DNA from: Pseudomonas sp. B21-028 | Lineage (GTDB): Bacteria > Pseudomonadota > Gammaproteobacteria > Pseudomonadales > Pseudomonadaceae | Length of the DNA stretch: 64,000 nucleotides | Direction: 5' to 3' | Assembly (NCBI RefSeq): GCF_024749045.1 | Contig: NZ_CP087184.1 | Span: 2,232,001-2,296,000, forward strand | Shown here: positions 1 through 64,000 of the stretch, in pieces | Layout: every line of letters starts with the position of its first letter | Numbering within the stretch: the first letter of the stretch is position 1 | Made by a program: the position numbers and the translations under genes | Notes under the pieces: generated by a model | Databases searched by the model: none | What the model was told of the DNA's origin: nothing | What the model saw: the letters and a program-made list of their open reading frames with translations, nothing else

Positions 1-80
1 ACCATGTCGTCCGGTGAAATGGTGTGCACATGCTGGTTCTTCTCGTCCTTCATCCGGAGCAACTGCGCGACGGTTTTCAT
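1..80 (-). CDS. CBS-domain protein, 5' end only
   Basis: The reverse strand opens with ATG at 80 and reads MKTVAQLLRMKDEKNQHV, then about nine more residues before leaving the window at base 1. A GAGG Shine-Dalgarno lies about 10 bases upstream. This N-terminus resembles the small (about 146-residue) twin-CBS proteins of Pseudomonas, which bind adenine nucleotides. Only 26 codons are visible, so the family call rests on the N-terminal match alone. Confidence 0.6.
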   Translation of the reverse strand, partial: MKTVAQLLRMKDEKNQHVHTISPDDM

Positions 81-200
81 TGGGAAGCCTCGGGGGTGTT
101 TTTGCAGGTGTTGTTAAAGAATCGTAGACCCGGCGGCGCAGGGCAAGCGGTAAAACGGCGGCCAGTCGTCCAAAAACGCCATCGGCGGTGAATTTATCAT

Positions 201-347
201 TGTGGCGAGGGGATTTAGCGAAACGTCGCACCGCCCCGCTGGGGTGCGAAGCAGCCCCAAAACAGTCGACGCGATTAACCTGACACACTGAGTTAGCGGG
301 CTTTAGGGCTGCTCTGCACCCCAGCGGGGATAAATCCCCTCGCCACA
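201..347. repeat. Type B palindromic repeat element
   Basis: The left arm TGTGGCGAGGGGATTTA and right arm TAAATCCCCTCGCCACA are inverted. Inner arms GGGGTGCGAAGCAGCCCC and GGGCTGCTCTGCACCCC can form a second hairpin pair. The left arm carries an insertion relative to the other seven copies. It fills most of the 335-bp gap before polB, where no gene is seen. Confidence 0.85.
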
Positions 348-415
348 CAGGTTCGCTGTTTGTCTGGGAGATGGCGGTAGAATCTCCCCTTCACGCAAGA
401 TTCGAGGTTACCGCG

Positions 416-2779
416 GTGGATTTACAGCAGGGCTTCGTCCTGACCCGGCATTGGCGCGATACCCCGGCGGGCACCGAAGTCGAATTCTGGCTGGCGACAG
501 ACGCCGGGCCGCGGCGCGTGCGGCTGGCGGTGCAGCCGTCGGTGGCGTTCGTGCCGCAGCTCCAGCGTGGCCAGGTCGAAGCCCTGCTGCAAGGGGAGAA
601 GGACATCGAACTGCGCCCCCTCGACCTGCTGGATTTCGAGCATCGACCGGTGCTGGGCCTGTATTGCCGCCAGCATGCCCAACTGATGCGCCTGGACACG
701 ACCTTGCGGCGTGCGGGCGTGGAGGTGTTCGAGGCCGATATCCGACCACCTGAGCGCTACCTGATGGAGCGCTTCATCACCGCGCCGGTCTGGTTCAGTG
801 GTACGCCGGGCGCCGACGGCCTGTTGCTGGACGCGCAGATGAAACCGGCTCCCGAATACCGTCCGGCATTGCGCCTGGTGTCCCTGGACATCGAGACCAC
901 GGCCCAGGGTGAACTGTATTCCATCGCCCTGGAAGGCTGCGGCGAACGCCAGGTCTACATGCTCGGCCCACCCAATGGCGACGATAGCGGCGTGGATTTC
1001 CAGCTCGAATACTGTGAGTCCCGCACGCTGCTGCTGAAGAAACTCAACGACTGGTTCGCCCGTTTCGACCCCGACGCAATCATCGGCTGGAATCTGGTGC
1101 AGTTCGATCTGCGCGTACTGCACGAACATGCCCGGCGGCTGGCCGTGCCGTTGCGCCTGGGGCGAGGCGGGGAGGAGATGCAGTGGCGCGAACACGGTGC
1201 GCGCAACAACCACTTTTTTGCCTCGGCGGCCGGTCGGTTGATCATCGACGGCATCGAGTCCCTGCGCTCGGCCACCTGGAGCTTCCCTTCGTTCAGCCTG
1301 GAAAACGTCGCTCAGACGCTGTTGGGGGAGGGCAAGGCCATCGGCACCCCTTACCAGCGCATGGACGAGATCAACCGCATGTTCGCCGAGGACAAGCCGG
1401 CCCTGGCCCGCTATAACCTCAAGGACTGCGAGTTGGTGACGCGGATCTTCGCCAAGACCGAACTGCTCAAGTTCCTGCTGGAGCGGGCCAGCGTCACCGG
1501 CCTGCCGGCGGACCGCAGCGGCGGTTCGGTGGCGGCCTTCACGCACCTGTACATGCCGCTGATGCACCGCCAGGGGTTCGTTGCCCCGAATCTTGGCCAG
1601 CGCCCGCCCCAGGCCAGCCCGGGCGGCTTTGTCATGGACTCCCAGCCCGGGCTCTACGAGTCGGTCCTGGTGCTGGACTACAAGAGCCTGTATCCGTCGA
1701 TCATCCGCACCTTCCTCATCGATCCGGTGGGCCTGATCGAAGGCCTGCGCCACCCTGACGATAGCGAGTCGGTGCCAGGCTTTCGCGGCGCACGGTTCTC
1801 GCGCACCCGCCATTGTCTGCCGTCCATCGTGGCGCGGGTTGCCGAAGGCCGGGAAACCGCCAAGCGCGAACACAACGCGCCGCTGTCCCAGGCCTTGAAG
1901 ATCATCATGAACGCCTTCTACGGCGTCCTCGGCTCCAGCGGCTGTCGTTTCTTCGACCCACGGCTGGCCTCATCCATCACCTTGCGCGGCCACCAGATCA
2001 TGCAGCAGACCCGGCAACTGATAGAAGCCCGGGGGCATGTGGTGATCTATGGCGATACCGATTCCACCTTCGTCTGGCTGCGCCGGGCCCATGGCCAGGA
2101 AGAGGCCGCCAGCATCGGTCGTGAATTGGTGGCGCACGTCAACCAGTGGTGGCGCGAATACGTGCATGAGACGTTCGGGTTGCAGAGCGCGTTGGAGCTG
2201 CAGTTCGAAACCCACTTCAAGCGTTTCCTGATGCCGACGATTCGTGGCGCCGAGGAAGGCAGCAAGAAACGCTACGCCGGGCTGGTGACCCGTGCCGACG
2301 GCAGCGACGAAATCGTCTACAAGGGGCTGGAGGCGGTGCGCACCGATTGGTCGCCGCTGGCCCGGCAGTTCCAGCAGGAACTGTACGAGCGAATCTTCCA
2401 TCGCAAGCCTTATCAGGATTACGTGCGCGACTATGTCCAGCAGACCCTCGCCGGGGCGTTCGATGAGCGACTGGTCTACCGCAAGCGCTTGCGTCGGCCG
2501 CTGGATGACTACGAGCGCAATGTCCCGCCCCACGTGCGAGCGGCGCGGATTGCCGACGAGTTCAACCAGCGCCAGGGCCGCCCGCGGCAATACCAGAACG
2601 GTGGCTGGATCAGCTACGTCATCACCGTCGCCGGCCCCGAGCCCCTGGAAACCCGCAGCGCCGCCATCGACTACGACCACTACGTGAGCAAACAGCTGCA
2701 ACCGGTGGCGGATGCGATCCTGCCCTTCGTGGGGGACGATTTCCTGACCTTGGTGGGCGGGCAGATGGGCTTGTTCTGA
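416..2779 (+). CDS. polB: DNA polymerase II (family B)
   Basis: Family B replicative/repair polymerase with 3'-5' proofreading, used for replication restart and translesion synthesis. Exonuclease motif I is visible as DIETT, polymerase motif A as DYKSLYPSI, motif B as NAFYG and motif C as YGDTDS. An in-frame ATG at 371 would give 802 residues. I chose GTG at 416 because a GAGG ribosome site sits 8 bases upstream and the resulting 787 residues fit the family (E. coli 783). Transcribed alone; the next gene converges 13 bp after the stop. polB is SOS-induced in E. coli, but no LexA box is visible here; the upstream DNA is a repeat element. Confidence 0.95.
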
Positions 2780-2792
2780 GGGCCTTGGCCCG

Positions 2793-3719
2793 TCAAACCC
2801 ATGACGAAAGGGTGATGACGGCGAGCGGCAGGGCAAGCGCGGCGAGCAATGTCTGGCCCGCGATGATGCCGGCCATCAGCGGCGCATCACCGCCCATTTG
2901 CCGGGCCATGATGTAGGACGACGATGCCGTCGGCAGGGATTGGAAAAGCAGGACGGCAATCGCTGCATCGCCCCGCAGGCCGATCAGGCGGCAGGCGATC
3001 AAGGTCACGGCTGGCATGATCACGAATTTTGTGATCGAGGACATTCCGATCGGCTTCAACCAGCTGCGCGCCGTTTTCAAGTCCAGAGCCGCCCCGACAC
3101 ACAGCAGGCCCAGGGGCAACGATGCCTGGCCGAGCGCCTTGAGCACGGCCTCCGGTCCACGAGGTATGCCGACCCCTGTCCCTTGCAGGAGGATGCCGGC
3201 CAGGCACGCCATTATCAGTGGGTTCGTTGCCAATTGCCTGGCGATGAGCTTGAGCGGCAAGCGTCCCCCTGGACCGAAGCGGGCGAATACCAGCACGCAG
3301 AGGATATTGACCGTCGGCACGATCGCCGCGTTGGCCACCGCTGCCAAGGTAATGCCGGATGCACCGAACAGCCCGGCGGCCGCGGACACCCCCACATAAT
3401 TATTGAAGCGCACGCCGCCCTGGAAGACCGAGGTGAAAGCCGCGTCATTACCTGGAAAAAGACCTCGCGAACTCACCAGCAATACCGCCACCGTGACGGT
3501 CGACAACACCAGCGCCAGGATCATCCCGCCCACCGGGACATCATCGAGCCGGGCGGTCGCCAGGCCATGGACGAACAGCGACGGCAACAGCACGTAGTAG
3601 CCCAGCCGCTCGGCCTGCGGCCAGAAACTGTCGGCCAGGAAATTCGAGTGCTTGAGCCAGGCGCCCAGGGCGATCAACAAGGCAATGGGAAAGAGGGCAA
3701 GCAGCAACGCCAGGGTCAT
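2793..3719 (-). CDS. AEC family (auxin efflux carrier-type) transporter
   Basis: Polytopic inner-membrane protein of about 308 residues, hydrophobic almost throughout, with the AEC layout of two five-helix halves around a hydrophilic middle (KALGQASLPLGLLCVGAALD precedes the C-terminal half). AEC carriers export or exchange small organic anions such as malate or malonate; the substrate here is unknown. ATG at 3719 is preferred over an upstream in-frame TTG at 3737. It lies 120 bp downstream of the LysR gene on the same strand, so co-transcription is possible. Convergent with polB. Confidence 0.85.
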   Translation of the reverse strand: MTLALLLALFPIALLIALGAWLKHSNFLADSFWPQAERLGYYVLLPSLFVHGLATARLDDVPVGGMILALVLSTVTVAVLLVSSRGLFPGNDAAFTSVFQGGVRFNNYVGVSAAAGLFGASGITLAAVANAAIVPTVNILCVLVFARFGPGGRLPLKLIARQLATNPLIMACLAGILLQGTGVGIPRGPEAVLKALGQASLPLGLLCVGAALDLKTARSWLKPIGMSSITKFVIMPAVTLIACRLIGLRGDAAIAVLLFQSLPTASSSYIMARQMGGDAPLMAGIIAGQTLLAALALPLAVITLSSWV

Positions 3720-3839
3720 CTTGCATTCACCGATCAATCAAGAAGAACAACGTCTTTTCAAGGCTGCTGTACAGCCCACGGGTTTGCATTATTCCTTCGA
3801 GGGATAGTGAATAAAAAGCGATAATAAATTGATCGATGG

Positions 3840-4736
3840 TCAATTATTCCTCATCGGTCGCGACGCCACTCCAACAGTCGCGATCGCCTGTGCGAGGGCC
3901 GCAGCCAGGCGGGCAACGGGACGGTCCTCGCGCTCAAGCAGGACCACCTGGCGCAGGCTCTGCGGTTCACCGAATGGACGTATGTCCAAATCGTGCAGGC
4001 ATTCGAGATCTCGCGCCGACAGAGGCACCACGGCCACGCCGAGTCCTCCCGAAACCATGTGGATGATAGCTTCCTGGCTGTCCAGCTCCATGGCTGTCTG
4101 AACCCGCAGACGCATGCGACGCAGTTCCCGCTCAATGGTTCGTCCTGCCCATGCGCGCCGGTCAAAGCGGATGAAAGGCTGCTCCTGGAGCAATTGTCTC
4201 AGGGGCAGATTCTTGAGGTGCGGGGGCGCGATGATCCAGAATGCTTCCTGATACAGCGGTGTACTCACCAGCCCGTAGGGGTGGGGTTTGACCGGTTGGG
4301 TGGTTACGGCGGCGTCCAGCTCGCCGGCTTCGACCCGCGTCGCCAGTTCCGCCGACATTCCGGACGCCACGTTGATGCGCAGATGCGGATGACTTTTGCT
4401 CAGCGCCGCCAAGGCTGCCGGAAGTATGCCGGCCAACGCGGTGTGGATCGCCCCGACCCGCAGGCGTCCGCGCAGCTCACTGTTCTCGCCGACGTCCGCG
4501 GCGATGCTGTCATACAATGCAAGGATCTCGTTGGCCCGTTCCACCGCCAGGTGTCCGGCTTCGGTGAGCACCGGCAGGCGTCGAGACCGGTCGAACAGCG
4601 GCGCATTGAACTCATCCTCCAGGCCTTTGATATGCAGGCTCACCGCGGACTGAGTCAGGTGCACCGCTTCGGCAGCTCGGGCAAATGACCCATGCTGGGC
4701 GATAGCGACCAGTGTGCGCAGTGCTCTTAGGGACAT
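3840..4736 (-). CDS. LysR family transcriptional regulator
   Basis: 298 residues with an N-terminal winged helix-turn-helix (ALRTLVAIAQHGSFARAAEA...TQSAVSLHIKGLE) and a C-terminal LysR substrate-binding domain. ATG at 4736 is chosen because the LysR fold begins there; the frame remains open upstream to 4778. It is divergent from the MFS gene at 4978 and upstream of the AEC carrier, so it probably controls one or both. The inducer is unknown. Confidence 0.9.
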   Translation of the reverse strand: MSLRALRTLVAIAQHGSFARAAEAVHLTQSAVSLHIKGLEDEFNAPLFDRSRRLPVLTEAGHLAVERANEILALYDSIAADVGENSELRGRLRVGAIHTALAGILPAALAALSKSHPHLRINVASGMSAELATRVEAGELDAAVTTQPVKPHPYGLVSTPLYQEAFWIIAPPHLKNLPLRQLLQEQPFIRFDRRAWAGRTIERELRRMRLRVQTAMELDSQEAIIHMVSGGLGVAVVPLSARDLECLHDLDIRPFGEPQSLRQVVLLEREDRPVARLAAALAQAIATVGVASRPMRNN

Positions 4737-4827
4737 TGTGATTGGCTCTTGGATGAAAAAAGGTAGCCCGAACGGCATGGAACCCAGCGGTGCATTATTT
4801 CTTCAAGTGCCGGTTCACGGCAATCCA

Positions 4828-4916
4828 TGTGGGAGCGAGCCTGCTCGCGATAGCGGTGTGTCCGTCGACGAAGGTGTTGCCTGGTTGCCGCCATTGCGAG
4901 CAGGCTCGCTCCCGCA
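4828..4916. repeat. Type A REPIN (inverted REP pair)
   Basis: GTGGGAGCGAGCCTGCTCGC followed by GATAGCGG, then the reverse complement ending GGCTCGCTCCCGCAG about 90 bp on. It lies between the divergent LysR and MFS starts. Translating through it gives a false N-terminal extension of the MFS gene. Confidence 0.9.
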
Positions 4917-4977
4917 GGGGATGCAGCGTGAACCTTCCCTTTATCCATTGTGCGGCCTGCGCCCTGGTGACTTGAAC

Positions 4978-6210
4978 ATGAATTTCTCCGTAGCCGCCAC
5001 GCCGTCAGGTTTGCGTGGCCTGCTCATCCGTTCGATGGGCCCCGTGGCGACGATTGCCGTAGCCCAGCTGTTCGGCACTTCGCTGTGGTTCAGTGCCAAC
5101 AGCACCGCCGAAGAGCTGATGCGTGCCTGGAGCGCTAGCTCCACCGACATCGGCTGGCTGACCAACGCCGTGCAGTTGGGCTTCATTCTCGGCACATTGA
5201 GCCTGTCGCTCAGTGGCGTTGCCGACCGTTTTCGCGCGAGCACGTTGTTCGTGTGCAGCGCTATCGCCGGCGCGCTGTTCAACCTCGGTTTTGCCTGGTT
5301 GGCGGAAGGGCTGCTGAGCGGGGGAGTGTTGCGTTTTTGTGTGGGAATCACGTTGGCCGGTATCTACCCCATGGGGATGAAGCTGATCGTGGGGTGGGCG
5401 CCGGAGCGCACCGGCCTGGCCCTGGCTCAACTGGTGGCAATGCTGACCCTGGGCACCGCGCTGCCCCACGCCTTGCGGATGGTGGGTGCAGATTGGCCGT
5501 GGCAGGCGATCATCACCGCATCCTCGGTGCTGGCCCTCGCCGGTGCGGTCCTGATTGGCGTATTGGGCGAAGGGCCCCACGCCCGTGCCGGCTCCGTCCC
5601 GGGTGCCGCCAAGACCCAACGAGCAGGAGCGATCCTCGGGGCTTTCAGGATCGCTCGTTTTCGCGCGGCGACCCTGGGCTACTTCGGCCATATGTGGGAG
5701 CTCTATGCGTTCTGGACATTGGTGCCGATGATCGTGAGCCGTACCGGGTTGGCATCTTCCTTCCCTGCCTTGGGGGTGGCGGGCCTGTCGTTTTGCATCA
5801 TGGCGCTGGGGGCGGTGGGCTCGATTCTGGGAGGGCTTTTGTCCCAGCGAACAGGCAGCGCCAAGGTGGCGCTGGGAGCGTTGAGCCTGTCGGGGGCCTG
5901 CGGACTGTCGTTTGTCCTCTGCGCCGATCTATTGCCGATGTGGGCCGTGTTGGCCTTACTGGGGATCTGGGGCGCGTCGGTGGTGGCCGACTCGCCGCAG
6001 TTCTCCGCGCTCGCGGCTCAGGCTTGCCCGCGCGATGCGGTCGGCAGTGCCCTGGCTATCCAGAACAGCATCGGCTTTGCCATCACCGTTGTCTCGATTG
6101 CAGCCACCACCTGGCTGTTCGAGCGCATCGGCATCGACGCGCTGTGGTTGCTGGTTCCGGGCCCGGTGCTGGGCGTCAGCGGATTCATCCTGGCCTCCCG
6201 CCAGGCATGA
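4978..6210 (+). CDS. MFS transporter
   Basis: About 410 residues with 12 predicted helices and a polar central linker around GPHARAGSVPGAAKTQRA. The first half holds the MFS loop-2-like segment GVADRFRAS and the second half has a matching loop (LLSQRTGSAKVALG). The frame is open from 4714, but that extension is translated REPIN DNA, so ATG 4978 with an upstream GGTGA is taken as the start. Probably a drug or metabolite exporter controlled by the divergent LysR. Substrate not deducible. Confidence 0.9.
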   Translation: MNFSVAATPSGLRGLLIRSMGPVATIAVAQLFGTSLWFSANSTAEELMRAWSASSTDIGWLTNAVQLGFILGTLSLSLSGVADRFRASTLFVCSAIAGALFNLGFAWLAEGLLSGGVLRFCVGITLAGIYPMGMKLIVGWAPERTGLALAQLVAMLTLGTALPHALRMVGADWPWQAIITASSVLALAGAVLIGVLGEGPHARAGSVPGAAKTQRAGAILGAFRIARFRAATLGYFGHMWELYAFWTLVPMIVSRTGLASSFPALGVAGLSFCIMALGAVGSILGGLLSQRTGSAKVALGALSLSGACGLSFVLCADLLPMWAVLALLGIWGASVVADSPQFSALAAQACPRDAVGSALAIQNSIGFAITVVSIAATTWLFERIGIDALWLLVPGPVLGVSGFILASRQA

Positions 6211-6238
6211 GGCTCGATCCTGGCGGGCAGGGGAGGCG

Positions 6239-7060
6239 TCACACCATTGCCAATCGCTGCTTGTCCTGGGGCTGTGGAAAGAACAGGTCCAGGGCTGCCA
6301 GGTCCTGGGGCGCCAATTGCAGGTTCGTCGCTTCGGCGTTCAAACGCACATGTTCCGGTTGCACCGCCTTGGGAATGGCGATGATGTTGTCCTGGCGCAA
6401 CAACCAGGCCAGTGCAACCTGTGCCGGCGTCGCGCCGTGGCGCTCGGCGATCTGGCCCAGGGTGTGATCCTTGAGCAGATGCCCGCCCTGGCCGACCGGG
6501 CAGTAGGCCATGACCGGCATGGAGCGCTGCCGGCACCAGGGCAGCAGGTCGAATTCGATACCCCGCTCTTGCAGGTTGTACAGCACCTGGTTGGTGGCGC
6601 AGGCCGGCGAAGCCAGCTCTTCAAGGTCCTCCACATCAAAGTTCGAGACGCCCCAGCGGCCGATCTTGCCTTCTTCACGCAGGCGTTCGAAGGCTTCGAC
6701 GGTTTCTTCCAGCGGGTACTGGCCACGCCAGTGCAGCAGGTACAGGTCGATGTAGTCGGTGTCGAGTCGCCGCAGGCTGCGTTCGCAGGCCAAGGGAATG
6801 CCTTTGCGGCTGGCGTTGTGAGGGTAGACCTTGCTGACCAGGAATACCTGGTCCCGAAGGCCGGTGATCGCCTCGCCCACGACGGCCTCGGCACCGCCCT
6901 CGGCGTACATTTCAGCCGTGTCGATCAGGGTCATGCCCAGTTCGATGCCCAGGCGCAGGGCGGCTACTTCTTTCTTGCGGGCGGACGGTTCCTCACCCAT
7001 GTGCCAGGTACCCTGACCGATCACGGGTACGGACACGCCGGCCAACTCCAGAGTCTTCAT
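6239..7060 (-). CDS. Aldo/keto reductase
   Basis: NADPH-dependent reductase of 273 residues with a TIM-barrel pattern. The catalytic tetrad is present: Asp47 and Tyr52 in IDTAEMY, Lys77 in LVSKVYP and His110 in LYLLHW. The C-terminus has the IPKAVQPEHVRLNAEA cofactor-binding segment. Start ATG 7060 has AGGAGA upstream. Transcribed alone, convergent with the MFS gene. It most resembles short prokaryotic general aldehyde reductases of the YeaE/YvgN kind; the substrate is unknown. Confidence 0.93.
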   Translation of the reverse strand: MKTLELAGVSVPVIGQGTWHMGEEPSARKKEVAALRLGIELGMTLIDTAEMYAEGGAEAVVGEAITGLRDQVFLVSKVYPHNASRKGIPLACERSLRRLDTDYIDLYLLHWRGQYPLEETVEAFERLREEGKIGRWGVSNFDVEDLEELASPACATNQVLYNLQERGIEFDLLPWCRQRSMPVMAYCPVGQGGHLLKDHTLGQIAERHGATPAQVALAWLLRQDNIIAIPKAVQPEHVRLNAEATNLQLAPQDLAALDLFFPQPQDKQRLAMV

Positions 7061-7148
7061 GCCTGTCTCCTATGTGCTTGAACATCAGACGTGTGGCAGC
7101 AGGATAGACCAAGTGTTCAGCTCGATCGACGGCAGACCTGCCGTTCCC

Positions 7149-7238
7149 TGTGGGAGCGAGCCTGCCCACGATAGCGGTGGTTCAATCGGCATCGATGTCG
7201 ACGGATACACCGTCATCGCGAGCAGGCTCGCTCCCACA
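7149..7238. repeat. Type A REPIN
   Basis: Inverted REP pair with an imperfect left stem (GAGCCTGCCCACGAT) and an intact right arm. A partial third copy (ATGTGGGAGCGATCAGG) follows at 7251, just before the end of the epimerase gene. Confidence 0.85.
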
Positions 7239-7275
7239 CTCAGGCGACCAATGTGGGAGCGATCAGGTAGGAGGG

Positions 7276-8427
7276 TTATTTCGCCGAGAACTTCAACACC
7301 ATGGTCTGGGTGTAGGTCTGGCCCGGATCAAGCCGCGTGGATGGGAATTTCGGCTGGTTTGGTGAATCGGGGAAATGTTGGGTCTCCAGGGTGAACGCGC
7401 TCCAGTGCGGATAAACCTTGCCCTGTTTGCCCTTGACGGTGCCATCGAGGAAGTTGCTGGTGTAGAGCTGCACCCCTGGCTCGGTGGTGTAGAGCTGCAA
7501 GCGACGTCCCGACTGCGGGTCGTAGACATCGGCGGCCGGTTTGCTCACGTCACCCTGGGTGTCCAGGACCCAGTTGAAATCGAAGCCACCCTGTTTCGGT
7601 TCGGCGAACTTGAGTTGTGGATGGTCGGCCTTGATGTGGGTACCGAAGGCGGTGGGCTTGGTGAAGTCCATGGGTGTGCCGGCCACGGGCGCCAATTCGC
7701 CGGTGGGGATGAGTTTGGCGGTCACAGGGGTGTAGTGGGAGGCGTACAGGGTGGCGACCTGTTTCAGGATGTCGCCGTTACCGGCACCCGCGAGGTTGAA
7801 ATAGCTGTGGTTGGTCAGGTTCAGCACCGTGGGTTTGTCGGTGGTGGCCTTGTAGTCGATGCGCAGCTCGTTCTGCTCGGTGAGGCTGTAGGTGACATCG
7901 GTCGTCAGGGCACCCGGAAAGCCCATCTCACCGTCCGCCGACAGGTAGGTCAGGGTCACGCCCACCGAATCCTTGCCGTTATGGGGCGCGGCTTTCCAGA
8001 CGCGTTTATCGAACCCTTGCGGTCCGCCGTGCAGGGAGTTGCCGTGGTCATTCTGGGGGACCTGGTAGCGCTTGCCGTCCAGTTCGAACGCACCGTCGGC
8101 CAGACGATTGCCGAAGCGGCCGATGGTCGCGCCGAAATACACGTTGCCGTTCTTCTGATAGCCCTGGACATCATCGAAGCCAAGTACCACGTCGGCGGCC
8201 TTGCCGTGTTTGTCCGGCACGATCAATGACTGGAGGATCCCGCCGTAAGTGATGACGGTAGCCTCCATGCCGTGACTGTTGCGCAACACATATTTTTCCA
8301 CCGCGGTGCCATCGTCGGTCTTGCCGAACGCAGCGCGTTCATTGGTCAGGCCGGCGGCCTGGGAGGCAGAGGTGGCGATCATCAGAGACACTCCGAGGGC
8401 CGTGAGCAGATGTCTGGATTCAAGCAT
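7276..8427 (-). CDS. Aldose 1-epimerase (mutarotase), exported
   Basis: Interconverts alpha and beta anomers of aldoses. 383 residues with a signal peptide (MLESRHLLTALGVSLMIATS, cleavage near SQAAG at residues 22-26), so the enzyme is probably periplasmic. Family motifs include GRFGNRLADGAF, NDHGNSLHGG with a catalytic-type His, LTNHSYFNLAG with the second His, and TTEPGVQLYTSN with the catalytic-type Glu. The start has AAGGAAGG upstream. Single gene with no sugar operon beside it. A periplasmic mutarotase may feed membrane aldose dehydrogenases. Confidence 0.93.
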   Translation of the reverse strand: MLESRHLLTALGVSLMIATSASQAAGLTNERAAFGKTDDGTAVEKYVLRNSHGMEATVITYGGILQSLIVPDKHGKAADVVLGFDDVQGYQKNGNVYFGATIGRFGNRLADGAFELDGKRYQVPQNDHGNSLHGGPQGFDKRVWKAAPHNGKDSVGVTLTYLSADGEMGFPGALTTDVTYSLTEQNELRIDYKATTDKPTVLNLTNHSYFNLAGAGNGDILKQVATLYASHYTPVTAKLIPTGELAPVAGTPMDFTKPTAFGTHIKADHPQLKFAEPKQGGFDFNWVLDTQGDVSKPAADVYDPQSGRRLQLYTTEPGVQLYTSNFLDGTVKGKQGKVYPHWSAFTLETQHFPDSPNQPKFPSTRLDPGQTYTQTMVLKFSAK

Positions 8428-8723
8428 GGTAGACCTTCCTTCTTGTGGTTTTGTTGTTGTTTTGAACGCGGGTCGAGTCGGTTACTTGGTCGGACAGCGG
8501 TGAAGGTTTTTCTGTTCAGTAGTCTATCTATTTGAGGGGTGAGAAGGGATTTATAGCGAAAAATCGAAATTTATCAATTAAAAAGTAATACTAATTAAGC
8601 GAGGCGAGTCTTGCCCAAGCGTCAGACTCGACACGCAGCACTGCACTTTTAGGGTTTTTGCCGCTCTATCCATGGCCAGGAGCGGCGACTCCCACCGCTT
8701 CCCTATGCTCAGATCGAGATTCA
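8428..8723. other. Intergenic region without a recognised gene
   Basis: AT-rich promoter-like DNA upstream of the divergent epimerase and lipoprotein genes. An in-frame TTG at 8658 could extend the lipoprotein but has no supporting ribosome site. No repeat or hairpin stands out. Confidence 0.5.
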
Positions 8724-9473
8724 ATGGCCGGTGTTTTCTATTGCCTGATGGTGTTACGACGTCGCTGTCCCGTGCTGCTGGGTGGGGCGTTGATATTGCT
8801 CAGTGGTGGTTGCAGTCACCAGCAGGGCCAGGACATGGTCACTCAGTTCAGCAACACCCGGCCCCAGGAGTTCTTGCAGACCAGCGTCGATCGCATGGCC
8901 ACATTGGCGATGCACGACAACCTGCAAAGCCTCTACTTGTTGATGAGCAAGCTTTACCTGCGCAATCCCCAGGAATTGCGCAAATCCGGCTTCCTCGATG
9001 CCCGCACTGCAGAGAAGCAGGTGCGCATGGCCATCGAGCAGCAGCAACCCTTGCCGACCTTGGGCGGCAAGAAGGACCTGGCGGCCCTGAGCTACGCCAT
9101 GAGCCCGGAGTTTCTCGGCGACCGGGTCGGTGCCTTCATCTATGCCATCGGTAGCATGCTGGTGACGGCCCATGGCAACCGGCTCGAGTTCTACATGACC
9201 GACACCATCGACCCGCGCTTTGTCAGCAATGCGGCGCGCAATATCGAAAAAGCCACCTGGATACTCAGTCAGCGGCAGGATAAGGACGGCAACCTGTTGC
9301 TGTTTTCCAACGAGATATCGGAGGAGGGCAGTAACCTGAGTTTCGCTGTGGAGTTCGGGAAAATCGTCGCACGGCTGGACTTGCTGACGCAGATGCTGGA
9401 TGAGCGTTATCGGCGGATCGGGCTGAACTACGCTCAGAGCCTGCTGTTTCTCAACTTCTTGCCGGTTCAGTAG
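8724..9473 (+). CDS. Putative lipoprotein of unknown function
   Basis: About 249 residues. A basic n-region (LRRR) and hydrophobic stretch lead to lipobox LSGGC, so export and lipidation are likely. The mature part is mostly helical, with LQSLYLLMSKLYLRNPQELRK and a C-terminal helix ending NFLPVQ. No enzyme motif is recognised. ATG 8724 is preferred over TTG 8658 and ATG 8748 because GAGA precedes it. It is followed by a TauE/SafE gene 110 bp later, with no clear functional link. Confidence 0.7.
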   Translation: MAGVFYCLMVLRRRCPVLLGGALILLSGGCSHQQGQDMVTQFSNTRPQEFLQTSVDRMATLAMHDNLQSLYLLMSKLYLRNPQELRKSGFLDARTAEKQVRMAIEQQQPLPTLGGKKDLAALSYAMSPEFLGDRVGAFIYAIGSMLVTAHGNRLEFYMTDTIDPRFVSNAARNIEKATWILSQRQDKDGNLLLFSNEISEEGSNLSFAVEFGKIVARLDLLTQMLDERYRRIGLNYAQSLLFLNFLPVQ

Positions 9474-9583
9474 GCTTTTGGGGAAAAGGCATAAAGATAG
9501 ATCACAACGTTATAGGGCGGTTATAAGAAAAATCGCTATGCTCGCGGCGAGATTTTCCACGCGGTTATGCTGAGACGGTTTTG

Positions 9584-10369
9584 ATGGATTTCGGTAATGT
9601 CGGTTTAGTCGTAGCGGGCCTGGTGGTCGGCTTCATCGTCGGAATGACCGGTGTCGGCGGCGGTTCGCTGATGACTCCCATTCTGTTGTGGTTCGGTATC
9701 AACCCCGCGACTGCCGTGGGTACGGACCTGCTGTACGCGGCCATTACCAAATCCGGCGGCGTGCTGGTGCATGCTAGGAATCGCAATATCGATTGGGCAA
9801 TCACCGGTTGGCTGACCTTGGGCAGTGTGCCGGCGGTCGGGCTGACGCTGTGGTTTCTCAGCAGCCTGCACAGTTCACCGGATGCCATGAACGCCGTCAT
9901 CAAGCAGGCTCTGGGCTTCGTGCTGTTCGCCACCGCCCTGGCGATCCTGTTCAAGAAGCGCCTGCTGCAATTCGCCCATGATCGCGCTGGCGGTCACTAC
10001 AACCCCACCGGCACGCGACTCAATGTACTGACGGTCGTTACCGGCCTGGTGCTGGGCACGATGGTCGCGTTGACCTCCATTGGCGCCGGCGCCCTGGGCA
10101 CCGTCGCCTTGTTCATTCTCTACCCGTTCCTGGTCACCAAGCGCCTGATAGGCACCGAAATTGCCCACGCCGTGCCGCTGACCCTGGTTGCCGGCCTGGG
10201 CCATGCGAGCATGGGCAACATGGACTGGCACATCCTCGGTTATCTGCTGGTGGGCTCGTTGCCGGGAATCTACCTGGGCAGTCACTTGTCGGGACGTATC
10301 TCCGACGAACTGCTGCGCCCGTGCCTGGCGGTGATGCTGGCGATGATCGGGTTCAAGCTGGCGTTCTGA
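9584..10369 (+). CDS. TauE/SafE family sulfite/anion exporter
   Basis: 261 residues with about eight membrane helices and the TauE signature GMTGVGGGSLMTPIL near the N-terminus, repeated in the second half as LTSIGAGALGTVALF. The family moves sulfite, sulfoacetate or related sulfur anions across the inner membrane. An in-frame TTG three bases upstream (9581) is less likely than ATG 9584. Ends just before a REPIN that probably marks the transcript end. Confidence 0.88.
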   Translation: MDFGNVGLVVAGLVVGFIVGMTGVGGGSLMTPILLWFGINPATAVGTDLLYAAITKSGGVLVHARNRNIDWAITGWLTLGSVPAVGLTLWFLSSLHSSPDAMNAVIKQALGFVLFATALAILFKKRLLQFAHDRAGGHYNPTGTRLNVLTVVTGLVLGTMVALTSIGAGALGTVALFILYPFLVTKRLIGTEIAHAVPLTLVAGLGHASMGNMDWHILGYLLVGSLPGIYLGSHLSGRISDELLRPCLAVMLAMIGFKLAF

Positions 10370-10410
10370 TTGCTGTGGGACACAGCCCTTTGAGTTTTCA
10401 CATGGTCCCC

Positions 10411-10500
10411 TGTGGGAGCGAGCCTGCTCGCGATAGCGGTGGGTCAATCAGTATTGATGTCGACTGACACACCGTCATCGCGAGCAGGCTCGCTCCCACA
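10411..10500. repeat. Type A REPIN
   Basis: Two intact REP arms, TGTGGGAGCGAGCCTGCTCG and its reverse complement, separated by about 40 bp containing TCAATCAGTATTGATGTCGA. Lies 3' of the TauE/SafE gene. Confidence 0.92.
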
Positions 10501-10669
10501 GTAGTCCGTGTCTGCCTCTGCATCGCTTGCTCCCTCCCGCACCACGGTTGCGCAATGACCCCGCTGACCTAAGCTTCATGGCAGGCTGGCGCAGTATTGG
10601 GCGACTCTCTCGCGGAACAATTGCCGCCCTGTGCAATCAGTACAGCGTGAATATCAAAAGGAGAGGCGC

Positions 10670-11218
10670 ATGCTCATTCGGTCATTGACCTTGGCAACCT
10701 TGCTGGCCATCGCCGGCCCCCTGTTCGCCGCAGATGGTGACTCACCCCTGGTGGCGGAGGTGGGCAGGTCCCGTTCCTTGGTCGTCATCGCGCCCAGCAC
10801 CGTGGACCCTGCATGGGTCAGCCTGAAAAAGGCCCTGGACGAACCGGCGGGCAAGCAGGGTTTTTCCGAGCGCAACATGGTCCTCTACACCGTGCTCAAC
10901 ACCATCGGGCAGCGCGACGGCAAGGACCTGGACCCCCAAAGCACCATGGCGCTGATCCGTTCACTCAAGCTGGGGGCCGGGGCCCAGACCAAGATCATCC
11001 TGGTGGGCAAGGATGGGGAAAAGAAGCTTGAGCATTCCGGGGCAATCGAACTGAAGGAACTCTTCGACACTGTCGATAAGCTGCCCGCGGCAGAAAAAGA
11101 AGCAACGCCTCCCGCGCCACCTCCAGCGCCTGAAGTTGCACCGGCCAAGGATACGAAGGGCGCGAAGCCCGGCAAGGCAGCCAAGCCTGCGGCTGCGCCG
11201 AAACCGTTGGATGATTGA
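10670..11218 (+). CDS. DUF4174 domain exported protein
   Basis: 182 residues with a signal peptide (IRSLTLATLLAIAGPLFA) and then a DUF4174-type thioredoxin-like region: RSLVVIAPSTVDPAW, a central YTVLNTIG and TKIILVGKDGEKKL. The last 45 residues are low-complexity Pro/Ala/Lys (PPAPPPAPEVAPAKD). ATG 10670 has AAAGGAGAGG upstream, which decides the start over GTG 10631. Probably periplasmic; role unknown. Confidence 0.88.
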   Translation: MLIRSLTLATLLAIAGPLFAADGDSPLVAEVGRSRSLVVIAPSTVDPAWVSLKKALDEPAGKQGFSERNMVLYTVLNTIGQRDGKDLDPQSTMALIRSLKLGAGAQTKIILVGKDGEKKLEHSGAIELKELFDTVDKLPAAEKEATPPAPPPAPEVAPAKDTKGAKPGKAAKPAAAPKPLDD

Positions 11219-11233
11219 TCTGCTGGTGATCCC

Positions 11234-11365
11234 TGTGGCGAGGGGATTTATCCCCGCTGGGCTGCGTAGCAGCCCCTCCTGAATCGCACCGCCGTGTCAT
11301 GTGGGCTGAATGGCAGTTTTTTGGGGCTGCTTCGCACCCCAGCGGGGATAAATCCCCTCGCCACA
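11234..11365. repeat. Type B palindromic repeat element
   Basis: Outer arms TGTGGCGAGGGGATTTATCC and its complement, inner arms GGGCTGCGTAGCAGCCC and GGGGCTGCTTCGCACCCC. Fills the gap between the convergent DUF4174 and beta-lactamase genes, so it may act as a two-way terminator. Confidence 0.92.
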
Positions 11366-11375
11366 GGAGCTCGAT

Positions 11376-12524
11376 TTACTTCTCATCCAACGCCATCAGG
11401 ATCCGGTGCGCCGCCTTCACCCGTTCCTCGATGGGATAATTCCTGTTCGCCAACAGCACGATGCCCATGTTCTTGCCAGGCACGAAAGCCGCATAGGCGC
11501 CGAAGCCGCCAGTCGAGCCGGTCTTGTTGATCCACGCGCTGTCCGGGGCAGGGCGGGGCGGATCGAGAGGCTCGACCTTGTTCGGTTTCATGGCGACTTC
11601 CGCCGAATTGCCAGCCAGCAGCTCACTGACCGTCACCGGGTAGGGGTAGAACTCCCAGCCCAACCCCTGGGTCATGCCGCCGACCTGGTAGAACCCGGTG
11701 TGGGTCGTGGCGATGGCTTGTTGCAGGTCAGGGGTCAGCTTTTCCGGTCGCAGGTTGGCCTCGACGAAACGGATCAGGTCCGAGGTGCTGGTTTTCACGC
11801 CATAGGCTTCGGAGTCCATTGCCCCGGGACCGACCCGGACTGGCTTGCCGTCCTTTGCGTAGCCTTGGGCGTATCGGCCCGACTCTGACGCCGGCACCCG
11901 CAGGTAACTGTGCTTGAGGCCCAGGCCCGGCATCAGCATCTGTTCCATCGCATCATCGAAAGGGCGATCCAGGCTGCGGGCGGCCAGATAGCCGAACAGG
12001 CCGATGCTCGGGTTCGAATAGAGCCGTTGGGTACCGGCCGGGTAAAGCGGTTTCCAGGCCTTGTAGTAGCCAAACATCCGGTCCGGGTGGTCCGCGCTCT
12101 CGGGAAACTGCAACGGCAATCCACCGGCGGTGTAGGTGGCGAGGTTGAGCAGGCTGGTGCTCTCCAGGGCGCCGCCGTGCAACTCGGGGGCGTAGCGGCC
12201 GGCCGGATCCGACAGCGACAGCTTGCCCTGGGCCTGGGCGTAGGCGCCGAGTGTTGCGGTGAAGGTCTTGCTGACCGAGCCTATTTCAAAGAGCGTCTGG
12301 TCGGTGACCGGCTGCTTCGTTTCCCTGGAGGCCACGCCGTAATTGAAGTAGTGAGGTTGGCCGTCCAGCGTGATCGCCACGGCCATGCCGGCGATGTCCT
12401 GTCGCTTCATCAAGGGTTCGATAACCGCATTGACGGTCTCTTCGAGGCGATCCTGGGCAAAGCCCGGCATGATTCCACATCCCAGCAAAAAGGTGCCTGC
12501 AAGTATCGATCGGGTCATTTGCAT
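11376..12524 (-). CDS. ampC: Class C beta-lactamase
   Basis: Periplasmic serine beta-lactamase of 382 residues. Signal peptide residues 1-24 (ending PGFAQ). Active-site S83-V-S-K86, Y169-S-N171 and K334-T-G336 are all present, as required for AmpC activity. Met at 12524 is chosen because GGAG lies 10 bases upstream and the signal peptide begins there. No ampR is adjacent: the gene stands alone with a 284-bp non-coding region before the peroxidase gene, so regulation is not visible here. Resistance spectrum cannot be inferred from sequence alone. Confidence 0.93.
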   Translation of the reverse strand: MQMTRSILAGTFLLGCGIMPGFAQDRLEETVNAVIEPLMKRQDIAGMAVAITLDGQPHYFNYGVASRETKQPVTDQTLFEIGSVSKTFTATLGAYAQAQGKLSLSDPAGRYAPELHGGALESTSLLNLATYTAGGLPLQFPESADHPDRMFGYYKAWKPLYPAGTQRLYSNPSIGLFGYLAARSLDRPFDDAMEQMLMPGLGLKHSYLRVPASESGRYAQGYAKDGKPVRVGPGAMDSEAYGVKTSTSDLIRFVEANLRPEKLTPDLQQAIATTHTGFYQVGGMTQGLGWEFYPYPVTVSELLAGNSAEVAMKPNKVEPLDPPRPAPDSAWINKTGSTGGFGAYAAFVPGKNMGIVLLANRNYPIEERVKAAHRILMALDEK

Positions 12525-12808
12525 GTTGACCGTTCTCCATGAATGGCGAGAGTTCAAACCGCGCTGCATCCGGCAGCCTTGACGGCTCAATGCACCGTTG
12601 GGGTGCAATCTTTGGAGCGCACTCTAGGAAGTTTTCGGCGACGAGGCAACCCGAAGTCTTTCGCTCCGGGGCAGGTTCCGAGCCATCCGACGAGGGCGAA
12701 AGAGGGATCCTACAAAAAGCCTGGGTCGCACAGGCGGGTTCCCCATTGGCAAACCACCACAAATCCATGGCCTCCGGGTAGACTTGTGCTCTTTCCAGAG
12801 GAGTTCAC

Positions 12809-13702
12809 ATGAGTTACTACCAGCCCGGCATTCTCGCCACCCCTGTTCCGCCTCAGGCTCGTCACTTGTTTTTCGCCCTGGAATCGGCCGAGGCGTTGCC
12901 GGCTGCGCTCGACAGGTTGGTGCTGCAACTGGACGGGCGTGAGGTGATCGGTCTAGGCGAGTCGCTGGTCCAGGCGCTGGGCGCTCACATCGAAGGCTTG
13001 CGGGCATTTCCTGCGCTGGCGGGCGTGGGCGTGGACAATCCTTCGACCCAACACGCGCTGTGGTGCTGGCTGCACGGCGAAGACCGCGGCGAACTGCTGC
13101 ACCGCAGCCGCGCCATCGAGGCGGCGCTGGCGCCGGCGTTGCGCCTGGTGCAGATGAACGAAACCTTCCGCCACATGACCGGCCACGACCTGACGGGCTA
13201 TGAAGACGGCACCGAGAACCCCCACGACGAAGCCGCCATCGCCGCGGCCCTGGCCCAGGGCACCGACGGTCTGCGCGGTGGCAGTTTCGCGGCGATCCAG
13301 CAGTGGCAACACGATCTGGATGGCTTCGCGGCCCTGCAACCCCATGAACGCGACAACATCATGGGCCGGCGGCTGAGCGACAACGAAGAGCTCGACGATG
13401 CGCCGGTGTCGGCCCACGTCAAACGCACTGCCCAGGAAAGCTTCGCGCCTCAAGCGTTCGTCGTGCGCCGCTCCATGCCGTGGATCGAAGGGGGGCGGGC
13501 CGGCCTGATGTTCCTGGCGTTCGGCTTCTCCCTCGACGCTTTCGAGGCGCAACTGCGGCGCATGAGCGGGCTTGAAGATGGCATCACCGATGGCTTGTAT
13601 CGCATGAGCCGGCCGATTACCGGCGGCTACTACTGGTGCCCGCCGTTGCTGGACGGACGCCTGGACCTGCGGGCCCTGGCCGGGGGTTGTGCAAAAGCGT
13701 GA
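12809..13702 (+). CDS. Dyp-type heme peroxidase
   Basis: 297 residues, the size of compact YfeX/TyrA-like Dyp peroxidases. The distal motif reads G130-Y-E-D133-G-T-E-N-P, which keeps the catalytic Asp of GxxDG. The heme-binding half contains AHVKRTAQES and VVRRSMPW, with AGLMFLAFG near the end. It has no signal peptide and no encapsulin neighbour, so it is probably a free cytoplasmic enzyme oxidising dyes, porphyrinogens or phenols with H2O2. Confidence 0.92.
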   Translation: MSYYQPGILATPVPPQARHLFFALESAEALPAALDRLVLQLDGREVIGLGESLVQALGAHIEGLRAFPALAGVGVDNPSTQHALWCWLHGEDRGELLHRSRAIEAALAPALRLVQMNETFRHMTGHDLTGYEDGTENPHDEAAIAAALAQGTDGLRGGSFAAIQQWQHDLDGFAALQPHERDNIMGRRLSDNEELDDAPVSAHVKRTAQESFAPQAFVVRRSMPWIEGGRAGLMFLAFGFSLDAFEAQLRRMSGLEDGITDGLYRMSRPITGGYYWCPPLLDGRLDLRALAGGCAKA

Positions 13703-13754
13703 CGTGAACGCTATCCTTGGCCCCGGACGTCTACCGTGGAACAGGGGAAGCAGC

Positions 13755-14501
13755 GTGGATAAAGTCATCGTGATCACCGGTGGTGGCCGTGGTATCGGGG
13801 CGGCCACGGCATTACTGGCTGCCGAGCTGGGGTATCGGATCTGCATCAACTACCAGTCCGATGAAAACGCCGCGCAGGACGTGCTGGCGCAGGTTCGCGC
13901 CAAGGGCGCACAGGTCATTGCCGTGCGCGCCGATGTGAGTATCGAGGATGAAGTGGTCGGCCTGTTCGACCGGGTGGACGCGGAGCTGGGGCGCGTCACG
14001 GCGCTGGTGAACAACGCCGGTACGGTCGCCCACAAGTCCCGGCTCGACGAGATGTCCGAGTTCCGCATCCTCAAGATCATGAAGACCAACGTACTGGGGC
14101 CGATCCTCTGCGCCAAGCACGCCGTGCTGCGCATGTCCCCCCGGCATGGCGGGCAGGGCGGCAGTATCGTCAACGTGTCATCGGTGGCCGCCCGCCTGGG
14201 CTCGCCGAACGAATACGTCGACTATGCCGCTTCCAAGGGCGCGCTGGACACCTTCACCATCGGCCTGTCCAAGGAAGTGGCGGGCGAGGGTATCCGCGTC
14301 AATGCGGTTCGCCCGGGCTACATCTACACCGATTTCCATGCCCTCAGCGGTGATCCGGAACGGGTCAGCAAACTGGAATCGGCAATCCCCATGGCCCGGG
14401 GCGGACGTCCGGATGAAGTGGCTGAAGCGATTATCTGGTTGCTGTCGGACAAGGCTTCGTATGCCACCGGGACGTTTCTGGATTTGGGCGGGGGGCGCTG
14501 A
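13755..14501 (+). CDS. SDR family oxidoreductase
   Basis: 248 residues, Rossmann fold with TGGGRGIG at residues 8-15, NNAG, the catalytic Ser in NVSSVAA and YxxxK in YAASK. The acidic segment IRADVS-like AVRADVS marks the nucleotide pocket. GTG 13755 with AGGGGAAG upstream is chosen; the frame is open from 13689 but that part overlaps the peroxidase end. Likely an NAD(P)-dependent 3-oxoacyl or sugar reductase of unknown substrate. Confidence 0.93.
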   Translation: MDKVIVITGGGRGIGAATALLAAELGYRICINYQSDENAAQDVLAQVRAKGAQVIAVRADVSIEDEVVGLFDRVDAELGRVTALVNNAGTVAHKSRLDEMSEFRILKIMKTNVLGPILCAKHAVLRMSPRHGGQGGSIVNVSSVAARLGSPNEYVDYAASKGALDTFTIGLSKEVAGEGIRVNAVRPGYIYTDFHALSGDPERVSKLESAIPMARGGRPDEVAEAIIWLLSDKASYATGTFLDLGGGR

Positions 14502-14520
14502 GTTTCGTCAGCACTGGCCC

Positions 14521-14613
14521 CATCGCGAGCAGGCTCGCTCCCACAATGGATCTTCAGTGGCCCTGTACTCAGGTTCACAGCAGATCGATGTGGGAGCGAG
14601 CCTGCTCGCGATG
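14521..14613. repeat. Type A REPIN, opposite arm order
   Basis: Here the CGCGAGCAGGCTCGCTCCCA arm comes first and GTGGGAGCGAGCCTGCTCGC second, facing outward. It lies between the convergent SDR and MocR genes. Confidence 0.9.
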
Positions 14614-14636
14614 GGGGCAACACCGACAACCCGATC

Positions 14637-16046
14637 TCAAAACGACCGGATAATCCGCCCCAACGTCTCCATGGCCTTTTCCGACGCCTCGGTCCAAGGG
14701 CTGCCGTAGTTCAAGCGAATGCAGTTCCTGAACCGCTGCGTCGCTGAAAAGATCGGGCCTGGTGCGATGCTGATGCCCTGGGCCAAGGCCATCTGGAACA
14801 GTTTCAGCGAGTCCATCTGTTCCGGCAGCTCCAGCCACAGGAAATATCCTCCGGCCGGGTGGCTGACGCGGGTCTGGGCCGGGAAATGGCGGGCGATGGC
14901 GGCGAGCATGGCGCTCTGCTGTTCTTCCAGGGCGTAGCGCAGTTTGCGCAGGTGGCGGTCGTAGCCGCCGTGCTGCAGGTAGTCGGCAATGGCGGCCTGG
15001 GCCGGCATCGAGGCGCACAGCGAGGTCATGAGTTTCAGGCGCTCGATTTTCTGCGCGTAACGGCCGGCGGCAACCCAGCCGATGCGGTAACCCGGTGCCA
15101 GACTCTTGGCGAACGATCCGCAGTGCATCACCAACCCTTCGGTGTCGAACGCTTTGGCCGGCTTCGGAGCTTGCTGGCCGTAGTAGAGTTCGGCGTACAC
15201 GTCATCCTCGATCAATGGCACCTGATGGCGGCGCAACAACGCCACCAGCGCCTGTTTCCGTTCCTCGGGCATGGTTGCGCCCATGGGGTTCTGGAAGCTG
15301 GTCATGCACCAGCACGCCTTGATCGGATGACGCTCCAGGGTTTGTTCCAGTACCTCCAGGTCAATACCGTCGCGCGGATGCACGGGGATTTCCACGGCCT
15401 TGAGCTTGAGCCGTTCCAGCACCTGCAGGCTGGCATAGAACGCCGGTGCCTCGATGGCCACCAGGTCGCCGGGCTCGGTCACGGCTTGCAGGCACAGGTT
15501 CAAGGCTTCCAGGGCGCCGTTGGTGACCAGCAGCTCATCCATGGGCAGCATCAGTCCACCGACCATGTAGCGCAGGGCGATCTGTCGGCGCAGTTGCGGG
15601 TTGCCCGGGGACATATCGGTGACTACCACCCGCGGGTCCATATCCCGGGTGGCGCTGGACAGTGAGCGGGACAGCCGTTGCAGCGGGAACAGCGTCGGGC
15701 TGGGGAATGCCGAGCCGAAGGGCACGGTGCCCGGGTCCTTGATTGAATTCAGCACCGAGAACACCAGTTCGCTGACGTCGACCTCGGTGGATTCGTGCAC
15801 CGGGCTACTGATGACCGGCTCGGAAAAAGGCCTTGGCGCATGGTTGTTGACGAAGTAGCCGGAACGCGGCCGGGCCCGGATCAGGCCGCGTCGCTCCAGC
15901 AGGTAATACGCCTGGAACACCGTGGACGGGCTGACACCGTAGGTCTGGCTGGCATAGCGCACCGACGGCACGCGCTGTCCCGGCCCCAGCATGCCGGAGC
16001 GGATCAGCTGCGCGATGTCGTCGGCGAATTTCTCGTAGCGTTTCAT
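14637..16046 (-). CDS. MocR-type PLP aminotransferase/GntR regulator
   Basis: 469 residues. Residues 1-70 are a GntR winged helix (YGVSPSTVFQAYYLLERRGL). The rest is an aminotransferase fold I domain with the PLP lysine in CGSFAKSLAPGYRIGW and a DDVYAELYYG segment. MocR proteins sense amino acids or vitamin B6 forms and switch neighbouring genes. ATG 16046 fits the GntR start better than TTG 16064. The upstream neighbour is ccoG on the same strand, separated by a REPIN; target unknown. Confidence 0.93.
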   Translation of the reverse strand: MKRYEKFADDIAQLIRSGMLGPGQRVPSVRYASQTYGVSPSTVFQAYYLLERRGLIRARPRSGYFVNNHAPRPFSEPVISSPVHESTEVDVSELVFSVLNSIKDPGTVPFGSAFPSPTLFPLQRLSRSLSSATRDMDPRVVVTDMSPGNPQLRRQIALRYMVGGLMLPMDELLVTNGALEALNLCLQAVTEPGDLVAIEAPAFYASLQVLERLKLKAVEIPVHPRDGIDLEVLEQTLERHPIKACWCMTSFQNPMGATMPEERKQALVALLRRHQVPLIEDDVYAELYYGQQAPKPAKAFDTEGLVMHCGSFAKSLAPGYRIGWVAAGRYAQKIERLKLMTSLCASMPAQAAIADYLQHGGYDRHLRKLRYALEEQQSAMLAAIARHFPAQTRVSHPAGGYFLWLELPEQMDSLKLFQMALAQGISIAPGPIFSATQRFRNCIRLNYGSPWTEASEKAMETLGRIIRSF

Positions 16047-16085
16047 TTCCGGTCCAGTCAGCAACGGTTCAGGTTGCGCATCTAC

Positions 16086-16174
16086 TGCGGGAGCGAGCCT
16101 GCTCGCGATAGCGGGCTGCCAGACACATCAAGATTGACTGTGTTGGCCTCATCGCGAGCAGGCTCGCTCCCACA
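16086..16174. repeat. Type A REPIN
   Basis: GCGGGAGCGAGCCTGCTCGC and its complement, followed by seven A residues at the right edge. In the downstream direction of ccoG (minus strand) this reads as T7 then a strong hairpin. It separates ccoG from the MocR gene. Confidence 0.9.
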
Positions 16175-16198
16175 AAAAAAGCTCTGCATCTTAAGGCT

Positions 16199-17611
16199 TC
16201 AGCGATTCATCGGCGCGACAAAACGGCTTTTGGCCTCGCTATGAATGTTGGGCTCGTCACTGTCGGCTACCTTGAAGGTCAATTCCTGCGAACCGCTGCG
16301 AGGCCGCTCGCTGAGCATTGCCACCGACACCGGTACGTCGACGATTTCTCCCGGGGCAAGGCTCAGTCGGGTCTTGCCCTGCAAGACGAAGTCGTCGCCG
16401 TTCACCAGGGAAAGCTGATAGCCCTGGCGTTGCTGGGTCTTGTTGATGATCTTCAGGCTGTAGATGTTCTCGATCAGGCCCTGGCTGTTTTCGCGGAACA
16501 GGCCGCGGTCCTTGCTCACGTCCAGAGATACCATGGGCCGCTCCACCAACGCCACCACCAGCGCGCCGATCATCACCAGCAGCACGGCGGTATAGCCGAT
16601 CAGCCGTGGTCGCAGCAGGTGGGTCTTGCCCCCCTGCAACTGGCGCTCGGAAGTGTATTTGACCAGTCCGCGGGCGTAACCCATCTTGTCCATGATCGAA
16701 TCGCAGGCGTCGATGCAGGCCGCGCAGCCAATGCACTCCATTTGCAGGCCGTCGCGGATATCGATGCCGGTCGGGCAGACCTGCACGCACATCTGGCAGT
16801 CGATGCAGTCTCCCAGGCCGAGACTGGCCGGGTTCGCCTCGCGCTTGCGTGGTCCGCGGACTTCGCCACGGGCCGCGTCGTAGGAAATGGTCAGGGTGTC
16901 CTTGTCGAACATCACGCTCTGGAACCGCGCATAGGGGCACATGTGCATGCACACCGCTTCACGCAGCCAGCCGGCATTGAGGTACGTGGCGCCGGTGAAG
17001 AACAGTACCCAAAAGAGGCTTACGCCGGCCATTTGCAAGGTCAGCAGTTCTTCGGCCAAGGGGCGGATCGGCGTGAAGTAGCCGACGAAGGTCAGGCCGG
17101 TGAGCAGGCTGATGGCCAGCCACAACGTGTGCTTGGCCGAGCGACGCAGCAGTTTGTCCAGGCTCCAGGGCGCGGCGTGCAGCTTGATCCGTTGGTTGCG
17201 ATCGCCTTCGATGATTTTCTCGCACCACATGAAGATCCAGGTCCAGGAGCTCTGTGGACAGGTGTAGCCGCACCACACCCGGCCGGCGAACACGGTGATC
17301 GCGAACAGGCCGAAGGCGGCGATGATCAACAGCGCCGACAGAAGGATGAAGTCCTGGGGCCAGAAGGTTGCGCCGAAAATGTGGAATTTGCTTTCGGCAA
17401 GGTCCCAGAGCACTGCCTGGCGGCCGCCCCAGTTCAACCAAACCGTGCCGAAGAACAACAGGAACAGCACGCCCGCGCCGCTCATGCGCAAGGTGCGGAA
17501 CACACCGCTGAAGCTGCGGGTGTGGATCAGGTTGTCGGTCGTCCTGGCTTTGATCTTCGCCGGCACAGGTTCAAAGGTCTGTATCAACTGGACGGGGATT
17601 CTATCGCTCAT
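16199..17611 (-). CDS. ccoG: Cytochrome c oxidase accessory protein CcoG
   Basis: 470-residue membrane ferredoxin of the CcoG/RdxA/FixG family, linked to copper handling during cbb3 oxidase assembly. It has several membrane helices with VWCGYTCPQ between them, then two [4Fe-4S] motifs, CIDCQMCVQVCP and CIGCAACIDAC, then a periplasmic Ig-like FixG C-terminal domain (LSLAPGEIVDVPVSV). Met 17611 is preferred over 17656. ccoN, ccoO, ccoP, ccoH and ccoI are not adjacent, so this is an isolated copy. No FNR/ANR box was seen upstream. Confidence 0.93.
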   Translation of the reverse strand: MSDRIPVQLIQTFEPVPAKIKARTTDNLIHTRSFSGVFRTLRMSGAGVLFLLFFGTVWLNWGGRQAVLWDLAESKFHIFGATFWPQDFILLSALLIIAAFGLFAITVFAGRVWCGYTCPQSSWTWIFMWCEKIIEGDRNQRIKLHAAPWSLDKLLRRSAKHTLWLAISLLTGLTFVGYFTPIRPLAEELLTLQMAGVSLFWVLFFTGATYLNAGWLREAVCMHMCPYARFQSVMFDKDTLTISYDAARGEVRGPRKREANPASLGLGDCIDCQMCVQVCPTGIDIRDGLQMECIGCAACIDACDSIMDKMGYARGLVKYTSERQLQGGKTHLLRPRLIGYTAVLLVMIGALVVALVERPMVSLDVSKDRGLFRENSQGLIENIYSLKIINKTQQRQGYQLSLVNGDDFVLQGKTRLSLAPGEIVDVPVSVAMLSERPRSGSQELTFKVADSDEPNIHSEAKSRFVAPMNR

Positions 17612-17773
17612 GGTCGGTCGCTCATCAGCCTTATCTGGCCCGGGCACTATGACCATCGAACTGTTTGCATAACAGACTCAGGTGTTTCGATAAAAACCGG
17701 ATCAGATGGGCTGGAGGCCAGGGCCTGCGACAGGTTGAAGCACCCCGTATTTCTCCATGGTGAGGGGGGCATC

Positions 17774-17904
17774 TGTGGCGAGGGGATTTATCCCCGCTGG
17801 GTTGCGAAGCAACCCCAGAAAATTGCCCCCGATCTATCTGACATACCGATGCGATTCAATTGGGGTTGCTTCGCAACCCAGCGGGGATAAATCCCCTCGC
17901 CACA
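17774..17904. repeat. Type B palindromic repeat element
   Basis: Complete copy: outer arms with GGGGATTTATCCCC, inner arms GGGTTGCGAAGCAACCC and GGGGTTGCTTCGCAACCC. The inner stem changed on both sides (GTTGC/GCAAC instead of GCTGC/GCAGC), a compensatory change that supports a folded function. Confidence 0.92.
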
Positions 17905-17931
17905 AAGTACCCACTCGACGACCAAGCGGGG

Positions 17932-18165
17932 TCAGATCGCCGAGCCGCTATCGGTCGCTTTGAGATGCTCGCGTCCATCCTTCGCGCCGGCCACGGTCAG
18001 GGCGTCGGCTTCGGCCTCGGTGATGTAGATACGCTGGCCATCGACCTCCACCGCCGACATGGCCTTGTCCGCGTCGGTGATGATCGTCAGCTCGCTGGCG
18101 GAATAGTCTTTCGGGCCATTGGGGGTATCGAAACGACAGGTCTGCTGGTTGATATCAACGGTCAT
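17932..18165 (-). CDS. DUF3203 family protein
   Basis: 77 residues starting MTVDINQQTCRFDTPNG and containing ITDADKAMSAVEVDGQRIYI and TEAEADALTVAGA, the hallmark of the Pseudomonas DUF3203 family. Met 18165 has AAGGAG upstream. The open frame continues further upstream to 18891 but has no supporting signal. Small cytoplasmic protein of unknown function, divergent from mgtC. Confidence 0.85.
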   Translation of the reverse strand: MTVDINQQTCRFDTPNGPKDYSASELTIITDADKAMSAVEVDGQRIYITEAEADALTVAGAKDGREHLKATDSGSAI

Positions 18166-18300
18166 GGTGCTGCTCCTTCCTGATGTCCTGAGCGTTAGGC
18201 GCCTCCCGCTTGCGAGGGTTCGTTGCGCCGGATCAGCGGTCGGTGCACCTCTGGCGTCCGTTGCGGTCCATCGTTTATCGACTGCATGAGGAGGGGGTGT

Positions 18301-18801
18301 ATGGAAGCGTGGTGGCATCAGGTCTGGATCACTCTGCAATCGGAATTCGCCGATATCGGCGATACCCAGCAAATGACGCGTGTCACGGTGCGCCTGCTGA
18401 TGGCCGCGCTGCTCGGCGGCATCCTGGGGTTCGAGCGTGAACACAAGGGCAAGGCGGCCGGCGTGCGCACCCATATGCTCGTCGCGCTGGGCGCGGCGCT
18501 GTTCGTGCTGGTGCCGCAGATGTCCGGCTCCCAGGCCGACGCTATGAGCCGGGTCATACAAGGCATTGTCGCGGGCATCGGTTTTCTTGGTGCGGGCACC
18601 ATCTTGAAGAACACCGATGGCGACGAAGGCCACGTAAAAGGCCTGACCACCGCTGCCGGCCTGTGGATGACGGCGGCCATAGGCGTTGCGGCCGGGTTGG
18701 GCCGGGAAGCGACGGCGGTGCTGAGCACGTTGCTGGCGTTGGCGGTCTTCAGTGTGATGCCGATGATTGTCCGGGCGCTGGAGAGGGATGACAAAACGTG
18801 A
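18301..18801 (+). CDS. MgtC/SapB family membrane protein
   Basis: 166 residues. The MgtC core LLMAALLGGILGFEREHKGK is followed by AAGVRTHMLVALGAALF, then GIGFLGAGTIL and GLTTAAGLWMTAAIGVAAG, giving about four helices. It lacks the C-terminal ACT-like domain of full MgtC, which makes it a SapB-like short form. ATG 18301 is preceded by GGAGGGGG. The family modulates F1Fo ATPase or Mg2+ stress survival; the role here is inferred only. Confidence 0.9.
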   Translation: MEAWWHQVWITLQSEFADIGDTQQMTRVTVRLLMAALLGGILGFEREHKGKAAGVRTHMLVALGAALFVLVPQMSGSQADAMSRVIQGIVAGIGFLGAGTILKNTDGDEGHVKGLTTAAGLWMTAAIGVAAGLGREATAVLSTLLALAVFSVMPMIVRALERDDKT

Positions 18802-18830
18802 TCCCGGCGTTAAGCCCTCAATGCAACACC

Positions 18831-18919
18831 TGTGGGAGCGAGCCTGCTCGCGATGACGGAATGCCAGACAACCCATCTGTGACTGACACACCGCTTCGCG
18901 AGCAGGCTCGCTCCCACAG
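18831..18919. repeat. Type A REPIN
   Basis: Two intact REP arms between the convergent mgtC-like gene and the small proline-rich gene. Confidence 0.92.
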
Positions 18920-18940
18920 GTTCTCCACTACGCTTGTCTT

Positions 18941-19105
18941 TCACACCCGTTCCGGCGGCGCCTCGCTCGGCGGATCGCCCACTGGCTGCTGGGGAGCGAG
19001 TGGAGGATCTTTCTCCGGAACAGGTTCCGGGTCGGGGCCGGGAGGCGGCAGGGTGGGGTCGTCGATGTTGGGATCGGGGGTTTCGGCCGGGATGGGAATA
19101 TTCAT
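18941..19105 (-). CDS. Small proline-rich protein
   Basis: 54 residues, 20 of them proline, with acidic spacers (DPNIDDPTLPPPGPDPEP). Met 19105 is preceded by GGAGA at a normal distance. No signal peptide or cysteine. The composition predicts an extended polyproline-II chain. I believe similar short proteins occur in other pseudomonads but could not check this. Function unknown. Confidence 0.6.
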   Translation of the reverse strand: MNIPIPAETPDPNIDDPTLPPPGPDPEPVPEKDPPLAPQQPVGDPPSEAPPERV

Positions 19106-19324
19106 CGGGACGGGTCTCCGTGACACACGTGGCTTGAGTTGTGCTTACTGTTGTTGACCACCCTGGGCCGGGTTTTATCCCAGTCACCGCCGGGCACATC
19201 CCGCTGAACTTTTCCCTGCCGGTCCGGTTCGGAGTTTAAGTGAGTTCTTTCAGGGACCAATTTTCAGAGACCAGTGGGCCTTTACCGCCATAACGTCCAT
19301 GGGGCGTAAAAGGAGCGATGCTCG

Positions 19325-21322
19325 ATGACTGCCGAACACCCGACTGACTTGGCGTACAACCCGAATCTACCGCTGTCCCACGCCTTGTTGTTGCCACGTA
19401 TTGCAATTGAAAACACCATGCCGGTGATTGATGGCGGGCAGTTCGCCGCCAAGGCCGTGGCGGGGCAGAACGTCACGGTGACCAGCAAGGTCTTCACCGA
19501 TGGCCATGACAAGCTGGCCGTGCGAATCCGCTGGCGTGCACTGAACGATGAGTTGTGGAACAGCGAGGTCATGACCGACCTGGGCAATAATGGCTGGCGG
19601 GGCCAGTTCCATGTGCCCGACCAGGGTCGTTATGTATTCTGCATCGAGGCCTGGTTCGACCAGTACGCGAGCTTCTGCTACGAACTGGAAAAGAAATACG
19701 GCGCCGGCGTCCCCATCAGCCTGGAATTGCAGGAAGGGCGCAACCATGTGCTACAGGCCGCCGAGCGCAGCGATGGCGAGTTGAGCGAACAACTGGCGGC
19801 GTTGCACCACGAGCTTTCGGGGTTGTTGCCGGCCGAGCAGGTGGCCTTGTTCCTTGCACCGCACAGTGCCGACCTGATGTCCCTTGCCGATCACCGGCCT
19901 TACCTGAGCATCAGTCCCGAATATCCACTGGACGTGGAGCGCGAACGGGCCGAGTTCGCCAGTTGGTATGAGTTGTTTCCCCGTTCGATCACCGATGATC
20001 CCAGCCGCCATGGTACGTTCAACGACGTGCATTCGCGCCTGGCGATGATCCAGGACATGGGCTTCGACGTCCTGTATTTCCCGCCGATTCATCCCATCGG
20101 CCGCAGCTTTCGAAAAGGCCCGAACAATTCCCTAACCGCCGGTCCCGACGATCCGGGCAGCCCGTATGCCATCGGCAGCGAAGAAGGTGGGCATGAGGCC
20201 ATCCATCCGCAATTGGGCACCCGGGAAGACTTCCGCCGCCTGGTAGCGGCTGCCGAGGCCCATGGCCTGGAGATCGCCCTCGATTTCGCCATCCAGTGTT
20301 CCCAGGACCACCCCTGGCTCAAGCAGCATCCGGGCTGGTTCAGTTGGCGGCCGGACGGCACGATCAAATACGCGGAAAACCCGCCGAAGAAATACCAGGA
20401 CATCGTCAATGTCGACTTCTACGCGGCGGAGGCGATTCCCAGCCTGTGGACCGAACTGCGGGACGTTGTGCTGGGCTGGGTCAACGAAGGCGTGAAGATG
20501 TTCCGCGTCGACAACCCCCACACCAAGCCGCTGCCGTTCTGGCAGTGGCTGATCGCCGATGTGCGGGCCCGGCATCCGGAGGTGATCTTCCTCGCCGAGG
20601 CCTTTACCACGCCGGCGATGATGGCCCGGTTGGGCAAGGTCGGTTATTCCCAGAGCTACACCTATTTCACTTGGCGCAACACCAAGGCCGAGCTGGCGAC
20701 CTACTTCAGCGAGCTCAACGAGTCGCCGTGGCGCGAGTGCTATCGACCGAATTTCTTCGTCAACACCCCTGACATCAACCCGGCCTTTCTCCATGAGTCG
20801 GGACGCGCGGGTTTTCTGATCCGCGCAGCGCTGGCGACCATGGGTTCGGGCTTGTGGGGGATGTATTCGGGCTTCGAACTCTGCGAGTCGGCACCGGTGC
20901 CGGGCAAGGAGGAATACCTCGATTCGGAGAAATACGAAATCCGCCCGAGGGACTTCACCGCACCGGGCAACATCATTGCCGAAATCGCCCAGCTCAACCG
21001 CATCCGCCGCCAGAACCCGGCGCTGCAGACCCATCTGGGCCTGAAAATCTACAACGCCTGGAACGACAACATTCTGTTTTTCGGCAAGCGCACACCTGAC
21101 GGCAGCAACTTCGTCCTGGTGGCGGTCAGCCTCGATCCGCACACCCCCCAGGAAGCCAATTTCGAGTTGCCGTTGTGGGAGATGGGCTTGCCGGACGATG
21201 CCCAGACCCAGGGCGAGGACTTGATGAGCGGGCACCGCTGGACCTGGTATGGCAAGTACCAGTTCATGCGCATCGACCCGGGGTATCAACCGTTCGGGAT
21301 CTGGCGGATCAGCACAACTTGA
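19325..21322 (+). CDS. glgE: Maltose-1-phosphate maltosyltransferase GlgE
   Basis: Transfers maltosyl units from maltose-1-phosphate to alpha-1,4-glucan. 665 residues, full length. N-terminal beta domain to about residue 110 and a GH13_3 barrel from about residue 210 (FNDVHSRLAMIQDMGFDVLY). Nucleophile Asp396 lies in FRVDNPHTKP and acid/base Glu425 in IFLAEAFTTP. AAAGGAG precedes the start. First gene of glgE-treS/mak-glgB; the products form the pathway that turns trehalose into branched glucan. Confidence 0.97.
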   Translation: MTAEHPTDLAYNPNLPLSHALLLPRIAIENTMPVIDGGQFAAKAVAGQNVTVTSKVFTDGHDKLAVRIRWRALNDELWNSEVMTDLGNNGWRGQFHVPDQGRYVFCIEAWFDQYASFCYELEKKYGAGVPISLELQEGRNHVLQAAERSDGELSEQLAALHHELSGLLPAEQVALFLAPHSADLMSLADHRPYLSISPEYPLDVERERAEFASWYELFPRSITDDPSRHGTFNDVHSRLAMIQDMGFDVLYFPPIHPIGRSFRKGPNNSLTAGPDDPGSPYAIGSEEGGHEAIHPQLGTREDFRRLVAAAEAHGLEIALDFAIQCSQDHPWLKQHPGWFSWRPDGTIKYAENPPKKYQDIVNVDFYAAEAIPSLWTELRDVVLGWVNEGVKMFRVDNPHTKPLPFWQWLIADVRARHPEVIFLAEAFTTPAMMARLGKVGYSQSYTYFTWRNTKAELATYFSELNESPWRECYRPNFFVNTPDINPAFLHESGRAGFLIRAALATMGSGLWGMYSGFELCESAPVPGKEEYLDSEKYEIRPRDFTAPGNIIAEIAQLNRIRRQNPALQTHLGLKIYNAWNDNILFFGKRTPDGSNFVLVAVSLDPHTPQEANFELPLWEMGLPDDAQTQGEDLMSGHRWTWYGKYQFMRIDPGYQPFGIWRISTT

Positions 21323-21342
21323 GGCCTGAGGTGAAGGGATTT

Positions 21343-21549
21343 CTGTGGCGAGGGGATTTATCTGTGGTGAGGGGATTTATCTGTGGCGAGGGGATTCATC
21401 CCCGCTGGGCTGCGAAGCAGCCCCAAAAAAAAGCCACTCAGTCCACAGGACACGGCGGTGCGATTTAGGAGGGGGCTGCTCCGCAGCCCAGCGGGGATAA
21501 ATCCCCTCGCCACAGATAGTCCCCTTGCCAGATAAATCCCTGGCCACAG
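21343..21549. repeat. Type B repeat with three tandem 19-bp left-arm units
   Basis: The left arm is present as three head-to-tail 19-bp units at 21343, 21362 and 21381 (CTGTGGYGAGGGGATTYAT). Then come the inner arms, a complete right arm and a degenerate extra right-arm piece (ATAAATCCCTGGCCACA). It sits inside the glgE-treS gap, where it may reduce read-through. Confidence 0.88.
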
Positions 21550-21603
21550 AGACACCATGAGCCCATGCCCCAGCGGTCTTATTGAATTCATCAGGAGTTG
21601 CAA

Positions 21604-24600
21604 ATGGCGAAGAAACCGCGGTCAGCCACGTTCATCAAGGACCCGCTCTGGTACAAGGATGCGGTGATCTATCAGGTACACGTCAAATCCTATTTCGACT
21701 CCAACAACGACGGTATCGGCGATTTTCCCGGTCTGATCGCCAAGCTCGACTACATCGCCGACCTGGGCGTCAACACCATCTGGCTGCTGCCGTTCTATCC
21801 ATCGCCCCGGCGCGACGACGGTTATGACATTGCCGAATACCGTGGCGTCAGTCCTGACTACGGCACCATGGCCGATGCACGACGCTTCATCGCCGAAGCC
21901 CACAAGCGCAACCTGCGGGTCATCACCGAGCTGGTCATCAACCACACCTCCGACCAGCACCCGTGGTTCCAGCGGGCACGCAAGGCCAAGCGCGGTTCGA
22001 AGGCGAGGGATTTCTACGTCTGGTCCGACGACGACCACAAGTACGACGGCACCCGGATCATTTTCCTCGACACCGAAAAGTCCAACTGGACCTGGGACCC
22101 GGTGGCCGGCCAATACTTCTGGCACCGCTTCTATTCCCACCAGCCCGACCTCAACTTCGACAACCCGCAGGTCATCAAGGCCGTGCTGTCGGTGATGCGT
22201 TACTGGCTGGACATGGGCATCGACGGCCTGCGCCTGGACGCGATCCCGTACCTGATCGAGCGCGATGGCACCAACAACGAAAACCTGCCCGAGACCCATG
22301 ATGTCCTCAAGCTGATCCGCGCCGAGATCGACGCCAACTACCCCGACCGCATGCTGCTGGCCGAAGCCAACCAATGGCCTGAAGACACCCAACTGTACTT
22401 CGGCGATGTCGATGCCAAGGGCCTGAACGGTGACGAATGCCACATGGCGTTCCACTTTCCGCTGATGCCGCGCATGTACATGGCGCTGGCCCAGGAAGAC
22501 CGCTTTCCCATCACCGACATCCTGCGCCAGACGCCCGAGATCCCGGCCAATTGCCAATGGGCGATTTTCCTGCGCAACCATGATGAGCTGACCCTGGAGA
22601 TGGTCACCGACAAGGAGCGCGATTACCTGTGGAACTACTACGCGGCCGACCGTCGGGCGCGCATCAACCTGGGCATCCGTCGACGCCTGGCGCCGCTGGT
22701 GGAGCGTGACCGGCGTCGGGTGGAGCTGCTCAACAGCCTGCTGCTGTCGATGCCCGGCACGCCGACCTTGTACTACGGTGACGAAATCGGCATGGGCGAC
22801 AACATCTATCTGGGGGACCGCGACGGGGTGCGCACGCCGATGCAGTGGTCCATCGACCGCAACGGCGGTTTTTCCCGGGCCGACCCGGCCAGCCTGGTGC
22901 TGCCACCGATCATGGACCCGCAGTACGGCTATCAATCGGTGAACGTCGAGACCCAGGCCGGCGACCCGCATTCGTTGCTCAACTGGACCCGGCGGATGCT
23001 GGCGGTGCGCAAGCAGTCCAAGGCCTTCGGTCGTGGGACCCTGAAAATGCTGTCGCCGAACAACCGGCGGATCCTGGCCTATACCCGCGAATACACCGGG
23101 CCGGATGGCAAGCATGAAATCATCCTCTGCGTGGCTAACGTGTCCCGCAGCGCCCAGGCCGCCGAGCTGGACCTGTCGGCCTACGCGGGCATGGTGCCGG
23201 TGGAGATGCTGGGGGGTAATGCCTTCCCGCCCATCGGCCAGCTGAATTTCCTCCTGACCCTGGCGCCTTATGGCTTCTACTGGTTCGCCCTGGCGGCGGA
23301 AAACCAGATGCCGAGCTGGCACGTGGAGCCGGCCCAGAGCCTGCCGGACTTCACCACCCTGGTCTTGAAAAAACGCCTGGAAGAATTGCTCGAAGCGCCC
23401 TCGCGCACCACCCTTGAGCAAACCATCCTGCCGAGCTGGCTGCAGAACCGGCGCTGGTTCGCCGGCAAGGACAGCGCCATCGAGAAGGTCGACATCGTTT
23501 ATGGCGTGCGCTTCGGCGATCCGCAGCACCCGGTGCTGCTCAGCGAAATTGATGTCACCAGCGGCGGCCAGACGCTGCGTTATCAACTGCCCTTCGGTCT
23601 GCTGGCCGAGGACCAGGTCGGCGCGGCGCTGCCACAACAACTGGCGTTGTCCCGGGTACGCCGGGTGCGTCAGGTGGGGTTGATCACCGATGCGTTCGCC
23701 TTGGAAAGCTTCATCCGGGCCGTGCTGACCAGCATGCAGGCGGCCACGGTGCTGCCGTACGCCGATGGCGAGTTGCGTTTCGAACCTACCGAGGGACTGG
23801 CGGCGCTGAACCTGGGCGCCGAGCCGGAGGTGCGTTACCTGTCCGCAGAGCAGTCCAACAGTTCGGTGGTGGTGGGCGGCAGCCTGGTGCTCAAACTGAT
23901 CCGCAAGGTCGCTTCCGGCGTGCACCCGGAACTGGAAATGAGCGCCTACCTGACTGCCGCGGGCTTCAGCAATATCTCGCCGCTGCTGGGTTCGGTGATC
24001 CGCCGCGATGCCGAGGGCGAGGATGCGCTGCTGATGATCGCCCAAGGCTACCTGAGCAACCAGGGCGACGCCTGGGAATGGACCCAGAACAACCTCGAGC
24101 GGGCCTTGCGTGATGAGCTGGCCGATGCGGTGTCCGAGCAGGAACAGCATTACAACGCCTTGGGTGAACTGAAGGATTTCGCCGGCATGCTCGGCCAGCG
24201 CCTGGGCGAAATGCACCAGGTGCTGGCACAAGCCACCGACAACCCGGACTTCACCCCGCAGAAAACCACGGCCAAGGACGCCCAGGCCATCGGCCGGGAC
24301 GTGGCCGCCCAGGTGGAAAATGCCTTGCGTCTGCTCAAGCAGCACCAGAGCCAATTGAACCCGGCGGACCAAGCCATGGTCGCACGCTTGCTGGAGCAGA
24401 AAAAAACCGTCCTGGCCCACGTCCAGGAGTTGGCCGGCAAGGCCGCCGGTGGTTTGCGCATCCGGGTCCATGGCGACCTGCATCTGGGGCAGGTGCTGGT
24501 GATCAAGGGCGACGCCTATCTGATCGACTTCGAAGGCGAGCCGGCTCGGCCGTTGCATGAGCGCAGGGGCAAGCACAGCCCGTACAAGGATGTCAGCGGT

Positions 24601-24936
24601 GTGCTGCGCTCCTTCGATTACGCGGCAGCCATGGCGATTCACTTGCACACCGTCGATAGCACGGCGGATGCCGACGCGGCGCGGCAGCGGGTCGCCGATC
24701 GCTATTTGAGCGAAGCCCGACAGGCATTTGTGCAGGCATATCGACTGGCGGCAGCTAGTCTTGCCCATGAGTGGAAGGATGCTGAAGGCGAAGACGCCGC
24801 GCTGGCGTTGTTCGGCCTGGAGAAGGCGGCCTATGAAGTGGCCTATGAAGCCGAGAATCGCCCCGCCTGGCTGCCCGTGCCGTTGCACGGCCTGTACGGG
24901 TTATTGAGTGGGCTTGAACCCTTTTCCGATTTTTAG
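21604..24936 (+). CDS. treS: Trehalose synthase fused to maltokinase
   Basis: 1110-residue fusion. Residues 1 to about 550 are a GH13 trehalose synthase that interconverts trehalose and maltose, with nucleophile Asp212 in LRLDAIPYL and Glu254 in LLAEANQWP. From about residue 570 ([20 protein letters not shown]) the protein is a maltokinase, with the aminoglycoside-kinase-like loop H956-G-D958-L-H-L-G-Q and [11 protein letters not shown]. The fusion makes maltose-1-phosphate for GlgE. ATG 21604 with GGAG eight bases upstream is used; TTG 21598 is also in frame. The TAG stop is 11 bases before glgB. Confidence 0.97.
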
Positions 24937-24947
24937 TGGAGAGCATC

Positions 24948-27182
24948 ATGAGCGTCTCGAACAAGGAACCACAGGGACAGGCCAAAGAGTCTTTGCTGCC
25001 GTCCCCCCGTGATATCGACGCGCTGGTGCGTGCCGAACATCACGATCCGTTTTCCATCCTGGGGCCCCATGGCGACGGCGCCGGCGGCCAGTTCATCCGG
25101 GCGTACCTGCCCGGTGCACTGAGCGTGCACGTGATCGCCCGTGACGGTGGCGAGGAGCTGGGCGAGCTGCAGCTGGGCGATACGCCGGGGCTGTTCTTCG
25201 GCCATTTCGACCATGCCCAGCCCTATCTGCTGCGCACCCGCTGGGCAGGTGGCGAGCAGGTGGCCGAAGACCCCTACAGCTTCGGGCCGTTGCTGGGGGA
25301 AATGGATCTCTACCTGTTTGCCGAAGGTAATCATCGCGATCTCAGTTCCTGCCTGGGGGCGCAACTGACCACCGTCGATGGTGTCGACGGCGTGCGGTTC
25401 GCCGTCTGGGCGCCGAATGCCCGACGGGTGTCGGTGGTCGGTGACTTCAACGTCTGGGACGGACGCCGGCATCCGATGCGCATCCGTTATCCATCGGGCG
25501 TTTGGGAGCTGTTTATCCCACGCTTGGGGGCTGGAGAAGCCTATAAGTATGAAGTCCTCGGTGCCCACGGCATCCTGCCGCTCAAGGCCGACCCGGTAGC
25601 ATTGGCCAGCCAGATGCCCCCGGACACCGCGTCGAAAGTCGCTTCACCGCTGAAAATCGAATGGCAGGACGGTGAATGGATGCAGCACCGTCGCGAACGC
25701 CAGGTCCCCAGTGCGCCGTTGTCGATCTACGAACTGCACGCCGGTTCCTGGCAATGCGAAATCGACGAGGCCGGGGAAGTGTCCCGGCAATACAACTGGC
25801 ATGAACTGGCCGAGCGGCTGATTCCCTACGTCAAGGAACTGGGCTTCACCCACATCGAGTTGATGCCGATCATGGAGCACCCGTTCGGCGGCTCGTGGGG
25901 TTACCAGCCGCTGTCGCAGTTCGCGCCGACGGCACGCTTCGGTTCGCCCGACGATTTTGCCGCCTTCGTCAACGCCTGCCACCAGGCCGATATCGGCGTG
26001 ATTCTCGACTGGGTGCCGGCGCATTTCCCCACCGATACCCATGGTCTGGCCCAGTTCGACGGCACGGCGCTGTACGAGTACGGCAACCCGCTGGAAGGCT
26101 TCCACCAGGACTGGGATACCCTGATCTACAACCTGGGACGCACCGAGGTCCACGGCTTCATGCTGGCTTCGGCCCTGCACTGGTTGAAGCATTTCCATGT
26201 CGACGGCCTGCGTGTGGATGCCGTGGCGTCGATGTTGTATCGCGACTATTCGCGCAAGGCCGGGGAGTGGGTGCCCAACCGTCACGGTGGGCGCGAGAAC
26301 CTGGAGGCCATCGACTTCCTCCGGCACCTCAACGATGTGGTCGCCCTGGAAGCCCCGGGCGCGCTGGTCATCGCCGAAGAGTCCACCGCCTGGCCTGGCG
26401 TCAGCCAGAGCACGCAACAGGGCGGCCTGGGCTTCGCCTACAAATGGAACATGGGCTGGATGCACGATTCGCTGCATTACATCCAGCAGGACCCGGTGTA
26501 CCGCGCCCATCATCACAACGAACTGAGTTTTGGCCTGGTGTATGCCTGGTCCGAGCGGTTCGTCCTGCCGATTTCCCATGACGAAGTGGTCCATGGCAAA
26601 CGCTCGCTGATCGACAAGATGCCCGGCGACCGCTGGCAGAAGTTTGCCAACCTGCGCGCCTACCTCAGTTTCATGTGGGGCCATCCGGGCAAGAAGTTGT
26701 TGTTCATGGGCTGTGAGTTCGGCCAGTGGCGCGAGTGGAACCATGACCAGCAATTGGATTGGTACCTGACGCAATACGCCGAGCACCGTGGGGTGCAGAA
26801 GCTGGTGAGCGACCTGAACCGGCTCTATCGCGAGGAGCCCGCGCTGCACGATCAGGATGACGCGCCCCAAGGGTTCCAGTGGTTGATCGGCGACGACGCA
26901 CTGAACAGCGTCTATGCCTGGCTGCGCTGGAGCAAGGAGGGCAGGCCTGTGCTGGTGGTGGCCAACTTCACGCCGGTGCCACGCGAGGCCTATCGCGTTG
27001 GCGTGCCTTTCGCCGGGCGTTGGGTGGAATTGCTCAACAGCGACGCCGACACCTATGCCGGGTCCAACTACGGCAACGGCGGCGGAGCCTCCACCGAGCC
27101 AGTGCCCAGCCATGGTCAGGCGTTGTCCCTTGAACTCAACCTGCCGCCGTTGGCGGTGTTGATCCTGCGGCCGGAGGGGTAG
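24948..27182 (+). CDS. glgB: 1,4-alpha-glucan branching enzyme
   Basis: Introduces alpha-1,6 branches into the glucan made by GlgE. 744 residues: an N-terminal N1 domain, a CBM48 ([20 protein letters not shown]), and a GH13 barrel with nucleophile Asp424 in [11 protein letters not shown] and acid/base Glu477 in VIAEES. The C-terminal beta domain ends [16 protein letters not shown] 24948 follows TGGAGAG and is close to the treS stop, so translation is probably coupled. Last gene of the operon; a type B repeat follows. Confidence 0.97.
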
Positions 27183-27201
27183 CTCTCTAGGCGAATGATC
27201 A

Positions 27202-27350
27202 TTGTGGCGAGGGAGATCTATCTGTGGCGAGGGGATTTATCCCCGCTCGGTTGCGCAGCGACCGCAAAAGAGGGGCTGCTGCGCAGCCCAGCGGGGATAA
27301 ATCCCCTCGCCACAATAAATCCCTCGCCACAGATAGGTCCTTTCGCCACA
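27202..27350. repeat. Type B repeat with duplicated outer arms on both sides
   Basis: The left arm is doubled (27202 and 27222). The right arm appears three times in decay (TAAATCCCCTCGCCACA, ATAAATCCCTCGCCACA, ATAGGTCCTTTCGCCACA). Lies between convergent glgB and gudD. Confidence 0.88.
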
Positions 27351-27371
27351 AGAGCGGTGTCGTTCTGAAGA

Positions 27372-28715
27372 TCAGCGCACGAGACACGGCTGCTTGTTGT
27401 TGAACGTCCAGCCCGGAATCAGGTACTGCATCGCCACCGCATCGTCCCGCGCCCCGAGCCCCATGCCTTTGTACAGCTCATGGGCCTTGGCAAGTTGATC
27501 CATGTCCAGCTCGATCCCCAGCCCCGGCTTCTTCGGCACCTGTACGCAGCCACCCTGGATCTGCAAGGGCGCCTTGGTCAGTCGTTGACCGTCCTGCCAG
27601 ATCCAGTGAGTGTCGATGGCCGTGATGTCACCCGGTGCGGCGGCGGCCACATGGGTGAACATCGCCAGGGAAATATCGAAGTGATTGTTGGAGTGCGAAC
27701 CCCAGGTCAGCCCCCACTCATTGCACATCTGCGCCACCCGCACCGAACCCTGCATGGTCCAGAAATGCGGATCGGCCAAAGGGATGTCCACTGACTGCAA
27801 GGTGATTGCGTGGCCCATCTCGCGCCAGTCGGTGGCGATCATGTTCGTGGCGGTCTTCAGGCCCGTGGCACGGCGAAACTCAGCCATGACCTCGCGGCCC
27901 GAATAACCGTTCTCGGCGCCGCATGGGTCTTCGGCATAGGCCAGTACCCGGTGCTGGTCACGGCACAGGCGGATGGCTTCCTTGAGCGACCAGGCCCCGT
28001 TCGGGTCCAGGGTGATGCGCGCCTGGGGGAAGCGTTCGGCCAGGGCGGTGACCGCTTCGATCTCTTCGTCGCCCTTGAGCACGCCGCCCTTGAGCTTGAA
28101 GTCCTGGAAGCCGTAGCGCGCATGGGCGGCTTCGGCGAGGCGCACCACGGCGGCGGCGTCCAGGGCTTTCTCGTGGCGTACGCGGAACCAGTCGTTGTCG
28201 GCATCCGGCTCGCTGCGATAGGGCAGGTCGGTTTGCTGGCGATCACCAACGTAGAACAGATAACCCAACATCTTCACTTCATCGCGCTGCTGGCCTTCGC
28301 CGAGCAGGGCGGCGACCGGTACGTCCAGGTGCTGGCCGAGCAGGTCCAGCAAGGCCGCTTCCAGGCCGGTGACCGCATGGATGGTGATGCGCAGGTCGAA
28401 GGTCTGCAGGCCGCGGCCACCGGCATCGCGGTCGGCGAACGCCTGGCGAACGCTGTTGAGGATCTTCTGGTAGGTGCCGATGGGGTTGCCGACCACCAGC
28501 GCCCGGGCGTCCTCGAGGGTCTGGCGAATGCGTTCGCCGCCGGGCACTTCGCCGACGCCGGTGCGGCCGGCGTTGTCCTTGAGAATGACGACATTGCGGG
28601 TGAAGAACGGACCGTGGGCGCCGCTGAGGTTCAGCAGCATGCCGTCATGGCCGGCCACGGGCACGATCTGCATGCTGGTGATGATCGGAGCTTTGCTGGC
28701 TTCTTGTGAATTCAT
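27372..28715 (-). CDS. gudD: Glucarate dehydratase
   Basis: Enolase-superfamily enzyme converting D-glucarate (and L-idarate) to 5-keto-4-deoxyglucarate. About 447 residues. The base motif KLKGG lies in [10 protein letters not shown], the metal site in ITLDPNGAW, and the His-Asn motif in [14 protein letters not shown]. Met 28715 is preceded by AAGGA. It is downstream of the truncated gudP and divergent from a FadR-type regulator. The next pathway enzyme (KDG dehydratase) is not in the window. Confidence 0.96.
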
Positions 28716-28743
28716 TGTGCTTATCCTTGAACGAATCGAATGA

Positions 28744-28941
28744 TCAGACGTGGCTGGCCGCCGCACCGATGCCCAGGTCGTGCACCATACCGGTACGCAC
28801 GAAGCCGATGTTCACACGATCGATGTAGTTGACGATAAACATGATGACGAACAGCGGCAGGATGTGGCGCTTGACCCTGGACATGGCCGACGACAGCACC
28901 GGATCCGCGTCGGCATTCGCCCTGAGGCTGGATGTGTTCAC
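28744..28941 (-). pseudogene. gudP: Truncated glucarate/galactarate MFS permease (gudP remnant)
   Basis: The frame starts at GTG 28941 (GGGAGA nine bases upstream) and encodes 65 residues. It includes VKRHILPLFVIMFIVNYIDR and [18 protein letters not shown], the N-terminus and first helix of the ACS/GudP family, then stops at ASHV. Intact members have about 430-455 residues, so some 85% is missing. The stop lies 29 bases before gudD, the usual place for the gudP end, which suggests an internal deletion rather than loss of the operon. The remnant cannot transport. Confidence 0.85.
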
Positions 28942-29276
28942 TGGTTTTTTCTCCCACTCATTGTTTTTATGCGGGGCATCGAGCAAGAATCGATGTTGAT
29001 AGACATCATACAACTTGATTTTTTTCGATGACAAGTTGTTTTTGCTGATGTTTGTGAGAGGTTATGCTGCTTTTTATGCGGTATTCTTGGGGTTGCAGGG
29101 ATTTTATAAGAGTTTTTTGAAATTTTGGCATGTGTGTAGAGGAGGGCTAAGCTGTGCCGGTAATCAGGAAAATCTCAATATTTGATGTGTTGTCATACAA
29201 GTTTAAGGGGTCACGGTGACCGCTTCCAAGCCCGCTGGTGATAGGATCAGCAGCCTGTCTTTGAGGAACCCCGGCG
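28942..29276. promoter_or_regulatory. Divergent gudP-gudD / regulator control region
   Basis: 335 bp of AT-rich DNA with no gene. It contains TTGTCATACAA at 29190-29200, an inverted TTGT/ACAA pair, and a weaker related ATCATACAA near 29004-29014. FadR/FCD regulators commonly bind TTGT-N3-ACAA type sites, so these are candidate operators for the adjacent regulator. Confidence 0.5.
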
Positions 29277-29987
29277 ATGCAAGACACCGATGCGACCCAG
29301 CGCAAACGTACCCACAACCTGGCCCATGATCTGGTGGCGAAGCTGAGCCAGAGCATCCTGCTGGGGCAGTTGAAACCGGGGCAGAAGCTGCCCTCGGAAG
29401 GCGCCATCGTGCTGGAGCATGGCGTCAGCCGCACGGTGGTGCGCGAGGCGATCTCCAAGTTGCAGGCTTCGGGGCTGGTGGAAACGCGCCATGGCATCGG
29501 TACCTTTGTACTGGAGCAGACCGGCGAGCCGGGGTTGCGCCTCAATGTCGATACCGCGGCAGGGGTGCGGGGTATCCTGGAACTGCGCCTGGGTCTGGAA
29601 ACCCAGGCGGCGGCCCTGGCGGCCCAGCGCCGCAGTGAATACCACTTGGAGCAGATGCGTCAGGCACTGGATGACTACCAATGCTTGCTCAGCAGCAACG
29701 ACAGCTGCGTCGAAGCCGACCGGCGCTTCCATCTGCTCATCGCCGAGGCCACGGGCAACACCTGTTTTGTCGAAGTCATGCAGCACCTGGGCAGCGCGAT
29801 GATCCCCAGGACCCGGGTAAACGTGGCCGAAAGAGGGCAGGTTGACCTGGGGAAACTGGCGCAGTTGGCCAATCTCGAACACGAAGCCATCTTCAACGCC
29901 ATCAAACGCCAGGACCCGGACGCCGCCCGCGCCGCCATGTGGCTGCATCTGACCAACAGCCGTGACCGGTTTGGCGCGGGGGCCTGA
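29277..29987 (+). CDS. FadR-subfamily GntR regulator (FCD domain)
   Basis: 236 residues: a GntR winged helix at about 15-80 (KLPSEGAIVLEHGVSRTVVREAIS is the recognition region) and an FCD ligand domain at 90-225 with metal-type histidines (RRFHLLIAEATGN and NLEHEAIFNAI). Divergent from the gud genes, so probably a repressor relieved by glucarate or galactarate. Followed directly by a REPIN array. Start ATG 29277 has TGAGGAA upstream. Confidence 0.92.
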   Translation: MQDTDATQRKRTHNLAHDLVAKLSQSILLGQLKPGQKLPSEGAIVLEHGVSRTVVREAISKLQASGLVETRHGIGTFVLEQTGEPGLRLNVDTAAGVRGILELRLGLETQAAALAAQRRSEYHLEQMRQALDDYQCLLSSNDSCVEADRRFHLLIAEATGNTCFVEVMQHLGSAMIPRTRVNVAERGQVDLGKLAQLANLEHEAIFNAIKRQDPDAARAAMWLHLTNSRDRFGAGA

Positions 29988-29994
29988 TCGGCCG

Positions 29995-30490
29995 CTATCG
30001 CGAGCAAGCTTTGCTCCCACCGGAAAGCTGCGTGGTCACAACAGTCCATTCACCTGAACATCGTGGGAGCAAGGCTTGCCCGCGATAGCGCCATTGGATT
30101 CAACATCATCTTTACTGACCCACCGCCATCGCGAGCAAGCTTTGCTCCCACCGGAAAGCTGCGTGGTCACAACAGTCCATTCACCTGAACATCGTGGGAG
30201 CAAGGCTTGCCCGCGATAGCGCCATTGGATTCAACATCATCTTTACTGACCCGCCGCCATTGCGAGCAAGCTTTGCTCCCACCGGAAAGCTGCGTGGTCA
30301 CAACAGTCCATTCACCACTGAATATCGTGGGAGCAAGGCTTGCCCGCGATAGCGCCATTGGATTCAACATCATCTTTACTGACCCACCGCCATCGCGAGC
30401 AGGCTCGCTCCCACAATAGGTCTTCAGTGAGCACGCATTCTGTGACCGGCGCAGATCCCTTGTGGGGGCGAGCCTGCTCGCGATAGCGTC
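29995..30490. repeat. Tandem array of type A REPINs, three 131-133 bp units
   Basis: Units begin at 29997, 30128 and 30259 (131-bp spacing; the third is 133 bp). Each carries CGCGAGCAAGCTTTGCTCCC, a 35-bp spacer (GAAAGCTGCGTGGTCACAAC...), GTGGGAGCAAGGCTTGCCCG and a second spacer. A fourth, more typical REPIN (AGGCTCGCTCCCAC at 30392 and a G-rich copy at 30462) ends the array. Units are nearly identical, so duplication is recent. It occupies most of the 634-bp gap before atoB. Confidence 0.9.
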
Positions 30491-30524
30491 CTCACAACCA
30501 ACACCACCCCGACAGTCGGCAGGC

Positions 30525-30557
30525 AAAAAAAACCGGCGCAACCGAGGTTGCGCCGGT
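30525..30557 (-). terminator. Rho-independent terminator of scoA-scoB-atoB
   Basis: On the minus strand ACCGGCGCAACC pairs with GGTTGCGCCGGT around a short TC-containing loop and is followed by eight T. About 65 bases after the atoB stop. The stem is about 12 bp and nearly perfect. Confidence 0.9.
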
Positions 30558-30621
30558 GGTGGTGCCGGTGGCTTTACGGATATTCGTGGGTCCGCTCAGC
30601 CACCGTTGAACCCGTTGCCGG

Positions 30622-31803
30622 TTACGGCCGCTCCAGGGCCAGGGCCACACCTTGGCCGCCGCCGATGCACAGCGTTGCAAGGCCTTTCTTGGCGTCGCGC
30701 TTGATCATTTCATGCAGCAACGACACCAGTACCCGGCAACCCGACGCCCCGATCGGGTGGCCCAGGGCGATGGCGCCGCCATTGACGTTGACCTTGTCCA
30801 TGTCCCACTTCAGTTCCCGGGCCACGGCCAGCGACTGGGCGGCAAAGGCTTCGTTGGCTTCGATCAGGTCCAGTTGCTCCAGGGACCAGCCGGCCTTGTC
30901 CAGGCAGCGGCGGGTGGCCGAGACCGGGCCGATGCCCATGATGGCCGGGTCGACGCCAGCGTTGGCGTAGGCACTGATTTTCGCCAGTACCGGCAAGCCC
31001 AGGGCCTTGGCCTTTTCAGCGCTCATCAGCAGCACCGCCGCCGCACCGTCATTGAGTGACGAAGCGTTGCCAGCGGTGACGCTGCCGTCCTTCTTGAAGG
31101 CGGGCTTGAGTTTGCCCAGGGACTCGGCGGTGGTGCCGGCCCGTGGTTGCTCATCAGTGGCAAAGGTCAGCGGATCGCCCTTGCGCTGGGGAATCTGGAT
31201 CGGCGTGATCTCATCGGCAAAGCGACCACCTTCAATCGCGGCCACGGCTTTCTGCTGGGACGCGGCGGCGAAGGCATCCTGCTCCTCGCGACTGATGCCG
31301 TACTTGTCCACCAGGTTCTCGGCGGTGATGCCCATGTGGTAATCGTTGAAGGCATCCCACAAGCCATCGGTGATCATGCTGTCGATCATCTGCGCGTGGC
31401 CCATGCGCAGGCCCGTGCGGGCGGCCGGCAGTACGTAGGGAGCCAGGCTCATGTTTTCCATGCCGCCGGCGATGATGACGTCGGCATCGCCGCAGCGGAT
31501 CGCCTGGGCGCCGAGGTGCAGCGCCTTGAGGCCGGAGCCACAGACCTTGTTCAGGGTCATCGCCGGCACGGCATGGGGCAGTCCGGCCAGGATCGACGCC
31601 TGGCGCGCCGGGTTCTGCCCGGAGCCTGCGGTCAGTACCTGGCCAAGAATCACTTCATCGACCTGCTCGCCGGAAATCCCGGTCTGCTCCAGCAGGCGGC
31701 GGATCACCGCTGCGCCGAGTTCCGGTGCAGCAATGGAAGCCAGCGAGCCCTGGAAACTGCCGATGGCGGTACGGGTGGCGGCGACAATCACGACTTCTTG
31801 CAT
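30622..31803 (-). CDS. atoB: Acetyl-CoA acetyltransferase (thiolase)
   Basis: Cleaves acetoacetyl-CoA to two acetyl-CoA (reversible). 393 residues. Acyl-accepting Cys88 lies in [11 protein letters not shown], the His motif in [14 protein letters not shown] and the second Cys in [10 protein letters not shown]. Met 31803 is preceded by GAGGAGAG. Third gene of scoA-scoB-atoB, 11 bases after scoB, so it is translationally close-coupled. Together the three genes use acetoacetate or 3-hydroxybutyrate-derived carbon. Confidence 0.96.
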
Positions 31804-31814
31804 CGAATCTCTCC

Positions 31815-32480
31815 TCACTGGGCAGCGAACTGCATTTCAGGCACATGGTCCGGCACGATCAATTTGCCGGCGGTCTTGGCGACGATTTCTTCGACGCTGA
31901 CACCCGGGGCCCGTTCTTTCAGGATGAAGGCGCCGTCCTGGATTTCCAGGTAGGCCAGGTCGGTCAGCACACGCTTGATGCAACCGGCGCCGGTCAGTGG
32001 CAGGCTGCAACGGGGCAGCAGTTTCGACTCGCCGTCCTTGGACGCATGGGTCATGGTCACGATGATGTTCTCGGCACCGGCCACCAGGTCCATCGCACCG
32101 CCCATGCCTTTGACCAGCTTGCCGGGGATCATCCACGAGGCAATGTTGCCTTCGACGTCCACCTCGAACGCGCCGAGCACGGTCAGGTCGATGTGACCGC
32201 CTCGGATCATGGCGAACGACTCGGCCGAAGAGAAAATCGATGCGCCGATGCGCGCGGTGACGGTCTGCTTGCCGGCATTGATCATGTCGGCGTCGACTTG
32301 GTCCTCGGTGGGGAACGCGCCCATGCCGAGCAAGCCGTTTTCCGATTGCAGCATGACTTCCATGCCTTCGGGAATATAGTTGGCGACTAGGGTGGGAATG
32401 CCGATGCCCAGGTTCACGTAGTAGCCGTCCTGCATTTCGCGGGCGACGCGTTGAGCCATTTGTTCGCGGGAAAGTGCCAT
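31815..32480 (-). CDS. scoB: 3-oxoacid CoA-transferase subunit B
   Basis: Beta subunit of the succinyl-CoA/acetyl-CoA:acetoacetate CoA-transferase. 221 residues. The CoA-thioester nucleophile Glu lies in [11 protein letters not shown]. It has [17 protein letters not shown] near the C-terminus as in the family. Thirty-three bases downstream of scoA. Whether succinyl-CoA or acetyl-CoA is the donor cannot be told from sequence. Confidence 0.95.
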
Positions 32481-32513
32481 GTCGTTATTCCTTCTTTAGC
32501 TGGAGGCAGGGGA

Positions 32514-33212
32514 TCACTTGCGTACGGTGCGCTGTTCGATGCGCTTCTCGAACGTGCCGCAGATGACCCGGTCGACGTAGATGCCAGGGGTGTGGATCTG
32601 CGTCGGGTCCAGCTCGCCGGGTTCGACGATCTCTTCGACTTCGACCACGGTGATCTTGCCCGCCGTGGCGGCCAGCGGGTTGAAGTTCTGGGCGGTGTGG
32701 CGGTAGACCACATTGCCGAAATGGTCGGCTTTCCAGCCTTTGACGATGGCGAAGTCGCCGGTGATGGACTCTTCCATCAGGTACTGGCGGCCATGGAATT
32801 CACGCACTTCCTTGCCCTCAGCCACCGGAGTACCGACGCCAGTGGCGGTGAAGAACGCGGGGATGCCTGCACCGCCGGCACGCATTTTTTCGGCGAGGGT
32901 GCCTTGGGGGGTGAGCTGGACTTCGATTTCGCCGCTCAGCAACTGCTGCTCGAAGAGGGCGTTCTCGCCCACGTAGGAGGCAATCACCTTGCGGATCTGC
33001 CGGTCTTCCAGGAGCACGCCGAGGCCAAAGCCGTCGACACCGCAGTTGTTGGACACGACGGTGAGGTCGCGGATGCCCTTGCGCTTGATCTCGGCGATCA
33101 GGTTTTCCGGAATGCCGCACAGGCCGAAGCCACCGGCGATAACGGTCATGCCGTCTTTCAAGCCCGCCAGCGCTTCTTCATAGGAACTCACGCGTTTGTC
33201 GAAACCTGCCAT
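32514..33212 (-). CDS. scoA: 3-oxoacid CoA-transferase subunit A
   Basis: Alpha subunit, 232 residues, with the glycine-rich CoA site [13 protein letters not shown] and [14 protein letters not shown]. The oxyanion-hole region is [19 protein letters not shown]. Met 33212 (AAGAGGTG just upstream) is preferred over GTG 33218. First gene of the operon; its promoter faces the LysR gene at 33380. Confidence 0.95.
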
Positions 33213-33379
33213 AGACACCTCTTTTATTCTTGATGGGGTCGCAATGGATTGCAGTGTTGCGCCAAGTCATATATTTGTTAAGTTGATTTTTAGATTTGAT
33301 TAATTGGTAAATCTCAATAATCGCCGCCACCTTCTTGCGGCTTGAAACCTCACCGCTTGCCGCTGGGAGCGTAGCGACC

Positions 33380-34282
33380 ATGACCCTCAAGCAGATCCGT
33401 GCCTTTCTCGCCGTGGCCCAGAGCCTGAGTTTCGTCGTGGCCTGCGAGCGACTGCACCTGTCCCAGTCGGCCCTGAGCCTGACCATCAAGGCCCTGGAAG
33501 AGGGCCTGGGCGGGCGTCTGTTCAGCCGTAACACCCGCAATGTGGCGCTGACGCCCGAGGGTGAATCCCTCTTGCCCCTGGCCCGACGGCTGATTGCCGA
33601 CTGGGACAACGCCGAGGATGAGATGCGCCAGCGCTTCACCTTGCAGCGCGGGCGCGTGACGCTGGCGGCGATGCCGTCGTTTGCCGGCAACCTGTTGCCA
33701 CCGATCCTCAAGACCTTCCGCGCCCGCTATCCGAATGTCAACGTCACGGTCAACGATGTGATCAACGAACAGGTGCTGGAGATGGTGCGTGACCGTCACG
33801 TCGAACTGGGCGTTGCGTTCGAGCCGCTGCAAGGTTCGTCCCTGGCGTTCACGCCGCTGTACCTGGATCGTTTCGTCGCGGTGGTGCCGCTGGATTCGCC
33901 GTTGGCCCAACGCAGCGAAATCCAGTGGCCGACGTTGCTGGAGCAGCCATTCATTACCTTGCAACGGCCCTCCACCGTGCGGGTGATGCTGGAGGAACAC
34001 CTCCAGGCTCGGGGCATGAAGCTGCCGGTGGAATTCGAAAGCCATCAGTTGGCGACGGTAGGACGCATGGTCGCCAGCGGCCTGGGGGTGAGTGCGGTGC
34101 CGGCGCTGTGCGTCGGGCAGATGCATGAGTTGGGTGCCCGTTGCATCACCCTGGGCGATCCGGTGGTGGAGCGCGCCATCGGTGTGCTGACCAAACCGGG
34201 ACACGAACTCTCGGCGGCGGCGCAGGCGCTGTTCGATACCCTCAAGGATCAGGACCTGGGGGCTCGGTTGGGGATGCACTGA
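33380..34282 (+). CDS. LysR family regulator
   Basis: 300 residues with an HTH (LSFVVACERLHLSQSALSLTIKALEEGLG) and an effector-binding domain. Divergent from scoA with 167 bp between starts, the usual arrangement for a regulator of the acetoacetate operon. ATG 33380 is preferred; the frame is open to 33335. Effector unknown, perhaps acetoacetate or a CoA ester. Confidence 0.9.
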   Translation: MTLKQIRAFLAVAQSLSFVVACERLHLSQSALSLTIKALEEGLGGRLFSRNTRNVALTPEGESLLPLARRLIADWDNAEDEMRQRFTLQRGRVTLAAMPSFAGNLLPPILKTFRARYPNVNVTVNDVINEQVLEMVRDRHVELGVAFEPLQGSSLAFTPLYLDRFVAVVPLDSPLAQRSEIQWPTLLEQPFITLQRPSTVRVMLEEHLQARGMKLPVEFESHQLATVGRMVASGLGVSAVPALCVGQMHELGARCITLGDPVVERAIGVLTKPGHELSAAAQALFDTLKDQDLGARLGMH

Positions 34283-34292
34283 GCACAAGACC

Positions 34293-34380
34293 TGTGGGAG
34301 CGGGCTTGCTCGCGAATGCTATTTGTCAGTGATATCAATGTCGACTGATACACCGCTTTCGCGAGCAAGCCCGCTCCCAC
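34293..34380. repeat. Type A REPIN (GGGCTTGCTCGC variant)
   Basis: GTGGGAGCGGGCTTGCTCGC and its complement GCGAGCAAGCCCGCTCCCAC. Both arms share the variant, so the pair co-evolved or was copied as a unit. Confidence 0.9.
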
Positions 34381-34537
34381 GGGAAGTGGTGGGGTTCACG
34401 CCTGTCGTAACACCTTTCGTCGCCCTGCATCGCGGTTTCTTCAAACTTTCCCACTGCCTGGAACATCCACTTTTATGTGCGGTATTTCAGAACCGTCGCG
34501 CTGCGGCGCAGTCTCGACCACGGAAAAGGAGAAGGAA

Positions 34538-35047
34538 ATGGCAACGCCTAAAGAGAACCTGCTGGACTGGCTCAACGACGCCCATGCCATGGAGCAGCAA
34601 GCGGAAAAAATGCTCAAGGCCCAGGCCGAGCGGCTGAAGCACTACCCGATGCTCAAAGCCCGCATCGAAGAGCATCTGCAGGAAACCCTCGGGCAACAGA
34701 AGCTGGTGGAAGAGTGCATCCAGCGCCTGGGCGGCAGCACATCGATGATCAAGGACATGGCCGGCAAGCTCATGGCGTTCGGTCAGGCGGTGGGTGGCAT
34801 GACCATGAGCGATGAGGTGGTCAAGGGCGCGATGAGTGGCTACGTGTTCGAGAACCTGGAAATCGCTTCCTACACCGTGCTGATCGAGGCGGCGAAAGCG
34901 GCCGGCGATGTCGACACCCAGCGGGCCTGCGAACAGATCCTGCCACAGGAGATTGCCATGGCCGATTGGCTGCGCGACCACTTGCCGGAGATCACCCAGG
35001 CGTTCCTGGAACGCTCCGCCAATCCACATACCGAAGCCAAGCGCTGA
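34538..35047 (+). CDS. Ferritin-like DUF892 (YciE-type) protein
   Basis: 169 residues, an all-helical four-helix bundle: LLDWLNDAHAMEQQAEKML, IEEHLQETLGQQKLVEECI, ENLEIASYTVLIEAA and EIAMADWLRDHLP. The Glu/His pattern in each helix is that of a di-metal ferritin-like site. ATG 34538 has AAGGAGAAGG upstream. It heads a run of stress and metal genes on the same strand. DUF892 proteins are general stress and iron-binding candidates; function is inferred. Confidence 0.88.
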   Translation: MATPKENLLDWLNDAHAMEQQAEKMLKAQAERLKHYPMLKARIEEHLQETLGQQKLVEECIQRLGGSTSMIKDMAGKLMAFGQAVGGMTMSDEVVKGAMSGYVFENLEIASYTVLIEAAKAAGDVDTQRACEQILPQEIAMADWLRDHLPEITQAFLERSANPHTEAKR

Positions 35048-35085
35048 GAGTGAAGAGCGGCCGACCCGGGGGATAAAGGAGGTAT

Positions 35086-35355
35086 ATGAATCAGACCAGT
35101 GGTGAGGTACGCGCCATCAATCGACAGAGCGCAATGGTGGGTGTGTATGTGGCGCAGGAGGACGGCCACACCGTGCTCGAATTGCGTTCGGCCAACGACA
35201 TCGACGTCGGTGACGTCATGGAATGGAGCAGCGGCACGGCCCTTGGCATCCAGTCCTACCGCAACCTGACCAAAGGCTGGGACGCCGAGGTGTATGTGGT
35301 CAAGCACGGTATCGCGGCAGCCAATCTGGAGGTCCAGTTGCTGGTGGGCTCCTAG
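35086..35355 (+). CDS. Conserved-looking small protein of unknown function
   Basis: 89 residues, predicted mostly beta (MVGVYVAQEDGHTVLELRS, EVYVVKHGI), without cysteines or signal peptide. AAAGGAGGTAT gives a very strong ribosome site. It lies 38 bases after the DUF892 gene and 10 before the metallothionein gene, so the three probably form an operon. No family recognised. Confidence 0.8.
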   Translation: MNQTSGEVRAINRQSAMVGVYVAQEDGHTVLELRSANDIDVGDVMEWSSGTALGIQSYRNLTKGWDAEVYVVKHGIAAANLEVQLLVGS

Positions 35356-35365
35356 GAGAAAGAGC

Positions 35366-35620
35366 ATGAGCGAATCGAAGATGAAATGCGGCTGCCCCGA
35401 TTGCCAATGCGAGGTGGATCCGCAACGGATGTTCAATCACGACGGTGAGGCTTATTGCAGCCAGGCCTGCGCGGAGCAGCATCCCAACGGCGAACCCTGT
35501 CCGGCCCCCGGCTGCCATTGCGAGCGCAGTGGCAAGGTCGGCGAGCGGGACGTGACCAATAAACAACTGGACGACGCGCTGGAAGAAACCTTTCCGGCCA
35601 GTGACCCGATTTCTCCCTGA
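35366..35620 (+). CDS. Bacterial metallothionein
   Basis: 84 residues with nine cysteines: KCGCPDCQC, AYCSQAC, EPC and GCHC, plus histidines at NHDG and EQH. This matches the Pseudomonas SmtA/BmtA-like zinc and cadmium binding fold with one zinc-finger-like and one cluster part. After the last Cys-His-Cys a 32-residue tail ends ALEETFPASDPISP, a motif that I recall from other small bacterial stress proteins. Start ATG 35366 has AGGAGAAAG. Sequesters Zn/Cd in the cytoplasm. Confidence 0.92.
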   Translation: MSESKMKCGCPDCQCEVDPQRMFNHDGEAYCSQACAEQHPNGEPCPAPGCHCERSGKVGERDVTNKQLDDALEETFPASDPISP

Positions 35621-36048
35621 TTAACGGCACGTCTTTATCCGGACAGTGGCGACAGGGTGTCCGGACGCCGCAAGCCGGACAGTGCGGTGGTGCAAGACAA
35701 CGCCGGCAGCCCGCGAGTTTTGGCTTCCTGGAACGGCGCGAGGCAGGGGTGACGAGACCGGTGCAGTGGGGTGCCGGCGCCATCCGGCCTTTGGCGGACG
35801 GCGTGGAAAGACACGCACTGTTATTGAACGCTGGGCTATATATGAGGTCGGTCGATAGCTTGCGATTATTTAAATAAATTTATCGGCTGCCGTTTGTTCG
35901 ATAGCGTTGGTTGTTCATTTCACATGAACTTCAAAGTGCTGACCGTTCGTCGCCGACTGCCGAACTTCGTTCAAACCTTATCGGCCTCGGATTCTCCGAA
36001 TACTACGAGCCGAGAGGTTCGCTAACAGTAACTAACGAGGTGAATGAA
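35621..36048. other. 428-bp intergenic region with hairpin, no gene
   Basis: TCCGGACA at 35638 pairs with TGTCCGGA at 35658, and a third GCCGGACAGTG copy follows at 35675, so a hairpin closes the metallothionein operon. The remainder is AT-rich near 35870 and carries no convincing frame. The promoter of the KGG gene must lie here. Two GAACTT sextets (35926 and 35962) lack a good partner. Confidence 0.5.
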
Positions 36049-36426
36049 ATGGCTAATACAGGCAATAACAACCCTGGCAATTTCGCTAACGATCGTGAAA
36101 AGGCATCGGAAGCCGGAAAAAAAGGCGGGCAAGCGTCCGGGGGCAATTTTGCCAACGATCCTGCACGCGCTTCGGAAGCCGGCCGCAAAGGTGGCCAGGC
36201 GTCCGGCGGCAATTTCGCCAATGACCCTCAACGCGCCGCAGAGGCAGGCCGTAAGGGCGGGCAAGCTTCTGGTGGCAATTTTGCCAACGACCCCGAACGT
36301 GCTTCGGAAGCCGGCCGCAAAGGTGGCCAGGCCTCGGGTGGCAATTTCGCCAACGACCGGGAAAAAGCTTCGGAAGCCGGCAAGAAGGGTGGCGAAAGCA
36401 GCCACGGCGGCGGTCGCAAGTCGTAA
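36049..36426 (+). CDS. KGG-repeat general stress protein (YciG/con-10 type)
   Basis: 125 residues built from five tandem 22-residue repeats, each NFAND-x3-A-S/A-E-A-G-R/K-K-G-G followed by QASGG. The final copy ends GESSHGGGRKS. Hydrophilic and likely disordered, like YciG, Con-10 and GsiB-type desiccation and stress proteins. The repeats are 66 bp at DNA level. ATG 36049 is used; the open frame to 35911 is unsupported. Downstream lies the Mn-catalase gene. Confidence 0.92.
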   Translation: MANTGNNNPGNFANDREKASEAGKKGGQASGGNFANDPARASEAGRKGGQASGGNFANDPQRAAEAGRKGGQASGGNFANDPERASEAGRKGGQASGGNFANDREKASEAGKKGGESSHGGGRKS

Positions 36427-36440
36427 TGCGCCATGACATG

Positions 36441-36467
36441 CAGGCCCTGGCGCCAAGCCGGGGCCTG
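36441..36467 (+). terminator. Possible terminator hairpin after the KGG gene
   Basis: CAGGCCCTGGC pairs with GCCGGGGCCTG (one G-T wobble) around GCCAA, 14 bases after the stop. No T-run follows, so termination would be weak or Rho-assisted. Confidence 0.45.
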
Positions 36468-36665
36468 TACTGTTAGATAATAAGAATGCCGGTTGTGGGC
36501 CATTGGCCCTTTATTCGATGGCTGAAGGTTGGAAGGTACGGATTTACCGCCTGTCTTCATTGTTGGATAAAAAGTAAATTTAATTCCTTTTATATATTCA
36601 GACTCTTGTCAGTCTGCCGTTTATCGGTAGGCCCATAAGTTGTGCCCTGATCGAGGAGTTCAATC

Positions 36666-37547
36666 ATGTTTTTACATAACAAGCGACTGCAATACACCGT
36701 GCGTGTGGCAGAGCCGAATCCAGGTCTTGCCAACCTGCTGCTGGAACAGTTCGGTGGGGCCCAGGGGGAGTTGGCGGCGGCATCCCGGTATTTCACCCAG
36801 GCGCTGTCCGAGGATGATCCGGGCCGCAAGGATCTGCTCATGGATATTGCCACCGAAGAGCTCAGCCACCTGGAGATCATCGGTTCGATCATCGTGATGC
36901 TGAACAAGGGCGCCAAGGGCAAGATGGCCGAAGGCGTGGAAAAGGAAGGGCAGTTGTACCGGGATATCAACGGTGCCGGCAACGACTCCCATATCACCAG
37001 CCTTTTGTATGGTGCCGGTTCACCCCTGACGAACTCGGCGGGTGTGCCTTGGACCGCAGCCTACATCGACACCATTGGCGAGCCGACCGCAGACATGCGC
37101 TCCAACATCGCCGCCGAGGCCCGGGCGAAAATCGTCTATGAACGGCTGATGAACGTCACCGACGATCCGGGCGTAAAAGAGGCGTTGGGTTTCCTGATGA
37201 CCCGGGAAATCGCTCACCAGTTGTCTTTTGAAAAAGCCTTGCATTCCATCCAGCCCAATTTCCCTCAGGGTAAGTTGCCAGGCATGCCGGAGTTCACCAA
37301 TGTGTACTTCAACATGTCCCAGGGCGAGCCGGCCGTACGCGGACCCTGGAACCAGGGCGACGATTGGGAGTTCGTCGAAGACCCCACGCCGGCGGTGGAT
37401 GGCGGCGATGGTCTGGCCAGCGTACAGCTGAGTAAAAAAGACGAAGCCCTGCTGATGGACATGAAGGCGCGGACGATGTCCAACCCCGAGAGCGACCCCA
37501 CCACAGGTGCCGACTTGGGTTCGGGGATGCAAGGTGACAAACTGTAG
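36666..37547 (+). CDS. Manganese catalase
   Basis: Non-heme catalase, 2 H2O2 to O2 and 2 H2O, with a di-Mn centre. 293 residues. Ligand candidates by motif are Glu35 (GAQGELAAAS), Glu65 and His68 (TEELSHLE), Glu151 (NIAAEARAK) and His184 (TREIAHQLSFEKA). ATG 36666 has GAGGAG upstream. Preceded by the KGG protein and followed 74 bp later by a ZIP transporter, which could supply Mn or Zn. Cytoplasmic. Confidence 0.96.
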   Translation: MFLHNKRLQYTVRVAEPNPGLANLLLEQFGGAQGELAAASRYFTQALSEDDPGRKDLLMDIATEELSHLEIIGSIIVMLNKGAKGKMAEGVEKEGQLYRDINGAGNDSHITSLLYGAGSPLTNSAGVPWTAAYIDTIGEPTADMRSNIAAEARAKIVYERLMNVTDDPGVKEALGFLMTREIAHQLSFEKALHSIQPNFPQGKLPGMPEFTNVYFNMSQGEPAVRGPWNQGDDWEFVEDPTPAVDGGDGLASVQLSKKDEALLMDMKARTMSNPESDPTTGADLGSGMQGDKL

Positions 37548-37621
37548 GAAAGCGGCGAGGGGGCCTGGGCTCCCTCGCTGAACCTTCCATTGGGCCTGGC
37601 TAAAGCCTGTAAGGATATTTG

Positions 37622-38551
37622 ATGGACCAGCCGACTTCCCGGATCCGATCGCCCTGGCGTACCTGGCTGGATCCTCTGCAAGGCAACCTGCTGCTGGGTG
37701 CGAGCTTCTGGCTCGGGCTGGCGGCTGTCGCCGCGCTGTTGCTCTACAGCGGTTACAACGCATTGGTGGGTGCCGACCCCCGTCACCTGAGCTATGCGGT
37801 GCTGGGCGGGACCTCCGGATTCGCCGCCACGGCCTTGGGGGCAATCATGGCGGTAGTGTTGCGGGATATCTCCTCTCGCACCCAGGACATCATGTTGGGG
37901 TTCGCTGCCGGCATGATGCTGGCCGCCAGTTCGTTTTCGCTGATATTGCCCGGCATCGAAGCCGCCCAGGTGATTTGCGGCAATCAACTGCTCGCCGCGT
38001 TTGTCGTAGTGCTCGGCCTGGGGTTGGGCGTTGCGCTGATGATCGGCCTCGACCGGTTTGTTCCACATGAACATGAATTGAGCGGCCGGCGCGGGCCCCA
38101 AGCCGAGCGTATCAATCGCGTCTGGTTGTTCGTGCTCGCGATCACCTTGCACAACTTGCCGGAAGGCATGGCCATCGGCGTCAGCTTTGCCGACGGCGAC
38201 TTCAAGGTCGGCCTGCCGCTCACCACGGCGATCGCCATCCAGGACATTCCCGAAGGGCTCGCCATTGCCATGGCACTGCGGGTCACCGGCATCAGCACCC
38301 TGCGTGCCGCATTGATCGCAGTCGGTTCAGGGTTGATGGAGCCGCTGGGGGCGGTGATAGGCCTGGGCATGTCGTCGGGCGTGGCCGTGGCCTATCCCAT
38401 CAGCCTGGGCCTGGCGGCCGGGGCGATGATTTTCGTGGTGTCCCACGAGGTGATCCCCGAAACCCACCGCAACGGCCATGAAACCCCGGCTACCCTGGGG
38501 TTGATGATGGGGTTTGCGGTGATGATGTTCCTGGACACGGCGCTGGGCTGA
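37622..38551 (+). CDS. ZIP family divalent metal transporter
   Basis: 309 residues, about eight helices. Metal-site motifs are ITLHNLPEGMAIG in helix 4 and AIQDIPEGLAIAM in helix 5, plus VVSHEVIPETHRNGHE. A His-rich spot (PHEHEL) sits in the loop after helix 3. ATG 37622 has AAGGAT; an in-frame TTG lies just upstream at 37619. Imports Zn, Fe or Mn; its position after Mn-catalase suggests, but does not prove, a Mn role. Confidence 0.92.
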   Translation: MDQPTSRIRSPWRTWLDPLQGNLLLGASFWLGLAAVAALLLYSGYNALVGADPRHLSYAVLGGTSGFAATALGAIMAVVLRDISSRTQDIMLGFAAGMMLAASSFSLILPGIEAAQVICGNQLLAAFVVVLGLGLGVALMIGLDRFVPHEHELSGRRGPQAERINRVWLFVLAITLHNLPEGMAIGVSFADGDFKVGLPLTTAIAIQDIPEGLAIAMALRVTGISTLRAALIAVGSGLMEPLGAVIGLGMSSGVAVAYPISLGLAAGAMIFVVSHEVIPETHRNGHETPATLGLMMGFAVMMFLDTALG

Positions 38552-38610
38552 AGGGCAATAACCTGCACACATCGAGCTGCCAGCTTGCATTGATGTTGAA
38601 TGTACTGTCG

Positions 38611-38850
38611 CTATCGCGAGCAGGCTCGCTCCCACAGTGGACTTGAGGTGTTCATGACAGCAGCGTCCACCGCAAAACCCTTGTGGGAGCGAGCCTGCTC
38701 GCGATAGCGGTGGGCCAGCTTGTATCGAGGTTGGCTGTGCCGCCGCCATCGTGGGCAAGCCCGGCTCCCACAGTGTCCTGGGGTGTTCATGACAGCAGCC
38801 TTCACCGCAAATCCCCTGTGGGAGCGAGCCTGCTCGCGAAGCGGTGGGCC
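38611..38850. repeat. Cluster of four type A REP arms
   Basis: Arms at 38613, 38683, 38747 and 38818 alternate in orientation. The spacers GGTGTTCATGACAGCAGC and CAC-CGCAAA recur, showing duplication of a roughly 135-bp unit. Fills the 365-bp gap after the ZIP gene. Confidence 0.88.
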
Positions 38851-38916
38851 AGCTTTGTTGGTTCCTGCCACCTATACTCAATGCCATGGATGACATGAAT
38901 CCGGAGTGGCCCGATC

Positions 38917-39936
38917 GTGCTGCGTTCGCTGGTGCTGGCCGTTTTGATCGCTCTGGCGGGGTGCGCCACGACAGAGCGCGGCCAGCAGGCCGGTGCGGTG
39001 ACGGTCTCTCAGGACGCCTGGCGGCAGGTCGACCAACAGATCATCGCTGCGTCCAAAAGCGCTATCGGGCAAGCCGAAGTCTATGCCCGTGGGTCGATGG
39101 AGCATTGGCGGGTGCTGGTGTACGAACGGACCGAGGCTGAGTTCATCCCGTGGTTCAGCAGCTATTGGACCCAGGAGTGGATGGCGGTGAAGGTCAGCTG
39201 GTATGCCGCCAGTGCCAAGGGCGAAGCGGATTCTGCCTCCAACCGCCTGGCGCTCTACCTCCAAGAGCAATACCGCGAGCAGGTGCTGGAACCGGTGGCC
39301 GTGGAGATCGACCCCGAAGCCATCAGGGCTGCTGCGACGAGCTATTACGTGCGCCTGCTCGATCAGCAGGTCCGGGTGATCGCACAGAGGCATCAAATTC
39401 CGAACGAACTGATGAACCGGCGCCTGCACGGCATTCCCGCGATCAACCTGGGCCCGCCGGCGGCGCGCAATGCTTCGTTGTACGAGATGGTTCACACTGA
39501 GCCGCTGAATACACTGTCGGCCTACGCCGCGTTGATTGACCACGTCAACAAAGCTGCCACCACGGGGTCGGGTCCGTCGGATGCGGTGATCGCCACGGTG
39601 GCGCAACGCACCAGCGAGAAGATCGAAGCCCAATTCGCCACCCGAGGCGCGGCCGGTGCGGCTGCGGCCGTGGCCGGGAAGGCGGCGGGGGCATTGATTT
39701 CGGTGGGCGTGGCAGGTGTTCGGGCGATCATCCACGAAGGCGAGCGGCCGGAAATGGAAGCGCAGATTCGCAAAAGCCTGAGCGCCGCGTTCGATGAGGC
39801 CTGGTTCAGGTCGCTCAAGCATCCGCTGAGCGGAGTGCTGGCACCGGTGTATTACCTGGACGAAGAAATCGAAGGCAGCCTGGTGGAGGCGGAGCTGGCG
39901 AATCGGGCGGTGGCGTTGCCGGATATCAAGCCGTGA
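38917..39936 (+). CDS. Putative lipoprotein of unknown function
   Basis: 339 residues from GTG 38917 (GGAG 11 bases upstream). The signal ends in lipobox ALAGC at residue 16. Mature protein is helical, with a glycine/alanine-rich segment (AAGAAAAVAGKAAGALISV) that could be a membrane-inserting hairpin, and ends ALPDIKP. No catalytic motif recognised. Single gene bounded by REP clusters. Confidence 0.78.
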   Translation: MLRSLVLAVLIALAGCATTERGQQAGAVTVSQDAWRQVDQQIIAASKSAIGQAEVYARGSMEHWRVLVYERTEAEFIPWFSSYWTQEWMAVKVSWYAASAKGEADSASNRLALYLQEQYREQVLEPVAVEIDPEAIRAAATSYYVRLLDQQVRVIAQRHQIPNELMNRRLHGIPAINLGPPAARNASLYEMVHTEPLNTLSAYAALIDHVNKAATTGSGPSDAVIATVAQRTSEKIEAQFATRGAAGAAAAVAGKAAGALISVGVAGVRAIIHEGERPEMEAQIRKSLSAAFDEAWFRSLKHPLSGVLAPVYYLDEEIEGSLVEAELANRAVALPDIKP

Positions 39937-39945
39937 CGGGTGGGC

Positions 39946-40140
39946 TCATTCCGCACCGAGCGTGACGCGACAACCCTTGCGGTGGCGGATCTGTTCGTCC
40001 GAAGGGCGTTCCCTGACAAATTCGAAGCGTGGCTCGCCTTCGCTGTAGATCACCAGCCAGCCCCATTCCAGCTCGCTTTCATCCTGCCCCGGTTTGGGCG
40101 GCGATGCCCACCAGGGTTCTTTTTGCATGATCTGACGCAT
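39946..40140 (-). CDS. Small hypothetical protein
   Basis: 64 residues starting MRQIMQKEPWWASPPKPGQD and rich in Trp and Glu (ELEWGWLVIYSEGEPRFEFV). Met 40140 is preceded by AGGAGAA. No cysteine pair and no signal. Convergent with the lipoprotein gene. I do not recognise a family. Confidence 0.65.
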   Translation of the reverse strand: MRQIMQKEPWWASPPKPGQDESELEWGWLVIYSEGEPRFEFVRERPSDEQIRHRKGCRVTLGAE

Positions 40141-40192
40141 CGTGTTCTCCTGCCGGTTGATCTTTCACTATAGACCGCTCGATTGGGTGTTC

Positions 40193-40280
40193 TGTGGGAG
40201 CAAGGCTTGCCCGCGAGGCAGCGACTCGGTTCCAGGAGGGACTGCATGGACTTCATTGCGGGCAAGCCTTGCTCCCGCAG
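40193..40280. repeat. Type A REPIN (AAGGCTTGCCCGC variant)
   Basis: GTGGGAGCAAGGCTTGCCCG and the complement CGGGCAAGCCTTGCTCCCGC, the variant also found in the array at 30 kb. Confidence 0.9.
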
Positions 40281-40399
40281 TTCCTCTCCTTTCCAGCGAA
40301 AGGTGAGCGGCTTGATACATGAGTGTGCTCTGATTCCGCCCACCAGCGTCTAGGGTCTGTATCCCCGCACTCGAACGGGGAATGACTGGACCCCCGCAC

Positions 40400-41308
40400 A
40401 TGCAAGCACTGTTGAACGAGATCCTCGATGCGGTTCGCCCCCTGATCGGTCAGGGCAAGGTGGCCAACTACATTCCGGCCCTGGGCAGCGTGCCTGGCAG
40501 TCAGTTGGGCATTGCCGTGTATGGCAACGATGGCGAGATGTATTGCGCCGGTGATGCCGAAACGCCGTTTTCGGTACAGAGTATTTCCAAGGTATTCAGC
40601 CTGGTGCAGGCCATCGAGCATTCTGGCGAAGCCATCTGGGAGCGCCTGGGCCATGAGCCGTCCGGCCAGCCGTTCAACTCCCTGGTGCAACTGGAGTTCG
40701 AGCGCGGTCGCCCACGCAACCCGTTCATCAACGCCGGTGCCCTGGTGATCTGCGATATCAACCAGTCGCGTTTCGCCGCCCCGGCGTTGTCGATGCGTGA
40801 TTTTGTGCGACGCCTGTCGGGCAATCCGCAGGTGATGGTGGATGGCAAGGTCGCAGAGTCGGAGTACCAGCACCGGGCCCGGAACGCGGCGATGGCTTAC
40901 TTGATGCAATCGTTCGGTAATTTCCATAACGATGTGGAAGCGGTGTTGCGCAGTTATTTCAGTCACTGTGCGCTGCGAATGAGCTGCATCGATCTGGCCC
41001 GGGCGTTTTGCTTCCTGGCCAACGACGGCTTCTGCAAGCACAGCGGCGAGCAGATCCTGAGCGCCCGCCAGACCCAGCAGGTCAACTCCATCATGGCGAC
41101 CAGCGGGCTGTACGACGAGGCCGGCAATTTTGCCTATCGTGTCGGCCTGCCTGGCAAGAGCGGTGTGGGCGGCGGGATTGTCGCCGTGGTGCCGGGGCGC
41201 TTCACGGTGTGCGTCTGGTCGCCGGAGCTCAACGCCGCCGGCAATTCCCTGGCTGGCATGGCGGCGCTGGAGTTGCTCAGCCAGCGGATTGGCTGGTCGG
41301 TGTTCTGA
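40400..41308 (+). CDS. glsB: Glutaminase
   Basis: Hydrolyses L-glutamine to glutamate and ammonia. 302 residues, the standard length. The serine-dependent motif S61-I-S-K64 lies in [12 protein letters not shown], with YxxN-like [10 protein letters not shown] and the Gly-rich [13 protein letters not shown] near the C-terminus. ATG 40400 fits the family start; an extra six residues are possible. Ends in a strong bidirectional terminator. Confidence 0.96.
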
Positions 41309-41315
41309 TAAAAGA

Positions 41316-41349
41316 AAAGGGCCCGTTCCTGTTCAGGAACGGGCCCTTT
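41316..41349. terminator. Bidirectional rho-independent terminator
   Basis: AAAGGGCCCGTTCCTG and CAGGAACGGGCCCTTT form a perfect 16-bp stem with a two-base core, ending in T on both strands. Separates glsB from the convergent 109-residue gene. Confidence 0.92.
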
Positions 41350-41362
41350 GCCTTGAGTGCAC

Positions 41363-41692
41363 TCAGCAGAAGCGGTCGATGACCTGCACTTGCGAAGTGT
41401 TTTGCATCGACTGCCAGGCCTGGGTCAGCGTCTGCAGCACACGACCGATAAAGTCCTTGTCGGCCGCAGCCTTCTTGCCCACGTAGCCTTGGCCGCGACG
41501 GTACATCTTCAATCGGGCGCACAGGTCTTGCTGGTTCTGCTCGAACTCGTCTTCGTGAGTGTAGGGCGACAGGCAGTCCATGTGGACCTGGCCTGTCTTG
41601 CTGATCCACAGGATATGGCTGTCGAGTGTGTCCTTGTGTGCTGCGAACATGCGAGCCAGTTCATCAATAGATGGTTGATTGTTCAGATTCAT
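41363..41692 (-). CDS. Conserved-looking hypothetical protein, 109 residues
   Basis: Reads MNLNNQPSIDELARMFAAHK at the start and ends VQVIDRFC. Mixed helix with YTHEDEFEQNQQDLCARLKM in the middle; no signal peptide. Its terminator is shared with glsB. Function not recognised. Confidence 0.75.
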   Translation of the reverse strand: MNLNNQPSIDELARMFAAHKDTLDSHILWISKTGQVHMDCLSPYTHEDEFEQNQQDLCARLKMYRRGQGYVGKKAAADKDFIGRVLQTLTQAWQSMQNTSQVQVIDRFC

Positions 41693-42216
41693 GTGTAAGC
41701 CCCTTGACCATTTGGTTGATCTGTCTGGTGGTTCGCAAAGATTTCGCTTCTCGGTAAGTGCCTGCCTGCTACCGAAACCAGGCCGTCAGCGTTCGTCCGT
41801 CAGACTTCGACGGGGTCGTGCATCGGTTGTGTAGTGCTATCGAAGGGCTGCTACGCAAATGCGCTACAACGAAGAGAAACAGCGAAGAACCTAAAGGCAG
41901 TGTCAACTTTCGAGGGTCAACCACGCGCGTCATGAGGATCTTCGCCGACGTTTCTCGTCCTTGTTACCGGACGGTCATGCCAGGTCAGCACCTTCAATCT
42001 GCCTTGTGGGCAGTCCCTTATCCAAAAAACAGCTCGGCGGTCAGACGAGCTTGCTCAAACGGTTGCCTGTACTCCCGATCGGGGAGACGTCTGCATCATG
42101 CAAGGGCAAAACGACGTCGTCAACGGTTTTGTAGTGATTATTTTTAGTCACTACATATTGTCGGACAAAATGATTTGGGTATGAAAAACGGCGAGAGGGG
42201 TGCGAGATGAACACTC
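41693..42216. other. Non-coding region with two small palindromes
   Basis: No credible gene: the one open frame (41758-42147) has poor codon use and no ribosome site. GTAGTGA at 42131 pairs with TCACTAC at 42148, and TTGTCGGACAA (42158-42168) is an 11-bp odd palindrome. These could be regulator sites or the hairpin of an RNA. Followed by a type B repeat. Confidence 0.45.
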
Positions 42217-42347
42217 TGTGGCGAGGGGATTTATCCCCGCTGGGGTGCGAAGCAGCCCCAAGTGAGTCACCTCAATCTATCTGATATACCGAGGTGTTGG
42301 GTTTAGGGCCGCTTCGCAGCCCAGCGGGGATAAATCCCCTCGCCACA
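42217..42347. repeat. Type B palindromic repeat element
   Basis: Complete copy with GGGGTGCGAAGCAGCCCC inner arm and GGGCCGCTTCGCAGCCC on the other side, 17 bases after the topB stop. Confidence 0.92.
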
Positions 42348-42364
42348 AAGGGCATCCTTGTATC

Positions 42365-44302
42365 TCAGACTGTCTTGGCCTTGGTTGCTTTATGCGGGGT
42401 GCCGGCGGGCTTGCGCCTGGCCGGCTTGCGCTTTTTCTTCCAGGGCGCTGCTGCGGGGCTGGCCGGGCCGCTGATGGTCAGGCTCATGCCCTGGCAGCGG
42501 GCGATGTGCTTGCTCATCCAGGCGGCTTGCCGGGTGACGAATTCCTCCAGGCTCATCTCACCACTCTGCACCATGTCCAGCGCCTGCTCCCAGATGGCGG
42601 TGGTGCCCGGGTCGGCGATGGCGCGGGGGACGGCGTCGATCAGGCTGAAGGCCGCCGGGGTGGCGGACAAGGCCTTGCCGTTCTTCACCATGTAGCCGCG
42701 ATCGAGCAAGCCCTGGATGATCGACGCCCGGGTCGCTTCGGTGCCGATACCGGTGGTGTCCTTGAGCTTCTGCTTGAGCAGTGGATCTTCCACCAGTTTG
42801 GCGACGTTCTTCATCGCCTTGATCAGGTCCCCTTCGGTGAACGGCTTGGGAGGCTGGGTCCACAGGTCCTTGAGCGTCACTCCGTCCACGCCACACTCGT
42901 GACCTTCGGCCAGTGCCGGCAAGGTTTGCGGCTGCACGGCTTCACGGCCCCTGGCCGGAGCCAAGGCCTCGGGCAAGGCGCGTTTCCAGCCTTGCTCGAC
43001 GATCTGCTTGCCCACGGCCCGCAGCGCCTGGCCGGCACAGTCGAAGTCGGCCTGGGTCCGGTCGTATTCATGATTGGGCAGGAACTGCGCCAGGTAGCGC
43101 GCGCGAATCAGCGTATAGACGGCCCGTTGCTTGCCGGCGAGCTTGTCGAGGTTCTTCGTCGCGGCGGTGGGGATGACGCCGTGGTGGGCACTGACCTTGG
43201 CGTCGTTCCAGGCCCGGGACTTGCGTTGCGGTTGCAGGTGTTCACGCAACGGCGCGAGGCTCGGGTCGGCCTGGGCGAGGGCGGCCAGGATGGCGGGGGC
43301 TTCGCTGTGCTGGCTCAGGGGCAGGTAGCCGCAATCGCTGCGGGGATAGGTAATGACTTTGTAGGTTTCGTAGAGCGACTGGGCGATGTCCAGGGTTTCC
43401 TGGGCGCCGAGGCCGAGTTTCTTCGAGCAGACTTCCTGCAGGGTGCCCAGGTCGAAGGGCAGCGGCGCCGCTTCGCGCAAGCGCTCGGTACGCACCTTGG
43501 TCACCAGGGCGGTATCGGCGCTGCTCATGGCCTGGGCGGCATCGCGGGCCAGGGCCTGGTTCAGGCAGCGCTCCTGGTCGTCACAGGCGTCCGGATCGGC
43601 GCGCCACTGGGCGGTGAAGACAGTGCCGTCGTGGCGCAGTTGCACATCGATGGCCCAGTAGGCGACCGGCACGAAGTCGGCGATGCTGCGGTCGCGGTCC
43701 ACCACCAGCCGCAGGGTGGGCGTCTGCACCCGGCCCACCGGCAGCACGCCCTGGTAACCGGACTGCCGCCCCAGCAAGGTGAACAGGCGACTCATGTTCA
43801 TCCCGATCAGCCAGTCGGCCCGGGAGCGGCCCAGGGCCGAGTGATACAGGTTGAAGGTTTCGGCTCCCGGCTTGAGGGCCGCCAGGGCCTTGCGGATCGA
43901 GGCTTCATCGAGGGCCGACAGCCACAGCCGCTGGATCGGCCCGCGATAGCGGCAGTGTTCCACCAGTTCCCGGGCGATCATTTCGCCTTCCCGGTCGGCG
44001 TCGGTGGCGATCACCAGTTCCTTCGCTTCCCCCAGCAGGCGCTTGACCGCCTTGTACTGGCCGGCGGTTTTGGGCTTGACGGTCATTTTCCATTGCGCCG
44101 GCACGATGGGCAGGTCGGCCAGTACCCAGCGCTTGTAGCGGGCGTCGTAGGCGTCGGGCGGGGCGGTTTCCAGCAGATGGCCGATGCACCAGGTCACCGT
44201 GACGTTCGCACCCAACCAGCAGCCGTCGCCACGTCGTGTAGCGCCGAGCACCGCAGCGATGTCCTTGGCCTGGGACGGTTTCTCACACAGGTACAACCGC
44301 AT
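42365..44302 (-). CDS. topB: DNA topoisomerase III
   Basis: Type IA topoisomerase that decatenates single-strand-linked DNA. 645 residues. The Toprim domain at the N-terminus has LYLCEKPSQA and the metal motif DADREGE. The catalytic Tyr lies in KVITYPRSDCGYLP. GIGTEATRASIIQGLLDRGY is the conserved domain 4 segment. The C-terminus is Lys/Arg-rich (KKKRKPARRKPAG) rather than zinc-finger bearing. AGGAAAAGGG precedes ATG 44302. A LexA-box-like palindrome lies 72 bases upstream. Confidence 0.96.
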   Translation of the reverse strand: MRLYLCEKPSQAKDIAAVLGATRRGDGCWLGANVTVTWCIGHLLETAPPDAYDARYKRWVLADLPIVPAQWKMTVKPKTAGQYKAVKRLLGEAKELVIATDADREGEMIARELVEHCRYRGPIQRLWLSALDEASIRKALAALKPGAETFNLYHSALGRSRADWLIGMNMSRLFTLLGRQSGYQGVLPVGRVQTPTLRLVVDRDRSIADFVPVAYWAIDVQLRHDGTVFTAQWRADPDACDDQERCLNQALARDAAQAMSSADTALVTKVRTERLREAAPLPFDLGTLQEVCSKKLGLGAQETLDIAQSLYETYKVITYPRSDCGYLPLSQHSEAPAILAALAQADPSLAPLREHLQPQRKSRAWNDAKVSAHHGVIPTAATKNLDKLAGKQRAVYTLIRARYLAQFLPNHEYDRTQADFDCAGQALRAVGKQIVEQGWKRALPEALAPARGREAVQPQTLPALAEGHECGVDGVTLKDLWTQPPKPFTEGDLIKAMKNVAKLVEDPLLKQKLKDTTGIGTEATRASIIQGLLDRGYMVKNGKALSATPAAFSLIDAVPRAIADPGTTAIWEQALDMVQSGEMSLEEFVTRQAAWMSKHIARCQGMSLTISGPASPAAAPWKKKRKPARRKPAGTPHKATKAKTV

Positions 44303-44373
44303 AACGCCCTTTTCCTGAGCTGATGTGATGGGGCGATAGCATGGTCAGGGATCGCCTCGGGAGCAAGCTTTAT

Positions 44374-44389
44374 CTGTATGGATATACAG
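44374..44389. promoter_or_regulatory. Candidate LexA (SOS) box
   Basis: CTGTATGGATATACAG fits CTG-N10-CAG and differs from the E. coli consensus CTGTATATATATACAG at two central bases. The palindrome extends further: TTATCTGTAT and ATACAGATAA flank GGAT (44370-44393). It lies 72 bases upstream of topB and 152 upstream of the response-regulator gene. Confidence 0.7.
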
Positions 44390-44540
44390 ATAAGACGTTA
44401 CGCTGCGTTAACGGAGTGTCTGGAATGACGTTCGGCGGCCGGTTTGTACTCCGAATGAATTTCTCGCGAGGGCGTCGCTCATAACTTTCAGAGCGGCTGA
44501 AACCGCAAAATCAATTGGCGGGATCAAGGAGAGTCACTTT

Positions 44541-44948
44541 ATGAATTCGATGCCGAAGGGCGACGGACAGGCCACCACGCGTCTGATTCTCGTTGTTGAG
44601 GACGACCCGACGATACTGGAATTCCTGTGCGAAATCCTGGAGGACGAAGGGTTTGTCGTGGAGCCTCGGGAAAGCGCGGATTCGGCGCTGACATTTCTCG
44701 AGCAGAGTGCGGACTTTGTCGACCTGTTACTGACCGATATCACCATGCCGGGCAATTTGGACGGTGCGGACCTGGCGAACCTGACCGGGGATCGCTGGCC
44801 GCAGATACCGCTGTTGATCATGTCCGGCTTTGAAACGCCGGAAAGCGCCGGGATCAAGCACCACGCCGCGTTCATTGCCAAGCCGTGGGCGCTGGGGCAG
44901 ATGCTGGACCTGGTGGAGAGTACGGTGAAGGACCACCAGCTCCATTGA
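44541..44948 (+). CDS. Single-domain response regulator
   Basis: 135 residues, only a receiver domain. Acidic pair Glu20-Asp21-Asp22, phospho-acceptor Asp66 in LLTDITMPG, Ser95 and Lys114 in FIAKPW are all present, so it can be phosphorylated. No output domain or neighbouring histidine kinase. It resembles receivers used with hybrid kinases. CAAGGAGAG precedes ATG 44541. It shares a divergent region with topB. Confidence 0.92.
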   Translation: MNSMPKGDGQATTRLILVVEDDPTILEFLCEILEDEGFVVEPRESADSALTFLEQSADFVDLLLTDITMPGNLDGADLANLTGDRWPQIPLLIMSGFETPESAGIKHHAAFIAKPWALGQMLDLVESTVKDHQLH

Positions 44949-44988
44949 TGGATACGGATGAGTGTCTGTGGAAGCAAGGCCACGAACC

Positions 44989-45078
44989 TGTGGGAGCATA
45001 GCTTGCTCGCGATAGCGGCAGGCCAGTCAACATTATTGCTGGCTGACTTACGGCAATCGCGAGCAAGCTGAGCTCCCA
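44989..45078. repeat. Type A REPIN, degenerate
   Basis: TGTGGGAGCATAGCTTGCTC and GAGCAAGCTGAGCTCCCA; the stem keeps pairing in its distal part only. Lies between the convergent response-regulator and MFS genes. Confidence 0.82.
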
Positions 45079-45104
45079 AAAACAGGGAGTGACGCTGCTG
45101 TTTC

Positions 45105-46727
45105 TCAGTTCTTTTCCAGGTCCACGTTCCTGGTTTCCCGCAGGCAGAGCATGCCCACCACCAGGCTCACCCCGGTGATCACCACCGGGTACCACAGCCC
45201 GTAGAAGATATCGCCGGTGTAGACCACCAGGGCGAACGATACGGTGGGCAGGAAGCCGCCGAACCAGCCGTTGCCAATGTGGTAGGGCAGGGACATGGCG
45301 GTGTAGCGGATACGGGTTGGAAACAGTTCGACCATCAGCGCCGCCAGCGGGCCGTAGCACATCGCCGAGATGATGATCAGCGCCACGATCAGAGCAACGA
45401 TCATCGGCCGGTTGATCTGCTGGGCGTCGGCCTTCTGCGGGTAGCCCGCCAGGGTCACCGCGCCGCGCAGGGCGGCTTCGTCATACCCCTCGATCTTCAC
45501 GTCACCGACGTTGACCTGCACCGTGCTGCCGGTCGGTGCCGCGACGCTGCTGTAGGGCAGGCCTTGCTTGACCAGGAACGTCTTGACCTTGTCGCAAGGG
45601 CTATCGAAGCGCGCCTTGCCCACCGGGTCGAACTGGAAGGTGCAGGTGGCCGGGTCGGCGACCACGCTGATCGGTGCCTGGCGGCTTGCCTGGTCGATGG
45701 CCGGGTTGGCGTAGTGGGCCAGGGTCTTGAAGATCGGGAAGTACAACGCCGTCGCCAGCAACAGGCCGATCATCAGCACCGGCTTGCGCCCGACCTTGTC
45801 CGAGAGCCAGCCAAAGAAGACGAAGAACGGCGCGCCGATCACCACGCTGACAATCAGCAGGCTGTTGGCCAGGGCCGGGTCCATCTTCAGGAACTGGGTA
45901 AGGAAAAACAGCACATAGAATTGCGCGGCGTAGAAGGTCACCGCTTGCCCGGCATTGATGCTGAACAGCGCGATCAGCACAACCTTGAGGTTTTCCCATT
46001 TGCCGAACGATTCACGGATCGGTGCCTTGCAGCACTTGCCTTCTTCTTTCATTTTCAGAAAGGCCGGTGATTCATGCAGGCTCATGCGGATCCAGGTGGA
46101 AATGCCCAACAACAGGATCGACAGCAGGAATGGAATGCGCCAGCCCCAGACTTCGAACTGATCACCGGTGAAGTAGCGACAGCCCAGTATCACCAACAGC
46201 GAGAGCAGCAGCCCGAGGGTGGCGGTGGATTGAATCCAGCTGGTGTGGAAACCGCGCTTGCCGATGGGCGCGTGCTCGGCGACGTAGGTCGCTGCGCCGC
46301 CATATTCACCGCCCAGGGCCAGGCCCTGAAGCATGCGCAGGGCGACCAGGATGATCGGCGCGGCGATGCCGATGCTGGCGTAGTTGGGCAGCAGGCCGAC
46401 GCAGAAAGTCGCCAGGCCCATGAGGACGATGGTTGCCAGGAAGGTGTATTTGCGCCCGATCATGTCCCCCAGTCGCCCGAACACCAATGCGCCGAATGGC
46501 CGCACGACGAAGCCGGCGGCGAACGCCATCAGGGCGAAGATGAACGCGGTGGTGTCGTTGACGCCGGCGAAGAACTGTTTGCTGATCACCGCCGCCAGGG
46601 CGCCGTAAAGAAAAAAGTCGTACCACTCGAACACCGTCCCCAGGGAGGAGGCGAAGATGACTTTCTGGGTTTCCCGACTGGTGCCGACGCTACGCGTGGC
46701 TTCCAGGGGCTGAACATGCTCGGACAT
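45105..46727 (-). CDS. MHS family MFS transporter
   Basis: About 540 residues. The N-terminus has the metabolite:H+ symporter signature GTVFEWYDFFLYG and LGGEYGGAATYVAEHAP. A hydrophilic insert of about 100 residues (DKVKTFLVKQGLPYSSVAAP...) lies between helices 9 and 10, longer than usual. Ends in VVGMLCLRETRNVDLEKN. Met 46727 is preceded by GAGGGATA. Imports an organic acid or betaine; the next gene upstream is a GMC oxidoreductase, a possible partner. Confidence 0.92.
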   Translation of the reverse strand: MSEHVQPLEATRSVGTSRETQKVIFASSLGTVFEWYDFFLYGALAAVISKQFFAGVNDTTAFIFALMAFAAGFVVRPFGALVFGRLGDMIGRKYTFLATIVLMGLATFCVGLLPNYASIGIAAPIILVALRMLQGLALGGEYGGAATYVAEHAPIGKRGFHTSWIQSTATLGLLLSLLVILGCRYFTGDQFEVWGWRIPFLLSILLLGISTWIRMSLHESPAFLKMKEEGKCCKAPIRESFGKWENLKVVLIALFSINAGQAVTFYAAQFYVLFFLTQFLKMDPALANSLLIVSVVIGAPFFVFFGWLSDKVGRKPVLMIGLLLATALYFPIFKTLAHYANPAIDQASRQAPISVVADPATCTFQFDPVGKARFDSPCDKVKTFLVKQGLPYSSVAAPTGSTVQVNVGDVKIEGYDEAALRGAVTLAGYPQKADAQQINRPMIVALIVALIIISAMCYGPLAALMVELFPTRIRYTAMSLPYHIGNGWFGGFLPTVSFALVVYTGDIFYGLWYPVVITGVSLVVGMLCLRETRNVDLEKN

Positions 46728-46821
46728 AGCGGTATCCCTCACAGTGATTGTTTTTGTTGTTCCACTGTCGATGCCGGACTGGCATCTCCTGCTTTGACGC
46801 ATTCCTTGAGTGACTGCTGTT

Positions 46822-46855
46822 CCCTGTGGGAGCGAGCAGGCTCGCTCCCACAGGG
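46822..46855. repeat. Collapsed REP palindrome
   Basis: CCCTGTGGGAGCGAG and CTCGCTCCCACAGGG directly flank CAGG, a 15-bp perfect stem where other loci have two separate arms. Twelve bases after the GMC oxidoreductase stop, so a likely terminator hairpin. Confidence 0.88.
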
Positions 46856-46867
46856 ATTTGGTTGTCT

Positions 46868-48511
46868 TCAGGCTGTGGCAGGCTCCTTTGCAACGATGTT
46901 GTTCGTAGCGTTCGTCGCAAGCATCATCTGCGCCGCCTTCTCGGCAATCATCAGCGTCGGCGAGCAGGTATTGCCCGAGGTGATGCGCGGCATGATCGAG
47001 GCGTCGGCGATGCGCAGGCCCTTGATGCCGTGGACCCGCAGTTGCGCGTCCACCACCGCATCGCCGTCCTGGCCCATGCGGCAGGTACCCACCGGATGGA
47101 AAATCGTCGTGCCGATGCGGGCGGCGGCCCGATGCAGTTCTTCTTCGCTCTGCAGGCTGGGGCCTGGCAGGTATTCCATTGGCTTGAACGCTTGCAGGGC
47201 GGGCGCGGCGACGATGCGTCGGGTCAGGCGGATGGCGTCGGCGGCGACCCGCAGGTCTTCGGGATGGCTCAGGTAATTGGGCTGGATCAGCGGCGCCTCG
47301 TGCGGGTCGGCCGAGCGGATGTCTACCCGGCCACGGCTTTGCGGGCGCAGGTCACAGACCGATGCGGTGAACGCCGGGAAGCTGTGCAGGGGCTCGCCGA
47401 AGCGTTCCAGGGACAAGGGCTGCACGTGGTATTCGAGGTTGGCCGAGGACTGCTCAGGTCCCGAGCGGGCAAACGCGCCGAGCTGGCTGGGCGCCATGGA
47501 CAGGGGGCCGCTGCGGTCATAGAGGTAGCGCAGGCCCATGCCCATCTTGCCCCACAATGTGCCAGCGATCTGGTTCAGGGTCCGGGTATTTTCCAGCTGG
47601 TAGATGAGCCGCAGTTGCAAGTGATCCTGCAGGTTGCCGCCCACGCCCGGCAGTTCATGCACCACGCCGATCCCCAAGCGCTGCAGCAGGTTGCGCGGAC
47701 CGATCCCGGAGCGCTGCAGGATCCCTGGCGAGCCGATGGCGCCGGCGCACAGGACGATTTCCTTGCGCGCCTTGAAAGTCATGCCTTTGCCTTGCCAACG
47801 GCCGCTGACGGCTTGGGCCCGGTCATCGCGCAGCAGCACGCGGTCGACTTCGACCTCGGTGAGGACGGTGAGGTTGGCGCGCTGGCGAACCGGCTTCAGA
47901 AAAGCCTTGGCCGCATTCCAGCGCACGCCGGCTTTCTGGTTGACCTGGAAGTAGCCGCAGCCTTCATTGTCGCCACCGTTGAAGTCGTCGACATTGGCGA
48001 TGCCGCTCTGTTCGGCGGCGTTGCGGAAGGCGTCGAGGATCGGCCATGACAGGCGCTGGCGTTCGACCCGCCATTCGCCGCTGGCGCCATGCAGTTCGGA
48101 ATCCCCGGCGAAGTGGTTTTCGCTTTGCCGGAACAGTGGCAGCACGTCTTTCCAGGCCCAGCCGGCGTTGCCCTCGGCAGCCCAGCCGTCATAGTCCGCG
48201 GCCTGGCCGCGCATGTAGATCATGCCGTTGATGGAGGAGCAGCCGCCCAGTACCTTGCCGCGCGGATAGCTCAAGGCGCGCCCTTGCAGGCCGGGTTGCG
48301 CTTCGGTCTTGAAGCACCAGTCGGTGCGTGGGTTGCCGATGCAGAACAGGTAGCCGACCGGGATGTGGATCCATGGATAGTTGTCGCGTCCGCCGGCTTC
48401 GAGCAGCAGCACCCGATGCTTAGGATCGGCTGACAGCCGGTTGGCCAGCAGGCATCCGGCGGGGCCGGCGCCCACGATCACGTAATCGTATTCATCGACG
48501 ACAGGTTGCAT
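46868..48511 (-). CDS. GMC family FAD oxidoreductase (choline/alcohol dehydrogenase-like)
   Basis: 547 residues. FAD motif DYVIVGAGPAGCLLANRL, GGCSSINGMIYMRGQAADYD, and the C-terminal catalytic region TIFHPVGTCRMGQD and GLRIADASIMP, whose His-Asn pair is that of GMC alcohol oxidases. No signal peptide. Met 48511 (GAGG upstream) is chosen over 48523. Divergent from a LysR gene. Oxidises an alcohol such as a polyethylene glycol, choline or alkanol; substrate not resolvable. Confidence 0.93.
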   Translation of the reverse strand: MQPVVDEYDYVIVGAGPAGCLLANRLSADPKHRVLLLEAGGRDNYPWIHIPVGYLFCIGNPRTDWCFKTEAQPGLQGRALSYPRGKVLGGCSSINGMIYMRGQAADYDGWAAEGNAGWAWKDVLPLFRQSENHFAGDSELHGASGEWRVERQRLSWPILDAFRNAAEQSGIANVDDFNGGDNEGCGYFQVNQKAGVRWNAAKAFLKPVRQRANLTVLTEVEVDRVLLRDDRAQAVSGRWQGKGMTFKARKEIVLCAGAIGSPGILQRSGIGPRNLLQRLGIGVVHELPGVGGNLQDHLQLRLIYQLENTRTLNQIAGTLWGKMGMGLRYLYDRSGPLSMAPSQLGAFARSGPEQSSANLEYHVQPLSLERFGEPLHSFPAFTASVCDLRPQSRGRVDIRSADPHEAPLIQPNYLSHPEDLRVAADAIRLTRRIVAAPALQAFKPMEYLPGPSLQSEEELHRAAARIGTTIFHPVGTCRMGQDGDAVVDAQLRVHGIKGLRIADASIMPRITSGNTCSPTLMIAEKAAQMMLATNATNNIVAKEPATA

Positions 48512-48629
48512 CCGCGACCTCATTTTTTGTTTTTGTCTGTCCCATCCTAGTTGTTAGTTTTCGTTAAAAGAATGTTAGTTTTTGCGCAACGGCTGCTCGT
48601 TTATAAACAGTGATGTGCAAGGAGCGTTC

Positions 48630-49514
48630 ATGTTCGACTGGAATGACCTGCGTTATTTTCTCGAGCTGCAACGCAGCGGCCGCCTGCTGACCGCGGCGCG
48701 GCGGCTGAACACGACCCATGCCACGGTGGCCCGGCACATCGAAGCCATCGAGAGAAGCCTGGGGACCGCGCTGTTCGTCCAGCACGCCCAGGGCTATGAA
48801 CTGACCCCGGCTGGCGAGACGCTGCTCAAGCACGCCGAGGCCATGGAGAACGTGGCGTTGCTGGCCCAGGAGGACATCACCCAGTCCAGCGCGCCCCTGG
48901 GCAAGATTCGCCTGGGGGTGACCGAGGGGCTGGGCATCATGTTCCTGGCCAGTCGCATGGACGGATTGTTCCAGCGCTATCCGGGACTGGAAGTGGAGCT
49001 GGTGGCGGTACCGCGATTCGTCAGCATCCTCAACCGCGAGGCGGAAATCAGCATTCATCTTGAACGCCCTTCGGCCGACCTGCTGGTGACCCGCAAACTC
49101 ACCGACTACAGCCTGGCGCTGTACGCCAGCCAGGCTTACCTGGATCGCTCGCCGCCGCTGCGCAGTCGCGAAGACCTGGCCCGTCATGCCTGGATCGGCT
49201 ACGTCGATGACCTGCTATTCAGCCAGGAGCTGATGTTCCTCAACAGCTTCTGCCGCAACCCCCGGGTGGTGTTCCACAGCACCAGCGTCATCGCCCAGCA
49301 ACAAGCCGCACGCTCGGGCCTGGGGATCGCCGTGCTGCCGTGCTACATGGCCAGCGACGACCCGGCGCTGGTGCCTTTGCTGCCCGACGAAACCCTGCGC
49401 CGCAGCTACTGGATCAGCACCCGTCGCGAACTGCACAAATCCGTGCGCCTGCGGGTGCTGTGGGATTACGTGGTGCAGTTGTGCGAGCGGGAGCAGGGGG
49501 CATTGTTGCCCTGA
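48630..49514 (+). CDS. LysR family regulator
   Basis: 294 residues with HTH FDWNDLRYFLELQRSGRLLTAARRL and an effector domain ending EREQGALLP. ATG 48630 has CAAGGAG upstream. Divergent from the GMC oxidoreductase with 118 bp between starts, so it probably controls that gene. It is of the group close to substrate-responsive CbbR/GcvA-like regulators; no finer call. Confidence 0.9.
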   Translation: MFDWNDLRYFLELQRSGRLLTAARRLNTTHATVARHIEAIERSLGTALFVQHAQGYELTPAGETLLKHAEAMENVALLAQEDITQSSAPLGKIRLGVTEGLGIMFLASRMDGLFQRYPGLEVELVAVPRFVSILNREAEISIHLERPSADLLVTRKLTDYSLALYASQAYLDRSPPLRSREDLARHAWIGYVDDLLFSQELMFLNSFCRNPRVVFHSTSVIAQQQAARSGLGIAVLPCYMASDDPALVPLLPDETLRRSYWISTRRELHKSVRLRVLWDYVVQLCEREQGALLP

Positions 49515-49554
49515 TTCTGCATAGGATGGGCATGGATCTGTGCAAAGCATTTCT

Positions 49555-49744
49555 CTGTGGCTAGGGCATTTATCTGTGGTGCGGGGATTTCTCTGTGGCT
49601 AGGGCATTTATCTGTGGTGAGGGGATTTCTCTGTGGCTAGGGGATTTATCTGTGGTGCGGGGATTTCTCTGTGGCTAGGGCATTTATCTGTGGTGAGGGG
49701 ATTTCTCTGTGGCTAGGGGATTTATCTGTGGTGAGGGGATCTAT
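49555..49744. repeat. 19-bp satellite array derived from the type B arm
   Basis: Ten head-to-tail 19-bp units begin at 49555, 49574, 49593, 49612, 49631, 49650, 49669, 49688, 49707 and 49726. Types alternate: CTGTGGCTAGGGCATTTAT and CTGTGGTGAGGGGATTTCT. The last unit abuts the intact type B repeat at 49745, whose left arm is the eleventh unit. Not a CRISPR: there are no unique spacers. Confidence 0.93.
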
Positions 49745-49868
49745 CTGTGGCGAGGGGATTTATCCCCGCTGGGGTGCGTAGCGCCCCCAAAATTCATCTG
49801 CCTCTGCAGTATCAGGCCGAACACAGGGGGCCGCTTCGCGCCCCAGCGGGGATAAATCCCCTCGCCAC
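49745..49868. repeat. Type B palindromic repeat element
   Basis: Complete copy following the satellite: CTGTGGCGAGGGGATTTATC, inner GGGGTGCGTAGCGCCCCC and GGGCCGCTTCGCGCCCC, right arm ATAAATCCCCTCGCCACA. Together with the array it fills the 504-bp gap before the cytochrome gene. Confidence 0.92.
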
Positions 49869-50018
49869 AAGTGCATCATGAAGCTGATATTCCGGTGGCC
49901 GCCCAAGCCCCTTTTCTGGCCCCCAATGACCTCAAGCCGACACGCCGGCGTGCCTTAAGGTGGGAACTGCCAGACCCACAACAAGAATGGCGTACCCATG
50001 CGCCGCCGAGAGGGCCTT

Positions 50019-50390
50019 ATGTCGGCAAGCATTCCTTCTGTCCTGTCTCACATCGCGACCCTCACGCTGCTTGGCGCGCTGCTCGCCGGATGCGGCGAAG
50101 AGACCAAGCCGCCCGCGACCGCGACCGTCAATGCCATGCCCGCCGATGCGGCGCTGGCCCAGGTCTACGACAGCAGCTGCAAGCTCTGTCATGCCAACCC
50201 CGGCGCCGGGGCGCCCCTGACCGGTGACGCGAATGCCTGGGCGCCGCGGTTGGCCCAGGGCGCCGACACCCTGCTGGACCACGCGATCAACGGCTACAAC
50301 GGCATGCCGCCGATGGGCTTGTGCATGCACTGTTCCGAAGAGCAGTTCCTGGCGTTGATCGCCTTCATGTCCGGCCAACAATTTCAGTAG
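50019..50390 (+). CDS. Cytochrome c5-type lipoprotein
   Basis: 123 residues. Lipobox LLAGC at Cys25, then an acidic/proline linker and a c-type heme site C54-K-L-C57-H58. Axial Met candidates are Met97 and Met100 in GMPPMG, and a Cys102/Cys105 pair follows as in cytochrome c5. It would sit in the periplasm anchored to a membrane and accept electrons. ATG 50019 has GAGAGG upstream. First of three exported-protein genes; the FAD oxidase starts 14 bases after its stop. Confidence 0.9.
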   Translation: MSASIPSVLSHIATLTLLGALLAGCGEETKPPATATVNAMPADAALAQVYDSSCKLCHANPGAGAPLTGDANAWAPRLAQGADTLLDHAINGYNGMPPMGLCMHCSEEQFLALIAFMSGQQFQ

Positions 50391-50403
50391 CGGAGGCATG
50401 ACG

Positions 50404-51792
50404 ATGGACTACTCACGACGCCAGTGGCTGCAGCGGGCCGGTGTGGTTGCCGCGTTCACGGCGCTCGGCGGCCAGGGCGCCGTGGCCGACCTGATGCGTG
50501 CGCCGCGCTTGATCCCGTGGCGCAACTGGTCCGGTGCACAGAGTTGCCTGCCGGCCGCGCGCCTGGCGCCCAAAGACCTCGACGAACTGGTGCAAGTGAT
50601 AACCCGCGCCGAAGGGCGGATCCGTCCGGTGGGTTCCGGTCATTCCTTCAGCGCCTTAGTGCCCACCGATGGAACCTTGCTGTCCCTGAGTTTTTTCAAC
50701 GGCCTGTTGGATCATGACGCGGCCAGCCTGCAAGCCGAGTTCGGCGGCGGCACGCCGATGTCGCGCATGGGCCCGGCGCTCAAAGCCATCGGCCAGGCAT
50801 TGCCGAACATGGCCGACGTGGACTATCAGACCCTGGCCGGCGCCATCGCCACCTCGACCCACGGCACCGGCAAAGCCTTCGGCTCGTATGCCTCCCAAGT
50901 CGTCGGCCTGCAACTGGTGACGGCCAGCGGCGAGGTGCTCGATTGTGATGCCAACCGCCATCCCGAAGTGTTCAAGGCGGGGCGTGTGTCGCTCGGAGCG
51001 CTGGGGTTGGTGACCCGTGTGCGCTTGCAGAACCGCGCCGCCTATCGGTTGCGCGAGCGCCAATGGGTGGCGAAAACCGAAGAGTTGCTGGAAGACGTGG
51101 AAACCAATACCCGGGACAACCAGCACTGGGAAATGCAGGTGGTCACCCACTCCGACTATGCGTTGTCGATCACCCTGAACGAAACCACCGATCCGGCCAC
51201 GCCGCCCATCAGTCCCGAGGAGGAGGGCGGCAACGAATTTGTCACCCTGATCGAGAAACTCGACAAGTACGGCAGCGACTTTCCGGCGATCCGTCGATCG
51301 TTGCTCAACACCCTGCGACTGGTGGCCGACTTCGACGACCGGGTCGGTGATTCCCATGACATCTACGCCAACGCCCGCACCGTGCGTTTCAATGAAATGG
51401 AGTATTCCGTGCCGGCCGAGCAGGGGCCGGCGTGCCTGCGGGAGATCCTCGCGCTGATCCGCGACAAGAACCTGCGGAGCTGGTTTCCCATCGAATATCG
51501 CTACGTGAAGGCCGACGACATCGCCTTGAGCATGTTCGAAGGACGGGACTGTTGTTCGATCTCCGTCCACCAGCATTACCAGATGGACCACCACAATTTC
51601 TTCGCCGCCATCGAGCCGATCTTCTGGAAATACCAGGGCCGACCGCACTGGGGGAAATTGCACTCGCTGAACGCCAGGGCACTGCAGGCACTGTACCCGC
51701 GCTGGAACGAATTCACCCAGGTGCGCCAGGCCCTGGATCCCTCTGGGAAGTTTCTGAACGGGCATCTTTCAACGATCCTGGGGGTGAGCTGA
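50404..51792 (+). CDS. Tat-exported FAD-linked lactone/sugar oxidase
   Basis: 462 residues. Twin-arginine signal S-R-R-Q-W-L-Q at residues 4-10 followed by a hydrophobic run to about 30. The PCMH-type FAD domain has GSGHSFS; His80 is the candidate for covalent flavin. The C-terminal ALO domain has PHWGKLHSL and ends PSGKFLNGHLSTILGVS, matching aldonolactone/alditol oxidases. ATG 50404 is preferred over 50398 for ribosome spacing. Its electrons could go to the neighbouring cytochrome c5 protein. Confidence 0.9.
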   Translation: MDYSRRQWLQRAGVVAAFTALGGQGAVADLMRAPRLIPWRNWSGAQSCLPAARLAPKDLDELVQVITRAEGRIRPVGSGHSFSALVPTDGTLLSLSFFNGLLDHDAASLQAEFGGGTPMSRMGPALKAIGQALPNMADVDYQTLAGAIATSTHGTGKAFGSYASQVVGLQLVTASGEVLDCDANRHPEVFKAGRVSLGALGLVTRVRLQNRAAYRLRERQWVAKTEELLEDVETNTRDNQHWEMQVVTHSDYALSITLNETTDPATPPISPEEEGGNEFVTLIEKLDKYGSDFPAIRRSLLNTLRLVADFDDRVGDSHDIYANARTVRFNEMEYSVPAEQGPACLREILALIRDKNLRSWFPIEYRYVKADDIALSMFEGRDCCSISVHQHYQMDHHNFFAAIEPIFWKYQGRPHWGKLHSLNARALQALYPRWNEFTQVRQALDPSGKFLNGHLSTILGVS

Positions 51793-53074
51793 TGGCTTTC
51801 AATCGTCGTGGTTTGCTGAAGGGCACGTTGGGCGCCGGGGTGTTGCTGGCCGGTGTCGGGGCCTGGCTGCGGCCGGAGGACCGGGGCGGACCATACAGTG
51901 ATTATTTTCGTCAATTGAACCGCGAGCTCAAGGCCCACGGCCCCATGCGCCCGGTGATGCTGATCGACCTGGATCGCCTCGATCACAACATCGATGTAGT
52001 GAAGGCTTCGGTCCGGCGCGCGGGCAAGCAGTTGCGACTGGTGGAGAAGTCCCTGCCTTCGCCCCAGTTGCTGAAATACATCGGCGAGCGGGCCGAGACC
52101 CGGCGGTTGATGTCGTTTCACCAGCCGTTTCTCAACTACGATGCAATGCAGTTCCCCGATGCCGATATCCTGCTGGGCAAACCGCTGCCGGTGCGTTCCG
52201 CCGAGCTGTTCTATCAGCTTCACAAAGGGCCGTTCGACCCGTCGCGTCAGTTGCAGTGGCTGCTGGATACCCCGAGCGTGTCCAGCAATACCGGGCCCTG
52301 GCCCAAGGGCTGGGCACGTGCATGCGAGTCAACATCGAACTGGACGTCGGCTTGCACCGGGGCGGAGTGGCCGACGACGCGGCTCTAGACGCGATGCTCA
52401 AGCTGATTCGTGCCCATCCGGCGCAACTGGAGTTCGCCGGTTTCATGGGCTATGACCCGTTCGTGGGCATGGGCGTGCCGGAGCTGTTGGCAAGCCCTGA
52501 AACACTGCTGGCGCGGGTCATGGCGATCTACACCGCACGGGTGGATTTCGTCCGGTTGCACTACCCCGACCTGTGGCGTCCGGGCCTGACCCTCAACACC
52601 GCGGGCAGCCCCAGTTATCGTCTGCATGAACAGGAACGCCTGAGTAGCGAAGTGTCGGTGGGCACGGCCATGCTCAAGCCCAGTCATTACGATTTGCCTT
52701 CCTTGAGCGAGCATGTGCCGGCGGCCTACATTGCGACCCCGGTGCTCAAGCGTACCGGCGCGGTGAACATTCCGGCGCTGGACGACAAGTCGCGGATTTT
52801 TTCCTGGTGGGATGTGAACCAGCGCGAGACGTTCTTCCTCTACGGTGGCAACTGGATGGCCGATTTCGAATCGCCACCCGGCCTGAAGAGCAACAGTCTC
52901 TATGGCCGCAGCTCCAACCAGGAAATGGCCAACGGCTCCGAGGCGGTGGGGCTGGCGGTGGAGGACCAAGTGTTCCTGAGGCCGACCCAGGTCGAGTCGG
53001 TGCTGTTGCAGTTCGGTGATCTGCTGGCGGTGCGCGGGGGGCGGATTGTCGAGACGTGGCCGGTCTATGGTTGA
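51792..53074 (+). pseudogene. Tat-exported alanine-racemase-fold/DSD1-like protein, frameshifted
   Basis: The start codon overlaps the upstream stop (ATG at 51792). The first frame encodes a twin-Arg signal (RRGLLKGTLGAGVLLAGVGA), a fold-III PLP barrel start (PVMLIDLDRLDHNIDVVK) and continues to LLDTP near 52270. It then shifts: the continuation ERVQQYRALAQGLGTCMRVN lies in the +1-shifted frame and runs to 53074. One base appears to be missing in ACCCCGAGCG at 52268-52277. Restoring it gives about 427 residues. Either a real pseudogene or a sequencing error. Confidence 0.85.
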
Positions 53075-53109
53075 TCGGGGCAACACAAAGTTATGGAAAA
53101 AGGATTACC

Positions 53110-53243
53110 TGTGGCGAGGGGATTTATCCCCGTTGGGCTGCACAGCAGCCCCATCGCCCAGTCGACTCAATCTGCCTGACACACCGAGTTGGATGGTTTT
53201 AGGGCTGCTGTGCAGCCCAGCGGGGATAAATCCCCTCGCCACA
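53110..53243. repeat. Type B palindromic repeat element
   Basis: Complete copy with inner arms GGGCTGCACAGCAGCCC and GGGCTGCTGTGCAGCCC; again both sides changed together. Between convergent pseudogene and SphA-like gene. Confidence 0.92.
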
Positions 53244-53262
53244 GGTGCGGTGAAGGAGGCGC

Positions 53263-54207
53263 TTATAACTCAAACGGAATACTCAATTTTGCCCAGAGCA
53301 TCTCGCCTTCGGGGCGGTTCTCCACGTCGAATTCCTTGGCCCAGCGAACCTCGGCGCTGGCGTACTTGAGGAAGGTCAAGTGCAGCGCCGGGCCGATGGC
53401 GAAGACCTGGCCGCGCACGCCATCGTTCACGTCCTGTCCGGCGAATTGCACAGTGTGGCCGAACTGTTTGTCATCGGTGGTCTGCTTGAGGTAGTAGCCG
53501 TTGAACCCCACCCTCAGGTTGTCGGTCAGCCGGTAGCTGGCGGAATAATCGAAGTGGAAAATCTGCCCCGAGCGGTAGTCGGTGTCCTTGTTCTTCTGGT
53601 TGAAGCTGTAGGTGGTTTTCATCGACACCTCGGTGTTTTCCGTGGGCAGCCAGGTGAAGGAAAACAGCGGCTTGTAGGTGTAGAAATTGTTGCTGGTGTT
53701 GGCCAGTCGATCGGAGCTGTATTCACCGGTGGGCACGGTGATTTCCACGGCGGCGGCCAGGGTCAGGTTCTTGCCCATGTCCCAGAGCACAATGGGGGAG
53801 ATGGTGGTATCGCCCATGCCTTCGCGGGTGTCGCTCATGCCGAACAGCGCGACTTCCTGCTTGATCCAGGGCTGGGCGACATAGATTCCCAGGCGCCCGC
53901 CGGCGAATCGCAGCGGACTCAGGTAGTCGATGCGCGGAATCACCGCCGTGGATTCGATCTCCACCCCCGGCACCTTGCCGCCCAACGAGCTGATGTTGAA
54001 TGTCCGGGCTTTGTAATGGTTGTAGTAGAGGTTGAACGCGACCATGTTGTCCGGAAGGCTGTCGACTTCCAGTGGCAACACGAAGAAGCCGTCGGTGCCG
54101 GGGCCGATGTTGTCGACTCCGTTCTCGGTGGCGAGGGCGGGTAGCGCGCAACCGCAGGCCAGGCCCAGGGTCATTTGCAAGGCGAACGTCGTGCGGATCG
54201 GGTTCAT
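53263..54207 (-). CDS. SphA-like outer membrane protein (Phenol_MetA_deg family)
   Basis: 314 residues with a signal peptide (ALQMTLGLACGCALPALA). The rest alternates aromatic and polar residues as in a beta barrel, ending in Leu after SIPFE, with MGDTTISPIVLWDMGKNLT as a family-like segment. Such proteins may take up hydrophobic or aromatic substrates. It is divergent from an AraC regulator, the arrangement seen for sphA-type genes. Confidence 0.82.
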   Translation of the reverse strand: MNPIRTTFALQMTLGLACGCALPALATENGVDNIGPGTDGFFVLPLEVDSLPDNMVAFNLYYNHYKARTFNISSLGGKVPGVEIESTAVIPRIDYLSPLRFAGGRLGIYVAQPWIKQEVALFGMSDTREGMGDTTISPIVLWDMGKNLTLAAAVEITVPTGEYSSDRLANTSNNFYTYKPLFSFTWLPTENTEVSMKTTYSFNQKNKDTDYRSGQIFHFDYSASYRLTDNLRVGFNGYYLKQTTDDKQFGHTVQFAGQDVNDGVRGQVFAIGPALHLTFLKYASAEVRWAKEFDVENRPEGEMLWAKLSIPFEL

Positions 54208-54412
54208 GTGAGGCGCTCATTATTATTGTTGGAGGTACACCGAAGGTCCGAGCCATACAAATAAGCCGTTCGCGGCCGGCAGGGCAGGGTATTGGCGGCC
54301 ACACAGGGGACTTGGGCGGCCAGATTTCGCATCCCTCTTCCCATGGGGACATGCTAACGTTTATGAAACAACCGGTTACAAAAACGCCGCCTAACGTGCC
54401 CCGGAACCCGCC

Positions 54413-55453
54413 ATGCAGATGAAAGTCATCGACCCCACCTATGAGCTGGCGCTGGTTTCGCCATTCCTGCTGCAAACCCTGGCCGAAGTCGTGGCGGACA
54501 AAGGTTTCGACGCCGCCAGCCTGTGTCGTGGCCTGGGGTTCGGCCTCGATGATCTGCAGGATCCCGCCCAGCGCATTTCCCATCGCCAGGCCGTGGTCAT
54601 GATTCAACGGGCACTCAGATTGTTGCCGGACCAGGGCCTTGGGCTGTGGGTCGGCGACCGCAACGTGCTCGGCACCCTGGGTCTGCTGGGGCATGTGTTG
54701 TCGCTGTGCGAAACCCTGCGCGATGCCTTCGCCCTGGGGATCCGTTACCAGCACACCACCGGCGGCATCGCCGTGACCAGTGTCGAAGAGACTGCTGAGC
54801 GGATCATGGTCGACGCGACCTGCCGCTTGCCCTTCGCCGAGGTCCAGGTGTTTGCGGTCGAAGAGTTCTTCGCCAGTCTGATGGTATATGGGCGAGCGCT
54901 GGCGGGCCCGGATTTCAGGCCTCAGGCCGTGGAGTTCATGCACGCGGCGCCGTCCTACGCCCTGGAGTATCAACGGATCCTGGGACCGGATGTGCGCTTC
55001 GGTTGCCGATACAACCGCATGCTGATCGATGTCCGCTGGCTGGACGTGCGCCTGCCCAATCATCACCCGCTGGCCCTGCGTCAGGCATTGGCCTTGCTGG
55101 ACCAGGAAGCGGCCGAGGTCCATCAGAAGATCGACCTGATCCAGGCGGTGGAGCGGGCGATTGCCCGGGACCTGACCCGGGGCAGCCACATCGAGAAAAT
55201 CGCCGGCGACCTCAACATGAGCAGCCGCACCCTGCGACGGCGCCTGACCGAGCACAACCTGACGTTCGAGGCCCTGCTCGAACAGGTGCGTCGCGGCCGG
55301 ACGCTGAGCTTGCTGGCCAACCCCGAGCTGTCCATCGAGCGCATCACCGAAGAGGTCGGCTACAGCGATGTGCGCAGTTTCCGCCGGGCCTTCCGACGCT
55401 GGACCGGCATGAGCCCCAGCGCGTTTCGCAGCGAGGGCGTCGACGCTCGCTAA
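54413..55453 (+). CDS. AraC family regulator (OruR-like)
   Basis: 346 residues. Residues 1-190 are the ligand domain of the arabinose-binding-like N-terminal family. The C-terminus carries two HTHs, GDLNMSSRTLRRRLTEHN and VGYSDVRSFRRAFRRWTGMSPSAFR. Divergent from the SphA-like gene with 205 bp between starts; likely activates it. Met 54413 or 54419 are both possible starts. Confidence 0.9.
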   Translation: MQMKVIDPTYELALVSPFLLQTLAEVVADKGFDAASLCRGLGFGLDDLQDPAQRISHRQAVVMIQRALRLLPDQGLGLWVGDRNVLGTLGLLGHVLSLCETLRDAFALGIRYQHTTGGIAVTSVEETAERIMVDATCRLPFAEVQVFAVEEFFASLMVYGRALAGPDFRPQAVEFMHAAPSYALEYQRILGPDVRFGCRYNRMLIDVRWLDVRLPNHHPLALRQALALLDQEAAEVHQKIDLIQAVERAIARDLTRGSHIEKIAGDLNMSSRTLRRRLTEHNLTFEALLEQVRRGRTLSLLANPELSIERITEEVGYSDVRSFRRAFRRWTGMSPSAFRSEGVDAR

Positions 55454-55510
55454 TCTAAGGTTATGTCCAAACAGTATTTCTCATGCCTTGGACGGTTTCC
55501 CTAAGATCAC

Positions 55511-55528
55511 GTCATAACTCGTTATGAC
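55511..55528. promoter_or_regulatory. Perfect palindrome, candidate GntR operator
   Basis: GTCATAAC TC GTTATGAC has 8-bp arms with a two-base core. It lies just upstream of the GntR/UTRA gene start at 55543 and would sit on or next to its promoter. The HutC subfamily binds similar short palindromes. An adjacent GTGATCC may be part of the promoter. Confidence 0.65.
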
Positions 55529-55542
55529 AAGTGATCCAGCCC

Positions 55543-56295
55543 ATGTCCGACAATGTACTTGCCCTTAGCAGCGTTCCGCTGCACACCCAACTGCGTGACG
55601 TGTTGCGCGCCCGCATCCTCGACGGTGAATACCCCCAGGGCAGCCAGATGCCTTCGGAAAGCGAGCTCGGTACGCTGTTTCGCGTGAGCCGTATCACCGT
55701 GCGCCAGGCCCTCGGCGATCTGCAGAAGGAAGGGCTGATTTTCAAGATCCACGGCAAAGGCACCTTCGTCGCCAAGCCCAAGACGTTCCAGAACGTCAGC
55801 ACTCTCCAGGGCCTGGCCGAATCCATGACCGGGCGCGGCTTCGAGGTGATCAACCGCTTGCGCAGTTTCAAATTCATTCCGGCGGATAAACAAGTGGCCG
55901 AGCGCCTGGGCTTGGTCGAAGGGGAGCCGGTGGCGCAGATCAAGCGGGTGCGACTGATCAATCGCGAGCCGGTGTCCCTGGAAATCACTTACCTGCCCAA
56001 GGCCCTTGGCGAACGCCTGGAAAAAGCCGACCTGGTGACCCGCGACATTTTCCTGATCCTGGAAAACGACTGTGCCTTGACCCTGGGGCACGCCGACCTT
56101 GCCATCGATGCGGTGCTGGCTGACAGCGATTTGACCCAGGCCCTGGAGGTCGAGCCGGGATCGCCGATCATGCGCATCGAGCGCCTGACCCACGACGCCG
56201 ATGGCCGGCCATTGGACTTCGAACACCTCTATTACCGCGGCGATGCTTTCCAGTACCGCTTGCGGATCGACCGGCAAAAAGGGACACAAGCATGA
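55543..56295 (+). CDS. GntR/UTRA (HutC-subfamily) regulator
   Basis: 250 residues: winged helix 10-75 (PSESELGTLFRVSRITVRQALG) and UTRA domain from about 90 to 245 (VAQIKRVRLINREPVSLEITYLP and IMRIERLTHDADGRPL). Met 55543 is favoured; GTG 55531 is in frame. Its last four bases overlap the start of the flavoprotein gene (ATGA), so it is the first gene of the operon it probably controls. Ligand unknown. Confidence 0.9.
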   Translation: MSDNVLALSSVPLHTQLRDVLRARILDGEYPQGSQMPSESELGTLFRVSRITVRQALGDLQKEGLIFKIHGKGTFVAKPKTFQNVSTLQGLAESMTGRGFEVINRLRSFKFIPADKQVAERLGLVEGEPVAQIKRVRLINREPVSLEITYLPKALGERLEKADLVTRDIFLILENDCALTLGHADLAIDAVLADSDLTQALEVEPGSPIMRIERLTHDADGRPLDFEHLYYRGDAFQYRLRIDRQKGTQA

Positions 56296-58037
56296 CCGAC
56301 AGCGCTGTGACTGGAAGCATTTTGGAACAGGAATACGACATCGTCGTCATCGGCGGCGGCACGGCCGGACCCATGGCGGCGATCAAGGCCAAAGAGCGCA
56401 ACCGCGATTTGCGCGTGCTGCTGGTGGACAAGGCCAACGTCAAACGCAGCGGCGCCATCAGCATGGGCATGGATGGCTTGAACAACGCGATCATTCCCGG
56501 CCATTCGACCCCCGAGCAGTACACCAAGGAAATCACCATCGCCAACGACGGCATCGTCAACCAGGCGGCGGTGTACGCCTATGCGACCCACAGTTTCGAA
56601 ACCCTCTCGCAACTGGACCGCTGGGGCGTGAAGTTCGAGAAGGACGAAACCGGCGACTATGCGGTGAAGAAGGTCCATCACATGGGCGCCTATGTGTTGC
56701 CGATGCCGGAAGGGCACGACATCAAGAAAGTCCTCTATCGCCAGTTGAAGCGGGCGCGGGTGAGTATCACCAATCGGCTGGTCTGCACCCGCTTACTGAC
56801 GGATGCCGAGGGTGCGGTGAACGGCGTCATGGGCTTCGATTGCCGCACCGCCGACTTCCATGTGATCAGGGCCAAGGCGGTCATTTTGTGCTGCGGTGCG
56901 GCGGGTCGCCTGGGCTTGCCGAGTTCCGGCTACCTGATGGGCACTTATGAGAACCCCACCAATGCCGGGGACGGCTATGCCATGGCCTACCATGCCGGTG
57001 CCGAGCTGGCGAACCTGGAATGCTTCCAGATCAACCCGTTGATCAAGGATTACAACGGCCCGGCCTGCGCCTACGTCACGGGCCCCCTGGGTGGCTACAC
57101 CGCCAACAACAAGGGCGAGCGCTTCATCGAGTGCGACTACTGGAGCGGGCAGATGATGTGGGAGTTCCACCAGGAACTCGAGGGCGGCAATGGCCCGGTA
57201 TTCCTCAAGCTCGATCACCTGGCCGAGGAAACCATCCAGAACATCGAGGACATCCTGCACAGCAACGAGCGGCCCAGCCGCGGCCAGTTCCACGCCAACC
57301 GCGGCACCGACTACCGCACGCAGATGGTGGAAATGCACATCTCCGAAATCGGCTTCTGCAGCGGCCATTCGGCCTCGGGCGTGTGGGTGAACGAGCGGGC
57401 CGAGACGTCGGTCAAGGGCCTGTACTCGGCCGGCGACATGGCGGCGGTGCCGCACAACTACATGCTCGGGGCGTTCACCTACGGCTGGTTTGCCGGCCAC
57501 AACGCGGCGGATTTCGTGGCCGGAAGGGATTTTTCGGCGCTGGATGCCGCTCAGATCGAACGGGAAAAGGCCCGCGTCTACGCACCGCTTACGCGCGAAC
57601 ACGGCCTGCCGCCAGCCCAGGTGGAATACAAGCTGCGGCGCTTCGTCAACGATTACCTGCAACCGCCGAAGGTCACTAAAAAGATGCAGATCGGCCTGCA
57701 ACGCTTCAGCGATATCCAGCGCGACCTGGATCAGATCAAGGCCCACAACGCTCACGAGCTGATGCGCGCCATGGAGGTCAGTGTGATCCGCGACTGTGCC
57801 GAAATGGCCGCCCGGGCCTCGCTGTTTCGTGCCGAAAGCCGTTGGGGGCTTTACCACTATCGGGTCGATCACCCGCAACGCAACGACAGTGAGTGGTTTT
57901 GCCATTGTCACCTGAAGAAGGGCGACGACGGCGTGATGACTTCCTTCAAGAAAGCGGTCGAGCCCTACATCATCGCCCTCGATGCCGACGAACTGCAGGC
58001 TTACGAGCGGCTGCGGGTCGGCGCCGACGCGGCGTGA
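56292..58037 (+). CDS. AprA/FrdA-like FAD flavoprotein
   Basis: 581 residues. FAD-binding GGGTAGPMAAIKAKE at the N-terminus, an insert domain, then the second FAD loop LYSAGDMAAV, and a C-terminal helical domain. The arrangement resembles adenylylsulfate reductase alpha and fumarate reductase, but it is shorter than AprA (about 620-660). The small ferredoxin follows within 24 bases, as aprB follows aprA. No membrane anchor or heme gene is nearby, so it is not a respiratory succinate dehydrogenase. Substrate unknown. Confidence 0.88.
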   Translation: MTDSAVTGSILEQEYDIVVIGGGTAGPMAAIKAKERNRDLRVLLVDKANVKRSGAISMGMDGLNNAIIPGHSTPEQYTKEITIANDGIVNQAAVYAYATHSFETLSQLDRWGVKFEKDETGDYAVKKVHHMGAYVLPMPEGHDIKKVLYRQLKRARVSITNRLVCTRLLTDAEGAVNGVMGFDCRTADFHVIRAKAVILCCGAAGRLGLPSSGYLMGTYENPTNAGDGYAMAYHAGAELANLECFQINPLIKDYNGPACAYVTGPLGGYTANNKGERFIECDYWSGQMMWEFHQELEGGNGPVFLKLDHLAEETIQNIEDILHSNERPSRGQFHANRGTDYRTQMVEMHISEIGFCSGHSASGVWVNERAETSVKGLYSAGDMAAVPHNYMLGAFTYGWFAGHNAADFVAGRDFSALDAAQIEREKARVYAPLTREHGLPPAQVEYKLRRFVNDYLQPPKVTKKMQIGLQRFSDIQRDLDQIKAHNAHELMRAMEVSVIRDCAEMAARASLFRAESRWGLYHYRVDHPQRNDSEWFCHCHLKKGDDGVMTSFKKAVEPYIIALDADELQAYERLRVGADAA

Positions 58038-58061
58038 ACCGTCCAATCAGAGAGAACGCCC

Positions 58062-58307
58062 ATGGCTTATCAACCCCAGGAAATCTTCTTCCGCTCCAAT
58101 GCCCCCGTCACCGTGGACGAGGACAAGTGCATCGCCCACAAGGGTTGCACCGTATGTGTCGATGTCTGCCCCATGGACCTGCTGGCGATCAACCCGGCCA
58201 CCCAGAAGGCCTACATGGCATTCGACGAATGCTGGTACTGCATGCCGTGCGAAAAGGACTGCCCGACTGGTGCCGTGAAAGTGGAGATTCCTTACTTACT
58301 GCGCTGA
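58062..58307 (+). CDS. Ferredoxin with two [4Fe-4S] sites
   Basis: 81 residues. First site C-I-A-H-K-G-C-T-V-C-V-D-V-C-P (C-x5-C-x2-C-x3-C, an unusual first spacing). Second site C-W-Y-C-M-P-C-E-K-D-C-P. It corresponds to AprB in position but lacks AprB's extra C-terminal tail. Likely electron-transfer partner of the flavoprotein. Confidence 0.9.
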   Translation: MAYQPQEIFFRSNAPVTVDEDKCIAHKGCTVCVDVCPMDLLAINPATQKAYMAFDECWYCMPCEKDCPTGAVKVEIPYLLR

Positions 58308-58320
58308 CATCAGAACCGCT

Positions 58321-58416
58321 ATCGCGAGCAGGCTCGCTCCCACATGGGATGTGTGGTGTACGCCGAATCTGTGAACGCTGAAGAAAACTGTGGGAGCGAG
58401 CCTGCTCGCGATGGGG
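58321..58416. repeat. Type A REPIN inside the operon
   Basis: Reverse-order arms CGCGAGCAGGCTCGCTCCCA and TGTGGGAGCGAGCCTGCTCG between the ferredoxin stop and the binding-protein gene. It may lower transcription or stabilise the upstream mRNA. Confidence 0.9.
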
Positions 58417-58543
58417 CCAGCCCAGCCACTACAAAGCCATCCGGCCACCCCCGGACGCTTGATCCAAAAACACCCCTCGTTTCCTACCGTGCACAGATCA
58501 CGGCGGAGACGAACCTCCTATACATGATTCGAGGGGAATCCCC

Positions 58544-59947
58544 ATGTTGCGTGCAACGCTGGCCGGTCTGGTACTGGCTTCATTGAGCTTGTCTGCCCAG
58601 GCAGAAACCATCCGTGTCGCCATCGGCACCCAGGACACCACCATCAACTGCGCCGCCGGCGGGTTGTTGATCCGTGAGTTGGGCCTGCTGGACAAATACT
58701 TGCCCCATGACGGCGCCTATAAAGACGCCCGGTACGATATCCAGTGGAAGAACTTCACCAGCGGTGCGCCCCTGACCAACGAGATGGTCGCCGGCAAACT
58801 CGACTTCGGTGCCATGGCCGACTTCCCCGGCGCATTCAACGGCGTGGCATTCGAAACCGCCGGCAAGCACAGCCTGTTCATCAGCGTGCTGTCGGGCAGC
58901 ATCCAGGGCAGCGGCAATGGCATCGTCGTGCCCAGCGCGTCCGGGGTACAGTCCCTGGCCGAACTGAAGGGCAAGACGATCTCCGTGCCATTTGCGTCCA
59001 CTGCCCACGGCATGTTGCTGCGTGCCGTGGCGGCCCAGGGCTGGGACCCGCTCAAGGATGTGAACATCATCGCCCAACCGCCGGAAGTCGCCGGCTCGGC
59101 TTTGCAGGCCGGCAAGATCGACGCCCACGCCGACTTCGTGCCGTTCGCCGAACTGTTCCCCAGCCGGGGTTTCGCCCGCAAGATCTACGACGGCGCCCAG
59201 GCCGGCGCGCCGACGTTCCATGGGGCGTTGGTGGACCAGGCCTACGCCAGGAAATACCCGGAAATTGTCGTCGCATATTTGCGCGCAACCCTCGAGGCCA
59301 ACCAGTTGCTGGCCGCAGAGCCGGAGAAGTACAGCGAGCTGATCGCCCAGGTTACCGGGGTCGATGCCGAGGTCAATTATCTGTTCCACGGGCCGCTGGG
59401 CGTGCAGACCCGTGACCTGACCTGGAAGCCGGAATACCGGCAAGCCGTCGGCACCGCCATCGACACCCTCAAGCTGCTGAAAAAAGCCGATCGCGGCCTG
59501 GACCTCAATACGTTCATCGATGACCAGTACATCCGTGCCGCATTCAAGGCCTCGAACCTGGATTACGACGCACAACTGGGTCACTACGCCCGGACACCGT
59601 TGAGCGACGTCGATGCTTCGACCGGGCAGGCGATTACCGACTTCAGCCGCGTGGCCGAGATCTGGGTGCGTGGCGAGCCGAAAGTACGTCACTACGCCTC
59701 GGCGCAATCGGCTTTCGCCGCCCTGGCGAGCCTCAAGCAGGAAGGCAAGGGCATCCGTGCGGTCTATGCCCAGGCCAGCGACAGCGGGATCAAGTTGCTG
59801 GCCGAGCAGGCGTGGTTCGCCAGTGATGCCCAGGGCCGGCTCAGTGCGTTCCTGCTCAAGGGCCAGGCCGAGCAGTTCGCCGTGCAGCAGGGCGGCAGGG
59901 TTCTGGATTTCAGCGAAGCCACGGCCCAAGCCGTAGCCACCCGATAA
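58544..59947 (+). CDS. ABC binding protein, NitT/TauT family, with C-terminal NosL-like domain
   Basis: 467 residues. Signal peptide 1-20 (VLASLSLSAQA), then an SsuA/NMT1-like fold with FGAMADFPGAFNG and DFVPFAELFPSRGF, to about 370. From 380 a second domain reads VRHYASAQSAFAALA, AWFASDAQGRLSAF and EQFAVQQGGRVLDFSEA. It follows the NosL pattern (AYYV... ATFADEQDA ... GGRVLRFEE) but lacks the metal-binding Cys/Met pair. AGGGGAA precedes ATG 58544. Confidence 0.85.
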   Translation: MLRATLAGLVLASLSLSAQAETIRVAIGTQDTTINCAAGGLLIRELGLLDKYLPHDGAYKDARYDIQWKNFTSGAPLTNEMVAGKLDFGAMADFPGAFNGVAFETAGKHSLFISVLSGSIQGSGNGIVVPSASGVQSLAELKGKTISVPFASTAHGMLLRAVAAQGWDPLKDVNIIAQPPEVAGSALQAGKIDAHADFVPFAELFPSRGFARKIYDGAQAGAPTFHGALVDQAYARKYPEIVVAYLRATLEANQLLAAEPEKYSELIAQVTGVDAEVNYLFHGPLGVQTRDLTWKPEYRQAVGTAIDTLKLLKKADRGLDLNTFIDDQYIRAAFKASNLDYDAQLGHYARTPLSDVDASTGQAITDFSRVAEIWVRGEPKVRHYASAQSAFAALASLKQEGKGIRAVYAQASDSGIKLLAEQAWFASDAQGRLSAFLLKGQAEQFAVQQGGRVLDFSEATAQAVATR

Positions 59948-59961
59948 CCTGCCAAATGACC

Positions 59962-60050
59962 TGTGGGAGCGAGCCTGCTCGCGATGGCGTCAGATCAGTT
60001 GGAATTGATGTGACAGGGACACCGCCATCGCGAGCAGGCTCGCTCCCACA
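59962..60050. repeat. Type A REPIN inside the operon
   Basis: Two intact arms in the gap between the binding protein and permease genes. Translating it would extend the permease falsely (CGSEPARD ... SRAGSLPQG), so the permease start is placed after it. Confidence 0.9.
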
Positions 60051-60075
60051 GGGATCTCGGTCGAGAGGAAGCATT

Positions 60076-60858
60076 GTGAATCGATCTTACCTGCGCTGGC
60101 TCCCGCGAGCCGCCTCGTTACTGCTCTGCCTGCTGTTCTGGCAACTCGCCGCCAATGGCCACTGGGATCTTGGCCTGGTGACCTTCGCCAACGTCCCGAC
60201 GCCACTGGCCGTGATCCAGGCCGCGCTTGGGCTGGGGGAATCGGGCAATCTCGCCCGGCACCTGGGTAGCAGCCTGGGCCGGGTCTTTGCCGGTTATGGC
60301 GCGGCGGTGTTGATTGGTGTGGCCGTGGGGCTCGCCATCGGTCGTTCGAAATGGGCGGAAGACCTGCTGTTACCGCCGCTGGAAGTCCTGCGCCCGATCC
60401 CGGCCGTGGCCTGGATTCCCCTGGCAATCCTGATGTTTCCCTCGTCGGAACTGTCGATGGTGTTCATCACCTTCACCGGCGCGTTGTTTCCGATCCTGCT
60501 CAACACCGTGCATGGCGTCGAAGGCGTGGACCGGCGGCTGATCGCGTCGGCCAAAAGCCTGGGGGCCGGGCGCCGGGCGATCCTGCAGGAGGTGATCCTG
60601 CCGGGTGCGGCACCGAGCATCATCACCGGCCTGGCCATCGGCATGGGCACGTCCTGGTTCTGCCTGGTGACGGCGGAAATGATCGCCGGCCAGTACGGCA
60701 TCGGCTACTACACCTGGGCTTCCTACACCGTGCAGAACTACGCCGACATCGTGGTCGGCATGCTGCTCATCGGTGTGCTGGGCATGGGCAGCAGTGTGTT
60801 GATCAAGCGCCTGGGCGGGTTGTTCACGCCTTGGCATCGACCCCGAGGAAAAGCCTGA
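60076..60858 (+). CDS. ABC permease, NitT/TauT type
   Basis: 260 residues from GTG 60076 (GAGAGGAAG upstream). About six helices with the permease EAA-type loop SAKSLGAGRRAILQEVILPGAAPSI preceding TGLAIGMGTSWFCLVTAEMIAG. Stop overlaps the ATPase start by one base. The inner-membrane channel of the importer. Confidence 0.93.
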   Translation: MNRSYLRWLPRAASLLLCLLFWQLAANGHWDLGLVTFANVPTPLAVIQAALGLGESGNLARHLGSSLGRVFAGYGAAVLIGVAVGLAIGRSKWAEDLLLPPLEVLRPIPAVAWIPLAILMFPSSELSMVFITFTGALFPILLNTVHGVEGVDRRLIASAKSLGAGRRAILQEVILPGAAPSIITGLAIGMGTSWFCLVTAEMIAGQYGIGYYTWASYTVQNYADIVVGMLLIGVLGMGSSVLIKRLGGLFTPWHRPRGKA

Positions 60859-61703
60859 TGAGTGTCATGCAAACGCCCGAAGGGCGGATCGATATCCGCC
60901 AGTTGTCCATTGTCCTTGGCACGGGAGCCCAGGCGTTCGAAGCCGTCCAGGGTCTCGATTGCCAGCTCGAAGCGGGCCAGTTCGTCTGTGTCCTGGGACC
61001 GTCCGGCTGCGGAAAATCCACCTTGCTCGGCGCCTTGGCCGGGCATCTGCAACCGCGTGCCGGTACCCTGAATGTCGACGGTGTGCCGGTGTCCGGTCCG
61101 TCGCCCCAGCGGGGCATGGTGTTCCAGCAACACACGTTGTTTCCCTGGCGCAGTGTGCGCGACAACGTCGCTTTCGGCCTGAAGATGCGCGGTCTCGGCA
61201 AGGCCGAGCGATACCGCGCCGCCGATGAAATCCTGGCGCTGGTGGGGCTGGAAGGCTTTGCCGGGCATTGGCCGGATCAGCTCTCCGGGGGGATGCAGCA
61301 ACGGGTGGAAATCGCCCGGGTGCTGGTCAATCGCCCGCGGCTGCTGCTGATGGACGAACCCTTCGGCGCGTTGGATGCCCTGACCCGGTTGCGCATGCAG
61401 GAACTGCTCTTGGATATCTGGACGCGCATCCGCACCACCGTGGTGTTCGTCACCCATGACATCGATGAGGCGTTGTTCCTGGCCGACCGCTTGCTGGTGA
61501 TGAGTCCGCGCCCCGGCCGGATCATCGAGGACCTGCGGCTGGATTTTGCCCGGCCTCGCACGACGGAGCTGGTGACCCATCCCGAGTTCACCCGTTTGAA
61601 ACGCCACTGCCTCGAGTTGCTGCGCCATGAAGAGGGCCGGCAATTGCCGCGTCTCAATCCCCTCGGGCTTCCTGAAACCTCCTTGCCGCGATTTGCCTTA
61701 TGA
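60858..61703 (+). CDS. ABC ATPase, NitT/TauT type
   Basis: 281 residues. Walker A GPSGCGKST, Q-loop MVFQQHTLFPW, signature LSGGMQQRVEIAR, Walker B LLLMDEPFGALD, switch His in VTHDIDEA. It lacks the CBS or TOBE extension of other importers. GAGGAAAAG precedes ATG 60858. Stop overlaps the HEAT gene by four bases. Confidence 0.95.
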   Translation: MSVMQTPEGRIDIRQLSIVLGTGAQAFEAVQGLDCQLEAGQFVCVLGPSGCGKSTLLGALAGHLQPRAGTLNVDGVPVSGPSPQRGMVFQQHTLFPWRSVRDNVAFGLKMRGLGKAERYRAADEILALVGLEGFAGHWPDQLSGGMQQRVEIARVLVNRPRLLLMDEPFGALDALTRLRMQELLLDIWTRIRTTVVFVTHDIDEALFLADRLLVMSPRPGRIIEDLRLDFARPRTTELVTHPEFTRLKRHCLELLRHEEGRQLPRLNPLGLPETSLPRFAL

Positions 61704-62662
61704 CCTCTTTATTCGAAAGCACCGACAACGACGATATTCTCCTCCTGCAACCGCGGCTGATTGACGACGATCCCGGTGTGCGCCGTATTGCCTTGATTGA
61801 ACTGGCTGATCTTGAGGAGCCCGAAGGCCTGTCGTGGCTGGTGGATCGCCTGGGTCGGGATTCCAGTGCCGAGGTGCGGGCCGAAGCTGCGCGCCTGCTT
61901 GAGGCCTGGGAAGATGCGGCGGTGGTCGAGGCCTTGTGCCGGGCCCTGACCGATCCGTCTCCAACCGTACAGAGCGCTGCCGCACAGAGCCTGAGCCTGC
62001 TCAAGAGCGAGGCGGCGGGGAGGGTGATCCTGCCCTGGGTCGCCCATGGGGATGTCAGCGTGCGGGTCGCCGCGTTCAGGGCCTTGCGCGAGTTGCGCCT
62101 GGTGGACGCAGCACCGGTTGCGATCGCGGCCCTGGCCGATAGCGATGCCGGCGTGCGCCGCGAGGCCGTCGGGGTGCTCGGTTGGCTCAAGCGCCTCGAC
62201 GCCTTGCCGGCCCTGGCAAGGCTTGCCAGTGACGATCCGGACAGCGAAGTGCGCCGGGCGGCCACCGGCGCCCTTGGCCTGGCTTCGGACCCACAGGTCT
62301 TGCCGGCGCTGTGCCGGGCGTTGCGCGACCCGTTCTGGTCGGTGCGCGAAGAGGCGGCCACCACTTTGGGCAAGGTCGGCCACGGCGAGGCCGGCCCGGC
62401 CCTGATCGATGCGCTGGCTGACGATTATTGGCAAGTGCGCCTGCGGGCCACCCGCAGCCTTGGCCGCTTGCGCTACGCCCCAGCGTTGCAGTCCTTGATC
62501 GATACCCTGGGGCATCCCATCAGCAACCTGCGCAAGGAGGCGGCCCTGGCGTTGGGGGAGTTGCATGATCCAGGCGCCATTGCGGCCTTGCAGGCTGCCC
62601 AGGACGATGGCGACCCCGAAGTGCGCAAAGCCGTGCGCATTGCCCTGGAGCAGTTGCGATGA
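61700..62662 (+). CDS. HEAT-repeat protein
   Basis: 320 residues made of about eight or nine 31-residue alpha-alpha repeats, e.g. LIDDDPGVRRIALIELADL, SDDPDSEVRRAATGALGLA and GDPEVRKAVRIALEQLR (PBS-lyase type HEAT). No catalytic residues visible. It overlaps the ATPase and DUF971 genes with ATGA junctions. HEAT proteins of this kind often serve as lyases, scaffolds or Fe-S/cofactor maturation partners; the specific role is unknown. Confidence 0.88.
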   Translation: MTSLFESTDNDDILLLQPRLIDDDPGVRRIALIELADLEEPEGLSWLVDRLGRDSSAEVRAEAARLLEAWEDAAVVEALCRALTDPSPTVQSAAAQSLSLLKSEAAGRVILPWVAHGDVSVRVAAFRALRELRLVDAAPVAIAALADSDAGVRREAVGVLGWLKRLDALPALARLASDDPDSEVRRAATGALGLASDPQVLPALCRALRDPFWSVREEAATTLGKVGHGEAGPALIDALADDYWQVRLRATRSLGRLRYAPALQSLIDTLGHPISNLRKEAALALGELHDPGAIAALQAAQDDGDPEVRKAVRIALEQLR

Positions 62663-63036
62663 ATCCGCTGGCGATTGGCAATTCCCAAGGCACGGGACAA
62701 TTGCGCTTGAATTGGCCCGATGGTCGCGAACAGCGACTGGACCACGCCGAACTGCGCCGCCAGTGCCCATGCTCCCAGTGCCGGGCGTTTCGCCTGCAAG
62801 GGCTGGCGGTCCTGGTGGATTCGCGGATTCGGGTGGTTGAAGTCAATGCCCAGGGGTATGGGGTCCAACTGGTCTTCAGTGATGGGCATGAGCGCGGGAT
62901 TTATCCGTGGGCTTACCTGGCTGGACTGAACACTGAGCTCCCACAGGGTATCTGGATGGATGCAGTTTCATTGAACACCTTCGGAAACTGTGGGAGCGAG
63001 CCTGCTCGCGATAGCGACGACACTGCCGGAATGTGA
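62659..63036 (+). CDS. DUF971 protein with REP-encoded C-terminus
   Basis: 125 residues. The DUF971 fold (related to the N-terminal domain of gamma-butyrobetaine hydroxylase) runs to about residue 92, with zinc-type cysteines R-Q-C-P-C-S-Q-C-R and HERGIYPWAYLAGL. The last 16 residues, NCGSEPARDSDDTAGM, are translated type A REP DNA. Start overlaps the HEAT stop (ATGA). Fe-S or Zn handling is possible but unproven. Confidence 0.85.
   Translation: MNPLAIGNSQGTGQLRLNWPDGREQRLDHAELRRQCPCSQCRAFRLQGLAVLVDSRIRVVEVNAQGYGVQLVFSDGHERGIYPWAYLAGLNTELPQGIWMDAVSLNTFGNCGSEPARDSDDTAGM
62989..63017. repeat. Single type A REP arm within a coding 3' end
   Basis: TGTGGGAGCGAGCCTGCTCG followed by CGATAGCG. A decayed mate, GAGCTCCCACAGGG, lies at 62937-62950, also inside the DUF971 frame. 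Confidence 0.88.
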
Positions 63037-63070
63037 ACTGACTGGCGGCGCTTGTCAGAAAAAACCGACA

Positions 63071-63088
63071 GGAGTACAAATGTACTCC
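63071..63088. promoter_or_regulatory. LexA2 operator overlapping the lexA2 start
   Basis: GGAGTACA AA TGTACTCC is a perfect palindrome that contains the ribosome site (AGGAG) and the ATG of lexA2 at 63080. It includes GTAC-N4-GTAC, close to the P. putida LexA2 site, which I recall as GTAC-N4-GTGC. Position predicts autorepression. Confidence 0.75.
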
Positions 63089-63697
63089 ATGACGACTCTC
63101 ACACCCCGCCGCGCCGCCATCCTGACCTTCATCCGCGAACGCATCGCCGAGCAGGGTCAGCCTCCAAGCCTCGCTGAAATCAGCGAGGCGTTCGGTTTCG
63201 CCTCCCGCAGCGTGGCGCGCAAGCATGTGCTGGCGTTGACCGAAGCCGGTTTTATCGAAGTCAATCCGCACCAGGCCCGGGGCATCCGCTTGCTGAACCA
63301 GCCGCCGCGTCCCGAGCTGCTCGACGTGCCGGTGCTGGGGCGAGTAGCCGCCGGCCGGCCGATCGGCGCCGATGCCGAGGTCCACGACCGCCTGATGCTG
63401 GACCCGGCGATTTTCACCAGGGCGCCGGACTATCTGCTGCGGGTCCAGGGTGACTCGATGATCGGCGACGGCATCCTCGACGGCGACCTGGTGGGTGTCC
63501 AGCGCACGCCCCAGGCCTCGAACGGACAAATCGTGGTGGCGCGGCTCGACGGTGAAGTCACCATCAAGCGCTTCGAGCGCGTCGGCGAGCGGGTGCGCTT
63601 GTTGCCTCGCAATCCGGCCTATCAGCCGATCATCGTCGAGGCCGACCAGGACCTGGCGATAGAAGGGGTGTTCTGTGGCCTGTTGAGGCAAGGCTGA
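63080..63697 (+). CDS. lexA2: LexA2 repressor
   Basis: Second LexA of Pseudomonas, repressor of the imuA-imuB-dnaE2 cassette. 205 residues. HTH-type N-terminus 10-68 (SLAEISEAFGFASRSVARKHV), cleavage site Ala91-Gly92 in GRVAAG, and catalytic Ser126 (GDSM) and Lys163 (VTIKRF). Self-cleavage with RecA relieves repression. ATG 63080 has GGAG upstream; an ATG at 63089 is also in frame. The stop shares a base with the imuA start. Confidence 0.95.
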   Translation: MYSMTTLTPRRAAILTFIRERIAEQGQPPSLAEISEAFGFASRSVARKHVLALTEAGFIEVNPHQARGIRLLNQPPRPELLDVPVLGRVAAGRPIGADAEVHDRLMLDPAIFTRAPDYLLRVQGDSMIGDGILDGDLVGVQRTPQASNGQIVVARLDGEVTIKRFERVGERVRLLPRNPAYQPIIVEADQDLAIEGVFCGLLRQG

Positions 63698-64000
63698 TGG
63701 GCGCGGTCGTTGCGCTGGATACGCTATTCAATGGCGGCCAGGTCTGGAAAGGCCGGCCTGCGCCTCCGGCCGCCAGCCCGCAACCCACCGGCCATGCCGC
63801 ACTGGACGCGGCATTGCCCAGTGGTGGCTGGCCGGAAGCGGCGCTGACAGAGATTCTCCTCGCCGCGCCGGGCCTGGGTGAATTGCAACTGGTGTGGCCG
63901 ACCCTGGCGCGATTGTCTGCGCAAGGCGAACGGATCGTGCTGGTGGCACCGCCGTTCGTGCCCTATCCCCAGGCCTGGCAGGGCGCCGGGGTGGACCTGA
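63697..64000 (+). CDS. imuA: ImuA (SulA-like) protein, 5' part
   Basis: The frame opens at ATG 63697 (TGATG overlap with lexA2) and stays open to the window end: MGAVVALDTLFNGGQVWKGR, then ALPSGGWPEAALTEIL and GERIVLVAPPFVPYP. It matches the RecA-like ImuA fold of the mutasome. 101 codons are visible. ImuB and DnaE2 should follow beyond the window. Confidence 0.92.
   Translation, partial: MGAVVALDTLFNGGQVWKGRPAPPAASPQPTGHAALDAALPSGGWPEAALTEILLAAPGLGELQLVWPTLARLSAQGERIVLVAPPFVPYPQAWQGAGVDL

Follow-up and report, generated by a model that had tools for sequence, protein, structure and literature searches.

An eight-gene Pseudomonas operon pairing an AprA-like flavoprotein and a small ferredoxin with a sulfonate-type importer: a candidate organosulfur-scavenging system

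Within a 64-kb stretch of a Pseudomonas genome (the whole of the DNA analysed, hereafter the window) lies a compact operon that apparently has not yet been studied and is carried by many soil bacteria and some cyanobacteria. Sequence comparisons suggest that, by what would be a novel route, its enzyme probably liberates the sulfur of an organic compound. In the reading that we prefer, and to which we give roughly even chances, the operon encodes a self-contained organosulfur-scavenging reductase system in which sulfite would be released from a non-nucleotide substrate by AprAB-like flavin chemistry; here we infer the substrate, the direction and the product. By its residues and phylogeny the flavoprotein is neither an APS reductase nor a succinate dehydrogenase, and it is probably not AsfA.

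Gene organization and regulation

Eight genes, all on the + strand, occupy 55.5-63.0 kb of the window, and Pfam and NCBIfam matches to the listed open reading frames (ORFs) agree with the operon and families proposed in the first-pass annotation. A GntR/UTRA (HutC-type) transcriptional regulator (55531..56295; Pfam UTRA 9e-40, GntR 1.1e-18) is followed by an AprA-like FAD flavoprotein of 581 aa (56292..58037) and an AprB-like, two-[4Fe-4S] ferredoxin of 81 aa (58062..58307). Profile and structure comparisons identify the next product as a periplasmic binding protein of the SsuA/TauA type (NMT1/SsuA) with a C-terminal NosL-like domain (58544..59947). The remaining genes encode an ABC permease (60076..60858; BPD_transp_1 4.4e-23), an ABC ATPase of the TauB/SsuB/NrtD type (60858..61703; ABC_tran 2e-32), a HEAT-repeat protein of 320 aa (61700..62662; HEAT_2 3.5e-57) and a DUF971 protein (PF06155, present name GBBH-like_N; 62659..63036; 6.7e-21). 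The gene overlaps noted earlier are found at the sequence level: ATGA joins regulator to flavoprotein at 56292, ATPase to HEAT at 61700 and HEAT to DUF971 at 62659, and the permease and ATPase genes have one base in common (stop 60856-60858, ATG 60858).

The operon also contains REP elements. One REP pair (REPIN) fills part of the gap between the ferredoxin and binding-protein genes (58321..58412; exact copies at 58321-58344, -, and 58389-58412, +), another lies between the binding-protein and permease genes (59962..60050; exact copies at 59962-59985, +, and 60027-60050, -), and a single exact copy lies in the final part of the DUF971 ORF (62989..63012, +), whose last residues are translated REP DNA. 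The permease start chosen by the ORF finder (59956) reads through the second pair, making the N-terminal part translated REP DNA, so the likely start is the GTG at 60076, with GAGAGGAAG upstream. These REP elements could divide the operon transcript.

The candidate operator of the GntR regulator is a perfect palindrome, GTCATAAC-TC-GTTATGAC (55511..55528, without strand), recognized in the sequence as the sole site in the 6.49-Mb genome at up to 2 mismatches. At up to 4 mismatches it occurs in 75 of 80 upstream regions of relatives, compared with 24 matches in 1.62 Mb of flanking DNA. The five regions without a match (L090, L093, L096-L098) are all from Burkholderiaceae, a family in which several further copies match with 3-4 mismatches, and the palindrome was not found in three of the five plasmid clusters checked; it is thus firm for Pseudomonas-type copies only. 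Because the palindrome adjoins the GTG at 55531, the regulator possibly starts at the ATG at 55543 instead.

Conservation and distribution

The genes had been predicted to form one conserved operon, and the search for their co-occurrence found them together rather than apart. Among 75 relatives with sufficient contig, mostly Pseudomonas and hence not independent, the GntR, flavoprotein, ferredoxin and HEAT genes are present in all 75 (GntR adjoining in every case), DUF971 in 73 and the importer in 65. In 64 of these relatives a stretch of about 8 kb carries all eight genes in the same orientation, and at 10 of the 75 loci no importer in that orientation lies within 8 kb. Across other classes and phyla, too, the core of the operon is kept. 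Of 19 chromosomal regions, all 19 have flavoprotein, ferredoxin, HEAT and DUF971; the first three of these also occur in every one of the 18 plasmid clusters, with a fusion in one of them. The flavoprotein was detected in 21 of 398 sampled genomes of the same phylum, source genome included, and also on cyanobacterial and actinobacterial plasmids.

In the open-licence literature searched we found no description of the family, its NCBIfam names or the gene combination; PRK08275 (NF006131) and PRK13800 (NF010374) are sequence-family names for which no tested function was found there, and the available portions of PMC9694294, PMC13352529 and PMC8557817 contain nothing on the flavoprotein family. 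The database name of the protein is "fumarate reductase/succinate dehydrogenase flavoprotein subunit," a label that masks a widespread enzyme.

The flavoprotein and its ferredoxin

With FAD_binding_2 and Succ_DH_flav_C domains (Pfam), the flavoprotein clearly belongs to NF006131/PRK08275 (1136.9 bits, curated cut-off 587) and falls below the cut-off of the aprA model TIGR02061 (189.9 bits, cut-off 641.75). Its closest solved chain is 8a8o, the PAPS reductase alpha subunit of Methanothermococcus thermolithotrophicus, and its top-scoring solved relatives are PAPS and APS reductases. In the tree it stands as a separate clade, with a support of 0.996 for the split from AprA, AsfA-like, SdhA and NadB proteins; the tree comparison made thus does not place it with a known enzyme, a point that the first-pass annotation had singled out for checking.

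The pocket was judged from alignments only, with AprA residues numbered as in A. fulgidus and mapped via the alignment, the AlphaFold model of the flavoprotein being unusable (mean pLDDT 42.8). N64, Y219, L250, H359 and H388 are present in all 114 flavoprotein members compared. Asn74 and His398 of AprA, which lie at the flavin N5/sulfite site and are N and H in 30 of 30 AprA sequences, are kept as N64 and H359 (114/114). In the substrate channel, AprA Arg265, Trp234, Trp144 and Gln145 (R, W, W, Q in 30/30) are L, Y, Y and V in 114/114 members. The residues that stand in the flavoprotein at replaced nucleotide-side positions of AprA are Leu250, Tyr219, Tyr134, Val135 and Cys259. With its nucleotide side changed in this way, the enzyme probably acts on a substrate other than APS or PAPS. 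APS reduction had been excluded earlier for other reasons, and these replacements and the separate clade uphold that exclusion. The exclusion of succinate oxidation also stands, on the separate clade and on the lack of Arg at the places aligned with what we take to be the catalytic Arg positions of SdhA.

Eight Cys and W58 are invariant in 11 of 11 aligned ferredoxins, and the ferredoxin matches, among many other ferredoxins, AprB (3gyx_B) and the PAPS reductase beta subunit (8a8o_C). In AprB, [4Fe-4S] clusters and a Trp have been described as carrying electrons (PMC2211403, PMC10322725), and by position W58 would be the relay Trp. The idea of an uncharacterised, AprA-like flavoprotein-ferredoxin pair was borne out.

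Importer and accessory proteins

The solved binding proteins nearest to that of the operon are TauA 6ssy and SsuA 2x26, 3e4r and 3uif, the top 4 of 14, and sulfonate binders fill the top 8 places of the Foldseek list for its model (mean pLDDT 56.6, hence weak). It scores under both NCBIfam cut-offs (SsuA 125.3/163.5; TauA 93.7/304.25), as does the ATPase against its best NCBIfam model, the taurine ATPase (265.9 bits, cut-off 357). This SsuA/TauA-like binding protein makes organosulfur, proposed earlier, a likely substrate class. Of 14 members, 13 have a C-terminal domain that matches NosL at E<=1 (best value 1.3e-6), and the domain also matches 7og7; the match in the window itself, at 18.4 bits, is below the Pfam cut-off of 24, and residues 360-465 of the model, the site of the match, have pLDDT block means of 68-92. 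A copper role for this domain is not proposed, as it has no invariant Cys, Met or His.

Over positions 654-896 of its 898, the flavoprotein-HEAT fusion family PRK13800 aligns with the HEAT protein; a fusion in Tsukamurella belongs to this family, and because of this fusion HEAT is probably attached to the flavoprotein enzyme. In the four cyanobacterial clusters seen, DUF971 is missing from the annotation and the gene after HEAT encodes an Mrp/NBP35-type Fe-S carrier, a replacement that fits Fe-S maturation. The maturation role once assigned to both proteins thus gains partial support from the carrier, whereas HEAT is probably an enzyme partner.

Neighboring genes and the direction of the reaction

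Ferredoxin-NADP-reductase-like genes occur in 9 and FdxA in 4 of the 19 chromosomal 20-kb regions; the one ferredoxin-NADP-reductase-like gene scanned reached 142.2 bits, below the cut-off of 390. YeiH is encoded by 24 genes in 18 of 21 genomes, and 6 of the 24 lie within 10 kb of the flavoprotein as against 0.09 expected; five of these six chromosomal cases come from one genus, so that independent events are few. Among the 18 plasmid clusters, three also have it, and these are cyanobacterial. In Salmonella, yeiH has been described as required for sulfite resistance (PMC12880088). TauE/SafE/TSUP genes were found in 6 of 18 plasmid clusters and none within 10 kb of the flavoprotein among the matches listed for the 21 chromosomes, and are therefore given less weight than YeiH. 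Ferredoxin-NADP reductase, FdxA and YeiH were not seen near the operon in the window or in seven regions from the Pseudomonas family and related groups (L149-L155). Because such electron-supply and sulfite-handling genes are close by in part of the relatives, a reductive direction and a sulfite product are more likely; where the first-pass annotation left reduction and oxidation side by side, the neighbors would favor reduction.

Proposed mechanism and alternatives

In the scavenging system that we propose, the ABC importer, given its resemblance to sulfonate importers, would take up a small sulfo-anion, and flavoprotein and ferredoxin would form a complex like AprAB or PAPS reductase. Electrons from ferredoxin-NADP reductase and FdxA, or host equivalents, may pass through the two [4Fe-4S] clusters and Trp58 to FAD. 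In the manner of APS reductase, reduced FAD would then attack the sulfo-group sulfur by means of the Asn64/His359 pair, and collapse of the adduct would yield sulfite and R-H, R-OH or R-NH2. The sulfite would enter cysteine synthesis, with any surplus relieved by YeiH or TauE/SafE in some lineages. HEAT may bind the flavoprotein, DUF971 (Mrp/NBP35 in cyanobacteria) may load Fe-S clusters, and the GntR protein may repress the operon from the palindrome in response to substrate or product. Against this proposal, the sulfur chemistry could have disappeared together with Arg265, and the amidase and acetyltransferase (GNAT) genes beside the cluster in a few relatives could hint at nitrogen compounds.

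More specifically, and only tentatively, the complex may be an oxygen-independent reductive desulfonase: NADPH-derived electrons would reduce FAD, whose N5 would take the sulfo group of an imported sulfonate as flavin-N5-sulfite, leaving R-H and sulfite, with HEAT as third subunit. Attack of flavin N5 on a C-sulfonate needs a carbon leaving group, for which we know of no precedent. If true, this would be an APS-reductase-related class of C-S cleavage encoded both chromosomally and on plasmids in Proteobacteria, Cyanobacteria and Actinobacteria. A different subdivision of the scavenging reading, unlikely when taken alone, restricts the chemistry to S-O, S-N or S-S bonds (sulfate ester, sulfamate, S-sulfocysteine, thiosulfate). 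Chemistry with O, N or S as the leaving group comes nearest to APS reduction, and the retention of Asn64, His359 and His388 is consistent with it, but the importer most resembles those for C-sulfonates.

We think it rather improbable that the pair is an electron-transfer module feeding a separate C-S-cleaving oxygenase, the role put forward for AsfAB when Pseudomonas putida S-313 uses arylsulfonates. A reductase and ferredoxin beside a sulfonate-type importer follow the same logic as AsfAB, asfA transposon mutants are reported to lose aromatic-sulfonate use (PMC4267179), and in 10 of 35 regions and 3 of 18 plasmid stretches an oxygenase gene of the TauD or LLM type is close to the cluster. The same two queries, however, found no nearby oxygenase in the other 25 regions, the substrate-side Asn and His of a catalytic flavoenzyme are invariant, and identity to the two C. 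metallidurans CH34 AsfA candidates is low (see below).

We regard it as comparably improbable that the enzyme acts as a dehydrogenase, reductase or oxidase on a substrate other than a sulfur compound (a small carboxylate, amine or N-containing anion) with NitT/TauT-type uptake. SdhA, FrdA and NadB belong to the flavoprotein's superfamily, related NMT1-type binding proteins in the structure-match listing bind bicarbonate, pyrimidines or PQQ, and the amidase/GNAT neighbors at a few loci would fit; the PAPS and APS reductases as top-scoring solved relatives, a binding protein closest to sulfonate binders and the neighbors that handle sulfite all argue against it.

That the enzyme reduces APS or PAPS as an alternative means of assimilating sulfate, as its kinship with the assimilatory enzyme of M. 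thermolithotrophicus might suggest, is very improbable given the four nucleotide-side replacements, the low aprA score, an importer that is not of the sulfate type, the lack of annotated ATP sulfurylase and APS kinase in 18 plasmid stretches (whose gene tables are incomplete), and two PF01507 (PAPS_reduct) proteins elsewhere in the source genome, through which the usual route to sulfite probably exists.

Sulfonates and sulfate esters have been described as the main forms of organic sulfur in soil (PMC4267179). If the scavenging system frees sulfite from organic sulfur, it would add a route to soil sulfur cycling.

Comparison with known systems

Like SdhA and FrdA, the flavoprotein belongs to the FAD-binding superfamily, but the covalent-FAD His of SdhA is Gly54 in its family and His in the SdhA-like protein encoded elsewhere in the source genome (4.75 Mb), and SdhB, C and D are not among the eight genes. 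The importer shares its types of binding protein, permease and ATPase with SsuABC/TauABC and differs in scoring under the SsuA/TauA cut-offs and in the NosL-like domain.

AsfAB also combines a flavoprotein, a ferredoxin and ABC genes, with sulfur scavenging as the presumed role. Orthology to AsfAB, our first idea, was weakened by the comparison with C. metallidurans CH34, whose chromosome 2 carries asfAB (PMC2864759): its sole two relatives of the flavoprotein at E<=1e-5 (L108 and L109, presumably including AsfA) are 23-29% identical to it. L109 is the better AsfAB candidate by its flavoprotein-ferredoxin pair and nearby ABC genes, with L108 as the alternative. The Asn64/His359 positions are not conserved in the L109 type, its 10-kb stretch has no significant HEAT or DUF971 match, its other neighbor is a fatty-acid desaturase with no LysR beside it, and no AsfA name appears among the 120 matches listed in its homology search. 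The Asf regulator is a LysR protein (AsfR), whereas here it is GntR in 75 of 75 relatives, LysR being annotated only in three cyanobacterial clusters. The compact operon makes the role of AsfAB-type reductase-ferredoxin pairs testable.

AprBA and the M. thermolithotrophicus PAPS reductase (8a8o) likewise consist of an FAD alpha and a two-[4Fe-4S] beta subunit, and AprB has a Trp beside the second cluster motif as here. Equivalents of AprA Asn74, Lys267, Asp268, His398 and His446 are kept, whereas Arg265 is replaced by Leu, Trp234 and Trp144 by Tyr, Gln145 by Val, Gly274 by Cys and Phe448 by Tyr. None of the 398 genomes is in both the flavoprotein and the AprA lists. The present system further differs from AprBA in a beta subunit of only 75-81 aa, in its sulfonate-type importer, HEAT and DUF971/Mrp partners, and in its separate clade, and it may offer a clean example of a flavoenzyme whose pocket has changed from accepting a nucleotide to accepting a different substrate, probably a sulfo compound.

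A conserved eight-gene operon with a patchy distribution

ORF and family scans of the window (bases 2,232,001 to 2,296,000 of a single 6.49-Mb contig) revealed eight co-directional genes at 55531-63036. In order, these encode a GntR/UTRA regulator, a 581-aa FAD flavoprotein, an 81-aa ferredoxin, the binding protein, permease and ATPase of an importer, a HEAT protein and a DUF971 protein. The gene overlaps claimed by the first-pass annotation are present: three junctions have an ATGA overlap, and the permease and ATPase genes have one base in common. Some intergenic spaces are interrupted by copies of a repetitive extragenic (REP) element, TGTGGGAGCGAGCCTGCTCGCGAT (two pairs and one single copy). 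This element has 23 sites in the 64-kb window at ≤2 mismatches, where none is expected by chance, and most copies are arranged in inverted pairs with a spacing of about 65-70 bp (for example, at 4828-4916, 58321-58412, and 59962-60050). The REP copies inflate the permease ORF and account for the unusual end of the DUF971 ORF; the permease itself probably starts at GTG 60076.

To evaluate conservation we used 80 related loci from GTDB genomes, of which five were too short at contig ends and 75 were counted; a gene was scored as present if found on the same strand, within ~8 kb, and at >40% identity. The regulator, flavoprotein, ferredoxin, and HEAT genes occur in all 75, the DUF971 gene in 73, and the importer in 65. 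The complete set is kept in 64 of the 75, bearing out the earlier proposal that these families form one operon. We conclude that this is a real and widespread enzyme system. It is also an accessory, patchy trait, since the flavoprotein was found in 15 of 57 genomes (own genome counted) and in 21 of 398 sampled genomes of the phylum. Plasmid records from rhizobia, methylotrophs, Acidithiobacillus, Acinetobacter, cyanobacteria, and actinobacteria also encode it, and flavoprotein, ferredoxin, and HEAT genes occur together in 18 annotated plasmid clusters and 19 chromosomal regions. Among the Pseudomonas copies of the flavoprotein gene, one is broken into two frames (G033:C1:3546560-3548289; loci L017 and L019).

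A perfect 18-bp palindrome, GTCATAAC-TC-GTTATGAC, lies at 55511-55528, immediately 5' of the regulator gene. At ≤4 mismatches it was identified in 75 of 80 upstream windows of relatives, compared with 24 matches in 1.62 Mb of flanking DNA; the five windows lacking it at this threshold are all from Burkholderiaceae. It was absent from three of the five plasmid clusters checked, and the regulator type differs between clusters (GntR, Crp/Fnr, or LysR). Because the palindrome has a single site in this genome at ≤2 mismatches, the GntR regulator probably controls this operon alone.

Elsewhere in the window, a racemase/aldolase-like gene recognized by eye (51432-52388 and 52256-53074) has an apparent frame split near 52256, reflecting either a pseudogene or a sequence error. 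Directly downstream of the operon is a lexA-like gene (63086-63697 and onward), followed by an apparent imuA-type gene; both were recognized by eye and are unconnected with the operon.

The flavoprotein and its ferredoxin

By profile, the flavoprotein is closest among solved proteins to the M. thermolithotrophicus PAPS reductase (282 bits) and next to AprA, the flavoprotein subunit of APS reductase (205 bits). In a tree with seven AprA, six AsfA-like proteins, SdhA, NadB, and one further protein from Cupriavidus metallidurans CH34, the family (11 members) branches as a separate group (split support 0.996). We then compared 114 family members (15 from the window and plasmids, 19 chromosomal, and 80 from genome contigs, mostly Pseudomonas) with 30 AprA, transferring A. 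fulgidus residue numbers through an alignment of the flavoprotein to solved relatives. The equivalents of Asn74, Lys267, Asp268, His398, and His446 are identical in both families, whereas Trp144 is replaced by Tyr, Gln145 by Val, Trp234 by Tyr, Arg265 by Leu, Gly274 by Cys, and Phe448 by Tyr (114/114 vs. 30/30). Judged from these kept and switched pocket residues, the predicted pocket retains its sulfite side and has a rebuilt nucleotide side. The histidine that binds FAD covalently in SDH/FRD is Gly54 in the flavoprotein.

The ferredoxin matches AprB (the two-[4Fe-4S] subunit of APS reductase) and the PAPS reductase beta subunit, although polyferredoxins score higher. Its eight cysteines and a tryptophan beside Cys57 are conserved in 11/11 sequences, and by position this residue would correspond to the electron-relay tryptophan of AprB.

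In the four cyanobacterial clusters, none with an annotated DUF971, HEAT is followed by an ATPase of the Mrp/NBP35 type that has a domain for Fe-S assembly. Proteins of the Mrp type carry Fe-S clusters, and in plants HCF101 combines Mrp with DUF971, a pattern that would fit a role in Fe-S loading. The Tsukamurella flavoprotein contains the HEAT part as a fusion (HEAT_2, 4e-27) and belongs to the NCBIfam flavoprotein-HEAT fusion family PRK13800 (1568 bits), and the window HEAT protein aligns to positions 654-896 of that family.

Importer, neighboring genes, and candidate reaction

By sequence profile the nearest relatives of the binding protein (58544-59947) are TauA and SsuA, as they also are by fold in a weak predicted model, although the protein scores below the curated cut-offs for both families. 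This sulfonate-type protein carries a NosL-like C-terminal domain (residues 360-465) in a fusion retained in 13 of 14 relatives compared, cyanobacteria among them. Across these relatives the domain has no invariant Cys, Met, or His.

Possible electron-supply genes are encoded nearby in some genomes. Of 19 chromosomal cases, nine have a ferredoxin-NADP-reductase-like gene within the same 20-kb region and four have FdxA; one plasmid has both and another has FdxA. Pseudomonas regions lack both neighbors. YeiH is required for sulfite resistance in Salmonella (PMC12880088); 6 of 24 yeiH genes lie within 10 kb of the flavoprotein, where 0.09 would be expected, and five of the six are from one genus. 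YeiH also adjoins three cyanobacterial clusters, in one of which it is annotated as a putative sulfate exporter. TauE/SafE/TSUP genes are near 6 of 18 plasmid clusters, and none was within 10 kb of chromosomal copies among the matches listed. Taken together, the importer type and the electron-supply and sulfite-handling neighbors suggest a reductive reaction with sulfite as product.

On Nostoc edaphicum plasmid pNe_5 (locus L112, 8971-17000), genes for two HAD hydrolases, a methyltransferase, a GNAT, and a VOC protein lie between the flavoprotein and ferredoxin genes, and other flavoprotein copies (loci L116 and L157) likewise have GNAT or amidase genes nearby. Such neighbors could hint at the substrate.

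Comparison with AsfAB

The operon is most likely a sulfur system, and the chances that its enzyme is a sulfite-releasing organosulfur reductase seem to us evenly balanced. What the sequences establish is the gene set and its conservation, the separate clade, the residue code, the palindrome, the importer type, and the neighbors; substrate class, reaction direction, product, and the parts played by HEAT and DUF971 are inferences. As far as open-licence papers show, the enzyme system is apparently undescribed. Arylsulfonate use needs the reductase AsfA and the ferredoxin AsfB (PMC4267179), and asfRAB was reported on C. metallidurans chromosome 2 (PMC2864759). On that chromosome we found two relatives of the flavoprotein. 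The likelier AsfAB of these two is the flavoprotein-ferredoxin pair at L109 (CH34 megaplasmid, 924.5-934.5 kb), near a sulfonate-type ATPase and permease; no LysR gene was recognized beside it. Bradyrhizobium, Azospirillum, and cyanobacteria encode proteins of the L109 flavoprotein family at 62-68% identity. Given that the CH34 relatives are only 23-29% identical to the window flavoprotein, its family is probably an analogue of AsfAB encoded by a different gene.
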